Origin: an uncultured Oscillospiraceae bacterium
GTDB taxonomy: Bacteria > Bacillota > Clostridia > Oscillospirales > Oscillospiraceae
Direction of reading: 5' to 3'
DNA length: 64,000 bases
Assembly (NCBI GenBank): GCA_947632005.1
Contig: CANRNU010000011.1
Location: forward strand, 1-64,000
In this document: piece after piece, positions 1 through 64,000 of the stretch
Position numbering within the stretch: position 1 is the first letter of the stretch
Layout of the letters: every line of letters begins with the position of its first letter
The notes under the pieces: model-generated
What the model saw: the letters and a program-made list of their open reading frames with translations, nothing else
What the model was told of the DNA's origin: nothing
Database searches by the model: none
Program-made: the position numbers and the translations under genes

Positions 1-2189
1 GCCCCGCTGGCCAGAGTGTTGGCCCCGGCGGAGAGCTGCCCGGCCCCCGAGGCCGCGTTCCCGGCCCCCGATGCCAGGGAACCCGCGCCGGATGAGAGCT
101 GGCCTACGCCGCTCACCAGCGCCTGACTACTGCCGCTGAGCGTGTTCAGCCCCTTGATCAGCGCATCAAGATCGTTGCCGTCGTTGCCGGAGATGATGGT
201 GTCCACACCGGCGGAGAGTGCAAAAGCTCCTTCATAGATACCATACAGAGCGGGATCTTCCTGATGGCCGCTCTTGGCCCCGGCGGCGATTTGTTCTGCT
301 CCGGTGGAAATAGCTTCCGCCGCCTCATAGATGCTTGTGCCCTTTGTGCTCTTGGCGCCGACGGCGATGGTTTCCGCGCCGATCTTGATCTGGTTTGCAA
401 GAGCTGTGATGGTGTTCACTGCATCGGATGCACTATACTCTGCGGCTACGGCGCTGGGGGCGCCCGCATCCTCCAAGCCGCTCAGTTCAGTGCTCACTTC
501 GGTCAGAGACGCGCTTTCGTTGGTCAAAGTTGTATCATTCCCGCGGATCGTATCCACAGCCGCGCTGACGACCGCTTTCTGCTCCTCGCTGAGGCCGCTG
601 TCCTCTGCCAGCAGGGACTCAAGGGACGCCAGTGCACCCTCGTTGCTCTGAGAGGCTGCACTCAAGGATGTGGAGGCATCGTTTAGAGCGCTTATCGGCG
701 CTGTCATGTCCGGCACAGCGGCCGCAGAGGCAGAGATCGTGCCGGATGGAATGTCCTTAAGAGCGGTAAGGATCCCGTCCGCCGCCTCGTAGATACCATA
801 TAGAGCGGGGTTCTCCGTATGACCGCTCTTTGCGGCGGCAGCGATCTGTTCCGCACCAGCGGAAATGGCTTTCGCCGCCTCATAGACGCCAGGATGCTCC
901 GGGTCACCGCTCTTGGCGCCGGCGGCGATCTGCTCTGCTGCCGACATGAGCAGTTCCGCGCCGGGCTGGAACTGTTGCTCCAGAGCGGTCTTTAATGTAT
1001 TTGCGCCGGTGGCGAGCTGTTTGACGCCGCCTGGCAAATTCTGGACCTGGGACTCCAGGGTATCCAGTCCGCTGACCAGAGTATATGCGCCGCTCTTCAG
1101 GTCATTCAGGCCGGCGCCAAGCGTGCCCATGTTGGAGGCGATGGCATCCGCACCGCTGGACAGCCCATCGGCCCCGCCGGAGAGGGCGTTTGCCCCGCTG
1201 GAAAGTTCCAGAGTACCGTCATAGAGCTCGGAAGAGCCGCTCACCAGCTGGGTGGAGGCGTCTGTCAACTCGTCTATGGCGTCCCCCAGCTCGTCAAAGC
1301 TGTCTACGTTGTCCAGGTCGATATCATTCAGCAGAGAGTTTTCCGCGATGGTCAACGTGGTGAGCAGGGAGAAGTCTGTCACATCCGCTGAGACGGTGAC
1401 TGTCTCGGGGATATCTACGCCCAGCTGCTCCCCGTCGGGACCTTCTATGTCGTCCAGGCCCAGGCTTTCCCGCAGACCAGGCAGGGCCAGGCCTGCCACC
1501 ACCATCTGCTCGCCCAGGTTGATGATCCGGCCATTGGTGACCTGGACATTGGCGGCTTTGGCGCTGTCCAGCACAGCACACGAGATCACCGCAAAGGGTT
1601 GGTACATGGCGGCTGGCTCATCATCCACGAGCTTGAAGGTCCGGGTGTCGTTTTCATAGGTGAAGGTCATGACCAAGTGACCCGAGGCGCCGGCCAGAGC
1701 CTCCGGGGACACGGGCTTTCCGTCCAGGGTGTAGGCGATGTGGACCGAAATGGGCGGCGCTTCGTCGGAATCTCCCTGGTAATAGATATCGTTCCCGTTG
1801 GCGGCCCAGACAAGGTCGCCCGTCTCGTCCACCGTGTAGGTCTCGTCGCCCTTGGTGTTCTGGATGTCCTCCAGGGCCGCCCGGTCCGTGATGGTGGCCG
1901 CCTCATCCGGGTTCTTGAGCCAGACGCTGGAGATCTGGCGGGTGGGGGTGCCGCTGGCGTCGGCGATCACGTAGACCGTTTCCTCCCGGCCTTCCTCCGC
2001 GCCGCGAGAACGGGTCGCGCCGGAGACAGCTGCCGGGACGGGAGTCGTCGGAGATGGGGTGTCCGTCTGCATATCGCCGCTGGCAGGCCGGGCGGCGTTC
2101 CCGTTTGTCACGCCGCCGGTGAGGAAGCAGCACGCCATCACCGAGAGGATGAGCGCAAAGGAGAGCAGCCGTTCCAGTTTTCTGTTCAT
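1..2189 (-). CDS. Secreted X-X-X-Leu-X-X-Gly heptad-repeat protein (YhgE/Pip-like), C-terminus cut by window edge
   Basis: The frame is open from an ATG at 2189 to the window edge, so the C-terminus is missing. A GGAGG Shine-Dalgarno sits 7 bases upstream. Residues 1 to about 32 look like a signal peptide or membrane anchor. A globular N-terminal region of about 290 residues follows, then a long region rich in repeats such as LSSGANALSGGADGL, the heptad pattern found in YhgE/Pip-type membrane proteins. Two nearly identical blocks (GAEQIAAGAKSG...YGIYE) suggest internal duplication. Its start overlaps the stop of the MMPL exporter gene by 4 bases (ATGA), so the two are probably translated together. 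The inferred role is an extracytoplasmic partner of that exporter; the substrate is unknown. Confidence 0.8.
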   Translation of the reverse strand, partial: MNRKLERLLSFALILSVMACCFLTGGVTNGNAARPASGDMQTDTPSPTTPVPAAVSGATRSRGAEEGREETVYVIADASGTPTRQISSVWLKNPDEAATITDRAALEDIQNTKGDETYTVDETGDLVWAANGNDIYYQGDSDEAPPISVHIAYTLDGKPVSPEALAGASGHLVMTFTYENDTRTFKLVDDEPAAMYQPFAVISCAVLDSAKAANVQVTNGRIINLGEQMVVAGLALPGLRESLGLDDIEGPDGEQLGVDIPETVTVSADVTDFSLLTTLTIAENSLLNDIDLDNVDSFDELGDAIDELTDASTQLVSGSSELYDGTLELSSGANALSGGADGLSSGADAIASNMGTLGAGLNDLKSGAYTLVSGLDTLESQVQNLPGGVKQLATGANTLKTALEQQFQPGAELLMSAAEQIAAGAKSGDPEHPGVYEAAKAISAGAEQIAAAAKSGHTENPALYGIYEAADGILTALKDIPSGTISASAAAVPDMTAPISALNDASTSLSAASQSNEGALASLESLLAEDSGLSEEQKAVVSAAVDTIRGNDTTLTNESASLTEVSTELSGLEDAGAPSAVAAEYSASDAVNTITALANQIKIGAETIAVGAKSTKGTSIYEAAEAISTGAEQIAAGAKSGHQEDPALYGIYEGAFALSAGVDTIISGNDGNDLDALIKGLNTLSGSSQALVSGVGQLSSGAGSLASGAGNAASGAGQLSAGANTLASG

Positions 2190-4264
2190 TGTGATACCTC
2201 CGTTTTTATGGGATGCTTTCCCCAACTTGTTTTTTGGATGAGCCCGTCAAAGGCCACCAGCAGCGACGGCAGCAGAAGCAGGACGATCGCCATGCTGATG
2301 AGCGCGCCCCGGGCCATGAGCGTACACAGCGCACCGATCAGGTCCACGTCGGAATAGAGCCCCACGCCGATGGTGGCGGCGAAAAAGCCCAGCGCGCTGG
2401 TCAGCACCGAGTGGCTCGAAGCGGACAGGGCCGCGGTGACGGCCTGGATCTTGTCCTGGCCGCTGGCCCGCTCCGTCTGGTACCGGTTCGTCATCAGAAT
2501 GGCGTAGTCCACCGTGGCGCCCAGTTGGATGGTGCCGATGACGATGGAGGCGATGAAGGGCAGCGTCGTGCCGGTAAAATAGGAAATACCCATGTTGATA
2601 TAGATAGCCAGTTCGATGACCAGCACCAGGATGAAGGGCAGAGAGACGCTTTTCAGCACCAGCAGGATCAGAAGGAAGATGGCGCCGATGGAGACGGCGC
2701 TGACCACCTGGAAATCCCGGTCGGTGATGGTGATGAGGTCCCGGGTGCAGGGGGCCTCGCCGATGAGCATGCCGGAGGGATCGTACCGTTTCAGGATGGC
2801 CTCCAGCGTGCCGATCTGCTCATTGACCTCGTCACTGGCCACGGGGTACTCCGAGCTGATGAGCATCAGCTGCCGTCCGCCGGTGGAGAGCATGTCCGTG
2901 ATCTCCTCCGGCAGGAAGTCCTTCGGGATCGTGGAGCCCACAAGACTGTCGATGCCCAGGGCGAACTGGACCCCGTCCACCTGCTCCATCTCCTCCAGCA
3001 TAGCCTTGGCGTCCTTGGAGGGCAGATCGCTGTCGGCCAGGACCAGGTGGATGCAGCTCATGTCGAAGTCTTCTGCCAGCACCTGGTTTGCCTGTACCGA
3101 AGGCAGATAGTCCGGCAGGCTCTCGTCCAGCTTGTAGTATACGTTCACGCGGTCATTTCCGTAGACAGCCGGTATCCAGAGAAGCAGGAGCACCGCCAGC
3201 ACTCTGCGGTGCCGGATGACCGCGGAGGCAAACTTATCCCCGTTGATGGTAAGGGGACGGTGGCGGGTCCGCTGGATGGCCCGGTCAAAGGTGAGGATGA
3301 GGGCGGGCAGGATGGTGACGCAGCTTATAACGCCGAACACCACGCCCTTGACCATCACGATGCCCAGGTCCAGTCCCAGTGTGAAGGTCATGAAGCACAG
3401 GGCCACAAAGCCCGCGATGGTGGTCAGGGACGAGCCCATGACGGAGGTGACGGTGTTCATGATGGCGTGGGCCATCGCCTCGGTCTTGTCCGGATAGAGC
3501 GCCCGCTGCTCATAGTAGCAGTTCCAAAGGAAGATGGAGTAATCCATGGTCACGCCCAGCTGCAGCACGGCGGCCAGGGACATGGTGATAAAGGAGATGC
3601 TGCCCCGGAACACGTTGGTGCCCAGGTTGTAGACGATGGCCATGCCGATGTTCAGCATGAACAGCACCGGGGCCATCCAGGAGTCCATGGTCACCGCCAG
3701 CACCAGGCAGGAAAGGACCACGGCGATGGACACATACCAGAAAAGCTCCTGCTCCACCAACTGCTTCGTGTCGGTGACGATGCTGGACATACTGCTCAAA
3801 AAGCACTGCTCGCCCGCCAGCGTGCGCAGCGCCACAATGGCGTCCATGGTCTCGTCGGCGGAGGTGGAGGTGTCGAAGAAGATGGCCATGAGCGTGCCGT
3901 TATCCGAGTGAAAGGCGTCATAGATGTCCTTCGGCAGGAATTCCTGGGGGATGGAGTCGTCCACAAAGCTGTCGTACCAGATCACATCCGCCACATGATC
4001 CACCTGCTCCATGCGCTCTTTGAGCTCCGCGGCCTCATGGTCCGTCAGACCGTCGGCCACGAACAGAGCATAGGCCCCCTTGCCGAAATCCTGCAGCAGG
4101 ATATCCTGCCCCTGCATGGTCTCGATGTCGTCCGGCAGATAATAGAGGATGTCGTAATTGACACGTGTATTCACATAGCCCCAGCCCGCCGGGATCAGCA
4201 GCAGAACGCTGACGATCAGGATCGGGATGCGCCACCGGACGATCTTCCTGCATATCCTTTCCAT
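2186..4264 (-). CDS. MMPL-family RND transporter
   Basis: The product is 692 aa with the layout of MMPL/YdfJ-type exporters: one N-terminal membrane helix (residues about 12-30), an extracytoplasmic loop, a block of about five helices (about 175-330), then the same pattern repeated (helix near 355, loop, helices from about 520). The two halves look like an internal duplication. Proteins of this family use the proton gradient to export lipids or drugs. It is the first gene of a two-gene unit with the heptad-repeat protein and is divergent from a TetR regulator 107 bp away, the usual arrangement for an inducible efflux system. The substrate cannot be read from the sequence. Confidence 0.9.
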   Translation of the reverse strand: MERICRKIVRWRIPILIVSVLLLIPAGWGYVNTRVNYDILYYLPDDIETMQGQDILLQDFGKGAYALFVADGLTDHEAAELKERMEQVDHVADVIWYDSFVDDSIPQEFLPKDIYDAFHSDNGTLMAIFFDTSTSADETMDAIVALRTLAGEQCFLSSMSSIVTDTKQLVEQELFWYVSIAVVLSCLVLAVTMDSWMAPVLFMLNIGMAIVYNLGTNVFRGSISFITMSLAAVLQLGVTMDYSIFLWNCYYEQRALYPDKTEAMAHAIMNTVTSVMGSSLTTIAGFVALCFMTFTLGLDLGIVMVKGVVFGVISCVTILPALILTFDRAIQRTRHRPLTINGDKFASAVIRHRRVLAVLLLLWIPAVYGNDRVNVYYKLDESLPDYLPSVQANQVLAEDFDMSCIHLVLADSDLPSKDAKAMLEEMEQVDGVQFALGIDSLVGSTIPKDFLPEEITDMLSTGGRQLMLISSEYPVASDEVNEQIGTLEAILKRYDPSGMLIGEAPCTRDLITITDRDFQVVSAVSIGAIFLLILLVLKSVSLPFILVLVIELAIYINMGISYFTGTTLPFIASIVIGTIQLGATVDYAILMTNRYQTERASGQDKIQAVTAALSASSHSVLTSALGFFAATIGVGLYSDVDLIGALCTLMARGALISMAIVLLLLPSLLVAFDGLIQKTSWGKHPIKTEVSQ

Positions 4265-4306
4265 GTGCTTACCTCTTGAAATGCTTTTTCACGTTGGATG
4301 CGTGCA

Positions 4307-4333
4307 TTGACTTTTTTGGGAAAATACTATAAT
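4307..4333 (+). promoter_or_regulatory. Candidate promoter of the tetR gene
   Basis: TTGACT at 4307-4312 and a perfect TATAAT at 4328-4333, separated by a rather short 15 bp. It lies in the 106-bp gap between the divergent exporter and tetR genes, where a TetR operator would also be expected. No clear palindrome was identified. Confidence 0.5.
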
Positions 4334-4370
4334 CTTTATATAGACCATTGAAGAAGAGGAACCTGACCCC

Positions 4371-4934
4371 ATGGCAAATCTCACCCGCAGCGCCATCAAG
4401 GCGGCGCTGTTAGATCTGTTGAACGACAGGCCCCTGTCTCAGATCACCGTGAAAGACATCGTCTCGGCGTGCGGCATCAACCGCAACACCTTCTATTACC
4501 ACTACCAGGGCATCCCGGAGCTCATAGAGGAGATCGTGGACGATGAGGCGGAGGCCATCATCCAAAGCCATCCCACGCTGGAGACGCTGGATGACTGCCT
4601 GAACGCCATTGTTCGGGCCGCGCTGGACAAGAGGCGGGCCATCCTGCACATCTATAACTCCGCCAGCCGGGACGTGTACGAGCAATATATGTGGAACGTG
4701 TGCGGCCATGTGGTCTGCGTCCATCTGAGCACAGTCCTGAACGGCCGGCGGCTGCCGGAGGATGACTGGGATGTCCTCCAGCGGTACTATACCTGCGTGG
4801 CCTTCGGGTGCGTCTCCTGGTGGCTGGCCTCCGGCATGAAAGACGACGTGCTGCCCGACGTGCATCGGATCACCGAACTGCAGTGGGATCATCTGGAACA
4901 GATGATAGCACGCTCTCTTGACCTGGAAAAATAG
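4371..4934 (+). CDS. TetR/AcrR-family transcriptional regulator
   Basis: The 187-aa product has an N-terminal TetR helix-turn-helix (residues about 8-55: ITVKDIVSACGINRNTFYYHY is the recognition region, ending in the family hallmark tyrosine-histidine-tyrosine). The C-terminal domain is all-helical and includes a tryptophan-rich stretch near residue 145 that could form the ligand pocket. It is divergent from the MMPL exporter operon, so the natural inference is local repression of that operon, relieved by the exported compound or a related one. An AGAGGA ribosome-binding site is located about 10 bases before the ATG. Confidence 0.88.
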   Translation: MANLTRSAIKAALLDLLNDRPLSQITVKDIVSACGINRNTFYYHYQGIPELIEEIVDDEAEAIIQSHPTLETLDDCLNAIVRAALDKRRAILHIYNSASRDVYEQYMWNVCGHVVCVHLSTVLNGRRLPEDDWDVLQRYYTCVAFGCVSWWLASGMKDDVLPDVHRITELQWDHLEQMIARSLDLEK

Positions 4935-4967
4935 GCAAACCCGGTCCTTTGCCCGAAAAATGGATAA

Positions 4968-5006
4968 ACCGGGCTCCATGTCTGGATATCAGACATGGAG
5001 CCCGGT
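4968..5006 (-). terminator. Intrinsic terminator of the cysteine desulfurase gene
   Basis: Perfect 17-bp inverted repeat (4968-4984 with 4990-5006) around a 5-base loop. On the minus strand it is followed by a T-rich stretch, so it fits the end of the reverse-strand cysteine desulfurase. It may also stop tetR transcription from the other side. Confidence 0.8.
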
Positions 5007-5025
5007 CAACAGATTTATATGGATA

Positions 5026-6153
5026 TCAGAGAGACTTATAGAGGGTGCCGCAGGCGCCGATGAGCCCCTGGCACAGTGCGTCGGCGTCAGCCTGGGCGGA
5101 GAAGCGGCCAAAGGATATCCGCACGGCCCCGTCGATGACCTTGGCGGGCAGCTCCATGGCCTCCAGCACATGGCTGCGGGCGCCCCGCTTGCAGGCAGAG
5201 CCTTTGGACACGCATATGCCCAGGCTGTCCAGGTAATTGAGAAGCACCTCGCTTCGGTACCCGGGCAGGGACAGGCACAGGATGTGGGGCGCGCCGCCGC
5301 CGAGCACCTGCATGTCCGGCAGGGCGGGAGAGAGGGTCCCGATGACCTGCTCCCGGAGCGCCGCCATACGCTCCCGGGCGCCGGCATCCGCCCGGTAGGC
5401 CCGGACGGCGGCGGCCAGGGCCAGGATGCCCGGCATGTTCTCCGTGCCGGAGCGGAAGCCGCCCTCCTGGCCGCCCCCCAGGACGAGGGGGGACAGCCGC
5501 AGTCCGGCGCGGACATACTGGGCGCCTATGCCCTTGGGGGCGTGTATCTTATGGCCGGAGACGGTGACGATGTCCGCTCCCAGGCTCTTGACAGAAAACG
5601 GCACCTTCATGTATCCTTGTATGGCATCCGTGTGCAGCAGGGCGGGACAGCCCGCGTCTTTGATGGCCCGGGCCACGGCGGGGATGTCGGTCACCGCGCC
5701 GGTCTCGTTGTTCACCAGCATGAGACTGACCAGCACCGTGTCCGGCCGCAGGGCCGCGGCCACGTCCTCCGGGGCCACGGCGCCGTCGGGGCCGGGGGCC
5801 AGGCGGGTGACCTCGTACCCCTGGGCCTGCATGGCGTCCAGGGTCCTGCGCACCGCGTCGTGCTCGGTGAGAGAGCTTATGATGTGCTTTCCCTTGTGGC
5901 GCATGAGGTGGCAGCCGCCGCGGATGGCCCAGTTGTCCCCCTCGGAGCCGCCGGAGGTGAAGAAGATCTCTTCCGGCCTGGCGCCCAGGCTCTCCGCCAC
6001 AGTCTGGCGGGCCGCTTTCAGCGCCTCCCGGGCGCTCCGTCCGGGGCCGTGGGTGGAGCTGGGATTGCCAAAGTGCTCAGTCATGGCCTCCAGAGCCGCC
6101 CGGGCTGCCTCGGGGCACACCTGTGTGGTGGCCGCATTGTCAAGATATACCAT
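5026..6153 (-). CDS. Cysteine desulfurase (NifS/IscS family, class V aminotransferase fold)
   Basis: The 375-aa PLP enzyme removes sulfur from cysteine as a protein-bound persulfide, for Fe-S cluster or thio-tRNA synthesis. Visible landmarks are the N-terminal YLDNAATT motif, the PLP-binding lysine in SGHKIH (K202), the conserved histidine in TEHDA (H98), and the catalytic cysteine in GSACKRG (C321). No IscU, ThiI or MnmA gene is adjacent, so the sulfur acceptor cannot be assigned. The gene is divergent from mtaB, an Fe-S radical-SAM enzyme, which may depend on its product. The start codon ATG is followed directly by the conserved VYLDNAATT. Confidence 0.93.
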   Translation of the reverse strand: MVYLDNAATTQVCPEAARAALEAMTEHFGNPSSTHGPGRSAREALKAARQTVAESLGARPEEIFFTSGGSEGDNWAIRGGCHLMRHKGKHIISSLTEHDAVRRTLDAMQAQGYEVTRLAPGPDGAVAPEDVAAALRPDTVLVSLMLVNNETGAVTDIPAVARAIKDAGCPALLHTDAIQGYMKVPFSVKSLGADIVTVSGHKIHAPKGIGAQYVRAGLRLSPLVLGGGQEGGFRSGTENMPGILALAAAVRAYRADAGARERMAALREQVIGTLSPALPDMQVLGGGAPHILCLSLPGYRSEVLLNYLDSLGICVSKGSACKRGARSHVLEAMELPAKVIDGAVRISFGRFSAQADADALCQGLIGACGTLYKSL

Positions 6154-6221
6154 ATAGAATCACCGACCCGATCATGTTACTCATATAATAATAAACCGGG
6201 GATGGGGAAAAGGCAAGGATT

Positions 6222-7490
6222 ATGAAGTACGCCGTATATACGCTGGGCTGCAAGGTGAATCAGTATGAGACCCAGGCGCTGGAGACCATGCTCCGGGCCC
6301 GGGGCTTTGAGCGTGCCGACCGGGACGCGGACGTGGCGATCGTGAACACCTGCGCCGTGACGGCGGAGAGCGGCCGCAAGTCCCGCCAGGCCATCCGGCG
6401 GCTCCGGGGGCTCAATCCCGGGGCTCTGACAGCGGTGTGCGGCTGCTTCTCCCAGCTGGAGCCGGAGGAGGCCGCCGCCCTGGGGGCGGACATCGTCTTC
6501 GGCAGCGGGGACAAGCGCGCCCTGGCGGACGCCATCGTAAAGGCCCTGCCGGCGCGGAACGTGGACGACCCCTTCCGGCGGCGGGTCTTTGAGCCGCTGC
6601 CTGCGGGGGCGGTGTCCGGCCGGACCCGGGCCATGCTGAAGATACAGGACGGGTGTGACAATTTCTGCACCTACTGCGTCATCCCCTATACCCGGGGCCG
6701 GGTCCGGTCCCTGCCCCTGGAGGACTGCGCTGCCCAGGGGGCGGGCCTTGCGGCGGAGGGGTTCCGGGAGATCGTGGTGACGGGCATCGAGATCGCCTCC
6801 TATGGCAAGGACCTGCCGGGAAAGCCGCAGCTGGCAGACGCGGTGGAGGCCGTCTCCCGGGCCGCGCCGGAGGCCCGCATCCGGCTGGGGTCCCTGGAGC
6901 CCACTGCCGTGACGGAGGAATTCTGCCGGCGCCTCGCGGCCCTGGGGAATGTCTGCCCCCATTTCCACCTGTCTCTGCAGTCCGGCTGTGACGACACCCT
7001 GCGCCGGATGAATCGGAAATATGACACCGCTGCGTTCCTCGCGGTATGCGAGCGGCTGCGGCGGCATTTTCCCGGCTGCGGGCTGACCGCGGACCTGATC
7101 TGCGGCTTTCCGGGGGAGACGGAGGAGGACTTTGAAACGACCCTTGGCTTTTTACAGACCTGCGGCTTTTTCTTTGTCCACGCCTTCCCATACTCCGTGC
7201 GGCCCGGGACGAAGGCGGCGGATATGCCGGGACAGCTGTCCCGGGCGGAGAAGGAGGACCGGGTCCGCCGGGCGGGGGAGGTCATCGGACAACTCCGCCG
7301 GGATTATCTGGAGAGCTGCGTGGGCAGGACCCTCTCCGTCCTGTTTGAAAACGACCATGCCGGCCACAGCGGCAATTACTGCCCTGTGCGCATCGGCGGC
7401 ACGGCCCGGCGCGGCGCGGTGGAAGATGTGTATATCACCGCGGCGGACGGGGACGGCCTTTTGGGAGAACTGACGAAAAGACCGGAATGA
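6222..7490 (+). CDS. mtaB: tRNA (N6-L-threonylcarbamoyladenosine(37)-C2)-methylthiotransferase MtaB
   Basis: This 422-aa radical-SAM methylthiotransferase adds a methylthio group to t6A37 of tRNAs reading ANN codons. The N-terminal UPF0004 domain carries cysteines at about 10, 44 and 73/75 for one [4Fe-4S] cluster. The radical-SAM motif DGCDNFCTYC has C144, C148 and C151, followed by IPYTRGRVRS, which is typical of MtaB rather than MiaB or RimO. A TRAM-like segment closes the protein. A possible -10 box, TATAAT at 6184-6189, lies just upstream, and the ribosome-binding site is a modest AAGG. Confidence 0.93.
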   Translation: MKYAVYTLGCKVNQYETQALETMLRARGFERADRDADVAIVNTCAVTAESGRKSRQAIRRLRGLNPGALTAVCGCFSQLEPEEAAALGADIVFGSGDKRALADAIVKALPARNVDDPFRRRVFEPLPAGAVSGRTRAMLKIQDGCDNFCTYCVIPYTRGRVRSLPLEDCAAQGAGLAAEGFREIVVTGIEIASYGKDLPGKPQLADAVEAVSRAAPEARIRLGSLEPTAVTEEFCRRLAALGNVCPHFHLSLQSGCDDTLRRMNRKYDTAAFLAVCERLRRHFPGCGLTADLICGFPGETEEDFETTLGFLQTCGFFFVHAFPYSVRPGTKAADMPGQLSRAEKEDRVRRAGEVIGQLRRDYLESCVGRTLSVLFENDHAGHSGNYCPVRIGGTARRGAVEDVYITAADGDGLLGELTKRPE

Positions 7491-7491
7491 T

Positions 7492-7519
7492 TTGATTTTC
7501 TAAAACAAAGTGCTATAAT
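7492..7519 (+). promoter_or_regulatory. Promoter of serC-serA
   Basis: TTGATT at 7492-7497 and TATAAT at 7514-7519 with 16-bp spacing, starting right after the mtaB stop codon. Confidence 0.7.
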
Positions 7520-7530
7520 GAATACCTGAT

Positions 7531-7556
7531 GGCGAAACGCCGCAAGGCGTTTCGCC
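7531..7556 (+). promoter_or_regulatory. Stable GNRA-type hairpin in the serC leader
   Basis: Perfect 11-bp stem (7531-7541 with 7546-7556) closed by a GCAA tetraloop, about 12 bases after the predicted -10 box and therefore near the 5' end of the serC mRNA. There is no T-tract after it, so it is not a terminator. It may protect the 5' end or take part in leader control. Confidence 0.55.
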
Positions 7557-7613
7557 GAGCCGCTTTGCGATGGTCATTATGATCGGAAAACATTCTGCAG
7601 CAGAGGTAGAGCC

Positions 7614-8699
7614 ATGAAAAGGGAAGAAGTATTCAACTTTTCGGCGGGACCGTCGGTCCTGCCCCAGGAGGCCCTGGAGCGGGCCGCTGAGGAGATTTTG
7701 AATTACAACGGCAGCGGCATGTCCGTCATGGAGATGAGCCACCGCAGCGCCTTTTTCCAGGAGATATTCGACAGCACTAAGGCCAAGCTCAAAGCCGCCC
7801 TGAACGTGCCGGATACCCACGAGATCCTGTTTTTGCAGGGAGGCGCGTCGGCGCAGTTCTCCATGGTGCCCCTGAACCTGATGGAGGGGGGCACGGCGGA
7901 TTATGCCGTCACCGGCAACTTCTCCAACATCGCCTGCAAGGAGGCCAAAAAGTACGGCACGGTCCACATCGCCGCCTCCTCCCAGGACGACAACTTCTCT
8001 TACATCCCGGCACAGGACCAGCTGGACCTGGCGCCGGAGGCCAAGTATTTCTATTACTGCTCCAATAACACCATCTACGGCACCGCCTGGCCCTATGTGC
8101 CCGAGACGAAGGCGCCCCTGGTGTGCGACATGAGCTCGGAGATACTGTCCAAGCCTGTGGACGTGTCCCGCTACGGCCTCATCCTGGCGGGGGCCCAGAA
8201 GAACATGGCCCCGGCGGGGGTGACCGTGGTCATCATTGACAAGAGCCTGGCGGGCCGGGAAGTGCCCTATACGCCCCTGATGATGAGCTATAAGACCATG
8301 ATCGAGAAGGACAGCATGTACAACACCCCGCCCTGCTGGTGCATCTATATGCTGGGCCTGACCCTGGACTGGCTGGAAAAGCAGGGGGGCGTGACCGGGA
8401 TGGAGGCCATCAAGCATGAAAAGGCCGCCGTCATCTATGACATCATCGACAACAGCCGCCTTTACAAGCCCTGCGCCCGGCCTGACAGCCGCAGCGACAT
8501 GAACGTGACCTTCCGCACCGGCGACGCCGACCTGGACGCGGCCTTTGCCAAGGAGGCCCAGGCCCGGGGGCTCATGAATCTGAAGGGCCATCGGAGCGTG
8601 GGCGGTCTGCGGGCCAGTCTCTACAACGCCCAGCCCATGGAGGGCGTGAAGGCACTGGCGGCGTTTATGAAGGAATTTGAGGTGAAGCACCATGTATGA
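7614..8699 (+). CDS. serC: Phosphoserine aminotransferase
   Basis: The 361-aa PLP enzyme converts 3-phosphohydroxypyruvate and glutamate to phosphoserine and 2-oxoglutarate, the second step of serine synthesis. Recognisable features are the N-terminal FNFSAGPSVLP, the HRS box around residue 43, the PLP-lysine region AGAQKNMAPAG near residue 195, and the C-terminal GHRSVGGLRASLYNA motif. Its stop overlaps the start of serA by 8 bp, so the two steps are co-translated. An AGAGGTAG ribosome-binding site precedes the ATG. Confidence 0.96.
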   Translation: MKREEVFNFSAGPSVLPQEALERAAEEILNYNGSGMSVMEMSHRSAFFQEIFDSTKAKLKAALNVPDTHEILFLQGGASAQFSMVPLNLMEGGTADYAVTGNFSNIACKEAKKYGTVHIAASSQDDNFSYIPAQDQLDLAPEAKYFYYCSNNTIYGTAWPYVPETKAPLVCDMSSEILSKPVDVSRYGLILAGAQKNMAPAGVTVVIIDKSLAGREVPYTPLMMSYKTMIEKDSMYNTPPCWCIYMLGLTLDWLEKQGGVTGMEAIKHEKAAVIYDIIDNSRLYKPCARPDSRSDMNVTFRTGDADLDAAFAKEAQARGLMNLKGHRSVGGLRASLYNAQPMEGVKALAAFMKEFEVKHHV

Positions 8700-9852
8700 G
8701 ATCAAGACCATCAATAACATCGCCCGGCAGGGGCTGAACATCCTGGCCTCCAAGGGGATGATGATCAACAACGCCTCGGAGGACCCGGACGGCATCCTGG
8801 TCCGGTCGGCCAAGCTCCACGACATGCAGTTCGGCAAACGGCTCCTGGCCATCGCCCGGGCGGGGGTCGGCACAGACAACATCCCGGTGGAGCGCTGCGC
8901 GGACCAAGGCATCGTGGTGTTCAACACCGCCGGGGCCAACGCCCAGGCGGTGGTGGAGCTGGCGATCTGCTCGCTGGTGCTGGCCTCCCGGGACGTGATG
9001 GGCGGAGCCATCTGGGCCAACTCTCTGGCCGGACGGGACGACGTGGAAGCCGCCGTGGAGGCGGGGAAGAAGGCTTTCGTGGGGCCGGAGATACGGGGCA
9101 AGACCCTGGGAGTCATTGGCCTGGGGGCCATCGGCGCCCGCATCGCCAAGACGGCCCTGAACCTGGGCATGGAGGTGGTGGGCTATGACCCCTACCTGTC
9201 CGTGGAGGCCGCCTGGCACATCCACTCCGACGTGCGGCAGGCGGAGGACCTGGCCACCCTTTACCGGGCGAGCGACTATGTCCTCATCCAGATCCACCAC
9301 AATGAGAAGACCCACCACACCCTGAACGCGGAGGCGTTCTCCCAGATGAAGGACGGCGTGCGGGTCATCAACCTGGCCCGGGGCGGCCTGGTGGACGAGG
9401 ACGCCATGCTGGCGGCCCTGGCCTCCGGAAAGGTGGCCCGGTACGTCACCGACTTCCCCAGCGCCAAGCTGGTGGGCAAGCCCGGGGTGGTGGCCTTCCC
9501 CCACCTGGGCGCCTCCACGCCGGAGAGCGAGGAGAAGTGCGCCGTCATGGCGGCCCAGGAGCTGACCGACTACATCCTCAACGGCAACATCCGCAACGCC
9601 GTCAATATGCCCCAGCTCACCCTGGAGCGGGCCGGCGCGGCCCGCATCTGCGCCATCCATGACAATGTGCCCCGGATGCTCAACCGCTTCCTGGACATCA
9701 TCGGCAGCGAGGACATCAACGTGGAGCACATGCAAAACCGCGCCCGGGGCGCCGTGGCCTATACCGTCATCGACGTGGGCACCCCCATCACGCCGGAGCT
9801 GGCCGCGCGCATCGCGGCCGTGCCCCATGTGCGCCGGGTCCGTGTGCTGTGA
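8692..9852 (+). CDS. serA: D-3-phosphoglycerate dehydrogenase
   Basis: The 386-aa NAD-dependent enzyme catalyses the committing step of serine synthesis. It has the 2-hydroxyacid dehydrogenase split: substrate domain, then a Rossmann domain with GLGAIGARIAK near residue 143, and the catalytic arginine and glutamate/histidine regions (NLARGG near 226, HLGAST near 272). A short C-terminal ACT-like domain of about 75 residues could provide serine feedback control. It lacks the long intervening domain of the mycobacterial type. The gene overlaps serC by 8 bp. Confidence 0.95.
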   Translation: MYEIKTINNIARQGLNILASKGMMINNASEDPDGILVRSAKLHDMQFGKRLLAIARAGVGTDNIPVERCADQGIVVFNTAGANAQAVVELAICSLVLASRDVMGGAIWANSLAGRDDVEAAVEAGKKAFVGPEIRGKTLGVIGLGAIGARIAKTALNLGMEVVGYDPYLSVEAAWHIHSDVRQAEDLATLYRASDYVLIQIHHNEKTHHTLNAEAFSQMKDGVRVINLARGGLVDEDAMLAALASGKVARYVTDFPSAKLVGKPGVVAFPHLGASTPESEEKCAVMAAQELTDYILNGNIRNAVNMPQLTLERAGAARICAIHDNVPRMLNRFLDIIGSEDINVEHMQNRARGAVAYTVIDVGTPITPELAARIAAVPHVRRVRVL

Positions 9853-9863
9853 CAGAACCGAGG

Positions 9864-9893
9864 AACAGACCGGAGGACCTCCGGTCTGTTTTT
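9864..9893 (+). terminator. Intrinsic terminator after serA
   Basis: Stem of 11 bp (9864-9874 with 9880-9890), loop GGACC, followed by a run of T. Confidence 0.88.
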
Positions 9894-9966
9894 GTAACCA
9901 CGTTAACATAATTTACAAATAATTATTAAGAATTTCAATTCGGAGACAAAAATTTCAATAATTTAC

Positions 9967-9995
9967 TTGCATAAGAGGAGAATCCGTGGTATATT
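9967..9995 (+). promoter_or_regulatory. Promoter of the SLH surface protein
   Basis: TTGCAT at 9967-9972 and TATATT at 9990-9995 with exact 17-bp spacing, in an AT-rich intergenic stretch. Confidence 0.65.
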
Positions 9996-10061
9996 CAAGG
10001 TGAATAAGATAGTGAACCCGTATGTTTTGCATATGTTTTGATGGAAAGATGGAGGAAGGCT

Positions 10062-13000
10062 ATGGCACGCATCAGGAGACTGCTCGCTATTTTGCTTGTC
10101 TTGACAATATGTTTCTCGTTGGGGGAGGGCCTGGCGTTTGCTGATGGGATATCCACCGGCCTGGGCACCCCTATCATTTCTGTGGACGAGCTGAACGAGG
10201 AAGAGGGGGACATGATCACCGAGACGCCGGAGAGCACCCAGGCGCCGGAGACCGAGCCCACCGCGACGCCTGAGCCGACGACTGTGCCGGCGGAGACGGA
10301 ACCCTCTCCCACGCCGGAAGTGGCGATCCCACCCATCCAGGAAACGCCTCCCGAGGCGTCCCCTGAGGCTTCCCCTGAGGCTTCCCCGGAGGCGTCTCCG
10401 GAAGCGTCGCCCGAGGCCTCTCCGGATCCGGAGCACAAGGTCTGGCCCTGGACGGAGCCCGGCAACACCGCGGACTCCATCCTGGTGGGCGGCCAGTTCT
10501 TGACGGTGAACGGCGCGAGCTATTACAGCGAGGGGAACGGCCTGTATGTGGCCGGGACCCGTGTGGCCAGCGTGGACGCCTATTATCTGAACCTGTCCGG
10601 CGGGATGCTCTACTATACCTCCGGCAGCACCATCTATCGGATGCCCTCCGGCGGCGGCTCCCCGGAGACGGTCTATACCGCTCCGGCAACGGTGTCGGCC
10701 ATGTACGTGATGGGCCAGGAGATCCGCTTCTCGGCCGGCGGCGCCGTCTATTCCTATGACATGGGAGACGGCCTGCTGGAGACCTTGGAGACGCCTGCGT
10801 CTGTGACCACCTTCATCCCCACGCAGTACGGCAACCTCTATCTCACCGGCGATTACTTCAACTACACCCTGTGGGCGGAGCAGTTCCAGCTCCAGTCCGG
10901 GGTGGACAGCTGCTATCCCGACGGCGACTGGCTGGTGCTGGTCACCGGCGGCGAGACCTATCAGACGCCTCTGGCCGCTCTGTTTGAGGGCTCCATCGAC
11001 CTGCAGACCTACAACCTGCACCAGGAGACGCCGGCGGGGGCCGGCCTGTCCGAGGAGGACCAGCTGGCGGGGGAGTATGCCTACCTGCAGAGCGGAGAAT
11101 ATGCCTCCCTGACGGCGGGGCTTCAGGAGCCCAGCGGCATCGCCACCATCTCCACCTCCACCGTGCGCTCCAAGTCGCTGACCACCAACCAGCAGAACAT
11201 CGTCCTGCGGGCCCAGCAGATGGCGGACGTGACCTGGAAGTGCATGAAGCAGCGCTATTCTTGGGGCGGCAACGACAAGGATTACGTCTCCAGCAACTAT
11301 AACTACAACGCCAAGGTCGTGGATACCACCAAGCAGCACGTGAGCCACGGCACCTTTGACGCCGGATACACCTACAAGGGCGTGCCCTATTCCCAGGCCG
11401 TCAATACCGGCTATGTGGGCTGGAACATCTCTCTGGCCAACTTCATCAAGGCCACCAGTGACAGCTCCAGTACATATTACAAGAACTTTTATAACTATTA
11501 CTCCGACTACTCCCGGCTGGCGCCCTATTACGGCAGCGACTGCTCCGGCTTCGTGTCCTATGCCTGGAACACCCCTGTGCGGTGCACATGCACCAGCCTG
11601 GTCACCAACGGCTATGCCAAGCTGATCAGCAGCTCCTTCCCCGGCTGGGGGAAGGTCCAGGTGGGCGACATCCTCAACAACACCGGCAGCCACGTCATCC
11701 TGATCACGGACATCGGTTACGTGGGCAACACGATCAAGTCCGTGGAGATCACGGAGATGACCCCGCCGAAGATGAAGGTCACCTGCTACGGCGAGACGAT
11801 CGAGGGACGTACCTATGACTACACCAGCCAGCTGAGCAATCTGGAGGCATACTTCAACAAGGGCTACGACCTCTATCGCCGCAGCACTAGCCTGTCCCAG
11901 GTGAAGCGGCCCGACGATGTGGCCGGGCTGAACATGGCGGATTCTCCCACCATGAGCGTGGCGGCCTCCGGCCCCTCCGAGGCCAAGGTGACCCTGGCGC
12001 ACTCGGAAAAGGCCGCGAAGATCTACTACACGATCAACGGCGCTGCGGCCACGGACAAGGATACGCTCTACAGCGCGCCCTTCACCGTCAAGGCCGATGC
12101 CGCAAAGGTCAACAGCGATGGGAAGTCGGTGGTGACCATCCAGGCCATAGCGGATGTGAACGGGAGGAAGAGCTTCCCCCTGAGCGGAGAGCTGGCAGTC
12201 TCCCAGACGCCGGTCCTGGCCATCAAGGGCGACAAGGACGGCGGCGGCGTGTTCCAGTTTGACGAAAAGTCCTATGTGGACGAGAAAGCCACAGTGACGC
12301 TGCTGTCTGACTCCGGCGCCACGGTCTACTACACCACGGACGGCACCGTGCCCTCCACCAGCAGCAAGAGCGGAAAGTCCGGGGAGATCTCCATCACGCC
12401 GGCGAAGGATATGGTCATCAAGGCGTTTGCCATGATGCCCAACGGCATTCCCAGCGGCATCAGCACATACACCCTTGATTTGGGCTCCATGTACAAGATC
12501 ACCGTGGAGGACCCCTTCGGCTTCGTGACGGTCAAGGCCCAGGAGGGCAACGTCACGCCTCTGGGCAGCGAGTACATGGTCCTGGAGGGGAAGGATATCA
12601 CCCTTGACATCGAACAGGAAAAGGACGGCTACAAGGTAGAGGACGTCAAGCTGGACGGCACGAGCCAGCAGGACAAGACGAAGATCGAACTGAAAGCCGT
12701 CAGCGCGGCCCATAAGATAACCATCGTCGTGTCCAACCCCTATACGGACGCGACCAGCACGGAATGGTACGGCCCGGCTGTGGCCTATGTCACGTCCAAG
12801 GGCATCTTCAACGGCGTCGGCAACAACCGGTTCTCGCCCAACACCAGCTTCACCAGGGGCTACTTCGTCACGGCTCTGGGCCGGTTTGAAAAGCCAGTGA
12901 TCACGGTGTGCGACAAGACATACAGCGGCGACGCCTCCTGGAGCACCCTCAATCAGAACATCGGCATCGTCCTCGGCGAGCAGGTCAACATCCGTGAGAA

Positions 13001-13586
13001 TGCCGGCACTAGCTACGGTCTCCGCGGCACCACGGGCGCATCCGGACAGTATGTCTTTGCCGACGTCAGCAAGTCCAAGGACTCCGGCGGCGTGAGATGG
13101 TACTATGTGACCTATTACGACAAGTCCATCCCCACCAGCCCGAAGAAGATCACCGGCTACATGAGCAGCCGCTACTCCAACCGGGACATCCTGGACGTGT
13201 GCGACTTCACCGATTTCTCCAACGCGGCGTATGCCTTCGGCTATGCCCAGTGGGCCAACCTGAACGACATCGTCAGCGGCATCACGGAAAGCAAGTATGA
13301 GCCTAGCAGTTCCATCTCCCGGCAGGACGCCTGCGTCATGATCTACAACTACCTGACGAAGTACCGGCACCTGAAGCTGACGCCGAATAAGTCCAACCTC
13401 AGCAGCTTCCCCGACAGGAGCAGCCTGGAGTCGTATGCAGAGGACGCCGTCAGCGTGATGCTGGATCTGGGGATTATCACGGGCACCGTGGTGAAAGACC
13501 AGACCCTTCTCCGGCCCAACTACGCCATGACCCGTGCCCAGGCCGCCACCATCTTCATGCGGCTGGACAAATACCTGAACGGCTGA
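10062..13586 (+). CDS. SLH-domain surface protein with NlpC/P60-like and chitobiase-type domains
   Basis: I start at ATG 10062 (1174 aa) because GGAGG lies 6 bases upstream; an in-frame ATG at 10038 has no ribosome-binding site. In order: a signal peptide ending near AFADG; a Thr/Pro/Glu-rich linker with six PEAS repeats; a region resembling DUF5050-type beta repeats (about 120-320); a cell-wall-hydrolase-like domain with YGSDCSGFVSYAW (about 490) and a later GSHVILI histidine, fitting the NlpC/P60 Cys-His layout; two chitobiase C-terminal-like repeats (YYTINGAA, YYTTDGTVPS); an SLH repeat; an SH3-like segment (VNIREN); and two further SLH repeats to the end. It is probably a wall-anchored peptidoglycan hydrolase or S-layer-associated protein. 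Confidence 0.85.
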   Translation: MARIRRLLAILLVLTICFSLGEGLAFADGISTGLGTPIISVDELNEEEGDMITETPESTQAPETEPTATPEPTTVPAETEPSPTPEVAIPPIQETPPEASPEASPEASPEASPEASPEASPDPEHKVWPWTEPGNTADSILVGGQFLTVNGASYYSEGNGLYVAGTRVASVDAYYLNLSGGMLYYTSGSTIYRMPSGGGSPETVYTAPATVSAMYVMGQEIRFSAGGAVYSYDMGDGLLETLETPASVTTFIPTQYGNLYLTGDYFNYTLWAEQFQLQSGVDSCYPDGDWLVLVTGGETYQTPLAALFEGSIDLQTYNLHQETPAGAGLSEEDQLAGEYAYLQSGEYASLTAGLQEPSGIATISTSTVRSKSLTTNQQNIVLRAQQMADVTWKCMKQRYSWGGNDKDYVSSNYNYNAKVVDTTKQHVSHGTFDAGYTYKGVPYSQAVNTGYVGWNISLANFIKATSDSSSTYYKNFYNYYSDYSRLAPYYGSDCSGFVSYAWNTPVRCTCTSLVTNGYAKLISSSFPGWGKVQVGDILNNTGSHVILITDIGYVGNTIKSVEITEMTPPKMKVTCYGETIEGRTYDYTSQLSNLEAYFNKGYDLYRRSTSLSQVKRPDDVAGLNMADSPTMSVAASGPSEAKVTLAHSEKAAKIYYTINGAAATDKDTLYSAPFTVKADAAKVNSDGKSVVTIQAIADVNGRKSFPLSGELAVSQTPVLAIKGDKDGGGVFQFDEKSYVDEKATVTLLSDSGATVYYTTDGTVPSTSSKSGKSGEISITPAKDMVIKAFAMMPNGIPSGISTYTLDLGSMYKITVEDPFGFVTVKAQEGNVTPLGSEYMVLEGKDITLDIEQEKDGYKVEDVKLDGTSQQDKTKIELKAVSAAHKITIVVSNPYTDATSTEWYGPAVAYVTSKGIFNGVGNNRFSPNTSFTRGYFVTALGRFEKPVITVCDKTYSGDASWSTLNQNIGIVLGEQVNIRENAGTSYGLRGTTGASGQYVFADVSKSKDSGGVRWYYVTYYDKSIPTSPKKITGYMSSRYSNRDILDVCDFTDFSNAAYAFGYAQWANLNDIVSGITESKYEPSSSISRQDACVMIYNYLTKYRHLKLTPNKSNLSSFPDRSSLESYAEDAVSVMLDLGIITGTVVKDQTLLRPNYAMTRAQAATIFMRLDKYLNG
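10350..10421 (+). repeat. Six in-frame PEAS-encoding 12-bp repeats
   Basis: Six tandem copies of a 12-bp unit encoding Pro-Glu-Ala-Ser, differing mainly at synonymous positions, inside the linker of the surface protein. Copy number is likely to vary between strains. Confidence 0.9.
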
Positions 13587-13664
13587 GAGGCCATTTGACA
13601 CCATAACACAGTCACCCCCTCCGGGCGGGCCGCATACAATGGCCTGATACGGAGGGGGTCATTT

Positions 13665-13910
13665 ATGGATCTGGAGAAGTATGCCCGCCAAGTGCGGGAG
13701 GGGGACGCAGGCGCGGCCCTGGACAGTCTGGCCCGGTCCCGGACCGGGGCGGAGCTGGCCGCAAAGGTGGACGGGGAGAAGCTGACCCGGGCCGCCCAAA
13801 TCGGCGATATGAAGGCGCTGGGCCAAATGCTCCAGGGCATTCTGGCCACGCCGGAGGGGAAGCAGTTCGCCGCGCAGGTACAAAAGGCGGTGAAGCGGGA
13901 TGGACGGTGA
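13665..13910 (+). CDS. Small hypothetical protein (first of three overlapping genes)
   Basis: The 81-aa product is soluble, largely helical and charged, and I do not recognise it. The C-terminal half contains an amphipathic stretch GDMKALGQMLQGILATPEG and ends in basic residues. The ribosome-binding site is GGAGGGGG about 8 bases before the ATG. Its end overlaps the next gene by 11 bases, and that gene overlaps a third, so all three are almost certainly co-expressed. An inverted GC-rich stretch upstream (13613-13650) contains no convincing promoter. Confidence 0.75.
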   Translation: MDLEKYARQVREGDAGAALDSLARSRTGAELAAKVDGEKLTRAAQIGDMKALGQMLQGILATPEGKQFAAQVQKAVKRDGR

Positions 13911-14271
13911 GCTGGGCGCGGCGCTGGAGAAGGTCCTGGCGGACCCGGCGCAGATGGAGAAGCTGTCCCAAATGGCCCGGGAGCTGTTCGGCCAGCCGGG
14001 GGAGAGCGGCCCGGAGGCCGCGCCCGCGTCTGCCGCCGGGCCCGGACGGGAGGAGTCGCCGGCCATGGACACGAAACTGCTGTCCGCCCTGGGAAAAGCG
14101 TTTTCCGGCAGGCGGGAGCCCAGCCGTTCCACGGCGCTGCTGACGGCCATGCGGCCCTACATGCGACCGGAAAAGCAGGAAAAGCTGGACCGGGCCATGC
14201 AGATCGCCCGGATGGCCAGCATCGCCGGGACGGTGATGAAGGAGTACGGAGGGGACGGCCATGGCCTATAG
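13900..14271 (+). CDS. Small hypothetical protein (second of three overlapping genes)
   Basis: The 123-aa product is of unknown function. It opens with a helical segment that resembles the preceding protein's C-terminal half (LEKVLADPAQMEKLSQMAREL compared with GQMLQGILATPEGKQFAAQV), which could indicate duplication. A Pro/Ala/Gly-rich linker follows, then a second helical part (LLTAMRPYMRPEKQEKLDRA). No signal peptide or membrane helix is visible. It overlaps its neighbours by 11 bases on each side. Confidence 0.75.
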   Translation: MDGELGAALEKVLADPAQMEKLSQMARELFGQPGESGPEAAPASAAGPGREESPAMDTKLLSALGKAFSGRREPSRSTALLTAMRPYMRPEKQEKLDRAMQIARMASIAGTVMKEYGGDGHGL

Positions 14272-14533
14272 CGGCGCGTTCCGGATGCAGGGGAACAGAC
14301 CTCCGGAGCCGGACAGGGCGCGGCCGGAGCAGAGCCGTCCGCCTGCGGAGAGCCGCCCGCCACGCAGGGAACCGGATAAGCTGTCCGGAGCCCTGGGGGC
14401 GGTCATGAAGCACCTGGAGAATGTGGACCTGGAGACGGACGACCTCATCATGGCGCTCATCCTGTACCTGATGTACCGGGAGAGCGGCGACAAGGACCTT
14501 CTCATCATGCTGGGCGCCATGCTGCTGACATAG
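14261..14533 (+). CDS. Small hypothetical protein with hydrophobic C-terminus (third of three)
   Basis: The 90-aa product has a Pro/Arg-rich N-terminal half followed by ETDDLIMALILYLMYRESG and a hydrophobic end (LLIMLGAMLLT). The C-terminal part could be a short membrane-associated or self-assembling helix hairpin. It is the last gene of the three-gene unit and is followed by a terminator. No family is recognised. Confidence 0.72.
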   Translation: MAYSGAFRMQGNRPPEPDRARPEQSRPPAESRPPRREPDKLSGALGAVMKHLENVDLETDDLIMALILYLMYRESGDKDLLIMLGAMLLT

Positions 14534-14537
14534 AACA

Positions 14538-14561
14538 AGAGCGCGCTTTGCAGCGCGCTCT
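14538..14561 (+). terminator. Terminator after the three small genes
   Basis: Stem of 10 bp (14538-14547 with 14552-14561), loop TTGC, followed by an AT-rich stretch with several T. Confidence 0.7.
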
Positions 14562-14575
14562 ACATTTATTGTACG

Positions 14576-14711
14576 CCTCCCCTGTGCAAGGGGAGGTGGG
14601 CGCCGCTGGCGGCGCTCGGAGGGGTTGTTACCAGTGCTGAGGAGACTTCCATCCCGGGTAACAATCCCTCAGTCTCGCTTCGCTCGACAGCTCCCTTTGC
14701 ACAAGGGAGCC
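14576..14711. repeat. Dispersed intergenic palindromic repeat, copy 1
   Basis: A 136-bp element bounded by two hairpins (CCTCCCC...GGGGAGG at the left, GCTCCCTTTGCACAAGGGAGC at the right), with internal GGGGTTGTTACC and GGTAACAATCC forming an inverted pair. A second copy with the same architecture is at 28185-28319. It contains no ORF. It resembles small non-autonomous repeats scattered in clostridial genomes. Confidence 0.85.
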
Positions 14712-14748
14712 AGAGAAGGTCCGTCGGCGGCGGCAAACTCTGCGAGGC

Positions 14749-15762
14749 TTATGCCTTTGGCACCAGGCCCACCTTCTTGTAGACCTTGCGGAGGGTCTTC
14801 TCGGCCACATAGGACGCCTTCTCCGCGCCCTTGCGGCACAGCTCATCCAGATAAGCCTTGTCGCTCATGAGCTTGTGGGCCTCCGTCTGGATGGGCCGGA
14901 GCATCTCCACCACGGACTCGCCGACGGCCTTCTTGAAATCACCGTAGCCGTGGCCGGCGAACTCCGCCTCCACCTGCTCGAAGGTCTCGCCGGTGCAGCT
15001 GGCATATATCTGGATGAGGTTGGCCACGCCGGGCTTGTTCACCGGGTCGAAGCGGATGCAGCCCGCACCGGTCTCGCTGTCGGTGACGGCCCGCTTGAAC
15101 TTGCGCATGATGTCCTCGGGCCGGTCCATGAGCTTGATGCGGCCGTTGCCGATGTCATCGGACTTCGACATCTTGCTCTCCGGGTCCAGAAGGTCCATGA
15201 TCCGGGCGCCGATCTTGGGGATATAGGGTTCGGGGATCTTGAACACGTCGCCGTAAATGCCGTTGAAACGCCGGGCCACATCCCGGGTCAGCTCCACATG
15301 CTGGCGCTGGTCATCGCCAACGGGCACATAGTCCGCCTGGTAGATCAGGATGTCCGCCGCCATGAGGGCGGGGTAGGTGAACAGGCCGCCATTGATGTTC
15401 TCGGCGTTCTTGGCGGATTTATCCTTGAACTGGGTCATGCGGCTCAGTTCGCCGAACATGGTGAAGCAGTTGATGACCCACCCCAGCTGGGCGTGGGCGG
15501 GCACATGGGACTGGATGAACAGGGTGTTCTTCTCCGGGTCCAGGCCGCAGGCCACATATTGGGCCAGCTGCTCCAGGGTGTGCCGGCGCAGCTCCGCCGG
15601 ATCCTGCCGCTCCGTCAGGGCGTGAAGGTCCGCCATGAAGTAAAAGCAGTCGAACTGCTCCGCCCGCTCGGCCCAGTTCTTGATGGCGCCAAGATAGGAG
15701 CCAAGGGTCAGGTCACCGGAGGGCTTGATGCCGGAGAGCATCACTTTTTTCTTCTCTTCCAT
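14749..15762 (-). CDS. trpS: Tryptophanyl-tRNA synthetase
   Basis: The product is 337 aa from ATG 15762; an upstream in-frame GTG at 15771 is possible but leaves no room for the GGAAAG ribosome-binding site. Class I synthetase signatures are visible: SGIKPSGDLTLGSYLGA (HIGH equivalent) near the N-terminus, the GDDQRQHVELTRD specificity region, and KMSKSDD near residue 200. It charges tRNA-Trp. The gene is divergent from gltX with facing promoters, and no T-box leader is apparent in the short 5' region. Confidence 0.96.
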   Translation of the reverse strand: MEEKKKVMLSGIKPSGDLTLGSYLGAIKNWAERAEQFDCFYFMADLHALTERQDPAELRRHTLEQLAQYVACGLDPEKNTLFIQSHVPAHAQLGWVINCFTMFGELSRMTQFKDKSAKNAENINGGLFTYPALMAADILIYQADYVPVGDDQRQHVELTRDVARRFNGIYGDVFKIPEPYIPKIGARIMDLLDPESKMSKSDDIGNGRIKLMDRPEDIMRKFKRAVTDSETGAGCIRFDPVNKPGVANLIQIYASCTGETFEQVEAEFAGHGYGDFKKAVGESVVEMLRPIQTEAHKLMSDKAYLDELCRKGAEKASYVAEKTLRKVYKKVGLVPKA

Positions 15763-15817
15763 AACGTTCACGCTTTCCGCGGCTTTGCCGCTTTACTATG
15801 TTGAATATTCGGCAATT

Positions 15818-15847
15818 ATAATAGCACAAATCATTGCCTCTTGACAA
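15818..15847 (-). promoter_or_regulatory. Promoter of trpS
   Basis: On the minus strand, TTGTCA (15842-15847) and TATTAT (15818-15823) with 18-bp spacing. The -35 box overlaps the -35 box of the divergent gltX promoter within the near-palindrome CTTGACAAG, so the two promoters may compete. Confidence 0.5.
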
Positions 15848-15869
15848 GTGCCAAAGAATAAAATATCCT
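15841..15869 (+). promoter_or_regulatory. Promoter of gltX
   Basis: Perfect TTGACA at 15841-15846 and TATCCT at 15864-15869 with 17-bp spacing. Confidence 0.65.
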
Positions 15870-15900
15870 AATTAGAGTTTGAACGAGCGAGGAAGACGAC

Positions 15901-17373
15901 ATGGACGAGAATTTTTTTGAAGAGCTGGAAAGCCGTATCCCCCACGGGGAGGTGCGGACCCGTTTCGCCCCCAGCCCCACGGGGTATATGCACGTGGGCA
16001 ATCTGCGTACGGCGCTGTATACCTGGTGCATCGCCCGGCATAACGGGGGCAAGTTCCTGCTGCGCATCGAGGACACCGACCAGAACCGGCTGGTGGAGGG
16101 CGCGGTGGACGTGATCTACCGGACGTTGACAGACTGCGGCCTGGACTGGGACGAGGGTCCCGACAAGGGCGGACCGGTGGGCCCGTATGTGCAGACCGAG
16201 CGCCGGGGGCTCTACCTGCCCTTTGCCCAGCGGCTGGTGGAGCGGGGACATGCCTATTACTGCTTCTGCGACAAGACGGAAGCGGAGGAGGGCGCCGCTT
16301 TTTCCAAGGCGGACGACCCCTGCCGGGACCTGCCGGAGGAGGAGGTCAGACGCCGCCTGGCCGCCGGTATGCCCTACGTCATCCGTCAGAAGATACCCAA
16401 GGAGGGCTCCACCACCTTCCACGATGAGGTCTTCGGGGACGTGACCGCCCCCAACAAGGACCTGGACGACCAGGTGCTCATCAAGCGGGATGGCCTTCCT
16501 ACCTATAACTTTGCCAACGTCATCGACGACCACCTGATGGGCATCACCCATGTGGTCCGGGGCTCAGAGTATCTGGCCAGCGCCCCCAAGTATAACCTGC
16601 TGTACGAGGGCTTCGGCTGGGAGATACCCAAGTATGTGCACTGCTCGCCGGTGATGCGGGACGCTCACAACAAAATGTCCAAGCGCCACGGGGACCCCTC
16701 CTATGAGGACCTGGTGGAGCGGGGCTATCTGCGGGCCGCCATCGTGAACTATGTGGCCCTGCTGGGCTGGGCCCCCGGCGGGGAGCGGGAGATATACTCC
16801 ATCCGGGAGCTGGCGGAGGCCTTCGACTTGGCCGGCATCTCCAAGAGCCAGGCCATCTTCGACATCGAAAAGCTCACCTATTTCAACGCGGCCTATATCC
16901 GGGCCATGGACCCGGCGGACTTCGCAAAGGCCGCGGAGCCCTACATCCGCCAGGCGGTGAAAAACCCCGCCATCGACCCGGCGGCGGTGGCGGCGCTGCT
17001 GCAGCAGCGCACCGAGGTGCTCACCGACATCCCGGGAAAGCTGGGCTTCTTCGACGCCCTGCCGGCGTACGGGACCGAGCTGTATATCCACAAGAAATCC
17101 AAGACCGATGAGGCCGTCTCCCTGGAGATGCTCCGGGCGGCCCTGCCGGTGCTGGAGGCGGTGGAGCCCTGGGACGACGAACACATCCATGACGCCCTGA
17201 CGGGCCTGGCCGAGAGGCTGGAGGTCAAAAATGCCAAACTCATGTGGCCTGTGCGCATCGCCGTCACCGGCACCGCCGTCACCCCGGGCGGCGCGGTGGA
17301 GATCTGCCGCATCCTGGGGAAGGACGAGACCCTCCGCCGGATGGAAAACGGCATCCAGCGGCTGTCGCCGTGA
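15901..17373 (+). CDS. gltX: Glutamyl-tRNA synthetase
   Basis: The 490-aa class I synthetase attaches glutamate to tRNA-Glu (and in many Clostridia also tRNA-Gln). The nucleotide-binding motif FAPSPTGYMHVGN (HIGH type) is near residue 22, the KMSKRHGD loop near residue 259, and a helical anticodon-binding domain fills the C-terminal third. Length is normal for bacterial GltX. It is preceded by its own promoter and a GAGGAAGAC ribosome-binding site. Confidence 0.96.
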   Translation: MDENFFEELESRIPHGEVRTRFAPSPTGYMHVGNLRTALYTWCIARHNGGKFLLRIEDTDQNRLVEGAVDVIYRTLTDCGLDWDEGPDKGGPVGPYVQTERRGLYLPFAQRLVERGHAYYCFCDKTEAEEGAAFSKADDPCRDLPEEEVRRRLAAGMPYVIRQKIPKEGSTTFHDEVFGDVTAPNKDLDDQVLIKRDGLPTYNFANVIDDHLMGITHVVRGSEYLASAPKYNLLYEGFGWEIPKYVHCSPVMRDAHNKMSKRHGDPSYEDLVERGYLRAAIVNYVALLGWAPGGEREIYSIRELAEAFDLAGISKSQAIFDIEKLTYFNAAYIRAMDPADFAKAAEPYIRQAVKNPAIDPAAVAALLQQRTEVLTDIPGKLGFFDALPAYGTELYIHKKSKTDEAVSLEMLRAALPVLEAVEPWDDEHIHDALTGLAERLEVKNAKLMWPVRIAVTGTAVTPGGAVEICRILGKDETLRRMENGIQRLSP

Positions 17374-17402
17374 TGTGATGACAATATTTTGAAAGTACAA
17401 AT

Positions 17403-17443
17403 ACACCTCTTTCTGCACAAAATATCGCAGAAGAGGTGTTTTT
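17403..17443 (+). terminator. Terminator-like hairpin of gltX that contains the ypeB ribosome-binding site
   Basis: A 13-bp stem with one bulged T (17403-17416 with 17427-17439) runs directly into TTTTT. The right arm includes AAGAGGTG, the only plausible Shine-Dalgarno for the ATG at 17447. Read-through transcripts would therefore have the ypeB ribosome-binding site locked in a stem. Confidence 0.75.
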
Positions 17444-17446
17444 ATT

Positions 17447-18805
17447 ATGCATATGAAAAAGCGAACGACCATTCGGGTCATCACTTTTTTGTCCGCGGGT
17501 CTGCTGACGGCGGGCATCTTTGCCGTCCGGAACACCCGGAAGGCAAACGCCCTGGAGCTGTATGCCCGGGCCAGTACCCAGCGCGCGTTCAACGAATTGG
17601 TGACCAGCGTAAGCGAGATGTCCAACGCCCTGGAGAAAAGCCAATATATCTCCGACCCGGCCCTGGAGAGCGCCCTGTGCACCCAGATATTCGGTCGGGC
17701 CATGACGGCCCAGATGGCCATGGGCGCGCTGCCCTATGCCTCCCAGGAGCTGGAACAGACTGCCAGCTTCGTGGCCAAGGTGGGGGATTACGCCGGGACC
17801 CTGGCCCGGACGGTGGGCGACCGGGGCGGATACTCCGACGAGGAGCTGGAGAACCTCCAGAGCCTGGCCCAGACCGCCTCCGTCATGAAGCTGAACCTGC
17901 AGGACATGCAGAGCAGAGTCGCGGAGGGGGAGCTGACCATAGAGGAGGCGTATGAGAAAACGGACGCCGCCGAGGGCGGCGAGGGCCAGCCCCCTGTGGC
18001 CGGCACGGTCTTTCAAAATATGGAGCAGGAGTTTCCCGAGATCCCGTCCCTCATCTATGACGGGCCCTTCTCTGAGACCCAGACCCACAAGCGGCCGGTG
18101 TACCTGGCGGGAAAGAAGCAGGTGAGCGACGAGGAGGCCAGGCAGGCCGCCGCCCGGTTTCTGGGGATGGAAGAAAAGGATATGAAGGCCGCCGGGGACT
18201 GCGCCGGCGACGTGCCCTGCTGGATGTATACGGGCCGCATGGGCGGCGGGGAGTACACCGTGTATGTGACCAAACAGGGGGGAGAGATCTGGTCCGTGCT
18301 GTGCGCCCGGAGCGTGGGCGAGCAGAGCTATTCCATCCGGCAGAGCCTGGCCATGGCGGAGGACTATGTATCCCGCTGGGGCATCGACGGCCTGGAGGAG
18401 AGCTATCACACCGTGTCCGGCGGCGTGCTGCTGGTGAATTTCCAGTATGAGGAGGACGGCGTCCGGTGCTATCCTGACCTTGTCAAGGTGGGCGTTGCCC
18501 TGGACAACGGCACCCTCATGAGCTACGACGCCCAGGGATATATCACCGCCCACAAGGATAGGGACATCCCCGCGGTGAAGGTCTCCAGGGAGGACGCGCA
18601 GGAGCGCGTGGCCGAGACCCTGAAGGTCCGGGACTACAGCCTGGCCATCATCCCCTCCCAGGGGGGAGAGGAGCGGCTTTGTCATGAGTTCCTCTGCCAG
18701 AGCGAGGCGGGGGACCGCTACCTGCTGTATGTGAATGCCCTGACCGGGGATGAGGAAAAGATCCTCATTCTTCTGGAGGATGAGACCGGAACGCTCACGA
18801 TTTGA
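17447..18805 (+). CDS. ypeB: Spore germination protein YpeB
   Basis: The 452-aa product has an N-terminal membrane anchor or signal (residues about 10-28), a helical YpeB domain (about 35-185), and repeated PepSY-like segments to the C-terminus (for example VSDEEARQAAARFLGM and VSREDAQERVAETL). In spore formers YpeB localises the cortex-lytic enzyme SleB in the forespore and protects it. Here no sleB gene is adjacent, which departs from the common sleB-ypeB operon. An alternative ATG at 17453 (MKKRTT) is equally plausible as start. Expression would be expected in the forespore, but no sigma-G promoter was identified with confidence. Confidence 0.88.
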   Translation: MHMKKRTTIRVITFLSAGLLTAGIFAVRNTRKANALELYARASTQRAFNELVTSVSEMSNALEKSQYISDPALESALCTQIFGRAMTAQMAMGALPYASQELEQTASFVAKVGDYAGTLARTVGDRGGYSDEELENLQSLAQTASVMKLNLQDMQSRVAEGELTIEEAYEKTDAAEGGEGQPPVAGTVFQNMEQEFPEIPSLIYDGPFSETQTHKRPVYLAGKKQVSDEEARQAAARFLGMEEKDMKAAGDCAGDVPCWMYTGRMGGGEYTVYVTKQGGEIWSVLCARSVGEQSYSIRQSLAMAEDYVSRWGIDGLEESYHTVSGGVLLVNFQYEEDGVRCYPDLVKVGVALDNGTLMSYDAQGYITAHKDRDIPAVKVSREDAQERVAETLKVRDYSLAIIPSQGGEERLCHEFLCQSEAGDRYLLYVNALTGDEEKILILLEDETGTLTI

Positions 18806-18868
18806 TGGGGCTCGACAAAAAAAGACGGGGAAATCGCAAAAAAATTTTGTGAATACGGGAAAAAAGGC

Positions 18869-18897
18869 TTGTATCTTTCTGTAACCTTTGTTATAAT
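18869..18897 (+). promoter_or_regulatory. Promoter of the zinc-ribbon membrane protein
   Basis: TTGTAT at 18869-18874 and TATAAT at 18892-18897 with 17-bp spacing, in an AT-rich gap. Confidence 0.7.
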
Positions 18898-18922
18898 TGG
18901 GTAACAAGAAAGGTGTGATACT

Positions 18923-19582
18923 ATGAGTCTTGTTTCGTATACGACCTGCCGTCGCTGTCACCGGCAGTATCCGTCTTATCGGAGGAGATGTCCCCACTGC
19001 AATACGAAGAACGTGAAAGAGGTCCGCGGCCCCGTACCGGAGACTGACAGTGTGACACCTGGGACCAAGGCGTCCAAGAGTGCCGCGGAGACGATGAACC
19101 TGCAGATGCTGATCGGGGGCCTGCTCCTGGTGGCGCTTCTGGTGACCGGGGTCGCTCTGGTGTCGGTGGGGGTAGGCAGCGCCGTGAATGATCAGGAACG
19201 GGTGGAAGAGGCCCAGATGACGGAGATGCAGACCACGCCCATCCCGCTGCCGTCGGCCACGCCTACGCCGTCGCCGTCTCCCGCGCCGCAGATCACCGAT
19301 CTGGAGTGCCGCTGGGGCCAGGATGGTGATATCGACTATCTGGAGGGCGGTTACTTTGGCCTGCCGTCCGGCTGGGAAATCGACCTGCATCTGACCTGGT
19401 ACCCGGGGACCATCCAGGCCATTCCTGAGTGGTCGGTGGACGATGAGACCGTCTTTGCGATCACCCCCAGCGAGAGCGGTATCGACTGCCACGGCGAGCT
19501 GGTGGGCGAGTCGGGCACGGAGACGGTACTGCACATCAAGGTCAACGAGCGGGAGGAAGAGATCCGCGTCCTGTGCGAGTAA
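18923..19582 (+). CDS. Zinc-ribbon single-pass membrane protein with extracellular Ig-like domain
   Basis: The 219-aa product begins with a zinc ribbon (CRRC at about 9-12 and CPHC at about 23-26), followed by one membrane helix (about 62-85), a Thr/Pro/Ser-rich linker (TPTPSPSPAP), and an extracytoplasmic domain of about 90 residues resembling bacterial Ig-like (Big) folds (WSVDDETVFAITP). The topology suggests a cytoplasmic zinc ribbon and an outer domain. Function is unknown. The gene is monocistronic with its own promoter and terminator. A GAAAGGTGTG ribosome-binding site precedes the ATG. Confidence 0.75.
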   Translation: MSLVSYTTCRRCHRQYPSYRRRCPHCNTKNVKEVRGPVPETDSVTPGTKASKSAAETMNLQMLIGGLLLVALLVTGVALVSVGVGSAVNDQERVEEAQMTEMQTTPIPLPSATPTPSPSPAPQITDLECRWGQDGDIDYLEGGYFGLPSGWEIDLHLTWYPGTIQAIPEWSVDDETVFAITPSESGIDCHGELVGESGTETVLHIKVNEREEEIRVLCE

Positions 19583-19598
19583 AAAGGATATATCTCTG

Positions 19599-19627
19599 AG
19601 AGGCGCTGCAATGCGGCGCCTCTTTCC
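19599..19627 (+). terminator. Terminator after the zinc-ribbon gene
   Basis: AGAGGCGC (19599-19606) pairs with GCGCCTCT (19616-19623), followed by TTTCC. Confidence 0.65.
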
Positions 19628-19753
19628 TTGCGGCGCCCCGGGGACCAAGCATGGCGGCGGACGGCTGAAGCTGCCGTTTTTGTCCGATCGAAGGAGCAAG
19701 CCCATGACATGGGGACCCAAAAAGGCATGTCTTTCGTACCGCAGACATGAAAA

Positions 19754-19787
19754 AACGCCGGAGCAAAGCGAACTTTGCTCCGGCGTT
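19754..19787 (-). terminator. Terminator of the tRNA-Gly/tRNA-Pro unit
   Basis: Perfect 15-bp stem (19754-19768 with 19773-19787) with a four-base loop. On the minus strand it follows immediately after the tRNA-Pro CCA end and runs into a stretch of six T. Confidence 0.9.
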
Positions 19788-19862
19788 GGTCGGAGTGAGG
19801 TGACTTGAACACCCGGCCTCCTGGTCCCGAACCAGGCGCGCTACCGACTGCGCTACACCCCG
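19787..19862 (-). tRNA. tRNA-Pro (anticodon CGG)
   Basis: A 76-nt cloverleaf on the minus strand, starting CGGGGTGTAGCGCAG and ending with an encoded CCA. The acceptor arm pairs CGGGGTG with CACTCCG (one G-U pair). The anticodon arm is CCTGG-loop-CCAGG with CGG, and the T arm carries GTTCAAGTC. It is the distal tRNA of a minus-strand unit with tRNA-Gly. Confidence 0.93.
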
Positions 19863-19920
19863 ACACAATACTCCCCCTACGGGGCCCCCACACGACATGC
19901 CTGTCGCGCGGGGAAAGGAG

Positions 19921-20198
19921 GAAGTTTTCCGACCGATGGAGAGGACGCGCCCTTGCGCGGCCAAGACATCTTCGGGAACGACCCCCGATGGGGTCCCCAA
20001 AAAGCACGCCTGCTTTTTGGGGAGAAGGAGGAAGTTTTCCGACCGATGGAGAGGACGCGCTGTTGCGCGGCCAAGACATCTTCGGGAACGACCCCCGATG
20101 GGGTCCCCAAAAAGCACGCCTGCTTTTTGGGGAGAAGGAGGAAGTTTTCCGACCGATGGAGAGGACGCGCCCTTGCGCGGCCAAGACATCTTCGGGAA
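19921..20198. repeat. 110-bp tandem repeat in the tRNA spacer (2.5 copies)
   Basis: Copies start at 19921, 20031 and 20141, the third being cut after about 58 bp. Copies differ by only a few bases (for example CGCCCTTGCG compared with CGCTGTTGCG). Each unit contains a hairpin (CCCCAAAAAGCA with TGCTTTTTGGGG). The array lies between tRNA-Gly and tRNA-Pro and would be transcribed as part of the tRNA precursor. No gene is evident: the period is not a multiple of three and no ribosome-binding site is present. Confidence 0.9.
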
Positions 20199-20211
20199 AC
20201 TTCCGACGTGT

Positions 20212-20285
20212 TGGAGCAGGTGAAGGGAATCGAACCCTCGTATTCAGCTTGGGAAGCTGATGTTCTGCCATTGAACTACACCTGC
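20212..20285 (-). tRNA. tRNA-Gly (anticodon CCC)
   Basis: A 74-nt cloverleaf on the minus strand, beginning GCAGGTGTAGTTCAATGG and ending with an encoded CCA. The acceptor arm GCAGGTG pairs perfectly with CACCTGC. The anticodon stem TCAGC/GCTGA encloses TTCCCAA, giving anticodon CCC. The T loop GGTTCGATTCC is standard. It is the promoter-proximal tRNA of the unit. Confidence 0.95.
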
Positions 20286-20296
20286 AGGGCTCTAAG

Positions 20297-20325
20297 ATTA
20301 TAGCATTGTCCCCGGCAGATTGCAA
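20297..20325 (-). promoter_or_regulatory. Promoter of the tRNA-Gly/tRNA-Pro unit
   Basis: On the minus strand, TTGCAA (20320-20325) and a perfect TATAAT (20297-20302) with 17-bp spacing, 11 bp upstream of the tRNA-Gly 5' end. Confidence 0.8.
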
Positions 20326-20371
20326 GCATAAAATTCCTTCCCGCTCATAGCTTGTACAGGAGGGGATCAAA

Positions 20372-20548
20372 ATGACATTTCACCGGCTGATGATCGCATC
20401 GGCGCTGTTTCTCGCGGCCATATGCCTGAAAATAACCGTGCCCGAACAGGCGGGGGAGATGCTGGCGGCAGTCCAGGCGCGGATGGACGCTGAGAGCTTT
20501 GCCCTTCCTCTGCCGGAAGAGGCGCTGCAATGGCTGGACTGGAACTGA
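20372..20548 (+). CDS. 58-residue single-pass membrane peptide upstream of SpoIVFB-like protease
   Basis: ATG at 20372 follows a very strong AGGAGGGG ribosome-binding site. The product has a basic start (MTFHRL), one hydrophobic segment (about residues 7-19: MIASALFLAAICL), then an acidic amphipathic tail rich in Glu, Ala and Leu. Its stop overlaps the start of the site-2 protease gene by 19 bases, so the two are probably translationally coupled. The position matches that of SpoIVFA in Bacillus, but this peptide is far shorter and not recognisably related. It could be a regulator or anchor of the protease; this is inference. Confidence 0.7.
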   Translation: MTFHRLMIASALFLAAICLKITVPEQAGEMLAAVQARMDAESFALPLPEEALQWLDWN

Positions 20549-21090
20549 CGGTCAGCCCGGGATTTCTGCTGCTGGCGGCGTCGGTATACTTTGCCGGGGG
20601 CCTGGGGGCGCTGGCGGCCTTTTTTGCGGCGGCGCTGGCCCATGAGCTGGGGCACCTGGCGGCTATGCTCCTGGCAGACGTGTCCATCCGCGGCCTGCGC
20701 ATCACTGCCTGCGGGCCGGTGATCGAATACAGCGGGGACATCACGGTCCGGGAGGAGATGGGGATTTTGGCCGCCGGACCCATCGCGGGGGTTTTCTTCG
20801 CGGTGCTGTGCTTTGCGACGGAGATACCCTTTCTCTGCTATACCGGGGCCATCGCCCTGCTGGCGGCCATGTTCAACCTGCTGCCCGTGCTGCCCATGGA
20901 TGGCGGCAGGCTGGCCCGGTATGCGCTGGAAGCGGTGATGCCGGAGCGTGCCGCTGCCGTTCTGCTGCGGGTGGCCGGAAGCATATGCGCCCTGGGGGTG
21001 ACGGCCACGGGGATATACATCCGCTCTGCCGCGGCCGCCGCCGCGGGGATCTGGATGGGAGTGCTTGCCAATTTCCCGCAGATGCGGTAA
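20530..21090 (+). CDS. SpoIVFB-like M50 site-2 intramembrane protease
   Basis: The 186-aa polytopic protein carries the HELGH zinc-metalloprotease motif near residue 40 within a hydrophobic helix. The second metal-ligand motif NLLPVLPMDGGR lies near residues 118-129, so both parts of the M50 active site are present. SpoIVFB cuts pro-sigma-K in the mother cell of sporulating cells. The short length and absence of a PDZ or CBS domain fit this subgroup. It is preceded by an overlapping 58-residue membrane peptide and followed by a radical-SAM gene 9 bp later. Confidence 0.82.
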   Translation: MAGLELTVSPGFLLLAASVYFAGGLGALAAFFAAALAHELGHLAAMLLADVSIRGLRITACGPVIEYSGDITVREEMGILAAGPIAGVFFAVLCFATEIPFLCYTGAIALLAAMFNLLPVLPMDGGRLARYALEAVMPERAAAVLLRVAGSICALGVTATGIYIRSAAAAAAGIWMGVLANFPQMR

Positions 21091-21099
21091 ACTATACGT

Positions 21100-22944
21100 A
21101 TGGAAATGAATGAGAAGATCGACGCCCTGCTTCGGCAGGTACAGCGTCCCGCCCGGTATGTGGGCGGCGAGTATAACCAGATCATCAAGGATAAAGACCA
21201 GGTGGACGTGCGGGTGGCGTTCTGCTTCCCGGACACCTATGAGATCGGCATGTCCAATCTGGGGATGAAGATCCTCTACGGCATGATGAACGCCATGCCC
21301 GGGGTGTGGTGCGAGCGGGTGTTCGCTCCCTGGGGGGACATGGCGGACAAGCTCCGCGGGGAGCGCATCCCCCTGTGGGCCCTGGAGAGCGGGGACCCGC
21401 TGGAGGATTTCGATGTGATCGCCTTCTCCATCGGCTATGAGATGGCCTACACCACGGTGCTGGACATGCTGGACCTGGGCGGCATCCCCCTGCGGGCGGC
21501 AGACCGTCACGGGCTGAAGCACCTGGTCATGGCCGGGGGCGGGTGCATATGCAACATCGAGCCCATGGCGGACTTTTTCGACCTTTGCTTTTTGGGCGAG
21601 GGGGAGGACATGGACCGGGAGGTGCTGGAGCTCTACCGCCGGGCCAAGGCCAAGGGCTGGGACAAGCCCCGGTTCCTGCGGGCGGCGGCGCAGATCGAGG
21701 GCATCTATGTCCCCGGCCTTTACGACGTGACCTACCACGAAAGCGGCACGGTCGCCGCCATCGCGGCAAAGGACGGGGCCCCCGCCAAGGTCCGCAAACG
21801 CATCGTGGAGGATTTTGACGCCTGCTACTATCCCACCGCGCCCATCGTGCCCTCCACGGAGATCGTCCATGACCGGGTGAGTCTGGAGGTGTTCCGGGGC
21901 TGCATCCGGGGCTGCCGGTTCTGCCAGGCGGGCCATACCAACCGGCCCGTCCGGTCCCGGAAGGCGGAGACTCTGCTGCGGCTGGGGAAGGAGACCCTGG
22001 AGAACACCGGCTATCAGGAGCTCAACCTGTCCAGCCTCAGCACCAGCGATTACCGGGAACTGGGGACGCTCTGCGACGGGCTTTTGGACTATTGCCGGCC
22101 CCGGGGCGTGAGCCTGAGCCTGCCGTCCCTGCGGGCGGACAACTTCTCCATGGATATCATGCAGCGGGTCCAGCAGGTGCGCAAGAGCGGCCTGACATTT
22201 GCCCCGGAGGCGGGGACCCAGCGGCTCCGGGATGTCATCAATAAAAATGTCACGGAAGAGGACCTTCTCAATTCCTGCCGCATCGCCTTTGAGGGGGGCT
22301 GGAACAATGTGAAGCTCTACTTCATGCTGGGACTGCCCACGGAGACGGACGAGGACGTGCTGGGCATCGCGGAACTGGCGAAAAAGGTATTTTGGACCTG
22401 GAAGCAGTACGCGGCCAACAAGAGCCGGGGCGTGCGGGTCACGGTGAGCACGTCGGAATTCATCCCCAAGCCCCACACGCCTTTCCAGTGGGAGGCCCAG
22501 GTGAGCCGGGAGGAGTATCTGCGTCGGGTGGCACTGCTGACGGACGCCCTGGCAAAGACCAAGAGCGTCACCTACAACTGGCACGACGCAGAGATGAGCC
22601 TGGTGGAGGCGGCCCTGGCCCGGGGCGACCGGCGCATGGGCGCGGTCATCGAGACCGTCTGGAAAAACGGCGGGCGGCTGGAGAGCTGGAGCGAGTACTT
22701 TTCCCTGGACCGGTGGCTGGAGGCGTTCCCCGCCTGCGGGCTGGACATGGATTTCTATGCCACCCGGGAGCGGCCAGTGGACGAGCTCCTGCCCTGGGAG
22801 CACATGGACTGTGCTGTGAGCCGCCGGCATCTGGAGCGGGAACGGGAGCGGGCCTATGAGGGCGTACTGACCCCGGACTGCCGGGCGGGCTGCGCCGGAT
22901 GCGGAGCGGCCAGCCTTCTGAAGGAGGGCGTGTGCCGTGGATAA
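21100..22944 (+). CDS. B12-binding-domain radical SAM protein (TIGR03960 family)
   Basis: The 614-aa product has an N-terminal cobalamin-binding-like region (about 35-190, FCFPDTYEIGMSNLGMKIL). The radical-SAM core has the cluster motif CIRGCRFC (about 268-275) and continues to about residue 500. The cysteine-rich C-terminus (CRAGCAGCG) resembles a zinc or cluster site. It overlaps by 8 bp with the gene for a TIGR03936-type partner, and the two form a conserved pair in Clostridia, often near ribosomal protein or RNase genes. The substrate is not established. A weak ribosome-binding site leaves ATG 21106 as a possible alternative start. Confidence 0.88.
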   Translation: MEMNEKIDALLRQVQRPARYVGGEYNQIIKDKDQVDVRVAFCFPDTYEIGMSNLGMKILYGMMNAMPGVWCERVFAPWGDMADKLRGERIPLWALESGDPLEDFDVIAFSIGYEMAYTTVLDMLDLGGIPLRAADRHGLKHLVMAGGGCICNIEPMADFFDLCFLGEGEDMDREVLELYRRAKAKGWDKPRFLRAAAQIEGIYVPGLYDVTYHESGTVAAIAAKDGAPAKVRKRIVEDFDACYYPTAPIVPSTEIVHDRVSLEVFRGCIRGCRFCQAGHTNRPVRSRKAETLLRLGKETLENTGYQELNLSSLSTSDYRELGTLCDGLLDYCRPRGVSLSLPSLRADNFSMDIMQRVQQVRKSGLTFAPEAGTQRLRDVINKNVTEEDLLNSCRIAFEGGWNNVKLYFMLGLPTETDEDVLGIAELAKKVFWTWKQYAANKSRGVRVTVSTSEFIPKPHTPFQWEAQVSREEYLRRVALLTDALAKTKSVTYNWHDAEMSLVEAALARGDRRMGAVIETVWKNGGRLESWSEYFSLDRWLEAFPACGLDMDFYATRERPVDELLPWEHMDCAVSRRHLERERERAYEGVLTPDCRAGCAGCGAASLLKEGVCRG

Positions 22945-23569
22945 GCTGCGACTGAAGTTTTCCAAGACCGGACGGGCGGTGTACATCTCCCACCTGGACC
23001 TGATGCGGACCATGCAGCGGGTGTTCTCCCGGGCGGGGGTGCCGCTGAAATACAGCGAGGGTTTCAACCCCCACGCCAAAATATCCATCATCCTGCCCCT
23101 GACCGTGGGCACGGCCAGCCTCTGCGAGTACATGGACTTCGCCCTCACAGAGGACCGGGACCTGGCGGCGCTGCCGGCGGTCCTGGACCCGTACATGCCG
23201 GAGGGCATCCGGGCGCTGGAGGCATACGAGGCCCCGGGCAAGGGGGCGGAGCTTCGCTGGCTGCGGCTCGCCGGGGTGATGAAAGGCGGTCGGGATGGGG
23301 CGTTTTACCAGGATTTCTTCGCCCGGAGCTCGATCCTTGTGGAGCACCGTGCCAAGCGGGGCATGCGCACCGATGATATCGCCCTGTCCATCCGACTGGC
23401 AAAATTCGCCGACAGGGACGGCGCCGTGGAGGCGGAGCTCATCCTCCATGCCCAGGAGCCCACGGTGAGCCCGGAGCTGATGATGGCGGCCCTGGGAGAG
23501 GACGCGCCGGAGTATTTCCGCTTTACACGGTTGGAGGCGTTCCGGGAGGATATGACGCCCTTCCGGTAA
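22937..23569 (+). CDS. TIGR03936 family radical-SAM-associated protein (DUF2344)
   Basis: The 210-aa protein starts at GTG 22937, 9 bases after AAGGAGG. The N-terminus KLRLKFSKTGRAVYISHLDLMR and GFNPHAKISIILPL are typical of DUF2344 proteins that accompany TIGR03960 radical-SAM enzymes. It overlaps the upstream gene by 8 bp. A role in RNA or ribosome modification has been proposed from genomic context in general, but nothing in this sequence proves it. Confidence 0.85.
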   Translation: MDKLRLKFSKTGRAVYISHLDLMRTMQRVFSRAGVPLKYSEGFNPHAKISIILPLTVGTASLCEYMDFALTEDRDLAALPAVLDPYMPEGIRALEAYEAPGKGAELRWLRLAGVMKGGRDGAFYQDFFARSSILVEHRAKRGMRTDDIALSIRLAKFADRDGAVEAELILHAQEPTVSPELMMAALGEDAPEYFRFTRLEAFREDMTPFR

Positions 23570-23595
23570 AAATGGAAAGTTTTTTGCAAAAAAGC

Positions 23596-23624
23596 TTGCA
23601 TCTTTGGGAAAAATATGCTATCAT
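23596..23624 (+). promoter_or_regulatory. Promoter of rplS
   Basis: TTGCAT at 23596-23601 and TATCAT at 23619-23624 with 17-bp spacing. About 85 bases of transcribed leader follow before the rplS ATG, long enough for an L19-type leader structure, but I could not confirm a fold. Confidence 0.65.
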
Positions 23625-23714
23625 ACCCGAGCATGTTAATGCGTCTAATAAGGCGGTCCGCTGCCGGATGAGAGAGATTCCCGGTAAGAACGTCTATCAA
23701 AGGAAGGATTTACC

Positions 23715-24056
23715 ATGGATCTCATCAATGCGCTGACCCAGCAGTACATGAAGCCGGAGCTTCCGGAGATGAACGTGGGCGACACCGTCCGCGTCACCGT
23801 CCGCATCAAGGAGGGCAACCGCGAGCGCAACCAGGCTTTCGAGGGCACCCTGATCGCCAAGAAGCACGGCGGCATCAACGAGACCATCACCGTGCGCCGT
23901 ATCTCCTACGGCGTGGGCTGTGAGAAGGTCTTCCCGGTCCACTCTCCCACCATCGTGAGCGTGGACACCGTCCGCAGGGGCAAGGTCCGCCGGGCCAAGC
24001 TCTACTATCTGCGTGACCGTGTGGGCAAGGCCGCCAAGGTCCGGGAAAAGCTGTAA
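23715..24056 (+). CDS. rplS: 50S ribosomal protein L19
   Basis: The 113-aa product is a full-length L19, with [16 protein letters not shown], the [12 protein letters not shown] core and the C-terminal [15 protein letters not shown]. It sits at the 30S-50S interface. A GGAAGGA ribosome-binding site precedes the ATG. The gene has its own promoter and a strong terminator, so it is separate from lepB and rbgA downstream, although the order rplS-lepB-rbgA-rnhB is conserved in Firmicutes. Confidence 0.97.
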
Positions 24057-24071
24057 AGAATTCCAAAAAAT

Positions 24072-24106
24072 CAACAAAAAAGAGGCGGCGAGCCTCTTTT
24101 TTGTTG
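24072..24106 (+). terminator. Terminator of rplS
   Basis: Perfect 15-bp stem (24072-24086 with 24092-24106) with a 5-base loop and six T within the right arm. Confidence 0.92.
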
Positions 24107-24133
24107 CGTTTAGTGGTAGAAGTACGATATAAT
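24104..24133 (+). promoter_or_regulatory. Promoter of the lepB-rbgA-rnhB-yraN-thrC operon
   Basis: TTGCGT at 24104-24109 and TATAAT at 24128-24133 with 18-bp spacing, starting at the end of the rplS terminator. Confidence 0.6.
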
Positions 24134-24210
24134 AATAAGTTGATGGAATTGGAAATAATTTCCTGGGCGGCGCTGTCCGACCGGGAACGGTGCTGACAGG
24201 AGGCAGGTCC

Positions 24211-24915
24211 ATGTTCGGAAAGGGAAAGCACACCGAAAAGGCGGCAATGCAGCAGAGAGCGGCGGACGAGGAAGCGGCACGCCGGGAGGAAGAGGCGGAG
24301 GAAAAAGAGGTCGATCCGCTGAAGGATACCTATGAGTGGATACACTGCATCATCGTGGCCATCATCGTATGTGTGCTGCTGTTCGTGCTGGTGGCCAGGG
24401 TCATCGACGTGCGGGGAAGCTCTATGCTCCCCACCCTGGAGGAGGGCGACAAGATCATCATTACCCGGCTGGCGGGCGGCTATCATAATGGGGACATCGT
24501 GGTGCTGCAGAAGGACAGCTTCCGGCGGGAGCCCATCGTCAAGCGTGTGATCGGCACGGCGGGCCAGACGGTAGAGCTCAACTTTAACGAGGGCACCGTG
24601 TCCGTGGACGGAAAGGTCCTGAACGAGCCCTATATCTTTGAGAAGACCTACGACAGCTACCACATCATGGACCCGCTGTACTACGATATCTATGGCATCG
24701 ACGAGAAAGAGGATGTGGGCGATGGCTGGGTGCGGGTCACCGTGCCGGAGGGCTGCATCTTCGTCATGGGCGACAACCGCAACAATTCCAGTGACAGCCG
24801 TGTCTCCACCATCGCGTTCGTGGATACCCGGGATGTGATGGGCAAGGCGGTGTTCCGCCTGTATCCGTTCTTCAAGCTGGGCGCCATTTACGGCGTGGAT
24901 GGGCGCGATGGCTGA
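24211..24915 (+). CDS. lepB: Signal peptidase I
   Basis: I choose ATG 24211 (234 aa) because AGGAGG lies 7 bases upstream; an in-frame GTG at 24190 lacks a site. A charged cytoplasmic N-terminus of about 45 residues (Glu/Ala/Arg-rich) precedes one membrane helix (about 48-66). The catalytic serine is in GSSMLPTL (S71) and the general-base lysine in IVKRVIGT (K111). The box MGDNRNNSSDSR closes the fold. It removes signal peptides from exported proteins. The last bases overlap rbgA. Confidence 0.95.
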   Translation: MFGKGKHTEKAAMQQRAADEEAARREEEAEEKEVDPLKDTYEWIHCIIVAIIVCVLLFVLVARVIDVRGSSMLPTLEEGDKIIITRLAGGYHNGDIVVLQKDSFRREPIVKRVIGTAGQTVELNFNEGTVSVDGKVLNEPYIFEKTYDSYHIMDPLYYDIYGIDEKEDVGDGWVRVTVPEGCIFVMGDNRNNSSDSRVSTIAFVDTRDVMGKAVFRLYPFFKLGAIYGVDGRDG

Positions 24916-25738
24916 CGTACAGTGGTTCCCCGGCCACATGAAAAAGGCCGAGAGGATGATGCAGGACAGCCTGCGGCTGGTGGACGCGGTGTGCGAGGTG
25001 GTGGACGCCCGCATCCCCTATGCCAGCCGGAACCCGGACCTGGACGGCATCATCGCCGGACGGAAGCCGCGGCTGCTCATCCTCAACCGGGCCGATCAGG
25101 CGGACCCGGATGTGACCGCCCAATGGCGGACATATTATAAAGACGCCGGCGTGCCCTTCCTGGAGTGCGACGCCCGGTCCGGCCGGGGGGTGAAGGACCT
25201 GCCCAAGGCCCTGCGGGCCCTGCGGGACAAGACCGGCCCGCTGCGGGCCATGGTGGTGGGCGTGCCCAATGTGGGAAAATCCACCTTTATAAATAAGGTG
25301 AGCGGACGGAAGACTGCCGCCGCCTCCGACCGGCCCGGGGTCACCCGGGGAAAGCAGTGGATCACGGTGGACAGCCGGCTGGAGCTGCTGGACACGCCGG
25401 GCATCCTGTGGCCCCGGTTCGACGACCCGGCGGTGGGAGACCGGCTGGCCTTTACCGGGGCGGTGAAGGACGAGGTCCTGGACACGGAGGACCTGGCGGC
25501 AAAGCTTCTGGTGACCTTGCGGGAGAGCTATCCCGGCGCGGTCCGGGAGCGGTATAAGTTCGACCCGGACCCAGCCGCCCAGGGCTGGGAGCTGCTGGAG
25601 ACATGCGCCCGGAAACGGGGCTTTCTCATGGCGGGCGGGAACGTGAACACCGAGCGGATGGCGGCGGTGCTGCTGGACGAATTCCGGGGCGGCAAGCTGG
25701 GGAGGATCAGCCTTGAAAGACCCGACCGATCTCTTTGA
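24908..25738 (+). CDS. rbgA: Ribosome biogenesis GTPase RbgA (YlqF)
   Basis: The 276-aa circularly permuted GTPase is needed for late 50S assembly. Typical features are the N-terminal VQWFPGHMKKAERMM, NRADQAD (G4) before the P-loop GVPNVGKSTFINK (G1, near residue 118), then DTPG (G3) near 162, and a C-terminal RNA-binding helical domain. ATG 24908 places the start exactly before the conserved WFPGHM; ATG 24899 is a possible alternative. It overlaps lepB by 8 bp and rnhB by 26 bp. Confidence 0.94.
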   Translation: MADVQWFPGHMKKAERMMQDSLRLVDAVCEVVDARIPYASRNPDLDGIIAGRKPRLLILNRADQADPDVTAQWRTYYKDAGVPFLECDARSGRGVKDLPKALRALRDKTGPLRAMVVGVPNVGKSTFINKVSGRKTAAASDRPGVTRGKQWITVDSRLELLDTPGILWPRFDDPAVGDRLAFTGAVKDEVLDTEDLAAKLLVTLRESYPGAVRERYKFDPDPAAQGWELLETCARKRGFLMAGGNVNTERMAAVLLDEFRGGKLGRISLERPDRSL

Positions 25739-26330
25739 ATATGAGCGGGCCCTGCATCGGGAGGGCTTCGCGCTCGTCTGCGGGGCGGACGAGGCCGGGC
25801 GGGGACCTCTTGCCGGGCCGGTGTGCGCCGCGGCGGTCATCCTGCCGGAGGACGCCGATATCCCGGGGCTCAACGACTCCAAGAAACTCACGGAAAAGAA
25901 GCGGGAGGCGCTGTTTCCACGCATCAAGGAGAAGGCTCTGTCCTATGGGATCGCCTTCGCCTCGGTGGAGGAGATCGAGGAGCTGAACATCCTCAATGCG
26001 GCGCTGCTGGCCATGGACCGGGCCATCGGCATGCTGGACCCGGTGCCGGCGTTGGCCCTCATCGACGGGAATACCACAAAGGGCATCTCTGTGCCCGCCC
26101 GGAGCGTGGTGGGCGGGGACGCCCGGTGCGCGTGCATCGCGGCGGCCTCCGTATTGGCCAAGGTCACCCGGGACCGGCTCATGCTGGAGCTGGCGGCACA
26201 GTACCCGCAGTACGGCTTTGACCAGCACAAGGGTTACGGCACCAAGGCGCACTATGCCGCGCTGGAGAAGTACGGGCCCAGCCCCGTGCACCGGCCATCC
26301 TTTTTGAAAAAGTTCTATGCCAAGCGATAA
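25713..26330 (+). CDS. rnhB: Ribonuclease HII, TTG start
   Basis: The 205-aa enzyme degrades RNA in RNA-DNA hybrids and excises misincorporated ribonucleotides. The catalytic acidic residues are in GADEAGRGPLAG (D and E near 25-26), with the LIDGN and AAASVLAKVTRD motifs further on. The only start compatible with the N-terminus is TTG at 25713, 8 bases after GGGGAGG, and it lies inside the end of rbgA. The C-terminus overlaps yraN by 14 bp. Confidence 0.95.
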   Translation: MKDPTDLFEYERALHREGFALVCGADEAGRGPLAGPVCAAAVILPEDADIPGLNDSKKLTEKKREALFPRIKEKALSYGIAFASVEEIEELNILNAALLAMDRAIGMLDPVPALALIDGNTTKGISVPARSVVGGDARCACIAAASVLAKVTRDRLMLELAAQYPQYGFDQHKGYGTKAHYAALEKYGPSPVHRPSFLKKFYAKR

Positions 26331-26688
26331 GAAACTGTTGGGCGCTTTCGGGGAGGACGCGGCCTGCGCCTATCTGAAACGCCAGGGATACAGGATCGAG
26401 GGCCGCAACTATGCCTGCCGGTTCGGGGAGATCGACATCATTGCCCGGGACCGGCGGTATGTGGTGTTCGCGGAGGTGAAGCTCCGCCGGGACGCCTCCC
26501 ACGGCGCGGCGGCAGAGTTCGTCACGGCTGCCAAGCAGCAGCGGGTGATCGCCGCGGCCCAACTGTGGCTCCAGCAGCATCCCACGAAGCTCCAGCCCCG
26601 GTTCGACGTGATCGAGGTCTACGCCCCGGAGGGGTTGGAAACAAAAAAGCCTGAGATTCATCATTTGGAGGACGCGTATTCGCTATGA
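26317..26688 (+). CDS. UPF0102 (YraN) nuclease-fold protein
   Basis: The 123-aa protein belongs to the YraN family, which has a restriction-endonuclease-like fold: GAFGEDAACAYLKRQGY, then GEIDIIARD and VFAEVKLRRD carry the D-(x)n-E-x-K pattern. The biological role is not settled; the gene commonly follows rnhB. It overlaps rnhB by 14 bp and thrC by 4 bp (ATGA). Confidence 0.92.
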   Translation: MPSDKKLLGAFGEDAACAYLKRQGYRIEGRNYACRFGEIDIIARDRRYVVFAEVKLRRDASHGAAAEFVTAAKQQRVIAAAQLWLQQHPTKLQPRFDVIEVYAPEGLETKKPEIHHLEDAYSL

Positions 26689-28166
26689 GATATGTGAGCA
26701 CAAGAGAGGGAGCGGGCGGCATCACCGCCTCCCAGGCCATCATCCGCGGCATCGCCGCAGACGGGGGGCTGTACGTCCCGGAGACCATCCCCACCGTGGA
26801 TATGCAGTTCATCCGCCGTCTGGCTTCCCTGGACTACCGGGGCCGGGCCGTGGCGGTGCTGGGCCTATATCTGGAGGAGTTCTCCCGGCAGGAACTGGAG
26901 CAGATCGCCGCAGCGTCCTATGGGGACAATTTCGACCATCCGTCCGTGGCGCCTGTGCATGTCCTGGACGATGAGACGGCGTATCTGGAGCTGTGGCACG
27001 GCCCCACCAGCGCCTTTAAGGATATGGCGCTGCAGATCATGCCACGGCTTCTCACCGCCAGCCTTCGGAAAAACGGTGAGACGCGCACTGCCAGCATCCT
27101 GGTGGCCACCAGCGGCGACACCGGCAAGGCGGCCTTGGAGGGATTCAAGGACGTGCCCGGCACCTGCATCATGGTGTTCTATCCCCGGGATGGGGTGAGC
27201 CAGGTCCAGAAGCTGCAGATGGCGACCCAGGAGGGGACGAACGTCAATGTGGTGGCCGTGGACGGCAACTTTGACGACGCCCAGACCGGCGTGAAGAAGA
27301 TATTCGCCGACCGGGACTTTGCCGAGGTCCTGGACGGACGGGGGTATTTCCTCAGTTCTGCCAACTCCATCAACTGGGGCCGTCTCGTCCCCCAGATCGC
27401 GTACTATTTCTCCGCCTACTGCGACATGGTGAACGCGGGAAAGCTGGAGATGGGCCACACGCTGGACTTCTGCGTGCCCACCGGAAACTTTGGCGACATC
27501 CTGGCCGGGTGGTATGCCAAGCGGATGGGCCTGCCCGTGGGCCGGCTGATCTGTGCGTCCAACGACAACAATGTCCTCACGGACTTTATCGGGACAGGCG
27601 TCTATGACAAAAACCGCCCCTTCCACCTGACCAGCTCTCCCTCCATGGACATCCTGGTGTCCTCCAACCTGGAGCGGCTCCTCTACTGTCTCACCGGGGA
27701 CGCGGCCCGGGTCCGGGACATGATGGGAAGACTGGGCTCTGCCGGCCGGTATGAGGCGGGCAGCGACCTTCTTGCCGCGGTCCGGGCGGAGTTCGCCGGC
27801 GGCTTCTGCCGGGATGAAGAGGCCAAGGCCGAGATCGGCCGGGTCTGGCAGGAGCACGGCTATCTCATGGACACCCACACCGCCGTGGCGAGCCGGGTCC
27901 TCCGGGACCTGCGGGAGAGGGAGGGCGCGGCCCGTCCCACCGTGGTGGTCTCCACGGCCAGCCCCTTCAAGTTCGGCGGCGCAGTACTGGAATCCCTGGG
28001 CGCGGTGACCAGCGAGACCGGCCCGGCTCTGGTGGAGGAGCTGGCGGCCTTCACGGGTCTGGCCGCCCCCAAGCCTCTGTCCGGCCTGGGAGAAAAGAAG
28101 GTCCGGTTCACCGACTGGGTGGCTGTGGCCGACATGGAGAAGGCCGTCGGCGCGTTCCTGGCGTAA
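26685..28166 (+). CDS. thrC: Threonine synthase
   Basis: The 493-aa PLP enzyme converts O-phosphohomoserine to threonine. Visible motifs are the N-terminal RYVSTREGAGG, the PLP lysine in TSAFKDMALQ (near residue 112), and ATSGDTGKAALEG for phosphate binding. Length and motifs fit the fungal/proteobacterial-like long type rather than the short plant-like type. Its start overlaps yraN (ATGA), so it is the last gene of the lepB operon. No homoserine pathway genes are adjacent. Confidence 0.95.
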   Translation: MRYVSTREGAGGITASQAIIRGIAADGGLYVPETIPTVDMQFIRRLASLDYRGRAVAVLGLYLEEFSRQELEQIAAASYGDNFDHPSVAPVHVLDDETAYLELWHGPTSAFKDMALQIMPRLLTASLRKNGETRTASILVATSGDTGKAALEGFKDVPGTCIMVFYPRDGVSQVQKLQMATQEGTNVNVVAVDGNFDDAQTGVKKIFADRDFAEVLDGRGYFLSSANSINWGRLVPQIAYYFSAYCDMVNAGKLEMGHTLDFCVPTGNFGDILAGWYAKRMGLPVGRLICASNDNNVLTDFIGTGVYDKNRPFHLTSSPSMDILVSSNLERLLYCLTGDAARVRDMMGRLGSAGRYEAGSDLLAAVRAEFAGGFCRDEEAKAEIGRVWQEHGYLMDTHTAVASRVLRDLREREGAARPTVVVSTASPFKFGGAVLESLGAVTSETGPALVEELAAFTGLAAPKPLSGLGEKKVRFTDWVAVADMEKAVGAFLA

Positions 28167-28184
28167 TAAGCGCCATATCGAAAC

Positions 28185-28319
28185 CCTCCCCAGTGCAAGG
28201 GGAGGCGCCGGGTGACAGCGAGGCGGAGGGGTTGTTACCAGTGTGAGATGACCTCCAGTCTGGTAACAATCCTCCAGTCAGCGCCTTTGCGCTGACAGCC
28301 CCCTTTGCACAAGGGGGCC
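28185..28319. repeat. Dispersed intergenic palindromic repeat, copy 2
   Basis: A 135-bp element with the same plan as copy 1 at 14576-14711: left hairpin CCTCCCC...GGGGAGG, GGGGTTGTTACC and GGTAACAATCC inverted pair, right hairpin GCCCCCTTTGCACAAGGGGGC. It starts 18 bases after the thrC stop and may serve as its terminator. The following 70 bases hold nothing recognisable apart from the DUF1540 terminator. Confidence 0.85.
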
Positions 28320-28389
28320 GATTTGGGGTGCTGCCTCCGGGCACAAGGGGGCCTTTCTACAAGGTGCTGTCTGCGGCGGCATATGTAGA

Positions 28390-28407
28390 GGCGGCCTGAT
28401 GGCCGCC
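28390..28407 (-). terminator. Terminator of the DUF1540 gene
   Basis: GGCGGCC (28390-28396) and GGCCGCC (28401-28407) with a four-base loop; on the minus strand it is followed by TCTACATAT, so the T-tract is weak. Confidence 0.55.
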
Positions 28408-28414
28408 CCTGAGG

Positions 28415-28609
28415 TCACACATACTGCCAGGTGTCCACGGGCGAGAAGGTGCCGCAAAAGGTCTCGGCCTTGGTGAGGGCATCCTCGCTCTTGACATTGA
28501 TGTGCGTGGCGGTGCACTGGTCGCTCATGGTATGATGCTTGCAGTTGGACACCGTGCAGCACACGCCGTTGATGCAGTCCCGGCCGCCGCAGTTCTTTTT
28601 CTCATCCAT
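28415..28609 (-). CDS. DUF1540 cysteine-rich small protein
   Basis: The 64-aa product has nine cysteines, including CINGVCCTVSNCKHH and DQCTATHINV, and ends with the TKAETFCGTF pattern of DUF1540 proteins found in spore-forming Firmicutes. It probably binds metal. The ribosome-binding site is GAGGTG about 8 bases before the ATG. It stands alone on the minus strand between thrC and the phosphoesterase gene. Confidence 0.85.
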   Translation of the reverse strand: MDEKKNCGGRDCINGVCCTVSNCKHHTMSDQCTATHINVKSEDALTKAETFCGTFSPVDTWQYV

Positions 28610-28659
28610 CTCTCGATCACCTCGCGGATAGTATCTGCGGGCGGAAAGGCGTTTATGCT

Positions 28660-29349
28660 ATGTCTCTTTTTGCCATAGGCGACCTGCACCTGTCCTTCGG
28701 CGCGGATAAGCCCATGGATGTGTTTGGTCCCCGGTGGAAAAATCATGTGGAAAAGCTCCGGGAGGGATTTTCGGCGCTGGGGCCGGAGGATGTGTGCGTG
28801 CTGTGCGGGGACACAAGCTGGGCGGCAGACCTACCCGGCGCGCTGGAGGACCTTCGCTTCATCGACGCCCTGCCGGGACGGAAGATCGTCCTCAAGGGCA
28901 ACCACGATTATTGGTGGAGCTCCGGGGCCAAGATGAACGCCTTTTTTGCCCAAAACGGCATCGGCTCCGTCTCCATCCTCCACAACAACTTCTACCCCTA
29001 TGGCGAAAACGCCGCGATATGCGGCACGAAGGGCTGGTTCTATGAGGAGAGCCGGGGCACGGAGCACGATAAAAAGCTCATTGCCCGGGAGATCCTCCGG
29101 TTGGAGGCGTCCCTGAAGGCGGCGGGTGACCGGGAAAAATACGTCTTTCTCCACTATCCGCCCAAATACGGCGGCTATGTGTGCCGGGAGATATTGGACC
29201 TGTTCCTCCAATATGACGTGAAAATGTGCTGCAGCGGCCATCTCCACGCCGACAGTCTGCGCCTTGCCTTCAACGGGTGGTATGAAAACACCCGATATCT
29301 GTGCGTTTCCGGCGACGGTATCGATTTTAGACCTTGCAAGATCCTGTGA
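28660..29349 (+). CDS. Metallophosphoesterase
   Basis: The 229-aa calcineurin-type phosphoesterase shows the metal-binding signatures in order: GDLHLSFG (D-x-H), LCGDTSWA (GD), KGNHDYWW (GNHD, near residue 79), LHYPP (H) and CSGHLHAD (GHxH, near residue 190). The natural substrate is unknown. It is on the strand opposite the DUF1540 gene and precedes trigger factor by 85 bp. Confidence 0.9.
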   Translation: MSLFAIGDLHLSFGADKPMDVFGPRWKNHVEKLREGFSALGPEDVCVLCGDTSWAADLPGALEDLRFIDALPGRKIVLKGNHDYWWSSGAKMNAFFAQNGIGSVSILHNNFYPYGENAAICGTKGWFYEESRGTEHDKKLIAREILRLEASLKAAGDREKYVFLHYPPKYGGYVCREILDLFLQYDVKMCCSGHLHADSLRLAFNGWYENTRYLCVSGDGIDFRPCKIL

Positions 29350-29434
29350 TCTTTGGTAAAATATAATGCTGTGTCATTCCATTCTCATTTTTCAGAGCAT
29401 TCCCATCGTATTATTTTGAAGGAGAAGTCAACCC

Positions 29435-30934
29435 ATGATCGTAAAGAACGTAGAAAAGAAAGAAAAGAGCACGGTGAGCTTCGATGTGCTGTGCGACGCC
29501 GCGGAGTTCGAGAAGGCTGTCAACGGGGCCTATCTCAAGAACAAAAGCAAGATCTTTGTTCAGGGCTTCCGCAAGGGCAAGGCTCCTCGGATGGTCATCG
29601 AGGGCATGTACGGCAAGGACGTGTTCTATGACGACGCTGCCGACGATCTGGCGCCTGCCGCTTTCCGCTTCGCCGTGGAGCAGGAGGGCCTGCGCACGGT
29701 AGGCAATCCCGCCGTCAAGGCGGTGGACGTGTCCGACGACAAAGAGCTGACGCTCTCCTTCGTGACGGCGGTCTGGCCTGAGGTGGAGCTGGGGCAGTAC
29801 AAGGGCATCGAGGCCCCCAAGGCCAAGGTGAGCGTCACCGACGAGCAGGTGGCCGAGGAGCTGGAGAAGACCCGCAAGCGCAACAGCCGCATCGTCACCG
29901 TGGAGCGCCCCGCCAAGCTGGAGGACACTGCGGTCATCGACTATGAGGGCAGCGTGGACGGCGTTCCCTTCGATGGCGGCAAGGCCGAGGGCCATAACCT
30001 GGTCCTGGGCTCCGGCACCTTCATCCCCGGGTTCGAGGACCAGGTGGTGGGCATGAGCGCCGGCGAGGAGAAGGACATCAACGTCACCTTCCCCGAGGAA
30101 TACCATGAGAAGTCCCTGGCCGGCAAGGCCGCTGTGTTCCACGTCAAGTGCAACGAGGTCAAGGAGAACCAGATGCCCGAACTGGACGACGAGTTCGCCA
30201 AGGACGTCAGCGAGTTCGACACCCTGGACGAGTACAAGGCGTCCGTGCGGGAGCGCCTGGAGAAGGCCGCCGAGGCAGAGGCCGAGAGCGCCTATCAGTC
30301 CGCGCTCATCGAGAAGGCCGGCGACAACATCACCGCCGACATCCCCGACGCCATGGTGGAAGAGCAGATGGACAACATGATGCGGGAGTATGACCAGAAC
30401 CTGCAGATGAACGGCCTGAACCTGGAGCTGTACCTGAAGTATCTGGGCCAGGACGCCAAGGCCTTCCGGGAGCAGGCCCGTCCCACGGCTGAGCGCCGGG
30501 TGAAGACCGACCTGGTGCTGGATAAGATCGCCCAGGTGGAGGATATCCAGGTCACCGACGAGGAGGTCGACGCGGAGTATGAGCGGCTGGCCGGCCAGTA
30601 CGGCATGACCGCCGAGCAGGTGAAGCAGGCCCTGGCCAAGGACATCATCACCGGCGACGTGAAGACCCGCAAGGCCGCCCAGATCATCTTCGACGCCGGC
30701 GTGCCCACCGAGCCTGTGCCCGAGGAGCCCGCGGCAGAAGAGGCGGCCAAGCCCGCCCCCAAGAAGCGCGCCACCCGCAAGAAGGCCGCTGCCAAGCCCA
30801 CCGGGGACGCTCCCGCGGCGGAAGAGGCCCCCGCGGAAGAGCCCAAGGCGGAGGAGGCCAAGCCCGCCCCCAAAAAGCGGGCCCCCAGAAAGAAGAAGGA
30901 AGAGGCTCCTGCGGAAGAGCCCAAGGCGGAATAA
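29435..30934 (+). CDS. tig: Trigger factor with extended low-complexity tail
   Basis: The product is 499 aa, against about 430 for a typical trigger factor. It is the ribosome-bound peptidyl-prolyl isomerase and chaperone. The N-terminal ribosome-binding domain carries FRKGKAPR (near residue 48), the FKBP-type PPIase domain spans about 155-245, and the helical C-domain extends to about 425. The last 70 residues are a repeated Ala/Pro/Glu/Lys tail with two basic APKKRAxRKK blocks separated by acidic AEEAPAEEPK blocks. A GAAGGAGAAG ribosome-binding site precedes the ATG. It lies directly upstream of clpP-clpX-lon, a conserved protein quality-control cluster. Confidence 0.94.
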   Translation: MIVKNVEKKEKSTVSFDVLCDAAEFEKAVNGAYLKNKSKIFVQGFRKGKAPRMVIEGMYGKDVFYDDAADDLAPAAFRFAVEQEGLRTVGNPAVKAVDVSDDKELTLSFVTAVWPEVELGQYKGIEAPKAKVSVTDEQVAEELEKTRKRNSRIVTVERPAKLEDTAVIDYEGSVDGVPFDGGKAEGHNLVLGSGTFIPGFEDQVVGMSAGEEKDINVTFPEEYHEKSLAGKAAVFHVKCNEVKENQMPELDDEFAKDVSEFDTLDEYKASVRERLEKAAEAEAESAYQSALIEKAGDNITADIPDAMVEEQMDNMMREYDQNLQMNGLNLELYLKYLGQDAKAFREQARPTAERRVKTDLVLDKIAQVEDIQVTDEEVDAEYERLAGQYGMTAEQVKQALAKDIITGDVKTRKAAQIIFDAGVPTEPVPEEPAAEEAAKPAPKKRATRKKAAAKPTGDAPAAEEAPAEEPKAEEAKPAPKKRAPRKKKEEAPAEEPKAE

Positions 30935-30984
30935 GCCAGGAAGTTTTTGGATAGGCTTTCAGTGCTTGGAAAGGAGCGAGAACC

Positions 30985-31566
30985 ATGAGTTTGGTACCGT
31001 ATGTTGTGGAACAGACCTCCCGGGGCGAGCGGTCTTATGACATCTTCTCCCGGCTGCTCAACGACCGCATCATCATGCTGTCGGAGGAGGTCAACGACAC
31101 CACCGCGTCCCTGATCGTGGCCCAGATGCTGTACCTGGAGGGACAGGATCCGGACAAGGACATCCAGTTTTACATCAACAGCCCCGGCGGCAGCGTCACC
31201 GCAGGCATGGCCATCTATGACACCATGCAGTATATCAAGTGCGACGTGTCCACCATCTGCGTGGGAATGGCCGCCAGCATGGGGGCGTTCCTGCTCAGCA
31301 GCGGCGCCAAGGGCAAGCGCATCGCTCTGCCCAATGCAGAGATCATGATCCATCAGCCCTCCGCCGGCACCCAGGGCCAGATCACCGATATGGCCATCCA
31401 TCTGAAACGGCTGGAGGTCATCAAAGAGCGGCTGAACCATATCCTGGCCGACAACACCGGCAAGAGCTATGAGGAGATCGTAGACGCCACCGAGCGGGAC
31501 AATTTTATGACCGCGGAGGAGGCTGTCGCCTACGGCCTCATCGATAAGATCATCACAAAGAGGTAA
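30985..31566 (+). CDS. clpP: ATP-dependent Clp protease proteolytic subunit
   Basis: The 193-aa serine protease forms the tetradecameric barrel. The catalytic triad is visible: S98 in [10 protein letters not shown]123 in MIHQPSAG and D172 in ERDNFM. The length is typical. A GGAGCGAG ribosome-binding site precedes the ATG. clpX follows after 6 bp, so the two are co-expressed. Confidence 0.97.
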
Positions 31567-31572
31567 CCGTCT

Positions 31573-32856
31573 ATGCCGAGAGAAGGCGACAGAAAAACAC
31601 TTCGATGCAGCTTCTGCGGCAAGGCCCAGTCCCAGGTCCAGCGGCTCATTGCCGGCAACGAGGCGTATATCTGCGACGAGTGCGTGCGGCTGTGCCTGGA
31701 TATTCTGGGCGATGAATTCCAGGAGGACTATCCGGATTTCACCCTGGACAATCAGGAGCCGGAACAGGTCATGCAGCTCAAGGATGTGCCGGTGCCCCGG
31801 AAGATCAAGGCGGTGCTGGACGAGTACATCATCGGCCAGGACCGGGCCAAGGTGTCCCTGGCCGTGGCGGTGTACAACCACTATAAGCGCATCCTGCACC
31901 GGGAGCAGAGCGATGTGGACCTGCAAAAGTCCAACATCCTGCTGGTGGGGCCCACCGGCAGCGGCAAGACCCTCTTTGCCCAGACCCTGGCCCGGATGCT
32001 GAACGTGCCCTTTGCCATTGCCGACGCCACCACGCTGACCGAGGCGGGGTATGTGGGCGAGGATGTGGAGAACATCCTGCTGCGGCTGCTGCAGGCGGCG
32101 GATTTCGACGTGGAGCGGGCCCAGCAGGGCATCATCTACATCGACGAGCTCGACAAGATCTCCCGCAAGAGCGAGAACACCTCCATCACCCGGGACGTGT
32201 CCGGCGAAGGCGTGCAGCAGGCCCTTTTGAAGATCCTGGAGGGCACGGTCGCCGCCGTTCCGCCCCAGGGCGGGCGCAAGCATCCCCACCAGGAGTTCAT
32301 CCATGTGGATACCAGCAACATCCTGTTCATCTGCGGCGGCGCCTTTGACGGTCTGGAGAAGATCATCGAAAACCGCCTGGACCGCAAGAGCCTGGGCTTC
32401 GGGGCGGAGATCGCCTCCAGGAAGGAGAAGGACGTGGGCGAGGTGCTGAGCCATGTCCAGTCCCACGATCTGCTCAAGTTCGGCATCATCCCGGAGCTGA
32501 TCGGACGGCTTCCGGTCATCACGACCCTGGACAGTCTGAAGCGCGAGGACCTGATCCGCATCCTCACCGAGCCGAAGAACGCCCTGGTGAAGCAGTATCA
32601 GGCCATGCTGGGCTATGACGACGTGAAACTGGAGTTCGACGCCAAGGCTCTGGAGGCCATCGCCGACAAGGCCATCGAGATGGAGATCGGCGCCCGGGGG
32701 CTGCGGAGCATCATGGAGAAGATCATGACAGAGCTCATGTTTGAGGTCCCCTCTGACAACACCATCGAGACGGTCGTCATCACCGCCGACTGCGTCATCA
32801 ACGGCTCCCGTCCGGTCATTTACCGGCGGAGAAAACTGGATCTTGACGCATCCTGA
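31573..32856 (+). CDS. clpX: ClpX ATPase, specificity subunit of ClpXP
   Basis: The 427-aa AAA+ unfoldase has an N-terminal zinc-binding domain (CSFCGKAQ and CDECVRLC), Walker A GPTGSGKT near residue 126, Walker [11 protein letters not shown] near 190, and the RKHPHQEF/pore region. It delivers tagged proteins to ClpP. It follows clpP by 6 bp. A short terminator-like hairpin separates it from lon. Confidence 0.97.
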
Positions 32857-32878
32857 ACAATTATCCTGAACGGGACAT

Positions 32879-32902
32879 GGCCGCACGAAGGTGCGGCCTT
32901 TT
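32879..32902 (+). terminator. Terminator or attenuator between clpX and lon
   Basis: GGCCGCAC (32879-32886) and GTGCGGCC (32891-32898) with a GAAG loop and TTTT. The short T-tract suggests partial termination, which would lower lon expression relative to clpPX. Confidence 0.7.
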
Positions 32903-32923
32903 CCCGAGATGGGAGGTCATACC

Positions 32924-35287
32924 ATGGATACTGAAACTACGATCACTTCCCGCAGCCGGATCTATCCGCTGATCGCCCTGCGGGGCATCTGCGTGTTCCC
33001 GGGCATGCGGCTCATTTTCGATGTGGACCGGGACGACGCCATGGGCGCGCTGGACGCGGCCATGGCGGCTGACCAGACGCTGTTTCTGGTGGCGCAGCGG
33101 GACGCAGCTGCCGAGACGGTCACCGGGGCGGACAGCCTGTTCAAGATCGGCACCATTTGCCGCATCCATCAGGTGCTGCGGGTCCCCGATGAGGAGGGGG
33201 CCAAGGTGATGGTGGAGGGCGTGAGCCGGGGCTACCTGGAACGCCTCACCGGCACGAAGCCCTATTTCACCGCCCAGGTGGAGCTGGTGGAGACGGAGGT
33301 CAATCCCCGCACGGCTGTGAAGGCCGAGGCTCTCATCCGGCAGTGCTATGGTCTGCTGGAGAAGTATGCCCAGAATTCCGGCCTGGACCTGGGCGACGTG
33401 CTCCGGGACATCCTGCCCAGCACCGACGCAGGGTATGTGGCGGACTATGTGACCCAGAACATCTACATGCGCCATGAGCAGAAGCAGCTGGTGCTGGAGG
33501 AACTGCGTCCCATGCGCCGCCTGGCGCTGGTGAACCGGCTCATCCGCTGGGAACTGGACATCCTGGACGTGGAGCAGTCCATCCACGAGGAGGCTGCCAA
33601 GCGGATGAAGCAGGTCCAGCGGGAGATGTTCCTGCGGGAGCAGCTCAGGACCATCCAGGCGGAGCTGGGGGAGGACGAGGGCTACGGCGACGATACGGAG
33701 GAGTACCGGGCCGCCGTGGCGAAGGCGGACCTGCCCAAGGAGGTAGCGGACAAGCTGTTCAAGGAGATCGGGCGGCTGGCCAAGCAGCCCTTTGGCAGCG
33801 CTGAGTCCGCCGTGATACGCAGCTATCTGGACATCTGCCTGGAGATCCCCTGGAAGACGGAGACGGAAGACGACTTGGACACGGCAGCCGTCCGGGCGGC
33901 CCTGGACGCGGACCACTTCGGCTTGGAGAAGATCAAGGAGCGGGTGGTGGAATATCTGGCCGTGCGGAAGCTGGCGCCGGAGCAGAAGGGCTCCATCCTG
34001 TGCCTGCTGGGCCCTCCGGGCACCGGGAAGACCAGCATCGCCCTGTCCATCGCCCGGGCCATGGGACGGAAGCTCTGCCGCATCTCCCTGGGTGGCATCC
34101 ACGACGAGGCGGAGATACGGGGCCACCGGAAGACCTATGTGGGGGCCATGCCAGGCCGCATCATGGCGGGCATCCAGCAGGCCGGCAGCCGTAACCCGGT
34201 GATGGTGCTGGACGAGATAGACAAGCTGGGCTCCGACTACCGGGGCGACCCCTCCGCGGCCCTTTTGGAGGCCCTGGACCCGGAGCAGAACAGCCAGTTC
34301 CGGGACCACTTCCTGGAGCTGCCCTTCGACCTGTCCGACGTGTTTTTCATCACCACGGCCAACGCCGCCGACACCATCCCGCCGGCGCTGCTGGACCGGA
34401 TGGAGGTGGTGGAGTTCGCCGGCTATACCGATGAAGAAAAGCTGGCCATCGCCAAGGATCACCTGCTGCCCAAGCAGCGGAAAAAGCACGGCCTGAACGG
34501 CAATCAGCTGCGGATCAACGACGGGGCCATGCGGGAGATCATCGCCCGGTACACCCGGGAGTCCGGGGTGCGCAAGCTGGAACAGCGCATCGCGGAGATA
34601 TGCCGGAAGACCGCCGCAGGCATCGTGGCGGGGCAGTTCAAGTCCAAGTACCTCCGGGCCGGCAGTCTGGAGGAGCTCCTGGGCCCGGCCAAGTACAAGG
34701 ACGCCAAGTCCGGCGGCGACGCGGAAGTGGGCCTGGTGCACGGCCTGGCCTGGACCCGGGTGGGCGGCGAGATGCTGGACGCAGAGGTGGGCGTCATGGA
34801 CGGCTCCGGCAAGCTGGAGCTGACCGGCAACCTGGGGGACGTGATGAAGGAATCCGCCCGGGCGGCCCTGACCTATATCCGTGCCCACGCTGCCGCGCTG
34901 GGAGTGGACCCGGCGTTTTACAAGAACAAGGACATCCATATCCACTTCCCGGAGGGCGCCGTGCCCAAGGACGGACCCTCCGCCGGCGTGACCATCTGCA
35001 CAGGACTTGTGTCCGCCCTGGCCAATGTGCCTGTCCGGCAGGACGTGGCCATGACGGGAGAGATCACGCTCCTGGGCCGGGTGCTGCCCATCGGCGGCCT
35101 GCGGGAGAAGACCATGGCGGCCCTCCGGGCCGGCATCCATACGGTCATCATCCCCGCGGAGAATGAGCCGGACCTCAATGAGATCGACCAGACCGTCCGG
35201 GCGGCGCTGAATTTCATCACGGCCAGCCGGGTGGACACGGTGCTGGACGCCGCGCTGTGCCGGGAGAAGACCGATGATCAAAACTGA
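32924..35287 (+). CDS. lon: ATP-dependent protease Lon
   Basis: The product is 787 aa from ATG 32924, which has GGGAGG 8 bases upstream; an in-frame GTG at 32891 lies inside the hairpin and is unlikely. The substrate-binding LAN domain covers about 10-200, the AAA+ module has GPPGTGKTS (Walker A near 363) and a VMVLDEIDK Walker B, and the C-terminal protease domain holds the Ser-Lys dyad in PKDGPSAG (S686) and LREKTMAA (K729). Its 3' end overlaps engB by 14 bp. Confidence 0.96.
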
Positions 35288-35858
35288 GCCCGCCAGATTC
35301 GTCAAGTCCGCCGGACGGGCGGAGGACTTTATCCGGGATGGCCGCCCCTGCGTGGTGTTCGCGGGCAAGTCCAACGTGGGCAAAAGCTCCGTCATCAACT
35401 GTCTGGTGAACCGGAAGAATCTGGCCCGGGTGGGCTCCGCCCCCGGCAAGACCACCAACATCAACTATTTTCTGGTGGGGGAGGCCGTCTGGTTCGTGGA
35501 CCTGCCCGGCTACGGCTACGCCAAGGTGTCCCAGGCGGAGAGGAACCGGTGGGGCCGCCTCATGGAGGACTTTTTCGCCGAGGGCGAGCGCATCGCCGTG
35601 GGCGTGCAGATCGTGGATGGCCGTCACGCCCCCACGGCGTTGGACATACAGATGAGCAGGCTCTTCGAGACATGCGGCTGTCCCCGGGTGGTGGCGGCCA
35701 ACAAGTGGGACAAGCTGAAGAAGTCTGAGATGGAGCCGAATCTGGCCCGCATCCGCGATATGCTGGAGTTGGGAGAGGGCACGCTGCTGCTGCCCTTCTC
35801 CGCGGAAAAGCGTACAGGCCGCAGCGAGCTTTTAGGGGCGATATCCGCCCGGGTGTGA
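35274..35858 (+). CDS. engB: Ribosome biogenesis GTP-binding protein EngB/YsxC
   Basis: The 194-aa TrmE-Era-like GTPase takes part in 50S assembly. The P-loop [10 protein letters not shown] is near residue 29, G3 DLPGYGYA near 75, and G4 NKWD near 143. The N-terminal [11 protein letters not shown] is typical of the family. It overlaps lon by 14 bp; the lon-engB order is conserved in Firmicutes. Confidence 0.95.
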
Positions 35859-35861
35859 CAG

Positions 35862-36539
35862 ATGGGATTTGCAAATGTTTTTCGCAATCTGGACTGGTCC
35901 GTACTGACGGACATCATGTTTTCCGTGCTGCCGGCGCTGCTGTGCATCACGCTCCATGAGCTGAGCCACGGGGCAGTGGCCTACATGCTGGGGGACGACA
36001 CGGCCAAGCTGGCCGGTCGGCTCACCCTGAACCCCATCCGGCACATCGACCCCTGGGGCCTGGTGATGATGGTGCTGTTCCGCTTCGGATGGGCCAAACC
36101 CGTGCCGGTGAATATGTACAACTTCAAAAAGCCCCGGCAGGGCATGGCCATTACCGCGTTGGCGGGGCCGGTGTCGAACCTCATCATCGCGGCGGTATTC
36201 CTGTTCCTGTACGGCGTGTTGTATGTGCCGCTGTATATCAGGGGCGGGACCTTTGCCCAGGGCATATTCCAGATGGTCTCCACCACGGCGTATCTGTCCC
36301 TGGCCCTGGCGGTGTTCAACATCATCCCCATCTCGCCTCTGGACGGGTCCAAGATCCTGTTTTCCTTCCTCAGCGACAGCGCCTATGCCAGGCTCATGCG
36401 CTATGAAAAATACGGCATGATCGTGCTGATGCTGCTGGTGATATCCGGCGGCTTTTCCGGGGTGCTGGGCTCGGTGACGGGCTGGGTATACGACAAGCTC
36501 TTTTTCATCGCGGAATTTGGTTTTGAACTGGTGAACTGA
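35862..36539 (+). CDS. M50-family site-2 metalloprotease (second copy in window)
   Basis: The 225-aa polytopic membrane protein has HELSH (near residue 33) in a hydrophobic helix and NIIPISPLDGSK (near 150) as the third metal ligand region. It belongs to the small, PDZ-less M50 group that is widespread in Clostridia and usually next to scpA-scpB, as here. The substrate is unknown. It differs from the SpoIVFB-like protein at 20530 in motif detail and length. It starts 3 bp after engB. Confidence 0.88.
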   Translation: MGFANVFRNLDWSVLTDIMFSVLPALLCITLHELSHGAVAYMLGDDTAKLAGRLTLNPIRHIDPWGLVMMVLFRFGWAKPVPVNMYNFKKPRQGMAITALAGPVSNLIIAAVFLFLYGVLYVPLYIRGGTFAQGIFQMVSTTAYLSLALAVFNIIPISPLDGSKILFSFLSDSAYARLMRYEKYGMIVLMLLVISGGFSGVLGSVTGWVYDKLFFIAEFGFELVN

Positions 36540-36543
36540 ATCT

Positions 36544-37326
36544 ATGGAAAACCCGACCTTCCACCTGGAGGGCGTCATCAAGACGAAAGAGGAGATGCAG
36601 GACTTTGAAGGCCCGCTGACCCTCATCTTGATGCTCCTGGCGAAAAACAAAATAGAGATCCGGGATATCAGAATCGCGGATATCCTGGACCAGTACCTGG
36701 CATGGCTGGCCCGGATGCAGGAGATGGACCTGGAAGTGGCCAGCGAGTTCGTGCAGATGGCCTCCCATTTGGTGTACATCAAGACCAGGACCCTCCTGGC
36801 CGGCACGGAAGAGGTCTCCGAACTGGAGCTTCTCATGTCCAGCCTGGAACAGCTCCAGAGCCGGGACGCCTTTGCCGCGGTGAAGGAGAACATCCCCGCC
36901 CTGGGCCTGGCCCTGGAGGCGGGCGCGCGGCTATATTCCACGCCGCCGGAGCCCATGCCCAAATACGGCCAGTACGATTACCGCCATGAGCCCTGGGAGC
37001 TGCTGGCCGCCCTGGCCGGGATGCTCCGGAAGGGCGTGGGCGTACCGGAGCAGGAGGCGGCGGTGTCCATCCCCCGGCCCATCGTCTACAGCGTGCAGGA
37101 CAAGAGTCGGGAGCTGATCGGCTTTTTGCGGCAGAAGGGCCGGTCCAGCCTGCGGACCCTGTACGCCATGGCGGCCAGCCGCTCGGAGGTGGTGGCCACG
37201 TTTTTGTCCCTGCTGACCATGTGTTCCATGGGCAGCGTGACCATTGACCGGGACGGGGACGATTACGCCGTGCAGTTCACCGGCGGCGATACGGAAGCCA
37301 TTTTGGAGAGCATGGATTATGGATAA
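36544..37326 (+). CDS. scpA: Segregation and condensation protein A
   Basis: The 260-aa kleisin subunit bridges Smc heads in the Smc-ScpAB condensin. The N-terminal FEGPLTLILMLLAKNKIEIRDI and the YLAWLARMQEMDLEVASEFVQMAS helices are characteristic. The C-terminal winged helix is around residues 195-255. Its last 8 bases overlap scpB, giving coupled translation of the complex. Confidence 0.95.
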   Translation: MENPTFHLEGVIKTKEEMQDFEGPLTLILMLLAKNKIEIRDIRIADILDQYLAWLARMQEMDLEVASEFVQMASHLVYIKTRTLLAGTEEVSELELLMSSLEQLQSRDAFAAVKENIPALGLALEAGARLYSTPPEPMPKYGQYDYRHEPWELLAALAGMLRKGVGVPEQEAAVSIPRPIVYSVQDKSRELIGFLRQKGRSSLRTLYAMAASRSEVVATFLSLLTMCSMGSVTIDRDGDDYAVQFTGGDTEAILESMDYG

Positions 37327-37972
37327 AATAGAACTGAAAAGCGCCATAGAGGCCATTTTGTTCGCCTCCGGCGACCCGGTGAGCGCAGAGCGCATCGCCG
37401 TGGTGACCGATTCGGACACGGAGGACGTTCTGGCCGCCGGCGCGGAGCTGGCGGAGGAGTACGAGGCCCAGAGGCGGGGCATCCGGCTGGTGCGGCTCAA
37501 TGACTCCCTACAGATGCACAGCGCCCCGGAGCACGCCGACGCCATCACCCGGGCCCTGGAACAGCGCCGCCCGCCCAAGCTCTCGCCCGCGTCCCTGGAG
37601 GTGCTGGCCATCGCTGCCTACTTCCAGCCGGTGACCCGGGCATACATCGAGCAGATGCGGGGCGTGGACAGCTCCTACACCGTGGGGGTGCTCACGGAAC
37701 GGGGAATGATCGAGCCCTGCGGCCACCTGGAGGCGGTGGGCCGGCCCACCCTCTACAGGACCACGGATCTGTTTCTGCGGACCATGGGCGTATCCAGCCT
37801 GGAGGAGCTCCCGCCCCTGCCGGAGATCGCCGGCAGCGACGCGGCCATCAAGCTCCAGGAAAAGGTGGAGGCCCTCCGGCAGGCGGAGGAGGCGGCCAGG
37901 GCCGCCGAAGAGGAAGCCCAGGCGGAAGCCGGGGCAGGAAAGACGCGAGAGGAAGGAGCTGTCGGCGTGTGA
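37319..37972 (+). CDS. scpB: Segregation and condensation protein B
   Basis: The 217-aa product is the winged-helix ScpB partner of ScpA. The start is ATG 37319 (MDKIELKSAIEAILFASGDPV), overlapping scpA by 8 bp. The core region contains LSPASLEVLAIAAYFQPVTRAYIEQMRGVDS. A charged Ala/Glu-rich tail of about 35 residues extends beyond the conserved domain. The 3' end overlaps the next gene by 4 bp. Confidence 0.95.
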   Translation: MDKIELKSAIEAILFASGDPVSAERIAVVTDSDTEDVLAAGAELAEEYEAQRRGIRLVRLNDSLQMHSAPEHADAITRALEQRRPPKLSPASLEVLAIAAYFQPVTRAYIEQMRGVDSSYTVGVLTERGMIEPCGHLEAVGRPTLYRTTDLFLRTMGVSSLEELPPLPEIAGSDAAIKLQEKVEALRQAEEAARAAEEEAQAEAGAGKTREEGAVGV

Positions 37973-38532
37973 CAGCGCTGTACATCGCCGGAGCTGTACT
38001 GGGGTCGCTGGGGCTGCTGGCCCTGGCCCCTGTGGCTGTGGAGGCCGCCTATGAGGACGGCCGATTTGTGCTCACCGGCCGGGCGGGGCCCGTGCCGGTG
38101 AAGCTGTTTCCCAGGGAGAAGACCGAGGCCGGGAACGCGGAAAAGAGTGCGGAGGAGAAGAAAAAGCGCTCTTTCCGGCACCTGACGCCGCCGGTGCTGC
38201 GCATCCTGGCGGACTGTGGCTGCCGGGCCTTTGCAAAGCTCATCCGCAGGGTGCGGATAGGTCTTTTGCAGGCGCGCTATACCGCCGGGGGCCCGGACCC
38301 ATACCGGGCTGCCATGGCCTATGCCCGGGCGGGCCTGGCCATGGAGGGCGTGGCCCGGCTGGTGGAAAACGCCGATCTGCGGGCGGACGTGGATTTTGAC
38401 GGGGCCGGGCCGCTCTTTGCGGGGCGGGTCCGTATCTTTGCCCGGCTGGGGACCGTTCTTTGGGGCGCAGCCGGTTTTGGAATGGACTTTTTGCGGAAAT
38501 ACTTATGCTATAAACGCGGAAAGGGAGAATGA
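37969..38532 (+). CDS. DUF2953 family membrane-anchored protein
   Basis: The 187-aa protein starts at GTG 37969 (overlap GTGA with scpB). It has one N-terminal hydrophobic helix (about 3-22), a charged linker (EKSAEEKKKRSF), and a DUF2953 domain in the C-terminal half. The gene order scpB-DUF2953-gerW is common in spore-forming Firmicutes. Function is unknown, perhaps sporulation-related by context. Confidence 0.82.
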   Translation: MTALYIAGAVLGSLGLLALAPVAVEAAYEDGRFVLTGRAGPVPVKLFPREKTEAGNAEKSAEEKKKRSFRHLTPPVLRILADCGCRAFAKLIRRVRIGLLQARYTAGGPDPYRAAMAYARAGLAMEGVARLVENADLRADVDFDGAGPLFAGRVRIFARLGTVLWGAAGFGMDFLRKYLCYKRGKGE

Positions 38533-38535
38533 CGG

Positions 38536-38928
38536 ATGGCAGATCAGACGGTAGGCGGCATGATGGAAGGGGCTCTGGAGAAGATCCGGACCATGGTGGA
38601 TTCCGATACGGTGATCGGCACGCCCATCACCACGCCGGACGGGGTGACGCTCATCCCGGTATCCCGGCTCAGCTTTGGCTTTGCCTCCGGGGGCAACGAG
38701 AAGACCGCCTCCTCCGCCAAGCCCGGTATCTGGGGCGGCAGCGGCGCGGCGGTGAAGATGGAGCCCATGGGATTTCTGGTCATCAAGGACGGCGGCGTGC
38801 GGATGCTGAACATCCAGCAGCCCGCCTGCTCCACGGCGGACCGGCTCATTGATATGGCCCCGGAGATCATGGAAAAGCTGGAGAGCTATATCGAGAAATA
38901 CGGGAAAAAGCAGGACCAGCAGGGATAA
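38536..38928 (+). CDS. gerW: Spore protein GerW/YtfJ
   Basis: The 130-aa GerW-family protein shows VIGTPITTPDGVTLIPVSRLSFGF followed by a Gly-rich loop and GFLVIKDGGVRML. In Bacillus, YtfJ/GerW is needed for normal germination with some germinants. It starts 3 bp after the DUF2953 gene stop and ends with a Lys/Gln-rich tail. Confidence 0.9.
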   Translation: MADQTVGGMMEGALEKIRTMVDSDTVIGTPITTPDGVTLIPVSRLSFGFASGGNEKTASSAKPGIWGGSGAAVKMEPMGFLVIKDGGVRMLNIQQPACSTADRLIDMAPEIMEKLESYIEKYGKKQDQQG

Positions 38929-38979
38929 TTTTCCAGATCTTGGCCATAATAAGCACGGTCAGGAAAGGTCGTGCTTAGG

Positions 38980-40077
38980 ATGAAGAGATGGACGGCGGCA
39001 ATGCTTGCCGCGGTTTTGTTTGGTCTGCTTCCCGTGCCCGCTCTGGGAGCGGAGGAAGCGCCGGGCATATCGGCCCGGGCCGCTGTGATCGTGGAGGCCG
39101 GGAGCGGCCAAACGGTATGGGAGCGACGGGCGGACGAGCCCATGCTGATCGCCAGCACCACGAAGATCATGACGGCCCTGGTGGTGCTGGAGCGGTGCGG
39201 GCTGGATATGCCGGTGACCGTGGACGCTGCCTGGACCGGTATCGAGGGCTCGTCCATGTACCTGGAGCCCGGCCAGCAGCTCACGGTCCGGGACCTTCTG
39301 TACGGGCTGATGCTGGCCTCCGGCAATGACGCGGCGGTGGCGCTGGCCTGTGTGACGGCGGGGTCCGTGGAGGCGTTCGCAGAGCTGATGAACGAGAAGG
39401 CCGCGGCCCTGGGCTGTGAGAACACCCACTTTGTCAACGCCAACGGCCTGGATGACCCGGAGCACTATTCCTGCGCCCGGGACCTGGCGCGTATCACCCG
39501 GGAGGCGCTGGGCCATGAGGCTTTCCGTCAGATCGTGTCCACCACGGCCAGGACGGTGGGGGAGAACACCTATATCAACCACAACCGGCTGCTGCGGGAG
39601 TGCGAGGGCGTGTTCGGGGTCAAGACCGGTTACACCATGGCGGCGGGCCGTACCCTGGTCACCTGCTGCGAGCGAAACGGCCTCACCCTCATCTGCGTGA
39701 CCCTGTCCGACCCGGACGACTGGGACGATCACAAGGCCCTTTACGACTGGGCCTATGGCCTCTACGCCCGGGACGACGTGCTGGCGGGCGTCACCTGGAC
39801 CGTGCCGGTCATCGGCGGCGTGGCGGAGACCGTCCCGGTGACGGCGGAAGAGGGGCTGAGCGTCTTTCACCGGGAAGAGGATGAGATCCGGGTGGAATAC
39901 CGCCTGCCCGCCTTCGTCTATGCGGACGTCCGGGCAGGGGCGGAGGCCGGGGAGGCTGTGGCCTATATCGGCGGGACGGAGGCTGGCCGCGCAGCGCTGG
40001 TCTACGCCCGGGACGTGGCCCAGGCACAGCCGGAGGACCCCACCTTTTGGGAGCGGGTCCGGGGCTTTCTGGGCTGA
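38980..40077 (+). CDS. D-alanyl-D-alanine carboxypeptidase (DacF/DacB-like, S11 family)
   Basis: The product is 365 aa from ATG 38980; GTG 38971 is an in-frame alternative. A signal peptide (about 1-23) precedes the penicillin-binding domain with the complete active site: STTK (S59-K62), SGN (S114) and KTG (K215). A C-terminal beta domain (about 265-355) fits PBP5-type enzymes that trim peptidoglycan stem peptides. It follows gerW, so a role in spore or vegetative wall maturation is plausible. A 7-bp inverted repeat AAGCACG...CGTGCTT flanks the AGGAAAGG ribosome-binding site. Confidence 0.93.
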   Translation: MKRWTAAMLAAVLFGLLPVPALGAEEAPGISARAAVIVEAGSGQTVWERRADEPMLIASTTKIMTALVVLERCGLDMPVTVDAAWTGIEGSSMYLEPGQQLTVRDLLYGLMLASGNDAAVALACVTAGSVEAFAELMNEKAAALGCENTHFVNANGLDDPEHYSCARDLARITREALGHEAFRQIVSTTARTVGENTYINHNRLLRECEGVFGVKTGYTMAAGRTLVTCCERNGLTLICVTLSDPDDWDDHKALYDWAYGLYARDDVLAGVTWTVPVIGGVAETVPVTAEEGLSVFHREEDEIRVEYRLPAFVYADVRAGAEAGEAVAYIGGTEAGRAALVYARDVAQAQPEDPTFWERVRGFLG

Positions 40078-40089
40078 GGAGAGAACGAG

Positions 40090-40800
40090 ATGAAACAGAG
40101 ACTGCAAAAGCTCATCTCCGCGGCGGGAGTTGCCTCCCGGCGGGCGGCGGAGGAGATGATCCGGGCCGGCCGGGTGACGGTGAACGGTGAGACGGCACTT
40201 TTGGGCGCCTCCGCCGACCCGGATACGGACGACGTGCGGGTGGACGGACAGGCCCTGCGCCTGCCGGCCCGCCGGCGGTACATAGTGCTGAACAAGCCGA
40301 GAGGCTATGTGACCACCCTTCACGACGATCGGGGCCGGCCCACCGTGGCGGACCTCATCCCGGACGGGGGCGGGCGGCTGTATCCCGTGGGGCGGCTGGA
40401 CATGGACAGCGAGGGCCTTCTCATCCTCACCGATGACGGGGACGCTGCCAACGCCCTTATGCACCCATCCCATCAGGTGGACAAGGTCTATACGGTCTTT
40501 GTCCGGGGAGAGGACATCCCCGGGGCCGTGGCAAAGCTCCGGGCCATGGACAGCCTGGAGGGGGAGCCCATCGCCCGACCGGCAGTGACCCTCACCGAGC
40601 GCAGAGGACAGGACGCGGAGCTGCAGGTGGTCATCCATGAGGGGAAAAACCGGCAGGTCCGGCGGATGTGCGCTTGCTGCGGGCTGCGTGTGCGCCGCCT
40701 CATCCGCATCGCCGAGGGCCCTGTCACCTTGGGCAGCCTGCCCGTCGGAAAGTGGCGGGCCATGACAGAGGATGAAATTTCACATATCAGAAACTTTTAA
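40090..40800 (+). CDS. rluB: Pseudouridine synthase RluB (RsuA family)
   Basis: The 236-aa enzyme converts a uridine of 23S rRNA to pseudouridine. It has an N-terminal S4 domain (RLQKLISAAGVASRRAAEEMI) and the RsuA/RluB catalytic motif YPVGRLDMDSEGLLILTDDG with the catalytic aspartate near residue 102, followed by the EGKNRQVRRM loop. The position after dac and scpAB is the conserved Firmicutes order for rluB. Confidence 0.94.
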   Translation: MKQRLQKLISAAGVASRRAAEEMIRAGRVTVNGETALLGASADPDTDDVRVDGQALRLPARRRYIVLNKPRGYVTTLHDDRGRPTVADLIPDGGGRLYPVGRLDMDSEGLLILTDDGDAANALMHPSHQVDKVYTVFVRGEDIPGAVAKLRAMDSLEGEPIARPAVTLTERRGQDAELQVVIHEGKNRQVRRMCACCGLRVRRLIRIAEGPVTLGSLPVGKWRAMTEDEISHIRNF

Positions 40801-40866
40801 ATTGTTCTGATTTATGGCATAAAAGCGGCTATTCTTGCAGGAATCTAAAATATTTGCGGATAAACC

Positions 40867-40895
40867 TTGCATTTTTTTGAAAATGCAAGTATTAT
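40867..40895 (+). promoter_or_regulatory. Promoter with embedded inverted repeat upstream of the RpiR-type regulator
   Basis: TTGCAT at 40867-40872 and TATTAT at 40890-40895 with 17-bp spacing. A perfect 9-bp inverted repeat (TTGCATTTT with AAAATGCAA, 40867-40888) covers the -35 and spacer, so it may be an operator of the downstream regulator. Confidence 0.6.
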
Positions 40896-40932
40896 TGTCC
40901 CTGTGCGATTTCGTGTGCAAGGTGGGAGAGAT

Positions 40933-41793
40933 ATGGAAAAGGATATTCTGGCCCTGATGAACGGGACAGACCGGCGCTTGTCCAAGGGACAGCGCCTGAT
41001 CGCACGGTATATCACAGAGAACTATGACAAGGCCGCCTTTATGACGGCGGGCAAGCTGGGCAAGACGGTGGGCGTGAGCGAATCCACCGTGGTCCGCTTT
41101 GCCACGGAGCTGGGCTTCGACGGCTACCCCGGCATGCGCCGGGCCATGCAGGAGATGGTCCGCAGCCGCCTCACCAGCGTCCAGCGCATCGCCGTGGCAA
41201 AGGACATGCTGGACGGCGCGGACGTGCTGAAGGCGGTCATGACCTCCGACATCGAGAACCTCCAGGCGTCCATGGAGAAGCTGGACCGGGAGGATTTTGC
41301 CCGGGCGGTGGAGGCCATCGGCGGGGCGAAGCACCTGTACATCGTGGGGATGCGCTCCTCTGCGTCCCTGGCCAGTTTCATGGGCTTTTACATGAACCTG
41401 CTGGTGGAGGATGTGCGCCTCATCCACAACACCACCGCCAATGAGGTCTATGAGCAGATCATGCACATCGGCCCGGAGGACGTGTATGTGGGCATCAGCT
41501 ATCCTCGGTATTCCTCCGGCTCCCTGAAGGCCATGGAGTTTGCCAAGCGCCAGGGGGCCACGGTCATCGCCCTGACGGACAATGAGAATTCCCCGGCTGC
41601 CCGGCTGGCGGATATCAAGCTGTATGCCAAGAGCGATATGGTGTCGTTCCTGGACTCCCTGGTGGCGCCCATGAGCCTCATCAACGCCCTCATCGTGGCG
41701 GTGGCCAACAAGCGCCGGGACTCTCTGGACGAGACCTTCGGATATCTGGAGAAGCTCTGGAGCGAGTATGGGATCTTTGCCGTTGGAAGCTGA
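40933..41793 (+). CDS. MurR/RpiR-family transcriptional regulator
   Basis: The 286-aa protein starts at ATG 40933 behind GGTGGGAGAG. The N-terminal HTH_6 domain (about 1-75) includes GVSESTVVRFATELGFDGYPGMRRAM, and the C-terminal SIS sugar-phosphate-binding domain (about 115-250) contains VGISYPRYSSGSLKAMEFA and VIALTDNENSPAA. Such regulators respond to phosphosugars or amino sugars. No sugar catabolic gene is adjacent, so the regulon is not evident. It overlaps the downstream flavoprotein gene by 26 bp. Confidence 0.9.
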   Translation: MEKDILALMNGTDRRLSKGQRLIARYITENYDKAAFMTAGKLGKTVGVSESTVVRFATELGFDGYPGMRRAMQEMVRSRLTSVQRIAVAKDMLDGADVLKAVMTSDIENLQASMEKLDREDFARAVEAIGGAKHLYIVGMRSSASLASFMGFYMNLLVEDVRLIHNTTANEVYEQIMHIGPEDVYVGISYPRYSSGSLKAMEFAKRQGATVIALTDNENSPAARLADIKLYAKSDMVSFLDSLVAPMSLINALIVAVANKRRDSLDETFGYLEKLWSEYGIFAVGS

Positions 41794-43030
41794 CGCGGTG
41801 GTGATCGGCGGTGGGGCCGCCGGGATGATGGCCGCCGGGACGGCGGCGGAGCGGGGTCTGGACGTGGTGCTGCTGGAGCCAAACGAAAAGCTGGGCCGGA
41901 AGCTCCGTATCACCGGCAAGGGCCGGTGCAACGTGACCAACGAGTGCGCCGTAAAGACGCTTTTGGAAAATGTGCCTACCAACCCCAAATTTCTCTACAG
42001 TTCCGCCACGGCCTTTCCGCCGGAGGCGGTCATGGCCTTTTTTGCGGAAAAGCTGGGGGTGCCGCTGAAGACCGAGCGGGGGAACCGGGTGTTTCCCGTC
42101 TCCGACAACGCCAACGATGTGGCCGACGCGCTGGCCCGGTGGCTGAAAAGTCTGGGAGTGCCCCATGTGCGGGCCCGGACCCGGTCTGTCGTGCTGGACG
42201 GGGCCGGCGCGGTCCGGGCCGTGGTCACGGACGGGGGAGAGATACCGTGCGCCTCGGCGGTGATCGCCGCCGGGGGACTGTCCTATCCCGCCACCGGCTC
42301 CACCGGGGACGGCTATCGTCTTGCCGCGGCCCTGGGCCATCGGATCATTCCGGCCCGTGCGTCTCTGGTGCCGCTGGAGAGCCCCGCGGCTTACTGCGGG
42401 GACCTGGCCGGATTTGCCCCCCGGAACGTTGAGCTGACCGTGCTGGAGGATGGCAAGCCCATCTTTGCCGAGCGGGGAGAGATGCTCTTTGCCCACTTCG
42501 GCGTGACGGGCCCGCTGGTGCTGTCCGCCAGCGCCCATATGCGGCACTGGGGCAGCAGGCGCTATGAGCTCGTCATCGACTTCAAGCCGGCTTTAAGCCG
42601 GGAGAAGCTGGACGAGCGCATCCTGCGGGACTTTGAAAAATACCGAAACCGCGACCTGGCAAACGCCCTTGTGGACCTGGTGCCCCGGAGCATGATCCCG
42701 GTGGTCTTGGACCTGGCCCAGGTGCCTGCCCGGACGAAGGTCCACGATGTGACCCGGGGCCAGCGCCAGGCGCTGGGCGGTGTCCTGAAAGAGTTTCCCG
42801 TGCCGGTGAGCGGGCCCCGGCCTGTGGCGGAGGCCATCGTCACGAGCGGCGGGGTGGATGTGAAGCAGGTGGACCCCAGGACCATGGCGAGCAAGCTGGT
42901 CCCGGGGCTGTATCTGGCCGGAGAGGTGCTGGACGTGGACGGCTACACCGGCGGATTCAACTTACAGATCGCGTGGGCCACCGGTCGCTGTGCCGGCCAG
43001 GCTGTGAAAGGATACGAAGACCATGACTGA
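41768..43030 (+). CDS. HI0933/YhiN-family flavoprotein (NAD(P)/FAD-dependent oxidoreductase)
   Basis: The 420-aa protein has an N-terminal FAD-binding GGGAAGMMAAGTAAERG motif and GRKLRITGKGRCNVTNEC, which is diagnostic of the HI0933/YhiN family, and a C-terminal LYLAGEVLDVDGYTGGFNLQIAWATG. Its biochemical role is undetermined. ATG 41768 lies within the regulator gene, and an in-frame TTG at 41780 is another possibility. The downstream overlap with cmk is 8 bp; the order YhiN-cmk-ispH is common in Clostridia. Confidence 0.92.
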   Translation: MGSLPLEADAVVIGGGAAGMMAAGTAAERGLDVVLLEPNEKLGRKLRITGKGRCNVTNECAVKTLLENVPTNPKFLYSSATAFPPEAVMAFFAEKLGVPLKTERGNRVFPVSDNANDVADALARWLKSLGVPHVRARTRSVVLDGAGAVRAVVTDGGEIPCASAVIAAGGLSYPATGSTGDGYRLAAALGHRIIPARASLVPLESPAAYCGDLAGFAPRNVELTVLEDGKPIFAERGEMLFAHFGVTGPLVLSASAHMRHWGSRRYELVIDFKPALSREKLDERILRDFEKYRNRDLANALVDLVPRSMIPVVLDLAQVPARTKVHDVTRGQRQALGGVLKEFPVPVSGPRPVAEAIVTSGGVDVKQVDPRTMASKLVPGLYLAGEVLDVDGYTGGFNLQIAWATGRCAGQAVKGYEDHD

Positions 43031-43718
43031 CAGACGCTGTTCCGTCGCCATCGACGGGCCCTCTGGCGCGGGCAAAAGCACCATTGCCAAGGCGGCAGCC
43101 GCCCGGTTCGGCTTTCTCTATGTGGATACCGGCGCCATCTACCGGACAGTGGGTCTGGCGGCCCGCCGGGCGGGGGTGGACCCACACAGCGCCACCGCGG
43201 TGGAGCCGCTGCTGCCGGGGCTGGACATCCGATTAGACTACGGCCCCGACGGGACCCAGCGGATGTATCTGCACGGGGAGGACGTATCAACGGCCATCCG
43301 GACCCCGGAGATGAGCATGTATGCCTCGGCGGTGTCCGCCATCCCGGCTGTCCGTGCGTTCTTGATGGATATGCAGCGGGATATGGCACAGACCCACAGC
43401 GTGGTCATGGACGGTCGGGACATCGGCACGGTGGTGCTGCCGGACGCGGGACTCAAGATCTTCCTGACCGCCTCTCTCCGGGCCCGGGCCGAGCGCCGCC
43501 TGGCGGAGCTCTCCGCCAAGGGCGACCCCAGCACCCTGGAGGACGTGCTCACCGACATGGCCCGGCGGGATGAGCAGGACTCCAGCCGCGCCGCGGCGCC
43601 CCTGCGGGCCGCTGAGGACGCGGTGATAGTGGATACGTCGGAGCTGACGCTGGCCGAGAGCATCGAACGGGTGTGCGCGCTCATCCGGGAGAAGTTCGGT
43701 CCGGAGGCGGGCCGATGA
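43023..43718 (+). CDS. cmk: Cytidylate kinase
   Basis: The 231-aa nucleoside monophosphate kinase phosphorylates CMP and dCMP. The P-loop GPSGAGKSTIAK is near residue 13, VDTGAIYRTVGL near 38, and the DGRDIGTVV motif near 135. The 3' end overlaps the ispH start by 4 bp (ATGA). Confidence 0.95.
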   Translation: MTDRRCSVAIDGPSGAGKSTIAKAAAARFGFLYVDTGAIYRTVGLAARRAGVDPHSATAVEPLLPGLDIRLDYGPDGTQRMYLHGEDVSTAIRTPEMSMYASAVSAIPAVRAFLMDMQRDMAQTHSVVMDGRDIGTVVLPDAGLKIFLTASLRARAERRLAELSAKGDPSTLEDVLTDMARRDEQDSSRAAAPLRAAEDAVIVDTSELTLAESIERVCALIREKFGPEAGR

Positions 43719-45925
43719 AGATACAGGTAGCGGAGAGCGCCGGGTTCTGCTTTGGGGTGGACCGGGCGGTGAGCATGACGGAGCAGGCGCTGGCCGGGGA
43801 GAACGGCTGCTGGAGCCTGGGCGAGCTCATCCACAACCGGGACGTGGTGGAAAAGTTTCGCTCCATGGGCCTGCGCGTGGCCCAAACGGCGGAGGACGTC
43901 CCCGCCGGAGCAAGCGTCATCATCCGCTCCCATGGGGTGTCCCGGGCCGAGATGGAGACGCTGAAGGCCAAAAACTGCCGCATCGTGGACGCTACATGTC
44001 CCAAGGTCTCCCGCATCCATCGGATCGTGGAGCGGGCCGGGGCGGCGGGCCGTCAGGTGGTGGTCTTCGGCGAGCCGGACCACCCGGAGGTGCAGGGGAT
44101 ATGCGGCTGGTGCCAGGGCGCCGTGGTGGTCCGGAGCATGGAGCAATTTACCGCGTGGGCACAGGCCGGCGGCATCGACGAAAACGCGCCTCTCACTGTG
44201 GTATTTCAGACCACTTCCAACAAGGAAATTAGTGAACAAACTATTAATTTACTAAAAAAAGTATATACAAATGCCGAGTTATTTGCTACAATATGCGATG
44301 CTACGAGTATTAGGCAAAATGAGGCCAGACAGCTTGCCGCGTCATGTGACGCCGTCGTGGTGGCAGGCGGACGGCACAGCGCAAACAGCATCCATTTGGC
44401 GGAGATCTGCCGGGAGAGCTGCGGGCGCGTGCTGTTCGTGGAGAACGCGGACGAGCTGGATGTACAAGCTCTTACAGGGTGCGCATCCGTCGGCGTGACT
44501 GCCGGCGCCTCAACGCCCTCGTGGATAATTAAGGAGGTAGTAAGCAAAATGAACGAGCCTGAGATCCTGAAAGAAGAACCCGTCGTGGAGGAGGCCCCTG
44601 AGGCGGAAGAGGTCCCCGTGGAGGAAGCGCCTGCTGCGGTGGAGGAAGCCCCCGCGGCGGAAGAGGCTGCTCCGGCAGCCGAAGAAGCTCCGGCGGCGGA
44701 GGAAGCCCCGGCGGAGAACGCTGAGAAATCCTTTGACCAGATGCTGGAGGATTCCATCCGTACCATCCACAACGGCGATACCGTCACCGGCACCGTGGCG
44801 GCCATCGGCTCGACCGAGATCACCATCGACCTGCCCACGAAGCACTCCGGATACATATCCGTATCCGAGTTCACCAACGACAAGCCTGGCGTGGACATCA
44901 ACGATCTGGTGAAGGTCGGCGATGAGATCCAGGCGTCTGTGGTGCGCGTCAACGACGTAGAGGGCACGGTGCAGCTGTCCAAGCGCCGCCTGGACGCGGC
45001 CAAGAGCTGGACCGATGTAGAGGCGTCCTATGAGGACGGCACGGTCCTGGAGGGCAAGGTCTCCGAGGAGAATAAGGGCGGCGTGGTCATCAATCTGAAG
45101 GGCATCCGCGTGTTTATTCCCGCCTCTCAGACTGGCCTGGGCCGGGACGTGCCCATGAGCGAGCTGGTGGGCAAGACCGTCCGCTTCCGCATCACCGAGG
45201 TCAACCGCGCCCGCAAGCGCGTGGTTGGCTCCATCCGCAGCGTCACGGCCCGGGAGCGCCGGGAGAAGGCCGAGAAGGTCTGGGCCGAGATCGAAAACGG
45301 CAAGGTCTATCAGGGCACGGTGAAGAGCATGACCTCTTACGGCGCCTTCGTGGACATCGGCGGCGTGGACGGCATGGTCCATGTGTCCGAGATCAGCTGG
45401 GAGCGCATCCGCAAGCCCGAAGACGTGCTGAGCGTGGGGCAGGAGGTCGAGGTCTATGTCATCAACTTCGACCCCGAAAAGCGGAAGATCTCCCTTGGCT
45501 ACCGCAAGGCAGAGGACAACCCCTGGCTGAAGTTCACCAGCGCGTACAAGACCGGTGACGTGGCCAACGTGAAGATCGTGAAGCTGATGCCCTTCGGCGC
45601 GTTTGCCGAGGTCGTGCCTGGCGTAGACGGTCTCATCCACATCTCCCAGATCGCCAACCGCCGCATCGGCAAGCCCGATGAGGTGCTGACCGTGGGCCAG
45701 GAAGTGGACGCCAAGATCACGGCCATCGACGAGGAGAAGCAGAAGATCAGCCTGAGCATCCGCGCTCTTCTTGAGCCGGAACCGGCTCCTGCCCGCCGCC
45801 GTGAGGTCGTGGAGCCCGAGCCCGAGGACGATGAACCCGAAGGCGACGCGCTGGTCTATGAGGTCTCCGCCACCGGCGAGGCCACCGGCGTGGCCCCCGA
45901 GGCCGACGAGGTCCCCGAGGAATAA
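43715..45925 (+). CDS. ispH-rpsA: Fused 4-hydroxy-3-methylbut-2-enyl diphosphate reductase / ribosomal protein S1
   Basis: The 736-aa bifunctional protein starts at ATG 43715, 7 bases after GGAGG. Residues about 1-277 are IspH, the last MEP-pathway enzyme, with all three [4Fe-4S] cysteines C12, C95 and C194. After an acidic Glu/Ala/Pro linker (about 285-335), four S1 RNA-binding domains follow at about 352-420, 440-505, 527-600 and 611-685, then an acidic tail. Such fusions are known in Clostridia. Two oddities are an AT-rich stretch inside the IspH part (about 44215-44330) and a strong internal ribosome-binding site with ATG at the domain junction. Confidence 0.95.
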   Translation: MKIQVAESAGFCFGVDRAVSMTEQALAGENGCWSLGELIHNRDVVEKFRSMGLRVAQTAEDVPAGASVIIRSHGVSRAEMETLKAKNCRIVDATCPKVSRIHRIVERAGAAGRQVVVFGEPDHPEVQGICGWCQGAVVVRSMEQFTAWAQAGGIDENAPLTVVFQTTSNKEISEQTINLLKKVYTNAELFATICDATSIRQNEARQLAASCDAVVVAGGRHSANSIHLAEICRESCGRVLFVENADELDVQALTGCASVGVTAGASTPSWIIKEVVSKMNEPEILKEEPVVEEAPEAEEVPVEEAPAAVEEAPAAEEAAPAAEEAPAAEEAPAENAEKSFDQMLEDSIRTIHNGDTVTGTVAAIGSTEITIDLPTKHSGYISVSEFTNDKPGVDINDLVKVGDEIQASVVRVNDVEGTVQLSKRRLDAAKSWTDVEASYEDGTVLEGKVSEENKGGVVINLKGIRVFIPASQTGLGRDVPMSELVGKTVRFRITEVNRARKRVVGSIRSVTARERREKAEKVWAEIENGKVYQGTVKSMTSYGAFVDIGGVDGMVHVSEISWERIRKPEDVLSVGQEVEVYVINFDPEKRKISLGYRKAEDNPWLKFTSAYKTGDVANVKIVKLMPFGAFAEVVPGVDGLIHISQIANRRIGKPDEVLTVGQEVDAKITAIDEEKQKISLSIRALLEPEPAPARRREVVEPEPEDDEPEGDALVYEVSATGEATGVAPEADEVPEE
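44264..44292 (+). promoter_or_regulatory. Candidate internal promoter for the S1 part
   Basis: TATACA at 44264-44269 and TACAAT at 44287-44292 with 17-bp spacing, inside the AT-rich island of the ispH coding region, about 255 bp before the internal start at 44549. It matches the consensus at 4 of 6 and 5 of 6 positions. This is a prediction only. Confidence 0.35.
44531..44551 (+). promoter_or_regulatory. Internal ribosome-binding site and in-frame ATG at the IspH-S1 junction
   Basis: AAGGAGGT at 44531-44538 is a full Shine-Dalgarno match, followed 11 bases later by an in-frame ATG at 44549 (codon 279). Initiation here would give a 458-aa stand-alone S1 protein beginning MNEPEILKEE. Confidence 0.7.
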
Positions 45926-45937
45926 AATAACAGCAAC

Positions 45938-45974
45938 AAGAAAAAACAAGGGGCACTGCCCCTTGTTTTTTCTT
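45938..45974. terminator. Bidirectional terminator between rpsA and recG
   Basis: A 17-bp stem (45938-45954 with 45958-45974) with A-rich left and T-rich right arms, so it can terminate both the forward ispH-rpsA and the reverse recG transcripts. Confidence 0.9.
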
Positions 45975-45992
45975 TTGTGCAGCAATTGTGCA

Positions 45993-48050
45993 TCAATTGA
46001 ACGTATCGGCGTGCAGGTCGAAGAGGGCCGTGATACGTTCCCGCAGGGGCCGGTGCTCCGGCCGCTCCAGAGCCGGGTCCAGAGCAAGGACTGCCTGGGC
46101 CTCCTGCTGGGCCTGCTTCAAGACCCGCATGTCGCCGGAGAGGTCTGCCACATGCATCTCCGGCAGGCCGTGCTGCCGGGAGCCGAAGAAATCGCCGGGG
46201 CCCCGCAGGCGCAGGTCCTCCTCCGATATCCTGAAACCGTCCGAGGTCTTGGTCATGATGTTCAGCCGGGCCTTGGCGTCCGGGGTGTCCGCGTTGGAAA
46301 AGAGCACGCAGTAGCTCTTGTGCCTGCCCCGGCCCACCCGGCCCCGGAGCTGGTGGAGCTGACTCAAACCGAACCGGTCCGCGTTCTCCACGATCATCAG
46401 CGCCGCGTTGGGAACGTCCACGCCTACTTCGATCACCGTGGTGGCCACCAGAATGTCGTACTGCCCCGCGGCGAAGGCCGCCATCACCGTGTCCTTGGCC
46501 TTGCCCTTCATCTTTCCGTGAACGCAGGCCACCCGCAGGTCCGGGAAGACGTCCCGCTGGAGGGTCTTGGCATACGCCTCCGCGCTCTTCATGCCGGCGG
46601 GGAGCTCCTCGTTCTCTTCCACCATGGGACAGACGATGAACACCTGCCGGCCCTGGTCCACCAGCCGGCGGACGAACCGCCAGATGCGCGCCCGCATGTC
46701 CTCTCCCAGGGCGAAGGTGTCCACCTTCTGCCGGCCCGGGGGCAGCTCGTTCAGCACGGAGATATCCAGGTCCCCGTAGATGATGAGCGCCAGGGTCCGG
46801 GGGATGGGGGTGGCGGACATGACCAGCACATGGGGCTTTTCCCCCTTGCCGGCAAGGGCGCTGCGCTGTCCCACGCCGAAGCGGTGCTGCTCGTCGGTGA
46901 CGACCAGTCCCAGATCCCGGAAGGTGACGCCCGCGCTGAGAAGGGCGTGGGTCCCCACCGCCACCTGGGCCAGTCCCGCCTGCAAAAGCTCGTTGGCGCT
47001 GCGCTTTTCCGAGGCTTTCATGGAACCCGTCAGCTTCACCACCCGGATGCCGCAGGGCTCCAAAAGCTGGGTGAGACTGCCGTAATGCTGCTCCGCCAGG
47101 ATCTCCGTGGGGGCCATGAAGGCGGCCTGGAGGCCGTTTTTCGCGCATTGCCAGAGGAGAGCCGCGGCCACCAGGGTCTTGCCGCTGCCCACGTCCCCTT
47201 GCAGCAGCCGGTTCATGGGCGTGCCGGAGGCCATATCGGCCATGGCCTCGTCCACTGCCCGGACCTGGGCGCCTGTGGGACGGTAGGGAAGGGTGGACCA
47301 GAATTCCTCCAGAGGATAGGCCGTCAGCCGGCGCCCGTCACCGGCGGCGCGCTTTTCCCGCATCATGCCCATGGCGGCGGCCAGGACGAACAGCTCCTCG
47401 AATACCAGCCGCCGCCGGGCCTGCTCCAGGGCCTGGTCGTCCCGGGGGAAGTGGATGTTCTCGTAGGCGTACCGAGCCTGGGCCAGCTGCATCCGTTCCC
47501 GGATGGCAGGGGGGAGCACGTCTGGCGCCTGCTCTCCGCAGGCTTCCAGGGTCTGGGCCGCCGCGCTCATCAGGAGCTTTTGGCTGACGCCCGCCGTGAG
47601 CCGGTAGATGGGCAGGATGCGTCCGGTGACCGTGCCCTGCCGGTCCTCCCGCTCGAAGGCGGGATTGACCATGGTCCGGCGGCGGCCGTTGGCGCTGACC
47701 CGGCCGTAGAAGATATACGTCTCTCCGGTCCGGAACTGGCTTTTCAGGTAATTCTGGTTGAAATATGTGATGTCCAGCGAGCCGGTCTCATCCACGGCCC
47801 GGAACTTCAGCAGTTCCATGCCCCGGCGCACAAAGGTCCCCACCGGCGGCGCGGCCACCATGGCCTTGACGCACACCGGCGTCTCCAGGGGCGCCTCCGC
47901 CACGGGATAGAAATGCCGCCGGTCCTCATAGGCCCTGGGGAAATAGCCCAACATGTCCGCCAGGGTCCGGATGCCCAGCTTTTCCAGGGCTTTTGCCCGG
48001 GACTCGCCCACGCCCTTCAGATATCGGATGTTGTCAGTCAGTTCAGCCAT
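45993..48050 (-). CDS. recG: ATP-dependent DNA helicase RecG
   Basis: The 685-aa superfamily 2 helicase remodels stalled forks and branched DNA. The N-terminal wedge/OB domain (about 1-160) includes an HhH-like KGVGESRAKALEKLGI. Walker A GDVGSGKT is near residue 285, the DEQH box near 385, and motif VI QLRGRVGRG near 580. Length is normal for RecG. It is the only gene on the minus strand in this stretch. Confidence 0.96.
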   Translation of the reverse strand: MAELTDNIRYLKGVGESRAKALEKLGIRTLADMLGYFPRAYEDRRHFYPVAEAPLETPVCVKAMVAAPPVGTFVRRGMELLKFRAVDETGSLDITYFNQNYLKSQFRTGETYIFYGRVSANGRRRTMVNPAFEREDRQGTVTGRILPIYRLTAGVSQKLLMSAAAQTLEACGEQAPDVLPPAIRERMQLAQARYAYENIHFPRDDQALEQARRRLVFEELFVLAAAMGMMREKRAAGDGRRLTAYPLEEFWSTLPYRPTGAQVRAVDEAMADMASGTPMNRLLQGDVGSGKTLVAAALLWQCAKNGLQAAFMAPTEILAEQHYGSLTQLLEPCGIRVVKLTGSMKASEKRSANELLQAGLAQVAVGTHALLSAGVTFRDLGLVVTDEQHRFGVGQRSALAGKGEKPHVLVMSATPIPRTLALIIYGDLDISVLNELPPGRQKVDTFALGEDMRARIWRFVRRLVDQGRQVFIVCPMVEENEELPAGMKSAEAYAKTLQRDVFPDLRVACVHGKMKGKAKDTVMAAFAAGQYDILVATTVIEVGVDVPNAALMIVENADRFGLSQLHQLRGRVGRGRHKSYCVLFSNADTPDAKARLNIMTKTSDGFRISEEDLRLRGPGDFFGSRQHGLPEMHVADLSGDMRVLKQAQQEAQAVLALDPALERPEHRPLRERITALFDLHADTFN

Positions 48051-48135
48051 ATGCTGATTTTAACACGGACCGGGAAAAAATACAATTCTCTCACAATGGA
48101 AACGGTATGAGGTCCGACAAATCCGGTTTTGCCGC

Positions 48136-48164
48136 TTGACATTATTTCAACAATGTAATAGAAT
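48136..48164 (+). promoter_or_regulatory. Promoter of the opp operon
   Basis: Perfect TTGACA at 48136-48141 and TAGAAT at 48159-48164 with 17-bp spacing, leaving a leader of about 185 bases before oppA. Confidence 0.7.
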
Positions 48165-48211
48165 AATAATACTTATGACCATGTCTGAGTTTCCGCGTAA
48201 TGTGGCTATTT

Positions 48212-48276
48212 GTCCGCGTGGTGCGGACAGTCCAAAGGGGACCGGTCCCCTTTATGCTTGTATCTCCGATACAAGC
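48212..48276 (+). promoter_or_regulatory. Three consecutive hairpins in the opp leader
   Basis: Hairpin 1 pairs GTCCGC with GCGGAC (48212-48217 and 48223-48228). The second is a perfect 20-bp palindrome (48234-48253, AAAGGGGACC with GGTCCCCTTT). Hairpin 3 pairs GCTTGTATC with GATACAAGC (48256-48264 and 48268-48276). None has a T-tract, so they are not terminators. They lie between promoter and oppA in a 305-bp gap that otherwise shows no gene. I cannot assign them to a known riboswitch class. Confidence 0.6.
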
Positions 48277-48355
48277 AATGGGTATTGTGAACAGCGGGGC
48301 GGGCGCGTCCCGGTTCAGATTAAGTGTATTATTGTATGACGAAGGAGGTCAAACG

Positions 48356-50521
48356 ATGATGAACGCGAAGAGACTGCTTGCTCTTCTCCTGGCCCTGGTC
48401 ATGGCTCTCTCCCTGACCGCGTGCGGCGGCGGCAAGGGTGAGCCCCCCGTAGCTGCTGCAGAGCGTCTGGGCAAGGAGTACGACGAAATGTCTGCGGAGA
48501 TCTATGACGCGGCGTTCGGCGAATTCTACGACTACTATCAGAAAGCCCTGGAGGAGGAGAACGTCTCCACCCGTTGGGCCCTGATGGCCATTTCTGAGGC
48601 GAAGATGCTGGAGTCCGGCGTCATGCTGCCTCTGAGCACCAACGGCGGCATGTATGCCATCAGCCGCGTGGCGCCCTACACCAACTCTCCCTCTCTGTGG
48701 GGCAACGACGAGTACCGCTACTATCAGCGGCTCGTGACCGAGGAGCTCATCACCCATGACGACCGTGAGGCCATGAAGGCTCACTGGGCAGAGACCCACG
48801 GCGACGGCAAATATATCAAGTGGGCCAAGGACTATCTGGAGGACAACGGCTATACCCTGAAGGATGAGTATAACCTGTCCTACGGCGACGATCCTGTCAC
48901 CTGGGACGTGCTGGCCACCTCCCTGCAGGCCGACAGCGAGAAGATCGTCCACACCTACGACGGCCTGATGGAGTATGACGTGGAGAACGTCCTGCAGCCC
49001 GCGCTGGCTGAGAGCTATGAGGTCTCCGACGACGGCCTGACCTACACCTTCCACATCCGCGACGGCGTCAACTGGGTGGATTCCCAGGGCCGTGAGATCG
49101 CCCCTGTCACCGCTGACGACTGGGTAGCCGGCATGCAGCACATGTGCGACGCCATGGGCGGCCTGGAATATCTGGTCCAGGGCATCATCAAGGGCGTCGA
49201 TGAATACATCACCGGCGAGATCACCGACTTCGACGAGGTCGGCGTGAAGGCCAAGGACGAACACACTCTGGTGTACACCCTGGAGCAGCCCACCTCTTAC
49301 TTCATGACCATGCTGAGCTACAGCATCTTTGCCCCCATGTGCCGCTCCTACTACGAGTCCCAGGGAGGCAAGTTCGGCGCGGATTATGACTCCGGTGCGG
49401 ACGACTACAACTACGGCAAGGACCCCGACTCCATTGCCTACTGCGGCCCGTTCCTGGTGACCAGCTGGGTGGAGAAGAACTCCATCGTCTATGAGGCCAA
49501 CGAGTCCTATTGGAACGCCGACGCGGTGAACTTCAAGACCATGACCTGGAAGTTCGACAGCGGCGACGATGCCATGAAGGGTTACAACGATACCATCAGT
49601 TCCGTCATCGACGGCTGCAACCTGACCCCTGCCCGCCTGGAGCAGGCCAAGAAGGATAAGGTGGAGGGCGAGGACGCCACCGTATACGACAAGTATTACT
49701 ACATCTCCAATACCGACGCCACGTCCTTCATGGGCTTCTTCAACCTGGCCCGCGGCACCTGGAGCAACTTCAACGACTCCACTGTCATGGTCTCCACCCA
49801 GACTGAGAAGGACGCTGCCCGCACCTTCGAGGCGATGAACAACGTCCACTTCCGCCGTGCCGTGTGCTTCTCTCTGGACCGTGCCGGCTACAACGCCCAG
49901 GTGGTGGGCGAGGATCTGAAGCTCAACAGCCTGCGTAACTCCTATATCCCCGGCAACTTCGTCACGCTGGAAGAGGATGTGACCGTGGACATCAACGGCG
50001 AGGCCACCGACTTTGCCGCCGGTACCCAGTACGGTGAGATTGTCCAGGCCCAGATCGACGCCGACGGTGTGGCCCTGAAGGTCTATGACCCCGAGGCCGA
50101 CAGCGGCGTTGGCTCCAGTGACGGCTTCGACGGCTGGTACGATCCCGAGGCCGCCAAGGCTGAGCTGGAGATCGCTATTGCGGAGCTGGCTGAGAAGGAC
50201 GTGGAGATCTCCGAGAAGAATCCTATCCACCTGGATCTTCCGTATCCCGACAACAACGAGCAGTACAAGAACCGGGCCAACGCCTTCAAGCAGTCTCTGG
50301 AGGATAGCCTGGGCGGCGCCGTGGTGATGGATCTTGTCGCCGGCAGCAGCTTTGACGACTGGTATTATGCCGGTTACTATCCCACCTATGGCTACGAGGG
50401 CAACTATGACCTGTGCGACGTGTCCGGCTGGGGCCCCGACTACGGCGATCCGCAGACCTATCTGGACACCCTGCTGCCCGAGTACGCCGGCTATATGATC
50501 AAAGCCCTGGGCATCTATTGA
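48356..50521 (+). CDS. Oligopeptide-type ABC transporter substrate-binding lipoprotein
   Basis: The 721-aa protein starts at ATG 48356 (or 48359) behind a perfect AAGGAGGT. A lipoprotein signal ends in LTACGGG, so the mature protein is anchored through its cysteine (about residue 22). An SBP_bac_5 domain follows, with a typical WDVLATSLQADSEKIVHTYDGLMEYD opening and FHIRDGVNWVDSQGR. It is longer than common OppA proteins (about 550 aa). It is the first gene of a five-gene importer operon and is separated from the permease by a GC hairpin, which usually keeps binding-protein expression higher. Confidence 0.93.
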   Translation: MMNAKRLLALLLALVMALSLTACGGGKGEPPVAAAERLGKEYDEMSAEIYDAAFGEFYDYYQKALEEENVSTRWALMAISEAKMLESGVMLPLSTNGGMYAISRVAPYTNSPSLWGNDEYRYYQRLVTEELITHDDREAMKAHWAETHGDGKYIKWAKDYLEDNGYTLKDEYNLSYGDDPVTWDVLATSLQADSEKIVHTYDGLMEYDVENVLQPALAESYEVSDDGLTYTFHIRDGVNWVDSQGREIAPVTADDWVAGMQHMCDAMGGLEYLVQGIIKGVDEYITGEITDFDEVGVKAKDEHTLVYTLEQPTSYFMTMLSYSIFAPMCRSYYESQGGKFGADYDSGADDYNYGKDPDSIAYCGPFLVTSWVEKNSIVYEANESYWNADAVNFKTMTWKFDSGDDAMKGYNDTISSVIDGCNLTPARLEQAKKDKVEGEDATVYDKYYYISNTDATSFMGFFNLARGTWSNFNDSTVMVSTQTEKDAARTFEAMNNVHFRRAVCFSLDRAGYNAQVVGEDLKLNSLRNSYIPGNFVTLEEDVTVDINGEATDFAAGTQYGEIVQAQIDADGVALKVYDPEADSGVGSSDGFDGWYDPEAAKAELEIAIAELAEKDVEISEKNPIHLDLPYPDNNEQYKNRANAFKQSLEDSLGGAVVMDLVAGSSFDDWYYAGYYPTYGYEGNYDLCDVSGWGPDYGDPQTYLDTLLPEYAGYMIKALGIY

Positions 50522-50568
50522 TATCCGGCGCCTGATCCCGGCAAAGGGAAAACGAATCCGATATTGCA

Positions 50569-50596
50569 GGGGGGATGGGGATTTCCCCATCCCCCC
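50569..50596 (+). terminator. Intercistronic hairpin between oppA and oppB
   Basis: Perfect 12-bp stem GGGGGGATGGGG with CCCCATCCCCCC and an ATTT loop. No immediate T-tract, so it is more likely an mRNA stabiliser or weak attenuator downstream of the binding-protein gene. Confidence 0.75.
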
Positions 50597-50624
50597 TGTG
50601 GTATTTTCAGGGAGTGGATAACGA

Positions 50625-52202
50625 ATGGGAAAGTATCTCGTCAAGCGTCTATTGCACGGCGCTGTCTCCATCATCATCGTCGTGGCCATCGTCATGGTGA
50701 TGATCTATTCTATGCTGGACCGGAACCTGGTTTTCGCCAAAGACCCGGTCTATACCCATCAGAGCAACAACTCCAAGACTACCTATATGTACTCCAAATG
50801 GGGTGAGTACGGATATGTAGACTACGCCAACTATGGCGATTTCCTCAACATGCTCGTCCGAAGCGGCGAGATCGACGCCGAGACCAGGGCCGCTGCATCC
50901 CCTCTGGGAACGACAGAGGAGGAAGATTCGGCGCTGACGGCGGAGTATACGGCCAAGTTCCGGGAGTATTATGAATCCCAGGGCTATACGGTCCGGCGGC
51001 TGAATGCGGTCACCCGGGCCGGCGGGCGCGTGGCCGACGGCGGCCAGCAGCAGCTTTTTGCCTATCGGGATGTGCCCCTGCTCACGCGGCTGCTGAAATA
51101 CTTTTCGCGCCTGCTCACGGTTGAAGATGTCAATTATGTGCCCTCCGATGTGGATCTGGGGAAACGGGGCGTGAGCTTCACCCTGTACGATCCCATCTAT
51201 GGCGGCGAGAAGTTCTCGCCTGCCATCATCGGCAATGGCACTTACCATAAATACCTGCTGTACTGCGACGGCAGTTTCCCCTTCATCCATCAGAATATCG
51301 CCTCCATCAATCTGGGTACCAGCTATACGGTCAACAGCGGCGTGGACGTGTTCACGACCATGACCCGCAGCCAGGGCTCTTATGTCCGGTCCAATATCAC
51401 CTACCCGAGCGGTATGGAGGAGTTCAGCGCGGACGACCTGCACACGGCCACCTATATGGCCGGGTCCCTGGAGGCCAACGCCCTGAACGCCAACCGGTTC
51501 ACCGATGATTACACCTATGTGGACACGGTCAAGAGCGGCATGTCCAAAATGGGCTATTCCTTTGTCATCGGCATCATCGCCACGGTCATGGCCTATGTGC
51601 TGGGCCTGCCCATCGGCCTGCTGATGGCCCTTCGGAAGGACAAGTTCATCGACAAGCTAGGGACCCTCTACATCGTGTTCATCATTGCCGTGCCCAGTCT
51701 GGCATACATCTTCCTGTTCAAGGCCATCGGCGGCCAGATCGGTCTGCCCACCACCTTCGATCTGGGGTCCTCCAGCAAGCTCATGTACATCCTGCCCATC
51801 GTGTCTCTGGCCCTGCCGGAGATCGCGAACCTGATGAAGTGGATGCGCCGGTACATGATCGACCAGATGAATTCCGATTATGTGAAATTCGCCCGGGCGG
51901 GCGGCCTGAGCGAGGGGGAGATCTTCTCCAAGCACATCATGAAAAACGCCGCCATCCCCATCGTCCACGGCATCCCCGGCAGCATCCTGTTCGCCATGAC
52001 CGGCGCCATCATCACCGAGCGTGTGTATGTGGTCCCCGGCGCCGGCAACCTGCTCACCGAGGCCATCAACAAGTATGACAACAGCGTCATCGTGGGCGTG
52101 ACCCTCTTTTACGCCGTACTCAGCGTGTTGAGCCTGATCCTGGGCGATATCCTCATGAGCATGGTGGACCCGCGGATATCCTTTACGACAAAGGACAGGT
52201 GA
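50625..52202 (+). CDS. ABC peptide transporter permease (OppB/AmiC-like) with large outer loop
   Basis: The 525-aa permease has a first membrane helix at about 12-30, then an extracytoplasmic insertion of about 260 residues, then five helices from about residue 305 on. The conserved EAA loop (YVKFARAGGLSEGEIFSKHIMKNA) is near 420. Standard OppB is about 310 aa; AmiC-type permeases of Streptococcus also have such a loop, so the extension has precedent. The GGGAGTGG ribosome-binding site precedes ATG 50625. It forms the membrane channel with the OppC-like protein. Confidence 0.92.
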   Translation: MGKYLVKRLLHGAVSIIIVVAIVMVMIYSMLDRNLVFAKDPVYTHQSNNSKTTYMYSKWGEYGYVDYANYGDFLNMLVRSGEIDAETRAAASPLGTTEEEDSALTAEYTAKFREYYESQGYTVRRLNAVTRAGGRVADGGQQQLFAYRDVPLLTRLLKYFSRLLTVEDVNYVPSDVDLGKRGVSFTLYDPIYGGEKFSPAIIGNGTYHKYLLYCDGSFPFIHQNIASINLGTSYTVNSGVDVFTTMTRSQGSYVRSNITYPSGMEEFSADDLHTATYMAGSLEANALNANRFTDDYTYVDTVKSGMSKMGYSFVIGIIATVMAYVLGLPIGLLMALRKDKFIDKLGTLYIVFIIAVPSLAYIFLFKAIGGQIGLPTTFDLGSSSKLMYILPIVSLALPEIANLMKWMRRYMIDQMNSDYVKFARAGGLSEGEIFSKHIMKNAAIPIVHGIPGSILFAMTGAIITERVYVVPGAGNLLTEAINKYDNSVIVGVTLFYAVLSVLSLILGDILMSMVDPRISFTTKDR

Positions 52203-52212
52203 GGTGACAACG

Positions 52213-53181
52213 ATGGATAATCTGAATGAACGTTTTGATATGACCGACGAGGAGCTGTTCGCCCGTGTGGACCACAGCGACCTGGAGTCGGAAAAGATCA
52301 CCGCGCCCCGGTATTCTTACTGGCAGTCGGTGTTTCGGGTGTTCTTCCGGAAGAAGATCAACATCTTCGTCCTGTCCGTGCTGGTCCTCCTGATCCTGTT
52401 TGCATACCTCTATCCCACCTTCACGGAGTATGACCGCTTTGGCAACCTACTCAATTCCACGGCAAAGCATTTGTCACCCTCGGCCGCGATGGAGCAGCTG
52501 GGCAGGAACATCCACTGGATCCTGGGCTCCGGCGGCGCCGGCCAGTCCACCTTCGACGCCGTGTGGACCGGCTCCCGCATCTCCATCTCCCTGGCCTTCA
52601 TCTGCGCCGCCATCAACATGACCATCGGCGTGCTGATCGGGGCCATCTGGGGCTTCTCCAAGCGGGTGGATATCATCATGACTGAGGTGTACAACATCAT
52701 CGGCAACGTGCCCATGCTGCTGTTCATCGCCGTCATGGTCATGCTGTTCACCCCCGGCTTCTGGACCATGGTCCTGGCCCTGACCATCACGGGGTGGATC
52801 TCCATCGCGTACTTTATCCGGACCCAGGTCATCATCATCCGGGACCGGGAGTATAACCTGGCGTCCCGGTGCCTGGGCACCTCCACCATCAAGATCGCCA
52901 TGAAGAACATCCTACCCTTCATGACGAGCGTCATCGTGACCCTGCTGGCCACGGAGATCCCCTCCTACATATCCTATGAGGTGTTCCTGGCGTACATCGG
53001 CATGGGCATGAGCGAGATGAGTCTGGGCCGGCTGATCTTCGAGGCGGAGAGCGCCATGGTCACCCCTGGCTGGGGCTTTGAGTTCTGGAGCCCGGTGGTC
53101 GTGGCATCCATCATCACCGTGGTGTTGTACGTGGTCGGCCAGAACCTGGGCGACGCGTCCGATCCCCGGACCCATATGTAA
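52213..53181 (+). CDS. ABC peptide transporter permease (OppC-like)
   Basis: The product is 322 aa from ATG 52213, six bases after GAGGTG; a GTG at 52204 is inside that site. An N-terminal cytoplasmic stretch of about 50 residues (OppC_N type) precedes the first helix (about 58-78), and five more helices follow. The EAA loop is YNLASRCLGTSTIKIAMKNILP near residue 215. It pairs with the OppB-like permease. Confidence 0.93.
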   Translation: MDNLNERFDMTDEELFARVDHSDLESEKITAPRYSYWQSVFRVFFRKKINIFVLSVLVLLILFAYLYPTFTEYDRFGNLLNSTAKHLSPSAAMEQLGRNIHWILGSGGAGQSTFDAVWTGSRISISLAFICAAINMTIGVLIGAIWGFSKRVDIIMTEVYNIIGNVPMLLFIAVMVMLFTPGFWTMVLALTITGWISIAYFIRTQVIIIRDREYNLASRCLGTSTIKIAMKNILPFMTSVIVTLLATEIPSYISYEVFLAYIGMGMSEMSLGRLIFEAESAMVTPGWGFEFWSPVVVASIITVVLYVVGQNLGDASDPRTHM

Positions 53182-53199
53182 GGGGAGAGGAGAGACGCC

Positions 53200-54948
53200 A
53201 TGGAAGAGAAAAAAGTACTGCTGTCTATCCAGAATCTGACAGTCAAATTCCGGGTCCGGGGCCGTATCCTGACGGCCATCCGGGACGTGAGCCTGGATAT
53301 CTATGAAAACGAGTCCATTGCCATCGTGGGCGAGTCCGGCTCCGGCAAGAGCGTGCTGACCAAGACCTTTGCCGGTATGACCGACTCCAACGGCTTTGTG
53401 GACCAGGGTAAGATCATCTTCAACGATCCGGAGCTGGCCGACACCACGGTGACCCTGACGCCGGGCGCCCGGAAGCTCATGCAGGGTACCCTCAGCCGGC
53501 TCAATAAGATGAGCCGCTATGAGCTGGGGGCGGACACCTACAAGAAGATCGTGGAGCTGGAGGCGGAGAAAAAGCGCCGGAGCTCCCTCTCCGACGAAGA
53601 GCGGGAGAGCATCGAAAAAGAGCTCGGCGACCTGAAGTTCAAGCGCACCAACCTCTTCAATGAGAAGCAGACCTATGACCCCAAGAAGGAAAAGGACAAG
53701 ATCAAAGCTGCCGAGCGGAAGCTGAAGGAATACGACGAGCAGATCAAGATCCTGGAGGGGAAGGAGGCCGCCGAGGAGAAGAAGCGCAAGGAGGAGGCCG
53801 CCCGGGACACTGCTTTCAACGACAGCTACAACAAGGAAATGGCGGAGCTCAAGGCCCGCTATGAGAAGCAGATCGCCGGGGAGATCAGCGACGAGACGAA
53901 AAAGCGTAACGATATCCTGGGCAAGGAGATACGCCTGTCCGTGGGCCGGTATCCGCTCATCAAGCGCATCCAGCTGACCCATAAGCTGCTGGTGGCCCTG
54001 GAGAAGGCCATGAAGCTGGGCGTGGACCTGGATGACGAGGAGCAGAGAAACGCCGTGTTCGACACCGTGGCCTTCCGCGTCCGCTTTTTGGACGAGACGC
54101 CCAATAAGCTGCACGGCACCTGCGTGCTGAATCTGGCCAACATGAAGTACGGAAAGGACTGGACCCAGGTCCGCGGTCGGCGCATCGCCACGGTCTTCCA
54201 GGACCCCATGACCAGCCTGAACCCCATCATCACCATCGGCAAGCAGATCACCTCCATCATCATCAAGCACCAGGGCTGCTCCGAGGTGGAGGCCCGTCAG
54301 CGGGCTCTGGAGTTGATGCACAAGGTGGGCATTCCCCACGCGGAGGCCCGCTTTGACGACTATCCCTTCCAGTACTCCGGCGGCATGCGCCAGCGCATCG
54401 TCATCGCCATCGCCCTGAGCTGCCAGCCGAAGATCCTCATCTGCGACGAGCCCACCACGGCTCTGGACGTGACCATCCAGGCCCAGATCCTGAAGCTCAT
54501 CAAGGACCTGCAGAAGGAATTCAACTTCACCACGGTGTTCATCACCCACGACCTGGGCGTGGTGGCCAACATCGCCGACCGGGTGGCCGTGCTGTACGCC
54601 GGGCAGATCGTGGAGCTGGGCACGGTGGAGGAGGTCTTCTATGACCCCCGGCACCCCTATACATGGGCGCTGCTGTCGAGCCTGCCCCAGCTGGCCGAGC
54701 GCAATACCAAGCTCTATTCCATCACCGGCACGCCCCCGTCCCTGTATAACGCCATCGTGGGCGACGCCTTTGCACCCCGTAACCCCTACTGTCTGAAGAT
54801 CGACACGCTTCAGGAGCCGCCCATGTTCCAGGTGAGCCAGACCCACTTTGCCAAGACCTGGCTTCTGGACCCCCGGGCGCCCAAGATCGAAAAGCCCGAG
54901 GGCATCCATGACATCCATGGCAAGCTCATGAAGGCATTCAACATTTAA
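53200..54948 (+). CDS. Oligopeptide ABC transporter ATPase (OppD-like) with about 220-residue charged insertion
   Basis: The 582-aa ATPase contrasts with about 340-360 aa for usual OppD. Walker A GESGSGKS is near residue 45, but the Q-loop region [11 protein letters not shown] does not appear until about 331, because a long Lys/Glu-rich, probably coiled-coil segment (about 95-320) is inserted in the RecA-like core. The ABC signature YSGGMRQR (near 391) and Walker [12 protein letters not shown] (near 412) are intact, as is the C-terminal oligopeptide-transporter domain. The frame is unbroken, so this is a true insertion, not an artefact. Confidence 0.92.
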
Positions 54949-54962
54949 GGGGGGACGGAAAC

Positions 54963-56276
54963 GTGGCAAAAAGTAAGAATACAAACGAGGGCCGCCGTTC
55001 CCGTTTTCCGGAACACGGTCCCATCGCGGACAATGGCAGGGAGATACTCCTGTCACTGAAAAATGTGGACATCACCTTCGGCAAGGGCGACAATGCCGTC
55101 CGGGCCGTACAGGATGCTTCCTTTGACATCTACAAGGGCGAGACCTTCTCCCTGGTGGGCGAGTCGGGCTCCGGCAAGACCACCATTGGCCGGGCCGTCA
55201 TCCGGGTCAACCCCCTGGCGGCCGGTGAGATCGACTACAAAGGCGTGCGTATCTCCGGCAAGATACCCCGGGCGCTGGACCGGGAGGTCATCCGCAACGT
55301 GCAGATGGTGTTCCAGGACCCGGCTGCGTCCCTGAACGAGCGGGCCACGGTGGATTACATCATCTCCGAGGGCCTATACAACTTTGGCCTGTTCGAGAAC
55401 GAGGCGGACCGTGTCCGCAAGGTGGAGAACATGATCAACGAGGTGGGTCTGCTGCCGGAGCATCTGACCCGCTATCCCCATGAGTTTTCCGGCGGCCAGC
55501 GCCAGCGCATCGGCATCGCCCGTGCCATGGTCATGGAGCCGGAGCTGGTGGTGGCCGACGAGCCCATCTCCGCGCTGGACGTGTCCATCCGCGCCCAGGT
55601 GCTGAACCTGATGAAGAAGTTCCAGCGGGAGAACGACGTCACCTACCTCTTCATCGCCCATGACCTGAGCGTGGTCCGGTTCATCTCCGACCGCATCGGC
55701 GTCATCTATAAGGGCCGCATCGTGGAGGTGGCGGACGCGGAGGAGCTGTTCGACTTCCCCCTGCATCCCTACACCCACTCGCTCATCTCCGCCATCCCCA
55801 TCCCGGACCCCAAGCTGGAGAAGAATAAGGTCCAGTTCGTCTATGACCCCTCCATCCACGACTACAGCGAGGACAAACCGGAATTCGTATGCATCGGCCA
55901 CGACCACTGGGTCTATGGCAATCAGAAGGAGATCGAGCAGTACAAGGCCATTCGGGAGGCCGGCGTGCCTGTGAAGGCCATCACCATCGGCGACCCGGAG
56001 ACCGCCGCCCAGGAGCAGGCCGCCGCCATCGACGCGGCGGAGGCCGCAGCGGAGGCGCAGTTCCTGCAGGCGCCTGTCCACGATACCGGCAGCATCTGGT
56101 ATACGCTTTTGTCGTTTTTGCTGCCCATCCCGGGCTTTATCGCCGGGTGGCTGTTCAGACGCCATAAGCACTTCCGAAATTACAAAGCCTGCTTGAAAGG
56201 CGCCACCATCGGCATCGTCACTATGGCAGTGATCTTGGCTGTCTTTGCCGTCCTGCTGTGGGCTGTGGTGGCCTGA
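54963..56276 (+). CDS. Oligopeptide ABC transporter ATPase (OppF-like) with C-terminal membrane hairpin
   Basis: The 437-aa product starts at GTG 54963 behind GGGGGGACGG. Walker [10 protein letters not shown] is near residue 66, the signature [12 protein letters not shown] near 176 and Walker [12 protein letters not shown] near 196. Beyond the usual end (about 330) it continues with an Ala/Glu-rich segment and two predicted membrane helices (about 378-398 and 412-436). ABC ATPases of this type are normally peripheral, so a built-in membrane anchor is unusual. It is the partner of the OppD-like ATPase 14 bp upstream. Confidence 0.9.
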
Positions 56277-57521
56277 TTGGGGCGCCGAGCGAGAAAATCA
56301 AGCGGACCGCACCTGCCGCCTGTGCAGAAGATCGAGCTGTCCTCCGCCCATTCCGGGCGGAGGCTGGCTGCGGCGATCGTTTTGCTGGCGGTGGGTGTGG
56401 CCGCGCTCGTATATGCCTTTACGAGGCTGTTCTCCGCAGAGGCGGGCTGGCAGGAGATCGAGGTATCGTCCTCCGCCGGTCTGAGCTGCGGAGATGATTT
56501 CGTCCTGCTGTACGACCTGGGCCATGCGGGCGTCAGTGCCACGGCGGAGAAGAAAGCGCTCGTCAGCGTATATTCCGACGCCGCTGTGGCGGGCTATCAG
56601 ATCTTTTCCGACGATGAGGTCCCGGATGACGTCCGGGGCATCCGATATCTTAACAGCCACCCCAACGAGGCGGTGGACGTGGACCCGGCGCTGTACGGCG
56701 CGCTGGAACAGGTGTCGCGCTCCGGGGATCGGTCGCTGTACCTGGGACCGGTGTACGAGTATTACGACAACATCTTCTATTGCCAGGACGATGCCCAGAC
56801 GGCTGACTTTGACCCCCGGCAGAATGAGGACGTCCGGGATTTCTATGCCCGGTGCGCCGCTTTTGCCCGGGACCCGGCGGCGGTGGACGTGGAACTTTTG
56901 GGAGATGGACAGGTCTGTCTGCGCGTATCGGAGGAGTACCTGGCCTTTGCCGAGGAGCAGGGCATTGGGAGCTTTATCGACTTCTACTGGATGAAAAATG
57001 CCTTTCTGGCGGACTATCTGGCGGACGTGCTGGCGGAAAAGGGGTATACGAACGGGACCCTGTCCAGCTTCGATGGCTTCTCGCGGACCCTGTACAGCGG
57101 GGAAGAGGCCATGCGCTTCAACATCTATGACCGGGCGGTCCTGGCGGGGACCATGTCCTACAAGGGGCCCATGAGCGTGGTCCAGCTGCGGAGTTACCCC
57201 CTCAACAGCCAGGACTGGCGGCACTATTATGAGATGGAAGATGGGCGTATCTGCACGGCATATCTGGACGTGGCGGATGGACTGTGCCGGGCCGCCCGGG
57301 ATGATCTGATCGTCCATGCCCGGGAGAAGAGCTGTGGGGAGACCCTGCTGCGCGTCCTGCCGCTCTATGTGACCGACGCCTTTGACGGCGGGGCCCTGTC
57401 TGCCCTGGAAGCGGAGGGGATATATGCCGTGCTGTGCCGGGACGGGGATATCTGCTACAGCGACCCCGGTCTCACCGTGACGGCAGGGGACGGATATGCC
57501 CCCGTCCGCGGCGGGACATGA
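56277..57521 (+). CDS. Membrane-anchored hypothetical protein at the end of the opp operon
   Basis: The product has up to 414 aa. The frame opens at TTG 56277, directly after the oppF stop; GTG 56322 is an alternative start (399 aa), and neither has a good ribosome-binding site. One membrane helix lies at about 32-50, and the rest is extracytoplasmic. A segment near residues 235-270 (KNAFLADYLADVLAEKGYTNG) and a later region with spaced alanines and a hydrophobic strand faintly recall ApbE-type FMN transferases, but the diagnostic motifs are absent. I consider it unassigned. It is followed by the operon terminator. Confidence 0.6.
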   Translation: MGRRARKSSGPHLPPVQKIELSSAHSGRRLAAAIVLLAVGVAALVYAFTRLFSAEAGWQEIEVSSSAGLSCGDDFVLLYDLGHAGVSATAEKKALVSVYSDAAVAGYQIFSDDEVPDDVRGIRYLNSHPNEAVDVDPALYGALEQVSRSGDRSLYLGPVYEYYDNIFYCQDDAQTADFDPRQNEDVRDFYARCAAFARDPAAVDVELLGDGQVCLRVSEEYLAFAEEQGIGSFIDFYWMKNAFLADYLADVLAEKGYTNGTLSSFDGFSRTLYSGEEAMRFNIYDRAVLAGTMSYKGPMSVVQLRSYPLNSQDWRHYYEMEDGRICTAYLDVADGLCRAARDDLIVHAREKSCGETLLRVLPLYVTDAFDGGALSALEAEGIYAVLCRDGDICYSDPGLTVTAGDGYAPVRGGT

Positions 57522-57550
57522 GGACCAGATAGCGTTCACATGAGAATAAC

Positions 57551-57590
57551 AATACCCATAGGAAGCGCTTTCGCGCCCCCTATGGGTATT
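57551..57590 (+). terminator. Terminator of the opp operon
   Basis: AATACCCATAGG (57551-57562) pairs with CCTATGGGTATT (57579-57590), followed by a short T-rich run. Confidence 0.75.
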
Positions 57591-57651
57591 TGCTATGTTT
57601 CGTTCAGCCGCCGGCAGGTCTGCCGGCTTCTATGGACCTCCGCCCGGTATC

Positions 57652-57876
57652 TTACTGCTTGGGGGGAGGGGTGGTGGTCGCGCAGACGGCGGTGTAGTGC
57701 GCCTTGCGGGCCTTGAACTCGGGGTCGCTGGCCAGGTTCATCAGCTGGCCCTCGTTCTCGAAGATGTCCTGGCCGTGGGCGAACTTGCCGCTCAGCACGT
57801 CATGGGCATGCTCCAGATGGCCGTTGGGAACGATGTCCTGTCGCTGGCTGTGGTCTCCTTTGTCCTGACCTGAGCA
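57652..57876 (-). pseudogene. Possible gene remnant on the minus strand
   Basis: A 75-codon open frame on the minus strand has GC-rich codon use like real genes (HGQDIFENEGQLMNLASDPEF, ending TTPPPKQ) but no usable start codon near its 5' end; a stop codon directly precedes it. It may be the 3' remnant of a decayed gene. The family is not recognised. The complementary forward frame is an unlikely gene. Confidence 0.35.
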
Positions 57877-57908
57877 TTAAGCGTCCGTAAGAGGTGCCGG
57901 CCGTGAAG

Positions 57909-57935
57909 AATGGCATGCGCAGTCAGCATGCCATT
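57909..57935 (-). terminator. Hairpin downstream of the TRAP binding-protein gene
   Basis: AATGGCATGC (57909-57918) pairs with GCATGCCATT (57926-57935). The T-tract on the minus strand is poor, so termination is uncertain. Confidence 0.5.
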
Positions 57936-57971
57936 GCTTGTTCTTTTTCTATCTATCCGCTGCGGGAGCGG

Positions 57972-58988
57972 TCAGCGGACTTCTTTCAAAATGGCGGCCA
58001 TCAGCTCCTGGTCGTACCAGTCGCTGTCCGCATAGCGGTCGTAGTAGGCGTCGCCGCCCATCAGCTCGCGGAGAGAGCCGGTGTCGGGCTCCAGCTCAAA
58101 CTCTATCCCCTTGGCCTGCAGCGTTTCCACGGCGCCGGCCTCCTGCTCGGCGGCGGCGTCCAGACTCACGGCGGCGGCGGAGACGGCCTGTTCCCGGAGG
58201 ATATCCTGAGCCTCCAGGGGCAGGCTGTTCCAGGTGTTGGCGTTGATGGCGATGGTGGTGCCCATCCACATGTAGTTGATGTTGGAGACGCATTTGACGC
58301 CGTCATAGCTGTCGTTGGCGACCCACTGGCTGGGAGAGCCGTCCAGGCCGTCCAAGCTGTCACCGGCGATGGCAGCGGGCACATCGGCGGGAGCGACGTC
58401 CGTCACAGGGACAGCGGCCAGGGTGCTCCAGAGATCCCTGCAGACGCCATAGTCGGGAACACTGACCCGCAATCCCTCCAGATCCCGCGCGCTCTTGACG
58501 GAGCAGTCGGCCGCCAGCTGGCGCATGCAGCCGTCCGCTTCTGCCAGAAAGACCAGTCCCGCGTCTGGCAATCCGGCAAACAGCTCGTCCCCGATGCCGC
58601 CGTTCAGGGTCTGGCATGCCTGCTGGGCGCTGTCGAACAGGAAGGGGAGGTTCACCATTCTTGCCCGCCCGTAGACGGAGATGAGGTCAAAGGTGTCCAG
58701 ACAGATGATGTCGATGATGCCGGACTGGGCGGAGGACAGGGCGGCGGCGCCGCTGCCAAGCTCGCCGGAGTGGTGGATGTCCAGGGTGATGAGGTCATCC
58801 GACGCATCCTTTACCAGCGACGCGTATTCCGTGAGCGTCGCCACGGCGGGGGAGTCCTCGCCATAGGGGGTATAGACCATCAGCGTGACCGGAGAGATCT
58901 CGTCGCTGACGGCCAGGGCGGGGCCGCCCATGGCGGCGAGGGCCAAGATGAGCACTGTGATCAGGGCTGCACGAAGGGTAGTTTTCAT
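57972..58988 (-). CDS. TRAP transporter solute-binding protein (DctP family), orphan
   Basis: The product is 338 aa from ATG 58988; an ATG at 58997 is too close to the GAGGAG site. A signal peptide (about 1-27, ending GPALA) precedes a DctP-type periplasmic-binding fold: HHSGELGSGAAALSSAQSGIIDI, LRVSVPDYGV and a long C-terminal helix region. TRAP importers need DctQ and DctM membrane subunits, which are not found nearby. The binding protein is therefore either orphaned or works with subunits encoded elsewhere. The gap to the next gene (59037-59252) shows no confident promoter. Confidence 0.85.
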   Translation of the reverse strand: MKTTLRAALITVLILALAAMGGPALAVSDEISPVTLMVYTPYGEDSPAVATLTEYASLVKDASDDLITLDIHHSGELGSGAAALSSAQSGIIDIICLDTFDLISVYGRARMVNLPFLFDSAQQACQTLNGGIGDELFAGLPDAGLVFLAEADGCMRQLAADCSVKSARDLEGLRVSVPDYGVCRDLWSTLAAVPVTDVAPADVPAAIAGDSLDGLDGSPSQWVANDSYDGVKCVSNINYMWMGTTIAINANTWNSLPLEAQDILREQAVSAAAVSLDAAAEQEAGAVETLQAKGIEFELEPDTGSLRELMGGDAYYDRYADSDWYDQELMAAILKEVR

Positions 58989-59252
58989 CGTTTTCATTCT
59001 CCTCGATTGCTTTGAAAGGGATGTATCCTGACGCAAAACACGGATACATGACAGTCATTGACCCAATTCTATCAAACAATTGGAAAAAATCAAGGGGAAA
59101 AGTGTCGGGATTTGTCGGAATTCACAAAATACGTCCCATCCGCACGAATGCCGGCACGCCCACGGAGGAGCCCGCCTGGAACGGGACGCAGGATACATAA
59201 ACCGACAACGGGACACATAGGATGTACAAAAAATAACTCGGAGGTATGTCCT

Positions 59253-59789
59253 GTGAACAAATTCAAAGCTATGCTGATGAGACACCGCAAGCTTCTGGGG
59301 CCGACGGCTCTGGCGCTTGCGGTGGTGGCTATATTCTGGGTGGTGAACAGCCCGTCCATCGTGGGGGTGTCCGCGTCGGCGCGGAAGCTGCCCATCTACT
59401 CCGTCCAGCGGGACAACAAGGCGGTCAGCCTGACGTTCGACGCGGCGTGGGGCAATGAGGACACCCAAAAGCTCGTCGACATCTTGAAGCAGTACGGCGT
59501 CAGGGCGACGTTTTTCCTGGTGGGCGAGTGGGTGGACAAATATCCCCAGAGCGTCCAGGCGCTGCATGACGCGGGCATGGAGATCGGCAACCATTCCGAT
59601 ACCCACCCGCACATGGCAAAGCTCTCGGAGAAGCAGATCATAGACGAGGTGAGCCTCTGCAGCGGAAAGATCGAGAACATCACCGGGGAAGAGGTGAAGC
59701 TGTTCCGCTGCCCCTATGGGGAATACGACGACGAGGTCGTCACGACCATCCAGAACATGGGCATCTCTCCCATCCAGTGGGACGTGGAT
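59253..59789 (+). pseudogene. Polysaccharide deacetylase (PdaB-like), 5' part interrupted by the mobile element
   Basis: The start is GTG 59253, 8 bases after GGAGG. The first 179 codons are host sequence: an N-terminal membrane anchor (about 12-32), then a NodB/CE4 domain with SLTFDAAWGNE, GNHSDTHPHM and RCPYGEYDD active-site motifs. PdaB-type enzymes act in spore cortex maturation. At 59787-59789 the sequence turns into the mobile element, and the frame ends at 59849 after 19 foreign residues, removing the C-terminal part of the fold. The remainder resumes at 63944. As it stands the product is probably non-functional unless the element excises. Confidence 0.85.
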
Positions 59790-59803
59790 ACACTTGATAC
59801 AGA
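59787..59803. other. Left attachment site and terminal inverted repeat
   Basis: Core GA(T) at 59787-59789, two bases, then CACTTGATACAGA (59791-59803). This half-site mirrors the right end. Confidence 0.8.
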
Positions 59804-59941
59804 GTTAAACAGCGGTTATAATGGTGCTGAGGTTAGATATGGTATCTAACGTCTATAATGCAACCATTACAGACGATGAAAGAGTGCAAGTCTACCGCCA
59901 GATACTCAGAATTTTCTTATCAAGTGGAGGTAGCACGAAAG

Positions 59942-61444
59942 ATGGCAAAGACGACGAGCCTGAAAACATTGCGGAAGGATGCGGTGTACGCACGGCAGAG
60001 CCTTGACAAAAAGGATTCTCTATCCATTGAGGCCCAAGTTGACATGGGATTGAAGCGGGCAGACGAGGGAGCAGAGATTTACAAGGACAAGGGCTATTCG
60101 GGCAAAAACACTGACCGACCTGATTTGCAGCGATTGAAAGCGGACATTGAAGCTGACAAAATCAAGAGGGTCATTGTCTACCGCCTTGACCGTATCAGTC
60201 GGAATATCGCCGACTTTTATCAACTCTATCAGTTGATGGAAGTACATAAGTGTGAGTTCATTTCTATCAGTGAGCAGTTTGAAACATCTACCCCTATGGG
60301 GCGGGCAATGATGGGTATCCTGATTGTGTTCGCGCAAATGGAGCGAGAAAGCATACAGGAGCGGGTAAAGGACAATTACTATTATCGGATCAAAGATGAT
60401 GGACGGTGGCCAGGCGGGCCAGCACCAAAGGGATTTGATAACGCTAGGACAAAGGACAGAAAGCCCACGTTGAAGCCAAACTCCGATATAGAAATGGTTA
60501 AGCTGGCGTTTGATTGGTATGGAAATGACGCAAGCACCAGTTTGGCAAAGGTGGCAACAAGGCTCTTTGAAAAGGGCTATCGGAGCAGTCGAAAGAACGG
60601 ACGCTTTGATAGTGTGACGATTGCGAGAATACTTCAGAATCCCGTCTATGCGGTCGCTGACAATCTGCTCTACAAGTACTATAAAATGCGTAAAGCCCAC
60701 ATATCCCATGATGAGGATTTGTGGGACGGTTCGACCTCCGCGCATATCGTGGGGAAAAGGGCAGGGAACGCAAACACACGCAAATATACCTCTCTGGAGG
60801 AGCAGACTGTTTACAGAACAAATTTTGCGGGCGTAGTACCAAGCACCTTGTTTATAACCGTGCAGGAACGATTGGCAAGGAACGAAAAAATGGGCCGCGC
60901 CAACGCTCCCAGCAAGATGATGGAACTGGCGGGACTTGTAAAGTGCGCCAAATGCGGATACGCGATCCGAGCGAACAATTTCCCGCATTTGAATTGCTAT
61001 GGGCGTTCGACACTGCATTCCTGTGACGCTTCGATAACCATAGACTTTATGGCTTTACAGGAAAAGGTAGCAGTTGAAGTACAAAAGCAGTTAGATATAA
61101 TCGCAAGGAAATTCCTCGATGACAGCATTAAGGCGACAAAGAATACTAAAGAGATAGAGAGAATCAACGGCGAAATTGCTCGCCTAGTCGATTTAGCTGC
61201 GCTTGGAGAGACACCGATAGACCAGATCAGTAAGGCAATTGACGAACGCAAACGGCGTATTGATGAAATAGAGCTTTCCCAGCAAAGAGGGCTCACGTTT
61301 ATGGAGCAAGCGAAAATCAGTGTTTCTCTCCCGCTTGTATATAGCCGATTGAATAACGAACAGAAGAAATCGGTTGTGAATCTTCTCATCAAAAAGGTTT
61401 TACTAAGCGAAAACGGTGATATTGAAATCATTTGGAAAATCTAA
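59942..61444 (+). CDS. Large serine recombinase
   Basis: The product is 500 aa from ATG 59942, behind GGAGG at 59926-59930. An N-terminal resolvase domain has YARQS with the nucleophile S20, VYRLDRISRN and the arginine-rich FAQMERESIQERV. A Recombinase domain (about 165-270) with GPAPKGFD and YRSSRKNGRFDSVTIARILQ follows, then a zinc-ribbon (CAKCGYAIR ... CYGRSTLHSC, about 338-362) and a coiled-coil tail. This is the expected layout for integrases of Tn4451-like elements and skin-type elements. It is the first gene inside the left end and presumably catalyses integration and excision at the GA core. Confidence 0.95.
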   Translation: MAKTTSLKTLRKDAVYARQSLDKKDSLSIEAQVDMGLKRADEGAEIYKDKGYSGKNTDRPDLQRLKADIEADKIKRVIVYRLDRISRNIADFYQLYQLMEVHKCEFISISEQFETSTPMGRAMMGILIVFAQMERESIQERVKDNYYYRIKDDGRWPGGPAPKGFDNARTKDRKPTLKPNSDIEMVKLAFDWYGNDASTSLAKVATRLFEKGYRSSRKNGRFDSVTIARILQNPVYAVADNLLYKYYKMRKAHISHDEDLWDGSTSAHIVGKRAGNANTRKYTSLEEQTVYRTNFAGVVPSTLFITVQERLARNEKMGRANAPSKMMELAGLVKCAKCGYAIRANNFPHLNCYGRSTLHSCDASITIDFMALQEKVAVEVQKQLDIIARKFLDDSIKATKNTKEIERINGEIARLVDLAALGETPIDQISKAIDERKRRIDEIELSQQRGLTFMEQAKISVSLPLVYSRLNNEQKKSVVNLLIKKVLLSENGDIEIIWKI

Positions 61445-61496
61445 CTTCACATTAAGTCAATGCAGACCATTCTAGAGGTCGAGGCTAGAAATGAGC

Positions 61497-61546
61497 AGAG
61501 CTTTCCCGTCTCTACAACTTTGTAAAGATTGGGAAAGCTCTTTCTT
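61497..61546 (+). terminator. Terminator of the serine recombinase gene
   Basis: Perfect 11-bp stem AGAGCTTTCCC (61497-61507) with GGGAAAGCTCT (61531-61541), followed by TTCTTC. Confidence 0.75.
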
Positions 61547-61920
61547 CAACACCGATTATTCCGTCGGCCTGAGTGTAGTTTCTGATTGTTCTATTCGCTC
61601 GCGGATTTTTCATGCCCGCGCATACATACCGTTCTTCCGAACATTGCTCAACTGGCTCATTGCTTTTTATATGTATGTTCCTGTTCCAGTATCCACCCCA
61701 TGCTTTTTTATTATTGTCAGTTTTGGCTGTCACGTCTGACTGAGGCACAGTACACCATAATAGAAGATGGCATACAATACCGTGGATTTACTGCGGCGGC
61801 TCCACACACCCATGGGTTGAATGACTTGACGGGATTTGCAACCCGCTACGAGAGACCCTGTAGCTTAAAACTCTCGCCTTATTTACCGTGATAAAAAACG
61901 GTTTTAGAAACACTGTACTT
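61547..61920. other. Noncoding stretch inside the element
   Basis: About 370 bases with short frames on both strands, none having a ribosome-binding site or recognisable protein. A short hairpin-capable stretch around 61830-61880 (GGGATTTGCAACCCGC) is visible. Nothing else can be supported. Confidence 0.5.
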
Positions 61921-62012
61921 ATATATCCATTGACTTATACAAAATGTATCATTGAGATCACATTTTGTAATTTAATTTTATAACATAAAATTATGAATTG
62001 CAATGGATATAT
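61921..62012. repeat. Nested inverted repeats upstream of the oriT-like region
   Basis: Outer arms ATATATCCATTG (61921-61932) and CAATGGATATAT (62001-62012) enclose ACAAAATGT/ACATTTTGT (61939-61947 and 61960-61968) and the palindrome AATTTTAT-AAC-ATAAAATT (61974-61992). The AT-rich, cruciform-capable block lies just before the relaxase region. Confidence 0.8.
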
Positions 62013-62023
62013 CAAAGGGGTCA

Positions 62024-62068
62024 AGGGGCTTGCCCCTGCCCACGTCGAGCTTTGCTCGACAGAGTGGG
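62024..62068. other. Candidate origin of transfer (oriT)
   Basis: Two adjacent stems, AGGGGC-TT-GCCCCT (62024-62037) and CCCACGTCGAGC-TTT-GCTCGAC...GTGGG (62039-62068), directly upstream of the MobV relaxase gene, the usual location of its target. The nick site cannot be read reliably. Confidence 0.5.
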
Positions 62069-62084
62069 TTCTCTATCGGAACTG

Positions 62085-62114
62085 TTGCGTCCGTGCGGGC
62101 TGGCCTTGTATAAT
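62085..62114 (+). promoter_or_regulatory. Promoter of the relaxase gene
   Basis: TTGCGT at 62085-62090 and TATAAT at 62109-62114 with 18-bp spacing. The predicted transcript begins with a perfect 8-bp hairpin GCAGGGGT-GTG-ACCCCTGC (62121-62139) before the ribosome-binding site. Confidence 0.65.
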
Positions 62115-62162
62115 GATAGTGCAGGGGTGTGACCCCTGCGCTATACCTATACAAGGAGGTTG

Positions 62163-62186
62163 ATGGAATCAACATTGCAATTATGA
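62163..62186 (+). CDS. Seven-residue leader peptide coupled to the relaxase
   Basis: ATG 62163 lies 3 bases after AAGGAGG (62153-62159), the only good ribosome-binding site here, and encodes MESTLQL. Its stop TGA overlaps the relaxase ATG at 62183 (ATGA), so relaxase translation would depend on termination of the leader. The spacing to the SD is short, so direct initiation at 62183 cannot be excluded. Confidence 0.45.
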   Translation: MESTLQL

Positions 62187-63121
62187 CTTGTCAGAATTAC
62201 AGCTGCAAGGACGCAAACAGTGTAGAGAGAGAACAGGAACGCACTTTGACCGTCAAGGACTTGTCCCACGTCAACTATGACCCCGCCAAATCGTCCCATA
62301 ACGTGGTCTTGGAGCATGACCGACGAGCGGATGGGTTTACTACGTTCAGAGCTTATGTGAAGGACTACAAGGAGCGAGAGGGCGTGACAGGCCGTTTCAA
62401 TGTGGATACATCCAGCGACAGGAACGCAACCAAAGTGTTGTCTTGTTTCGTGATGTCTGGCAGCCATGACCTGATAGCGAGCATGACGAGAGCCGAGCAA
62501 ATTAAGTATTTCAGAGCAGGGCTGGACTTTCTCAAAGAAGAATACCCATCCTTTCATATTGTGGACGCCCGCATACACTACGATGAAAAGGGTCTGCCTC
62601 ACATGCACACATCCATGCTCCCGATACACATCAAAGAGGACGGGAGCAAGAGCTTTAATGTCAGTCAGCACCAAAGGGGCAAGGACTATTTTAGGGGGTT
62701 TCAAGATCGGTTCTATGAATACATGAAAGAGCGTTATCCAGATAAGGCGTTGGAGCGCACAGATCCTAACAAAGACCACGATAAGAAGCTAACCGTCAAG
62801 GAGTACAAGGAGAACCAAGACCTTAAACACGAGTTGGAGCAGGAGCGTCAACGTCTGCTCGCCAAGGGAGAACGCTTAAAGGATATAGGGCACCGATTAA
62901 ATGAGGCTTATGAGCGGTCTGAACAGGCATACCAGTACAATCTCCAAGTGGAGCGATACTGTCAGGAGCAAGGGCTTACACTGGCGCAGTATGAGAAGCA
63001 ATGCTTCTGGGCGGATCGCGGATATGGGGAATACCCAGAACCAGAAGGCAGAAATCCAGACAGGGATAAGGAACAGGAGAGAGGGCTGGAGCCTGACGAT
63101 AGAGGGGAAAGGGAGCGATAA
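62183..63121 (+). CDS. MobV/Pre-type plasmid mobilization relaxase
   Basis: The 312-aa relaxase nicks the transfer origin and pilots the strand during conjugative mobilization. The MobV motif III (metal-binding histidines) is HYDEKGLPHMH near residues 131-141; the N-terminal DLSHVNYDPAKSSHNVVLEHDR fits the Mob/Pre family. The C-terminal third is charged and probably coiled (EQERQRLLAKGERLKDIGHRL). It is shorter than many Mob proteins (about 400 aa) and resembles TnpZ of Tn4451-type elements in position. No mating-pore genes are present, so transfer would need a helper element. Confidence 0.9.
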   Translation: MTCQNYSCKDANSVEREQERTLTVKDLSHVNYDPAKSSHNVVLEHDRRADGFTTFRAYVKDYKEREGVTGRFNVDTSSDRNATKVLSCFVMSGSHDLIASMTRAEQIKYFRAGLDFLKEEYPSFHIVDARIHYDEKGLPHMHTSMLPIHIKEDGSKSFNVSQHQRGKDYFRGFQDRFYEYMKERYPDKALERTDPNKDHDKKLTVKEYKENQDLKHELEQERQRLLAKGERLKDIGHRLNEAYERSEQAYQYNLQVERYCQEQGLTLAQYEKQCFWADRGYGEYPEPEGRNPDRDKEQERGLEPDDRGERER

Positions 63122-63170
63122 AGTCAAAACGCCGTCCGCTGGGAACACTTTGTGTTTCTATTGGGTGGCG

Positions 63171-63199
63171 TTGACTTCGGAGGTGGGCTGTGCTACTAT
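63171..63199 (+). promoter_or_regulatory. Promoter of the element's regulator gene
   Basis: TTGACT at 63171-63176 and TACTAT at 63194-63199 with 17-bp spacing, in the gap after the relaxase gene. Confidence 0.55.
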
Positions 63200-63226
63200 T
63201 GCGGAAAGGCAAATCGGGAGTTGCTG

Positions 63227-63246
63227 ACTTAACAACAGTGTTAAGT
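63227..63246. promoter_or_regulatory. Palindromic operator candidate
   Basis: ACTTAACA-ACAG-TGTTAAGT, a perfect 8-bp inverted repeat about 30 bases after the predicted -10 box and 75 bases before the regulator start. Size and symmetry suit a Cro/CI-type dimer, implying autoregulation. Confidence 0.55.
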
Positions 63247-63321
63247 TAAATGGCGTTCTGCGTGCTGTTTCTTACAATCACGCTTTGCTATCATAGAGGT
63301 ACAAAGCTCAGGAGGTCATGT

Positions 63322-63723
63322 ATGGATATTGGTCGGGCTATAAAGGAGTTAAGACAAAAAAGAGGCATTACACAGGAGGAATTATCGGATACGTTGCGGG
63401 TATCTATCCAGACGATTTCCCGCTGGGAGAACGGCGTGAATGCCCCTGACCTGTCAATGCTCCCACAACTTGCCTTATATTTCAGAGTGACCACAGACTA
63501 TTTGCTGGGCGTGGAAAGGAATGAGACTATGGCAAAACTGATAAAAACCACAGAGACGTTTGAGTTGGCGTCCAAACAGGAAGCCGAAGAAATGGTGCTA
63601 AAATTCAAGGGAGAGAAATTCCCTGTGTTGAAGGACTACAAGATTACCGCTGATGGAGATAAGGTGATATTGGAAGTTACAAAGGAGTTCAACAGCGATT
63701 TGGAGAGCATGAAGTTCAACTAA
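63322..63723 (+). CDS. XRE (Cro/CI)-family transcriptional regulator
   Basis: The product is 133 aa from ATG 63322, 7 bases after AGGAGG. An N-terminal HTH_3 domain (about 1-62) with ITQEELSDTLRVSIQTISRWENG is followed by YLLGVER and a C-terminal alpha/beta segment of about 65 residues with no recognised ligand site (FPVLKDYKITADGDKVILEVT). It probably controls the element's own genes through the palindrome at 63227-63246. Confidence 0.9.
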   Translation: MDIGRAIKELRQKRGITQEELSDTLRVSIQTISRWENGVNAPDLSMLPQLALYFRVTTDYLLGVERNETMAKLIKTTETFELASKQEAEEMVLKFKGEKFPVLKDYKITADGDKVILEVTKEFNSDLESMKFN

Positions 63724-63928
63724 TTTATAGAGTTCGACAACTTCCCATTTGTCGGGCTGGCGGTTGTTAAGCGTCGGTTTTGAAACACCTTTTCTTTGAC
63801 CCTGAGAGCAGCAGACAACTAACAGAGAAAAATTGCCCTGATTTCGGCAGGATGGGTTTGAATTCCGTCCATGTTCTAATTGCCCGTCGGGGTGGTTTTA
63901 AATCAATCCAGGAAAATTTTTCTTTACA
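63724..63928. other. Noncoding right end of the element
   Basis: About 200 bases between the regulator and the right terminal repeat. I see no credible gene. A small inverted pair GACAA...TTGTC just after the regulator stop (63736-63753) may aid termination. Confidence 0.45.
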
Positions 63929-63946
63929 TCTATATCAAATGATGAT
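63929..63946. other. Right terminal inverted repeat and attachment site
   Basis: TCTATATCAAATG (63929-63941), two bases, then the core GAT (63944-63946). Its reverse complement CATTTGATATAGA matches the left repeat CACTTGATACAGA at 11 of 13 positions. Confidence 0.8.
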
Positions 63947-64000
63947 TCCCTGGACTGGAAGGACCTGAGCGCGGAGGAGATCACAAAGCGCGTCACGGCC
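63944..64000 (+). pseudogene. Polysaccharide deacetylase, resumed 3' part (runs off the window)
   Basis: GC-rich host-type sequence encoding DSLDWKDLSAEEITKRVTA, which continues the deacetylase frame exactly at codon 179 when the element is removed. The WDVDSLDWKDL context is typical for PdaB/NodB-type deacetylases. It has no start of its own, and the gene's end lies beyond the window. Confidence 0.85.

Follow-up and report, generated by a model that had tools for sequence, protein, structure and literature searches.

To our knowledge, only a few cases of sporulation-linked excision are known, and they come from Bacillus, Clostridioides and Clostridium. Tn4451 and Tn4453, with which the present locus also has to be compared, combine a serine recombinase with a Mob protein, a GA core and resistance cargo, and Tn4451 elements target many loosely matched GA sites. 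During sporulation, the skin element in sigK and SPbeta in spsM are excised by a serine recombinase (excerpts of PMC5025042 and PMC4191935), and their directionality factors are under sporulation control (excerpts of PMC5595907). The gin element of Bacillus cereus, inserted in gerE, is described in excerpts of the latter source as a non-phage element, whose serine recombinase GirC and the 42-aa GirX restore the gene precisely in sporulation. In Clostridium botulinum, a clostridial species, the sporulation gene yabG is likewise interrupted, by the yin element (excerpts of PMC10747680).

Here we describe an element within pdaB, a spore-wall gene for a PdaB-like deacetylase, in the genome (G000) of an Oscillospiraceae gut bacterium. 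The window, meaning the whole stretch of DNA that was analysed, comprises 64,000 nucleotides. As in gin, a non-phage element with a serine recombinase lies within a sporulation gene; however, the gene and the bacterial class are different, pdaB has two insertion sites, the large serine recombinase (LSR) families are tied to the gene across a family or order, and the window copy has a relaxase (gin as described in excerpts of PMC5595907). While skin and SPbeta are prophages or prophage-like, no phage proteins were met among the element proteins scanned, which were a sample, and yin differs in being prophage-like and in residing in another gene (excerpts of PMC10747680). With Tn4451/Tn4453, the window element shares the serine recombinase, the Mob protein and the GA core, but its target choice is fixed and it bears no evident resistance cargo. 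Among the open-licence PMC papers listed by our searches, none described a pdaB intervening element. The insertion base shared among relatives suggests a system for spore formation in which cutting out the element switches the gene on.

The interrupted gene and its element in the window

All features of the locus are compiled in Table 1. At the left junction, the host codons CAG TGG GAC GTG lead into a GAT (59787-59789), and at the right junction a second GAT (63944-63946) continues with TCC CTG GAC TGG AAG GAC CTG. Joining both flanks yields an open frame of 259 aa, and the element between them encodes its own site-specific recombinase. The gene is uninterrupted in 19 of 35 same-genus genomes, among them the nearest relative G017, which reads GTG GAT TCG CTG GAC TGG AAG across the empty site. 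A sequence-only reading had proposed a precise integration of 4157 bp into a deacetylase gene, from GAT to GAT with a GA core, and junctions, rejoined frame and empty relatives agree with it, as does the SLDWK continuation encoded by G017. Its account of the gene content, namely a serine recombinase, a MobV relaxase and an HTH regulator with no evident cargo gene, was borne out as well. It overlooked, however, the sporulation role of the target gene and the fact that in other species this base, and a second position in the gene, are occupied by other elements. The host assembly is a metagenome-assembled genome (MAG; 77.6% complete, 5.1% contaminated, 90 contigs).

Table 1: Features of the pdaB locus in the window.
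Feature	Position	Strand	Basis
Sigma-E-type promoter of pdaB (ATA, 16 nt, CATAGGAT)	59197..59223	+	Motif match
5' part of PdaB-like sporulation deacetylase gene, codons 1-178	59253..59786	+	PF01522; best NCBIfam model TIGR02764 PdaB
Integrated element, 4157 bp core to core incl. one core copy	59787..63943	+	Junction comparison
Left core GA; ACAG at +12, as in 11/17 site-B elements	59787..59788	+	End comparison
Sigma-A-type promoter TTGATA-17-TATAAT, upstream of recombinase	59794..59822	+	11/12 consensus matches
Large serine recombinase (LSR), ~500 aa, frame open from 59858	59942..61444	+	PF00239 + PF07508; member of family profile A2 (654 bits)
MobV-type relaxase, 330 aa	62129..63121	+	PF01076, 56.5 bits; NCBIfam MobV 69.1 bits, below the cut-off of 100
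Cro/CI-type HTH regulator, 133 aa	63322..63723	+	PF01381, 63.5 bits
Right core GA	63944..63945	+	End comparison
3' part of pdaB (SLDWKDL...), running on to 64189 of contig C11	63946..64000	+	

Several lines of evidence indicate that the host gene is a sporulation gene. PdaB is its best model, although an intact relative scores 207.8 against TIGR02764 and thus below the curated cut-off of 237.4. A sigma-E-type motif lies upstream of pdaB in all 18 genus regions, window included, compared with a mean of 0.08 and a maximum of 1 in 500 mononucleotide shuffles; the pattern was written post hoc, after the alignment had been inspected. Furthermore, SpoIVA was found in 49 of 50 genomes tested, including G000. 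The family IPR014228 is taken by us to be ylxY. SwsB, assigned to this family in excerpts of PMC12444981, was rejected as the host gene, with PdaB fitting better as a model.

With an integrase and a relaxase but no conjugation machinery, the window copy has the gene set of an integrative and mobilizable element. The only other non-overlapping ORF of at least 70 aa encodes 101 aa, and neither this ORF nor one of 62 aa gave a Pfam match above cut-off. Promoter-like sites, scored by consensus match only, numbered 9 versus 5.5 in shuffles.

Recombinase families and fixed insertion sites in relatives

The LSR family of this site, referred to as site B, is present in 33 of 400 family genomes, 7 of which had contributed to the LSR profile, and every one of the 33 has its pdaB split at codon ~180. 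Both pdaB halves were found in 28 of them, only the 5' half in two and only the 3' half in three, and LSR and a pdaB half share one contig in 30. The 150 matches listed include 148 genomes with a full-length pdaB, and the 33 do not overlap with these. At the order level, the split was seen in 10 of 12 genomes with an LSR match. Insertion at one codon in so many relatives far exceeds what chance would give. The elements of relatives occupy exactly the same pdaB base, and the GA core is found in 17 of 17 site-B elements. Another split, at codon ~67 (site A), occurs in other species and goes together with a second LSR family; some genomes, such as G324, hold pdaB in three pieces. Interruptions are scattered over the pdaB tree, and the site-A elements have recently spread between species.

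A few loci depart from this pattern. For three site-A LSR copies (two in G137, one in G414), the retrieved surrounding stretch contained no pdaB piece, and four genomes (G136, G334, G436 and G379) showed the site-B split without a match to the site-B LSR. Further partial pdaB genes, not assigned to a split class, occur in G036, G093, G095, G252, G290 and G487. One stop each lies within the aligned stretch of G310 (5' half) and G362 (3' half), possibly reflecting spill-over into the element.

The LSR is the only gene common to all 17 elements; most of the other clusters found in more than one element are apparently the LSR in alternative frames. Against solved structures, the LSR profile scored highest with the TP901-1 integrase (99 bits), followed by SPbeta YokA (79 bits), both above TnpX (45 bits); as the TnpX entry comprises only a 120-aa fragment, the LSR may nevertheless be kin to TnpX. 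The best identities were ~35% to plasmid proteins (among the best 15 matches listed) and ~31% to phage proteins (among the best 10 listed).

Selection on split pdaB and the region before the recombinase

Two species pairs with vertical inheritance of the element were informative. For G025/G029, the dN/dS of split pdaB was 0.051 (5 nonsynonymous and 27 synonymous changes), with similar dS for pdaB (0.172) and LSR (0.181). For G201/G324, which are collinear over ~14.5 kb, dN/dS was 0.014 (3 nonsynonymous and 47 synonymous changes, 182 codons) at a dS of 0.50 and 0.456, respectively. The pairs G201/G458 and G324/G458 were computed but left out, as LSR dS exceeded pdaB dS. Such strong purifying selection argues that split pdaB must still be used, and supports its continued function in these two pairs of relatives. 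On the G000 branch, pdaB showed no relaxation (33.5 synonymous and 10.5 nonsynonymous changes versus 23 and 8 in G017).

Directly upstream of the LSR, a conserved small ORF occurs in 32 of 42 site-B loci, a sample that includes G359 without upstream sequence and excludes G244 and G399, for which there was no locus. A sigma-E-type motif precedes it in 18 of the 32. The small-ORF and promoter patterns were designed post hoc from the sequences, and the shuffles preserve base composition only; on reverse complements, the small-ORF pattern for site B still matched 8 of 42, above the shuffles. At site A, a small ORF was recognized by a regular expression in 15 of 23 loci and preceded by a sigma-E-type motif in 4 of the 15 (shuffles: mean 0.16, maximum 3), while no such motif was found within 160 nt upstream of the 23 LSRs. 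The encoded small protein is a candidate directionality factor.

Before the window LSR, a profile search found no small-ORF homologue, and no sigma-E-type motif was found. An ORF at 59821-60006, which resembled the small ORF by eye, was rejected, as it was not listed by a profile trained without the window (matches to E ~25). In the tree, a long branch sets the window LSR apart from the other LSRs of the genus, and it has thus probably arrived sideways; since G017, the nearest sister, lacks the element, the insertion may be of recent date. The window copy is best read as a divergent, mobilizable member at the same site, with a relaxase, its own repressor and a sigma-A-type promoter, that could also move between hosts. 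It may nevertheless share the developmental control, excision included.

Proposed developmental excision and competing explanations

We consider it probable that the window holds a site-specific integrative element whose LSR family is dedicated to pdaB codon ~180 in Oscillospirales, and that the family is skin-like, with excision restoring pdaB when cells sporulate. The LSR would recombine at the GA dinucleotide inside pdaB, and this reaction, run in reverse, would take out the element and restore the reading frame precisely. Growing cells would carry the elements, as with skin-type intervening elements. Excision would be carried out by the LSR and the product of the preceding small ORF, expressed from the sigma-E-type promoter, and the mother cell, which needs pdaB, is the most likely place for it. 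No excised form was seen.

There is perhaps an even chance that pdaB of Oscillospirales is, more broadly, a standing target of developmental excision. Two recombinase-plus-small-protein modules would then each own one base, islands of ordinary genes would be kept by the lineage and discarded by the mother cell, some genomes would need two excisions per enzyme, and the window copy would be a small relaxase-bearing element entering this niche. The element of G029 carries a PurL-type gene. If true, mobile elements would repeatedly settle in genes needed only by the dying mother cell, and Oscillospirales would add a recurrent case, distinguished by two target sites within a single gene and by candidates for the directionality factor. 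The matched recombinases, att sites and candidate factor sets would also be test material for the direction control of serine recombinases.

Alternatively, an ordinary integrative and mobilizable element might have its attachment site in pdaB by coincidence, leaving a broken gene without developmental control. The relaxase, repressor and sigma-A-type promoter of the window copy, its lack of a detected small ORF, the recent horizontal spread of site-A elements and the scatter over the pdaB tree would all suit this explanation. However, it does not fit the strong purifying selection in the two vertical pairs, the sigma-E-type motif before the recombinase operon of relatives (18/32) or the retention of SpoIVA (49/50), and we regard it as rather unlikely.

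The earlier designation as a Tn4451-type element, i.e. a minimal TnpX transposon at one of many GA sites, was not retained. While the GA core and the Mob protein adjoining the serine recombinase recall these elements, the LSR family uses a single codon of a single gene in all 33 family genomes that have it, which makes membership very improbable; the ranking of TnpX, as a fragment, below the TP901-1 integrase and YokA is supporting only. No more credible is that the conserved pdaB halves act as separate proteins that make excision unnecessary, as there are two distinct split points and genomes such as G324 with three pieces, and the 3' part in the window has no in-frame ATG, GTG or TTG between the stop at 63899 and the junction. 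An assembly chimera, conceivable given the contamination of the host MAG, can practically be dismissed, since the split recurs across many assemblies, including G399 with ~2 contigs, and the elements share the core and have related ends; for the element family, a chimera is excluded already.

The window element and its host gene

The sequence-only reading had host codons stopping and resuming in frame at a pair of GAT codons 4157 bp apart, and this was borne out at both junctions. On the left, host codons GAC GTG run into GAT, and on the right the host frame restarts as GAT TCC CTG GAC TGG AAG, so that joining the flanks rebuilds a 259-aa frame. The proposed content of serine recombinase, MobV relaxase and HTH regulator likewise held, while two additional ORFs (101 and 62 aa) gave no Pfam match above cut-off. 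DNA stretches 89-91% identical to the end of the window MobV gene were found at another place in the window's own genome and in G007, pointing to the presence, now or in the past, of related mobile elements.

The interrupted gene encodes a polysaccharide deacetylase (PF01522). PdaB (TIGR02764) was the top NCBIfam model, but an intact relative scored 207.8 bits, short of the 237.4-bit cut-off; judged by these scores, the gene is therefore PdaB-like rather than a confirmed PdaB (pdaB below). A sigma-E-type promoter motif, searched for with a pattern composed after the alignment had been viewed, lies upstream of pdaB in all 18 members of the genus analysed (500 shuffles gave a mean of 0.08 and a maximum of 1). 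Of 50 genomes searched for SpoIVA, 42 with interrupted and 8 with intact pdaB, 49 gave a match, the window genome among them; only G104 (73% complete) gave none. In G104, a single contig carries both pdaB halves, their order swapped; the genome perhaps represents a rearranged non-sporulating lineage. A surplus 3' pdaB fragment in G032, with no att-like sequence by eye, accompanies an intact copy.

Coordinates and gene content of the features discussed
Feature	Location	Remark
Window element	59787-63943	4157 bp
Left-junction GAT	59787-59789	window
Host reading restarts	63944 onward	window
MobV-end-like DNA	G000:C20:7542-7769 (L296)	window's own genome
MobV-end-like DNA	G007:C87:9175-9288 (L295)	relative
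Locus with swapped pdaB halves	G104:C6:59644-59871, 101691-102206, 149685-151106	one contig
Surplus 3' pdaB fragment	G032:C6:3969-4199 (L051)	
spoIVA pieces	G443:C20:236830-237279 and 489491-489769 (L270, L285)	about 252 kb apart
Serine recombinase-like frame	L285:1684-3618	G443
Paired site-A-type recombinase genes	G137:C42:42052-45690 (L253)	side by side
PurL-type (FGAR-AT) gene	L154:13930-17625	inside site-B element of G029
Molybdopterin oxidoreductase with DctM transporter		G269 element
CoA-transferases		G458 element
Clp-type ATPase		G127 element
Glycosyltransferases		G030 element

Recurrence of the split near codon 180

The empty site expected in related strains was found: pdaB is whole in 19 of 35 same-genus genomes, and G017, the window genome's closest relative on the codon tree, has an empty site. 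The gene is interrupted in ten of the 35, near codon 180 (site B, as in the window) in G000, the window's own genome, G016, G018, G025, G029 and G030, and near codon 67 (site A) in G001, G011, G013, G033 and again G030. G023, with the 3' part only, may be an eleventh.

With the window's large serine recombinase (LSR) as query, 12/199 relatives matched at E<1e-80, and pdaB was split near codon 180 in all 12, G016 being counted on its 5' half only. A profile from these 12 genomes (A2), searched in 400 family genomes, separated 33 genomes scoring at least 654 bits (7 belong to the profile itself) from G370 at 504 bits and the rest at no more than 474. All 33 carry the codon-180 split and none a full-length gene; both halves were seen in 28, only the 5' half in G016 and G485, and only the 3' half in G300, G359 and G244. 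The LSR shares a contig with a pdaB half in 30/33 (exceptions G292, G430 and G244). Among the 150 pdaB matches listed, 148 are full-length or near-full-length genes, G370 being one of them and the 33 absent. At order level, 12/394 genomes reached 504 bits, 10 of them, spread over five families, with the codon-180 split. Of the 12, six had not turned up in earlier surveys: the LSR directly adjoins split pdaB in G566, G610, G759 and G698, and no split pdaB was in reach of it in G152 and G665 (contig of 3.3 kb).

The 17 delimited site-B elements span 3.3 to 37.4 kb, and only that of G396 (3.3 kb) is smaller than the window copy. GA occupies the same codon of both junctions in 17/17, ACAG follows at +12 from the left end in 11/17, including the window's, and inverted repeats surround the core by eye. 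Relatives' elements also encode SLH-domain surface proteins and an M60 peptidase; among the 24 ORFs scanned, chiefly large ones out of 174 kept from 13 elements, no phage or conjugation protein appeared, and five had no family.

Control, selection and a sporulation reading

An ORF of 33-53 aa begins 60-200 nt upstream of the LSR in 32/42 loci (shuffles averaged 0.15 with a maximum of 3, and reverse complements gave 8/42). It is preceded by a sigma-E-type motif in 18/32 (shuffles mean 0.29, max 3) and by TATAAT in 0/32 (shuffles mean 0.74). For gin, the intervening element in gerE of Bacillus cereus, PMC5595907 describes both the recombinase and a 42-aa factor as required; by this analogy, the small ORF may encode a directionality factor. 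The window copy differs from its relatives here: upstream of its LSR, neither a small-ORF homologue nor a sigma-E-type motif was found (a single match lies on the opposite strand at 62012), and the region holds TTGATA-17-TATAAT instead. The window LSR shares no more than 41% identity with any of the others and groups with order-level outgroups.

The G025/G029 element is collinear over about 17 kb at 91-93%, and its equal dS for LSR (0.181) and pdaB (0.172) points to descent from a common ancestor. Between the two split copies of pdaB, 27 differences are synonymous and 5 nonsynonymous, a ratio (dN/dS 0.051) like that of close pairs with intact pdaB (0.05-0.10). G201/G324 repeat this pattern: about 14.5 kb are collinear at 89-93% (dS 0.456 for LSR, 0.502 for pdaB), with 3 nonsynonymous and 47 synonymous differences over 182 codons (dN/dS 0.014). 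Split pdaB in both pairs is unlike a dead gene. On the window's branch, 33.5 synonymous and 10.5 nonsynonymous changes compare with 23 and 8 for G017, showing no relaxation, though the insertion may be recent.

Elements of this LSR family probably behave like skin, the element in sigK, with pdaB as their target. For the window copy alone this reading is less certain: it would be excised during sporulation, or it may simply be mobile, its target being harmless until sporulation. In G443, spoIVA lies in two pieces, the serine recombinase-like frame terminates at the right-hand junction, and inverted repeats are seen by eye at the junctions; an intervening element may thus interrupt this sporulation gene as well.

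The second site near codon 67

Site-A elements bear a different LSR family (profile A3, of which G030 is a member), reaching at least 663 bits in 18/330 family genomes, with the next score at 506. In 15/18 (14 plus G030), the sequence retrieved around the LSR includes a pdaB piece that starts or ends near codon 67, with alignments spilling over in G137, G324 and G355. Since no piece was in reach in G093, G199 and G379, nor beside three additional copies (two in G137:C42, one in G414, L259), target exclusivity is less strict than at site B. A small ORF precedes 15/23 site-A LSRs (regex), with the sigma-E-type motif in 4/15. In G033/G013, pdaB dS (0.37) far exceeds LSR dS (0.076); the element thus moved sideways more recently, making the pdaB dN/dS of 0.024 uninformative on the split state.

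Both splits occur together in some genomes, such as G324 with three pdaB pieces on one contig. Within the 19 kb fetched for the paired LSR genes of G137, no pdaB piece was seen; the pair may have another target or be a tandem. G013, already split at site A, holds a second pdaB fragment (C104, L036) with a site-B split, near-identical to that of G030 and likely a bin contamination.
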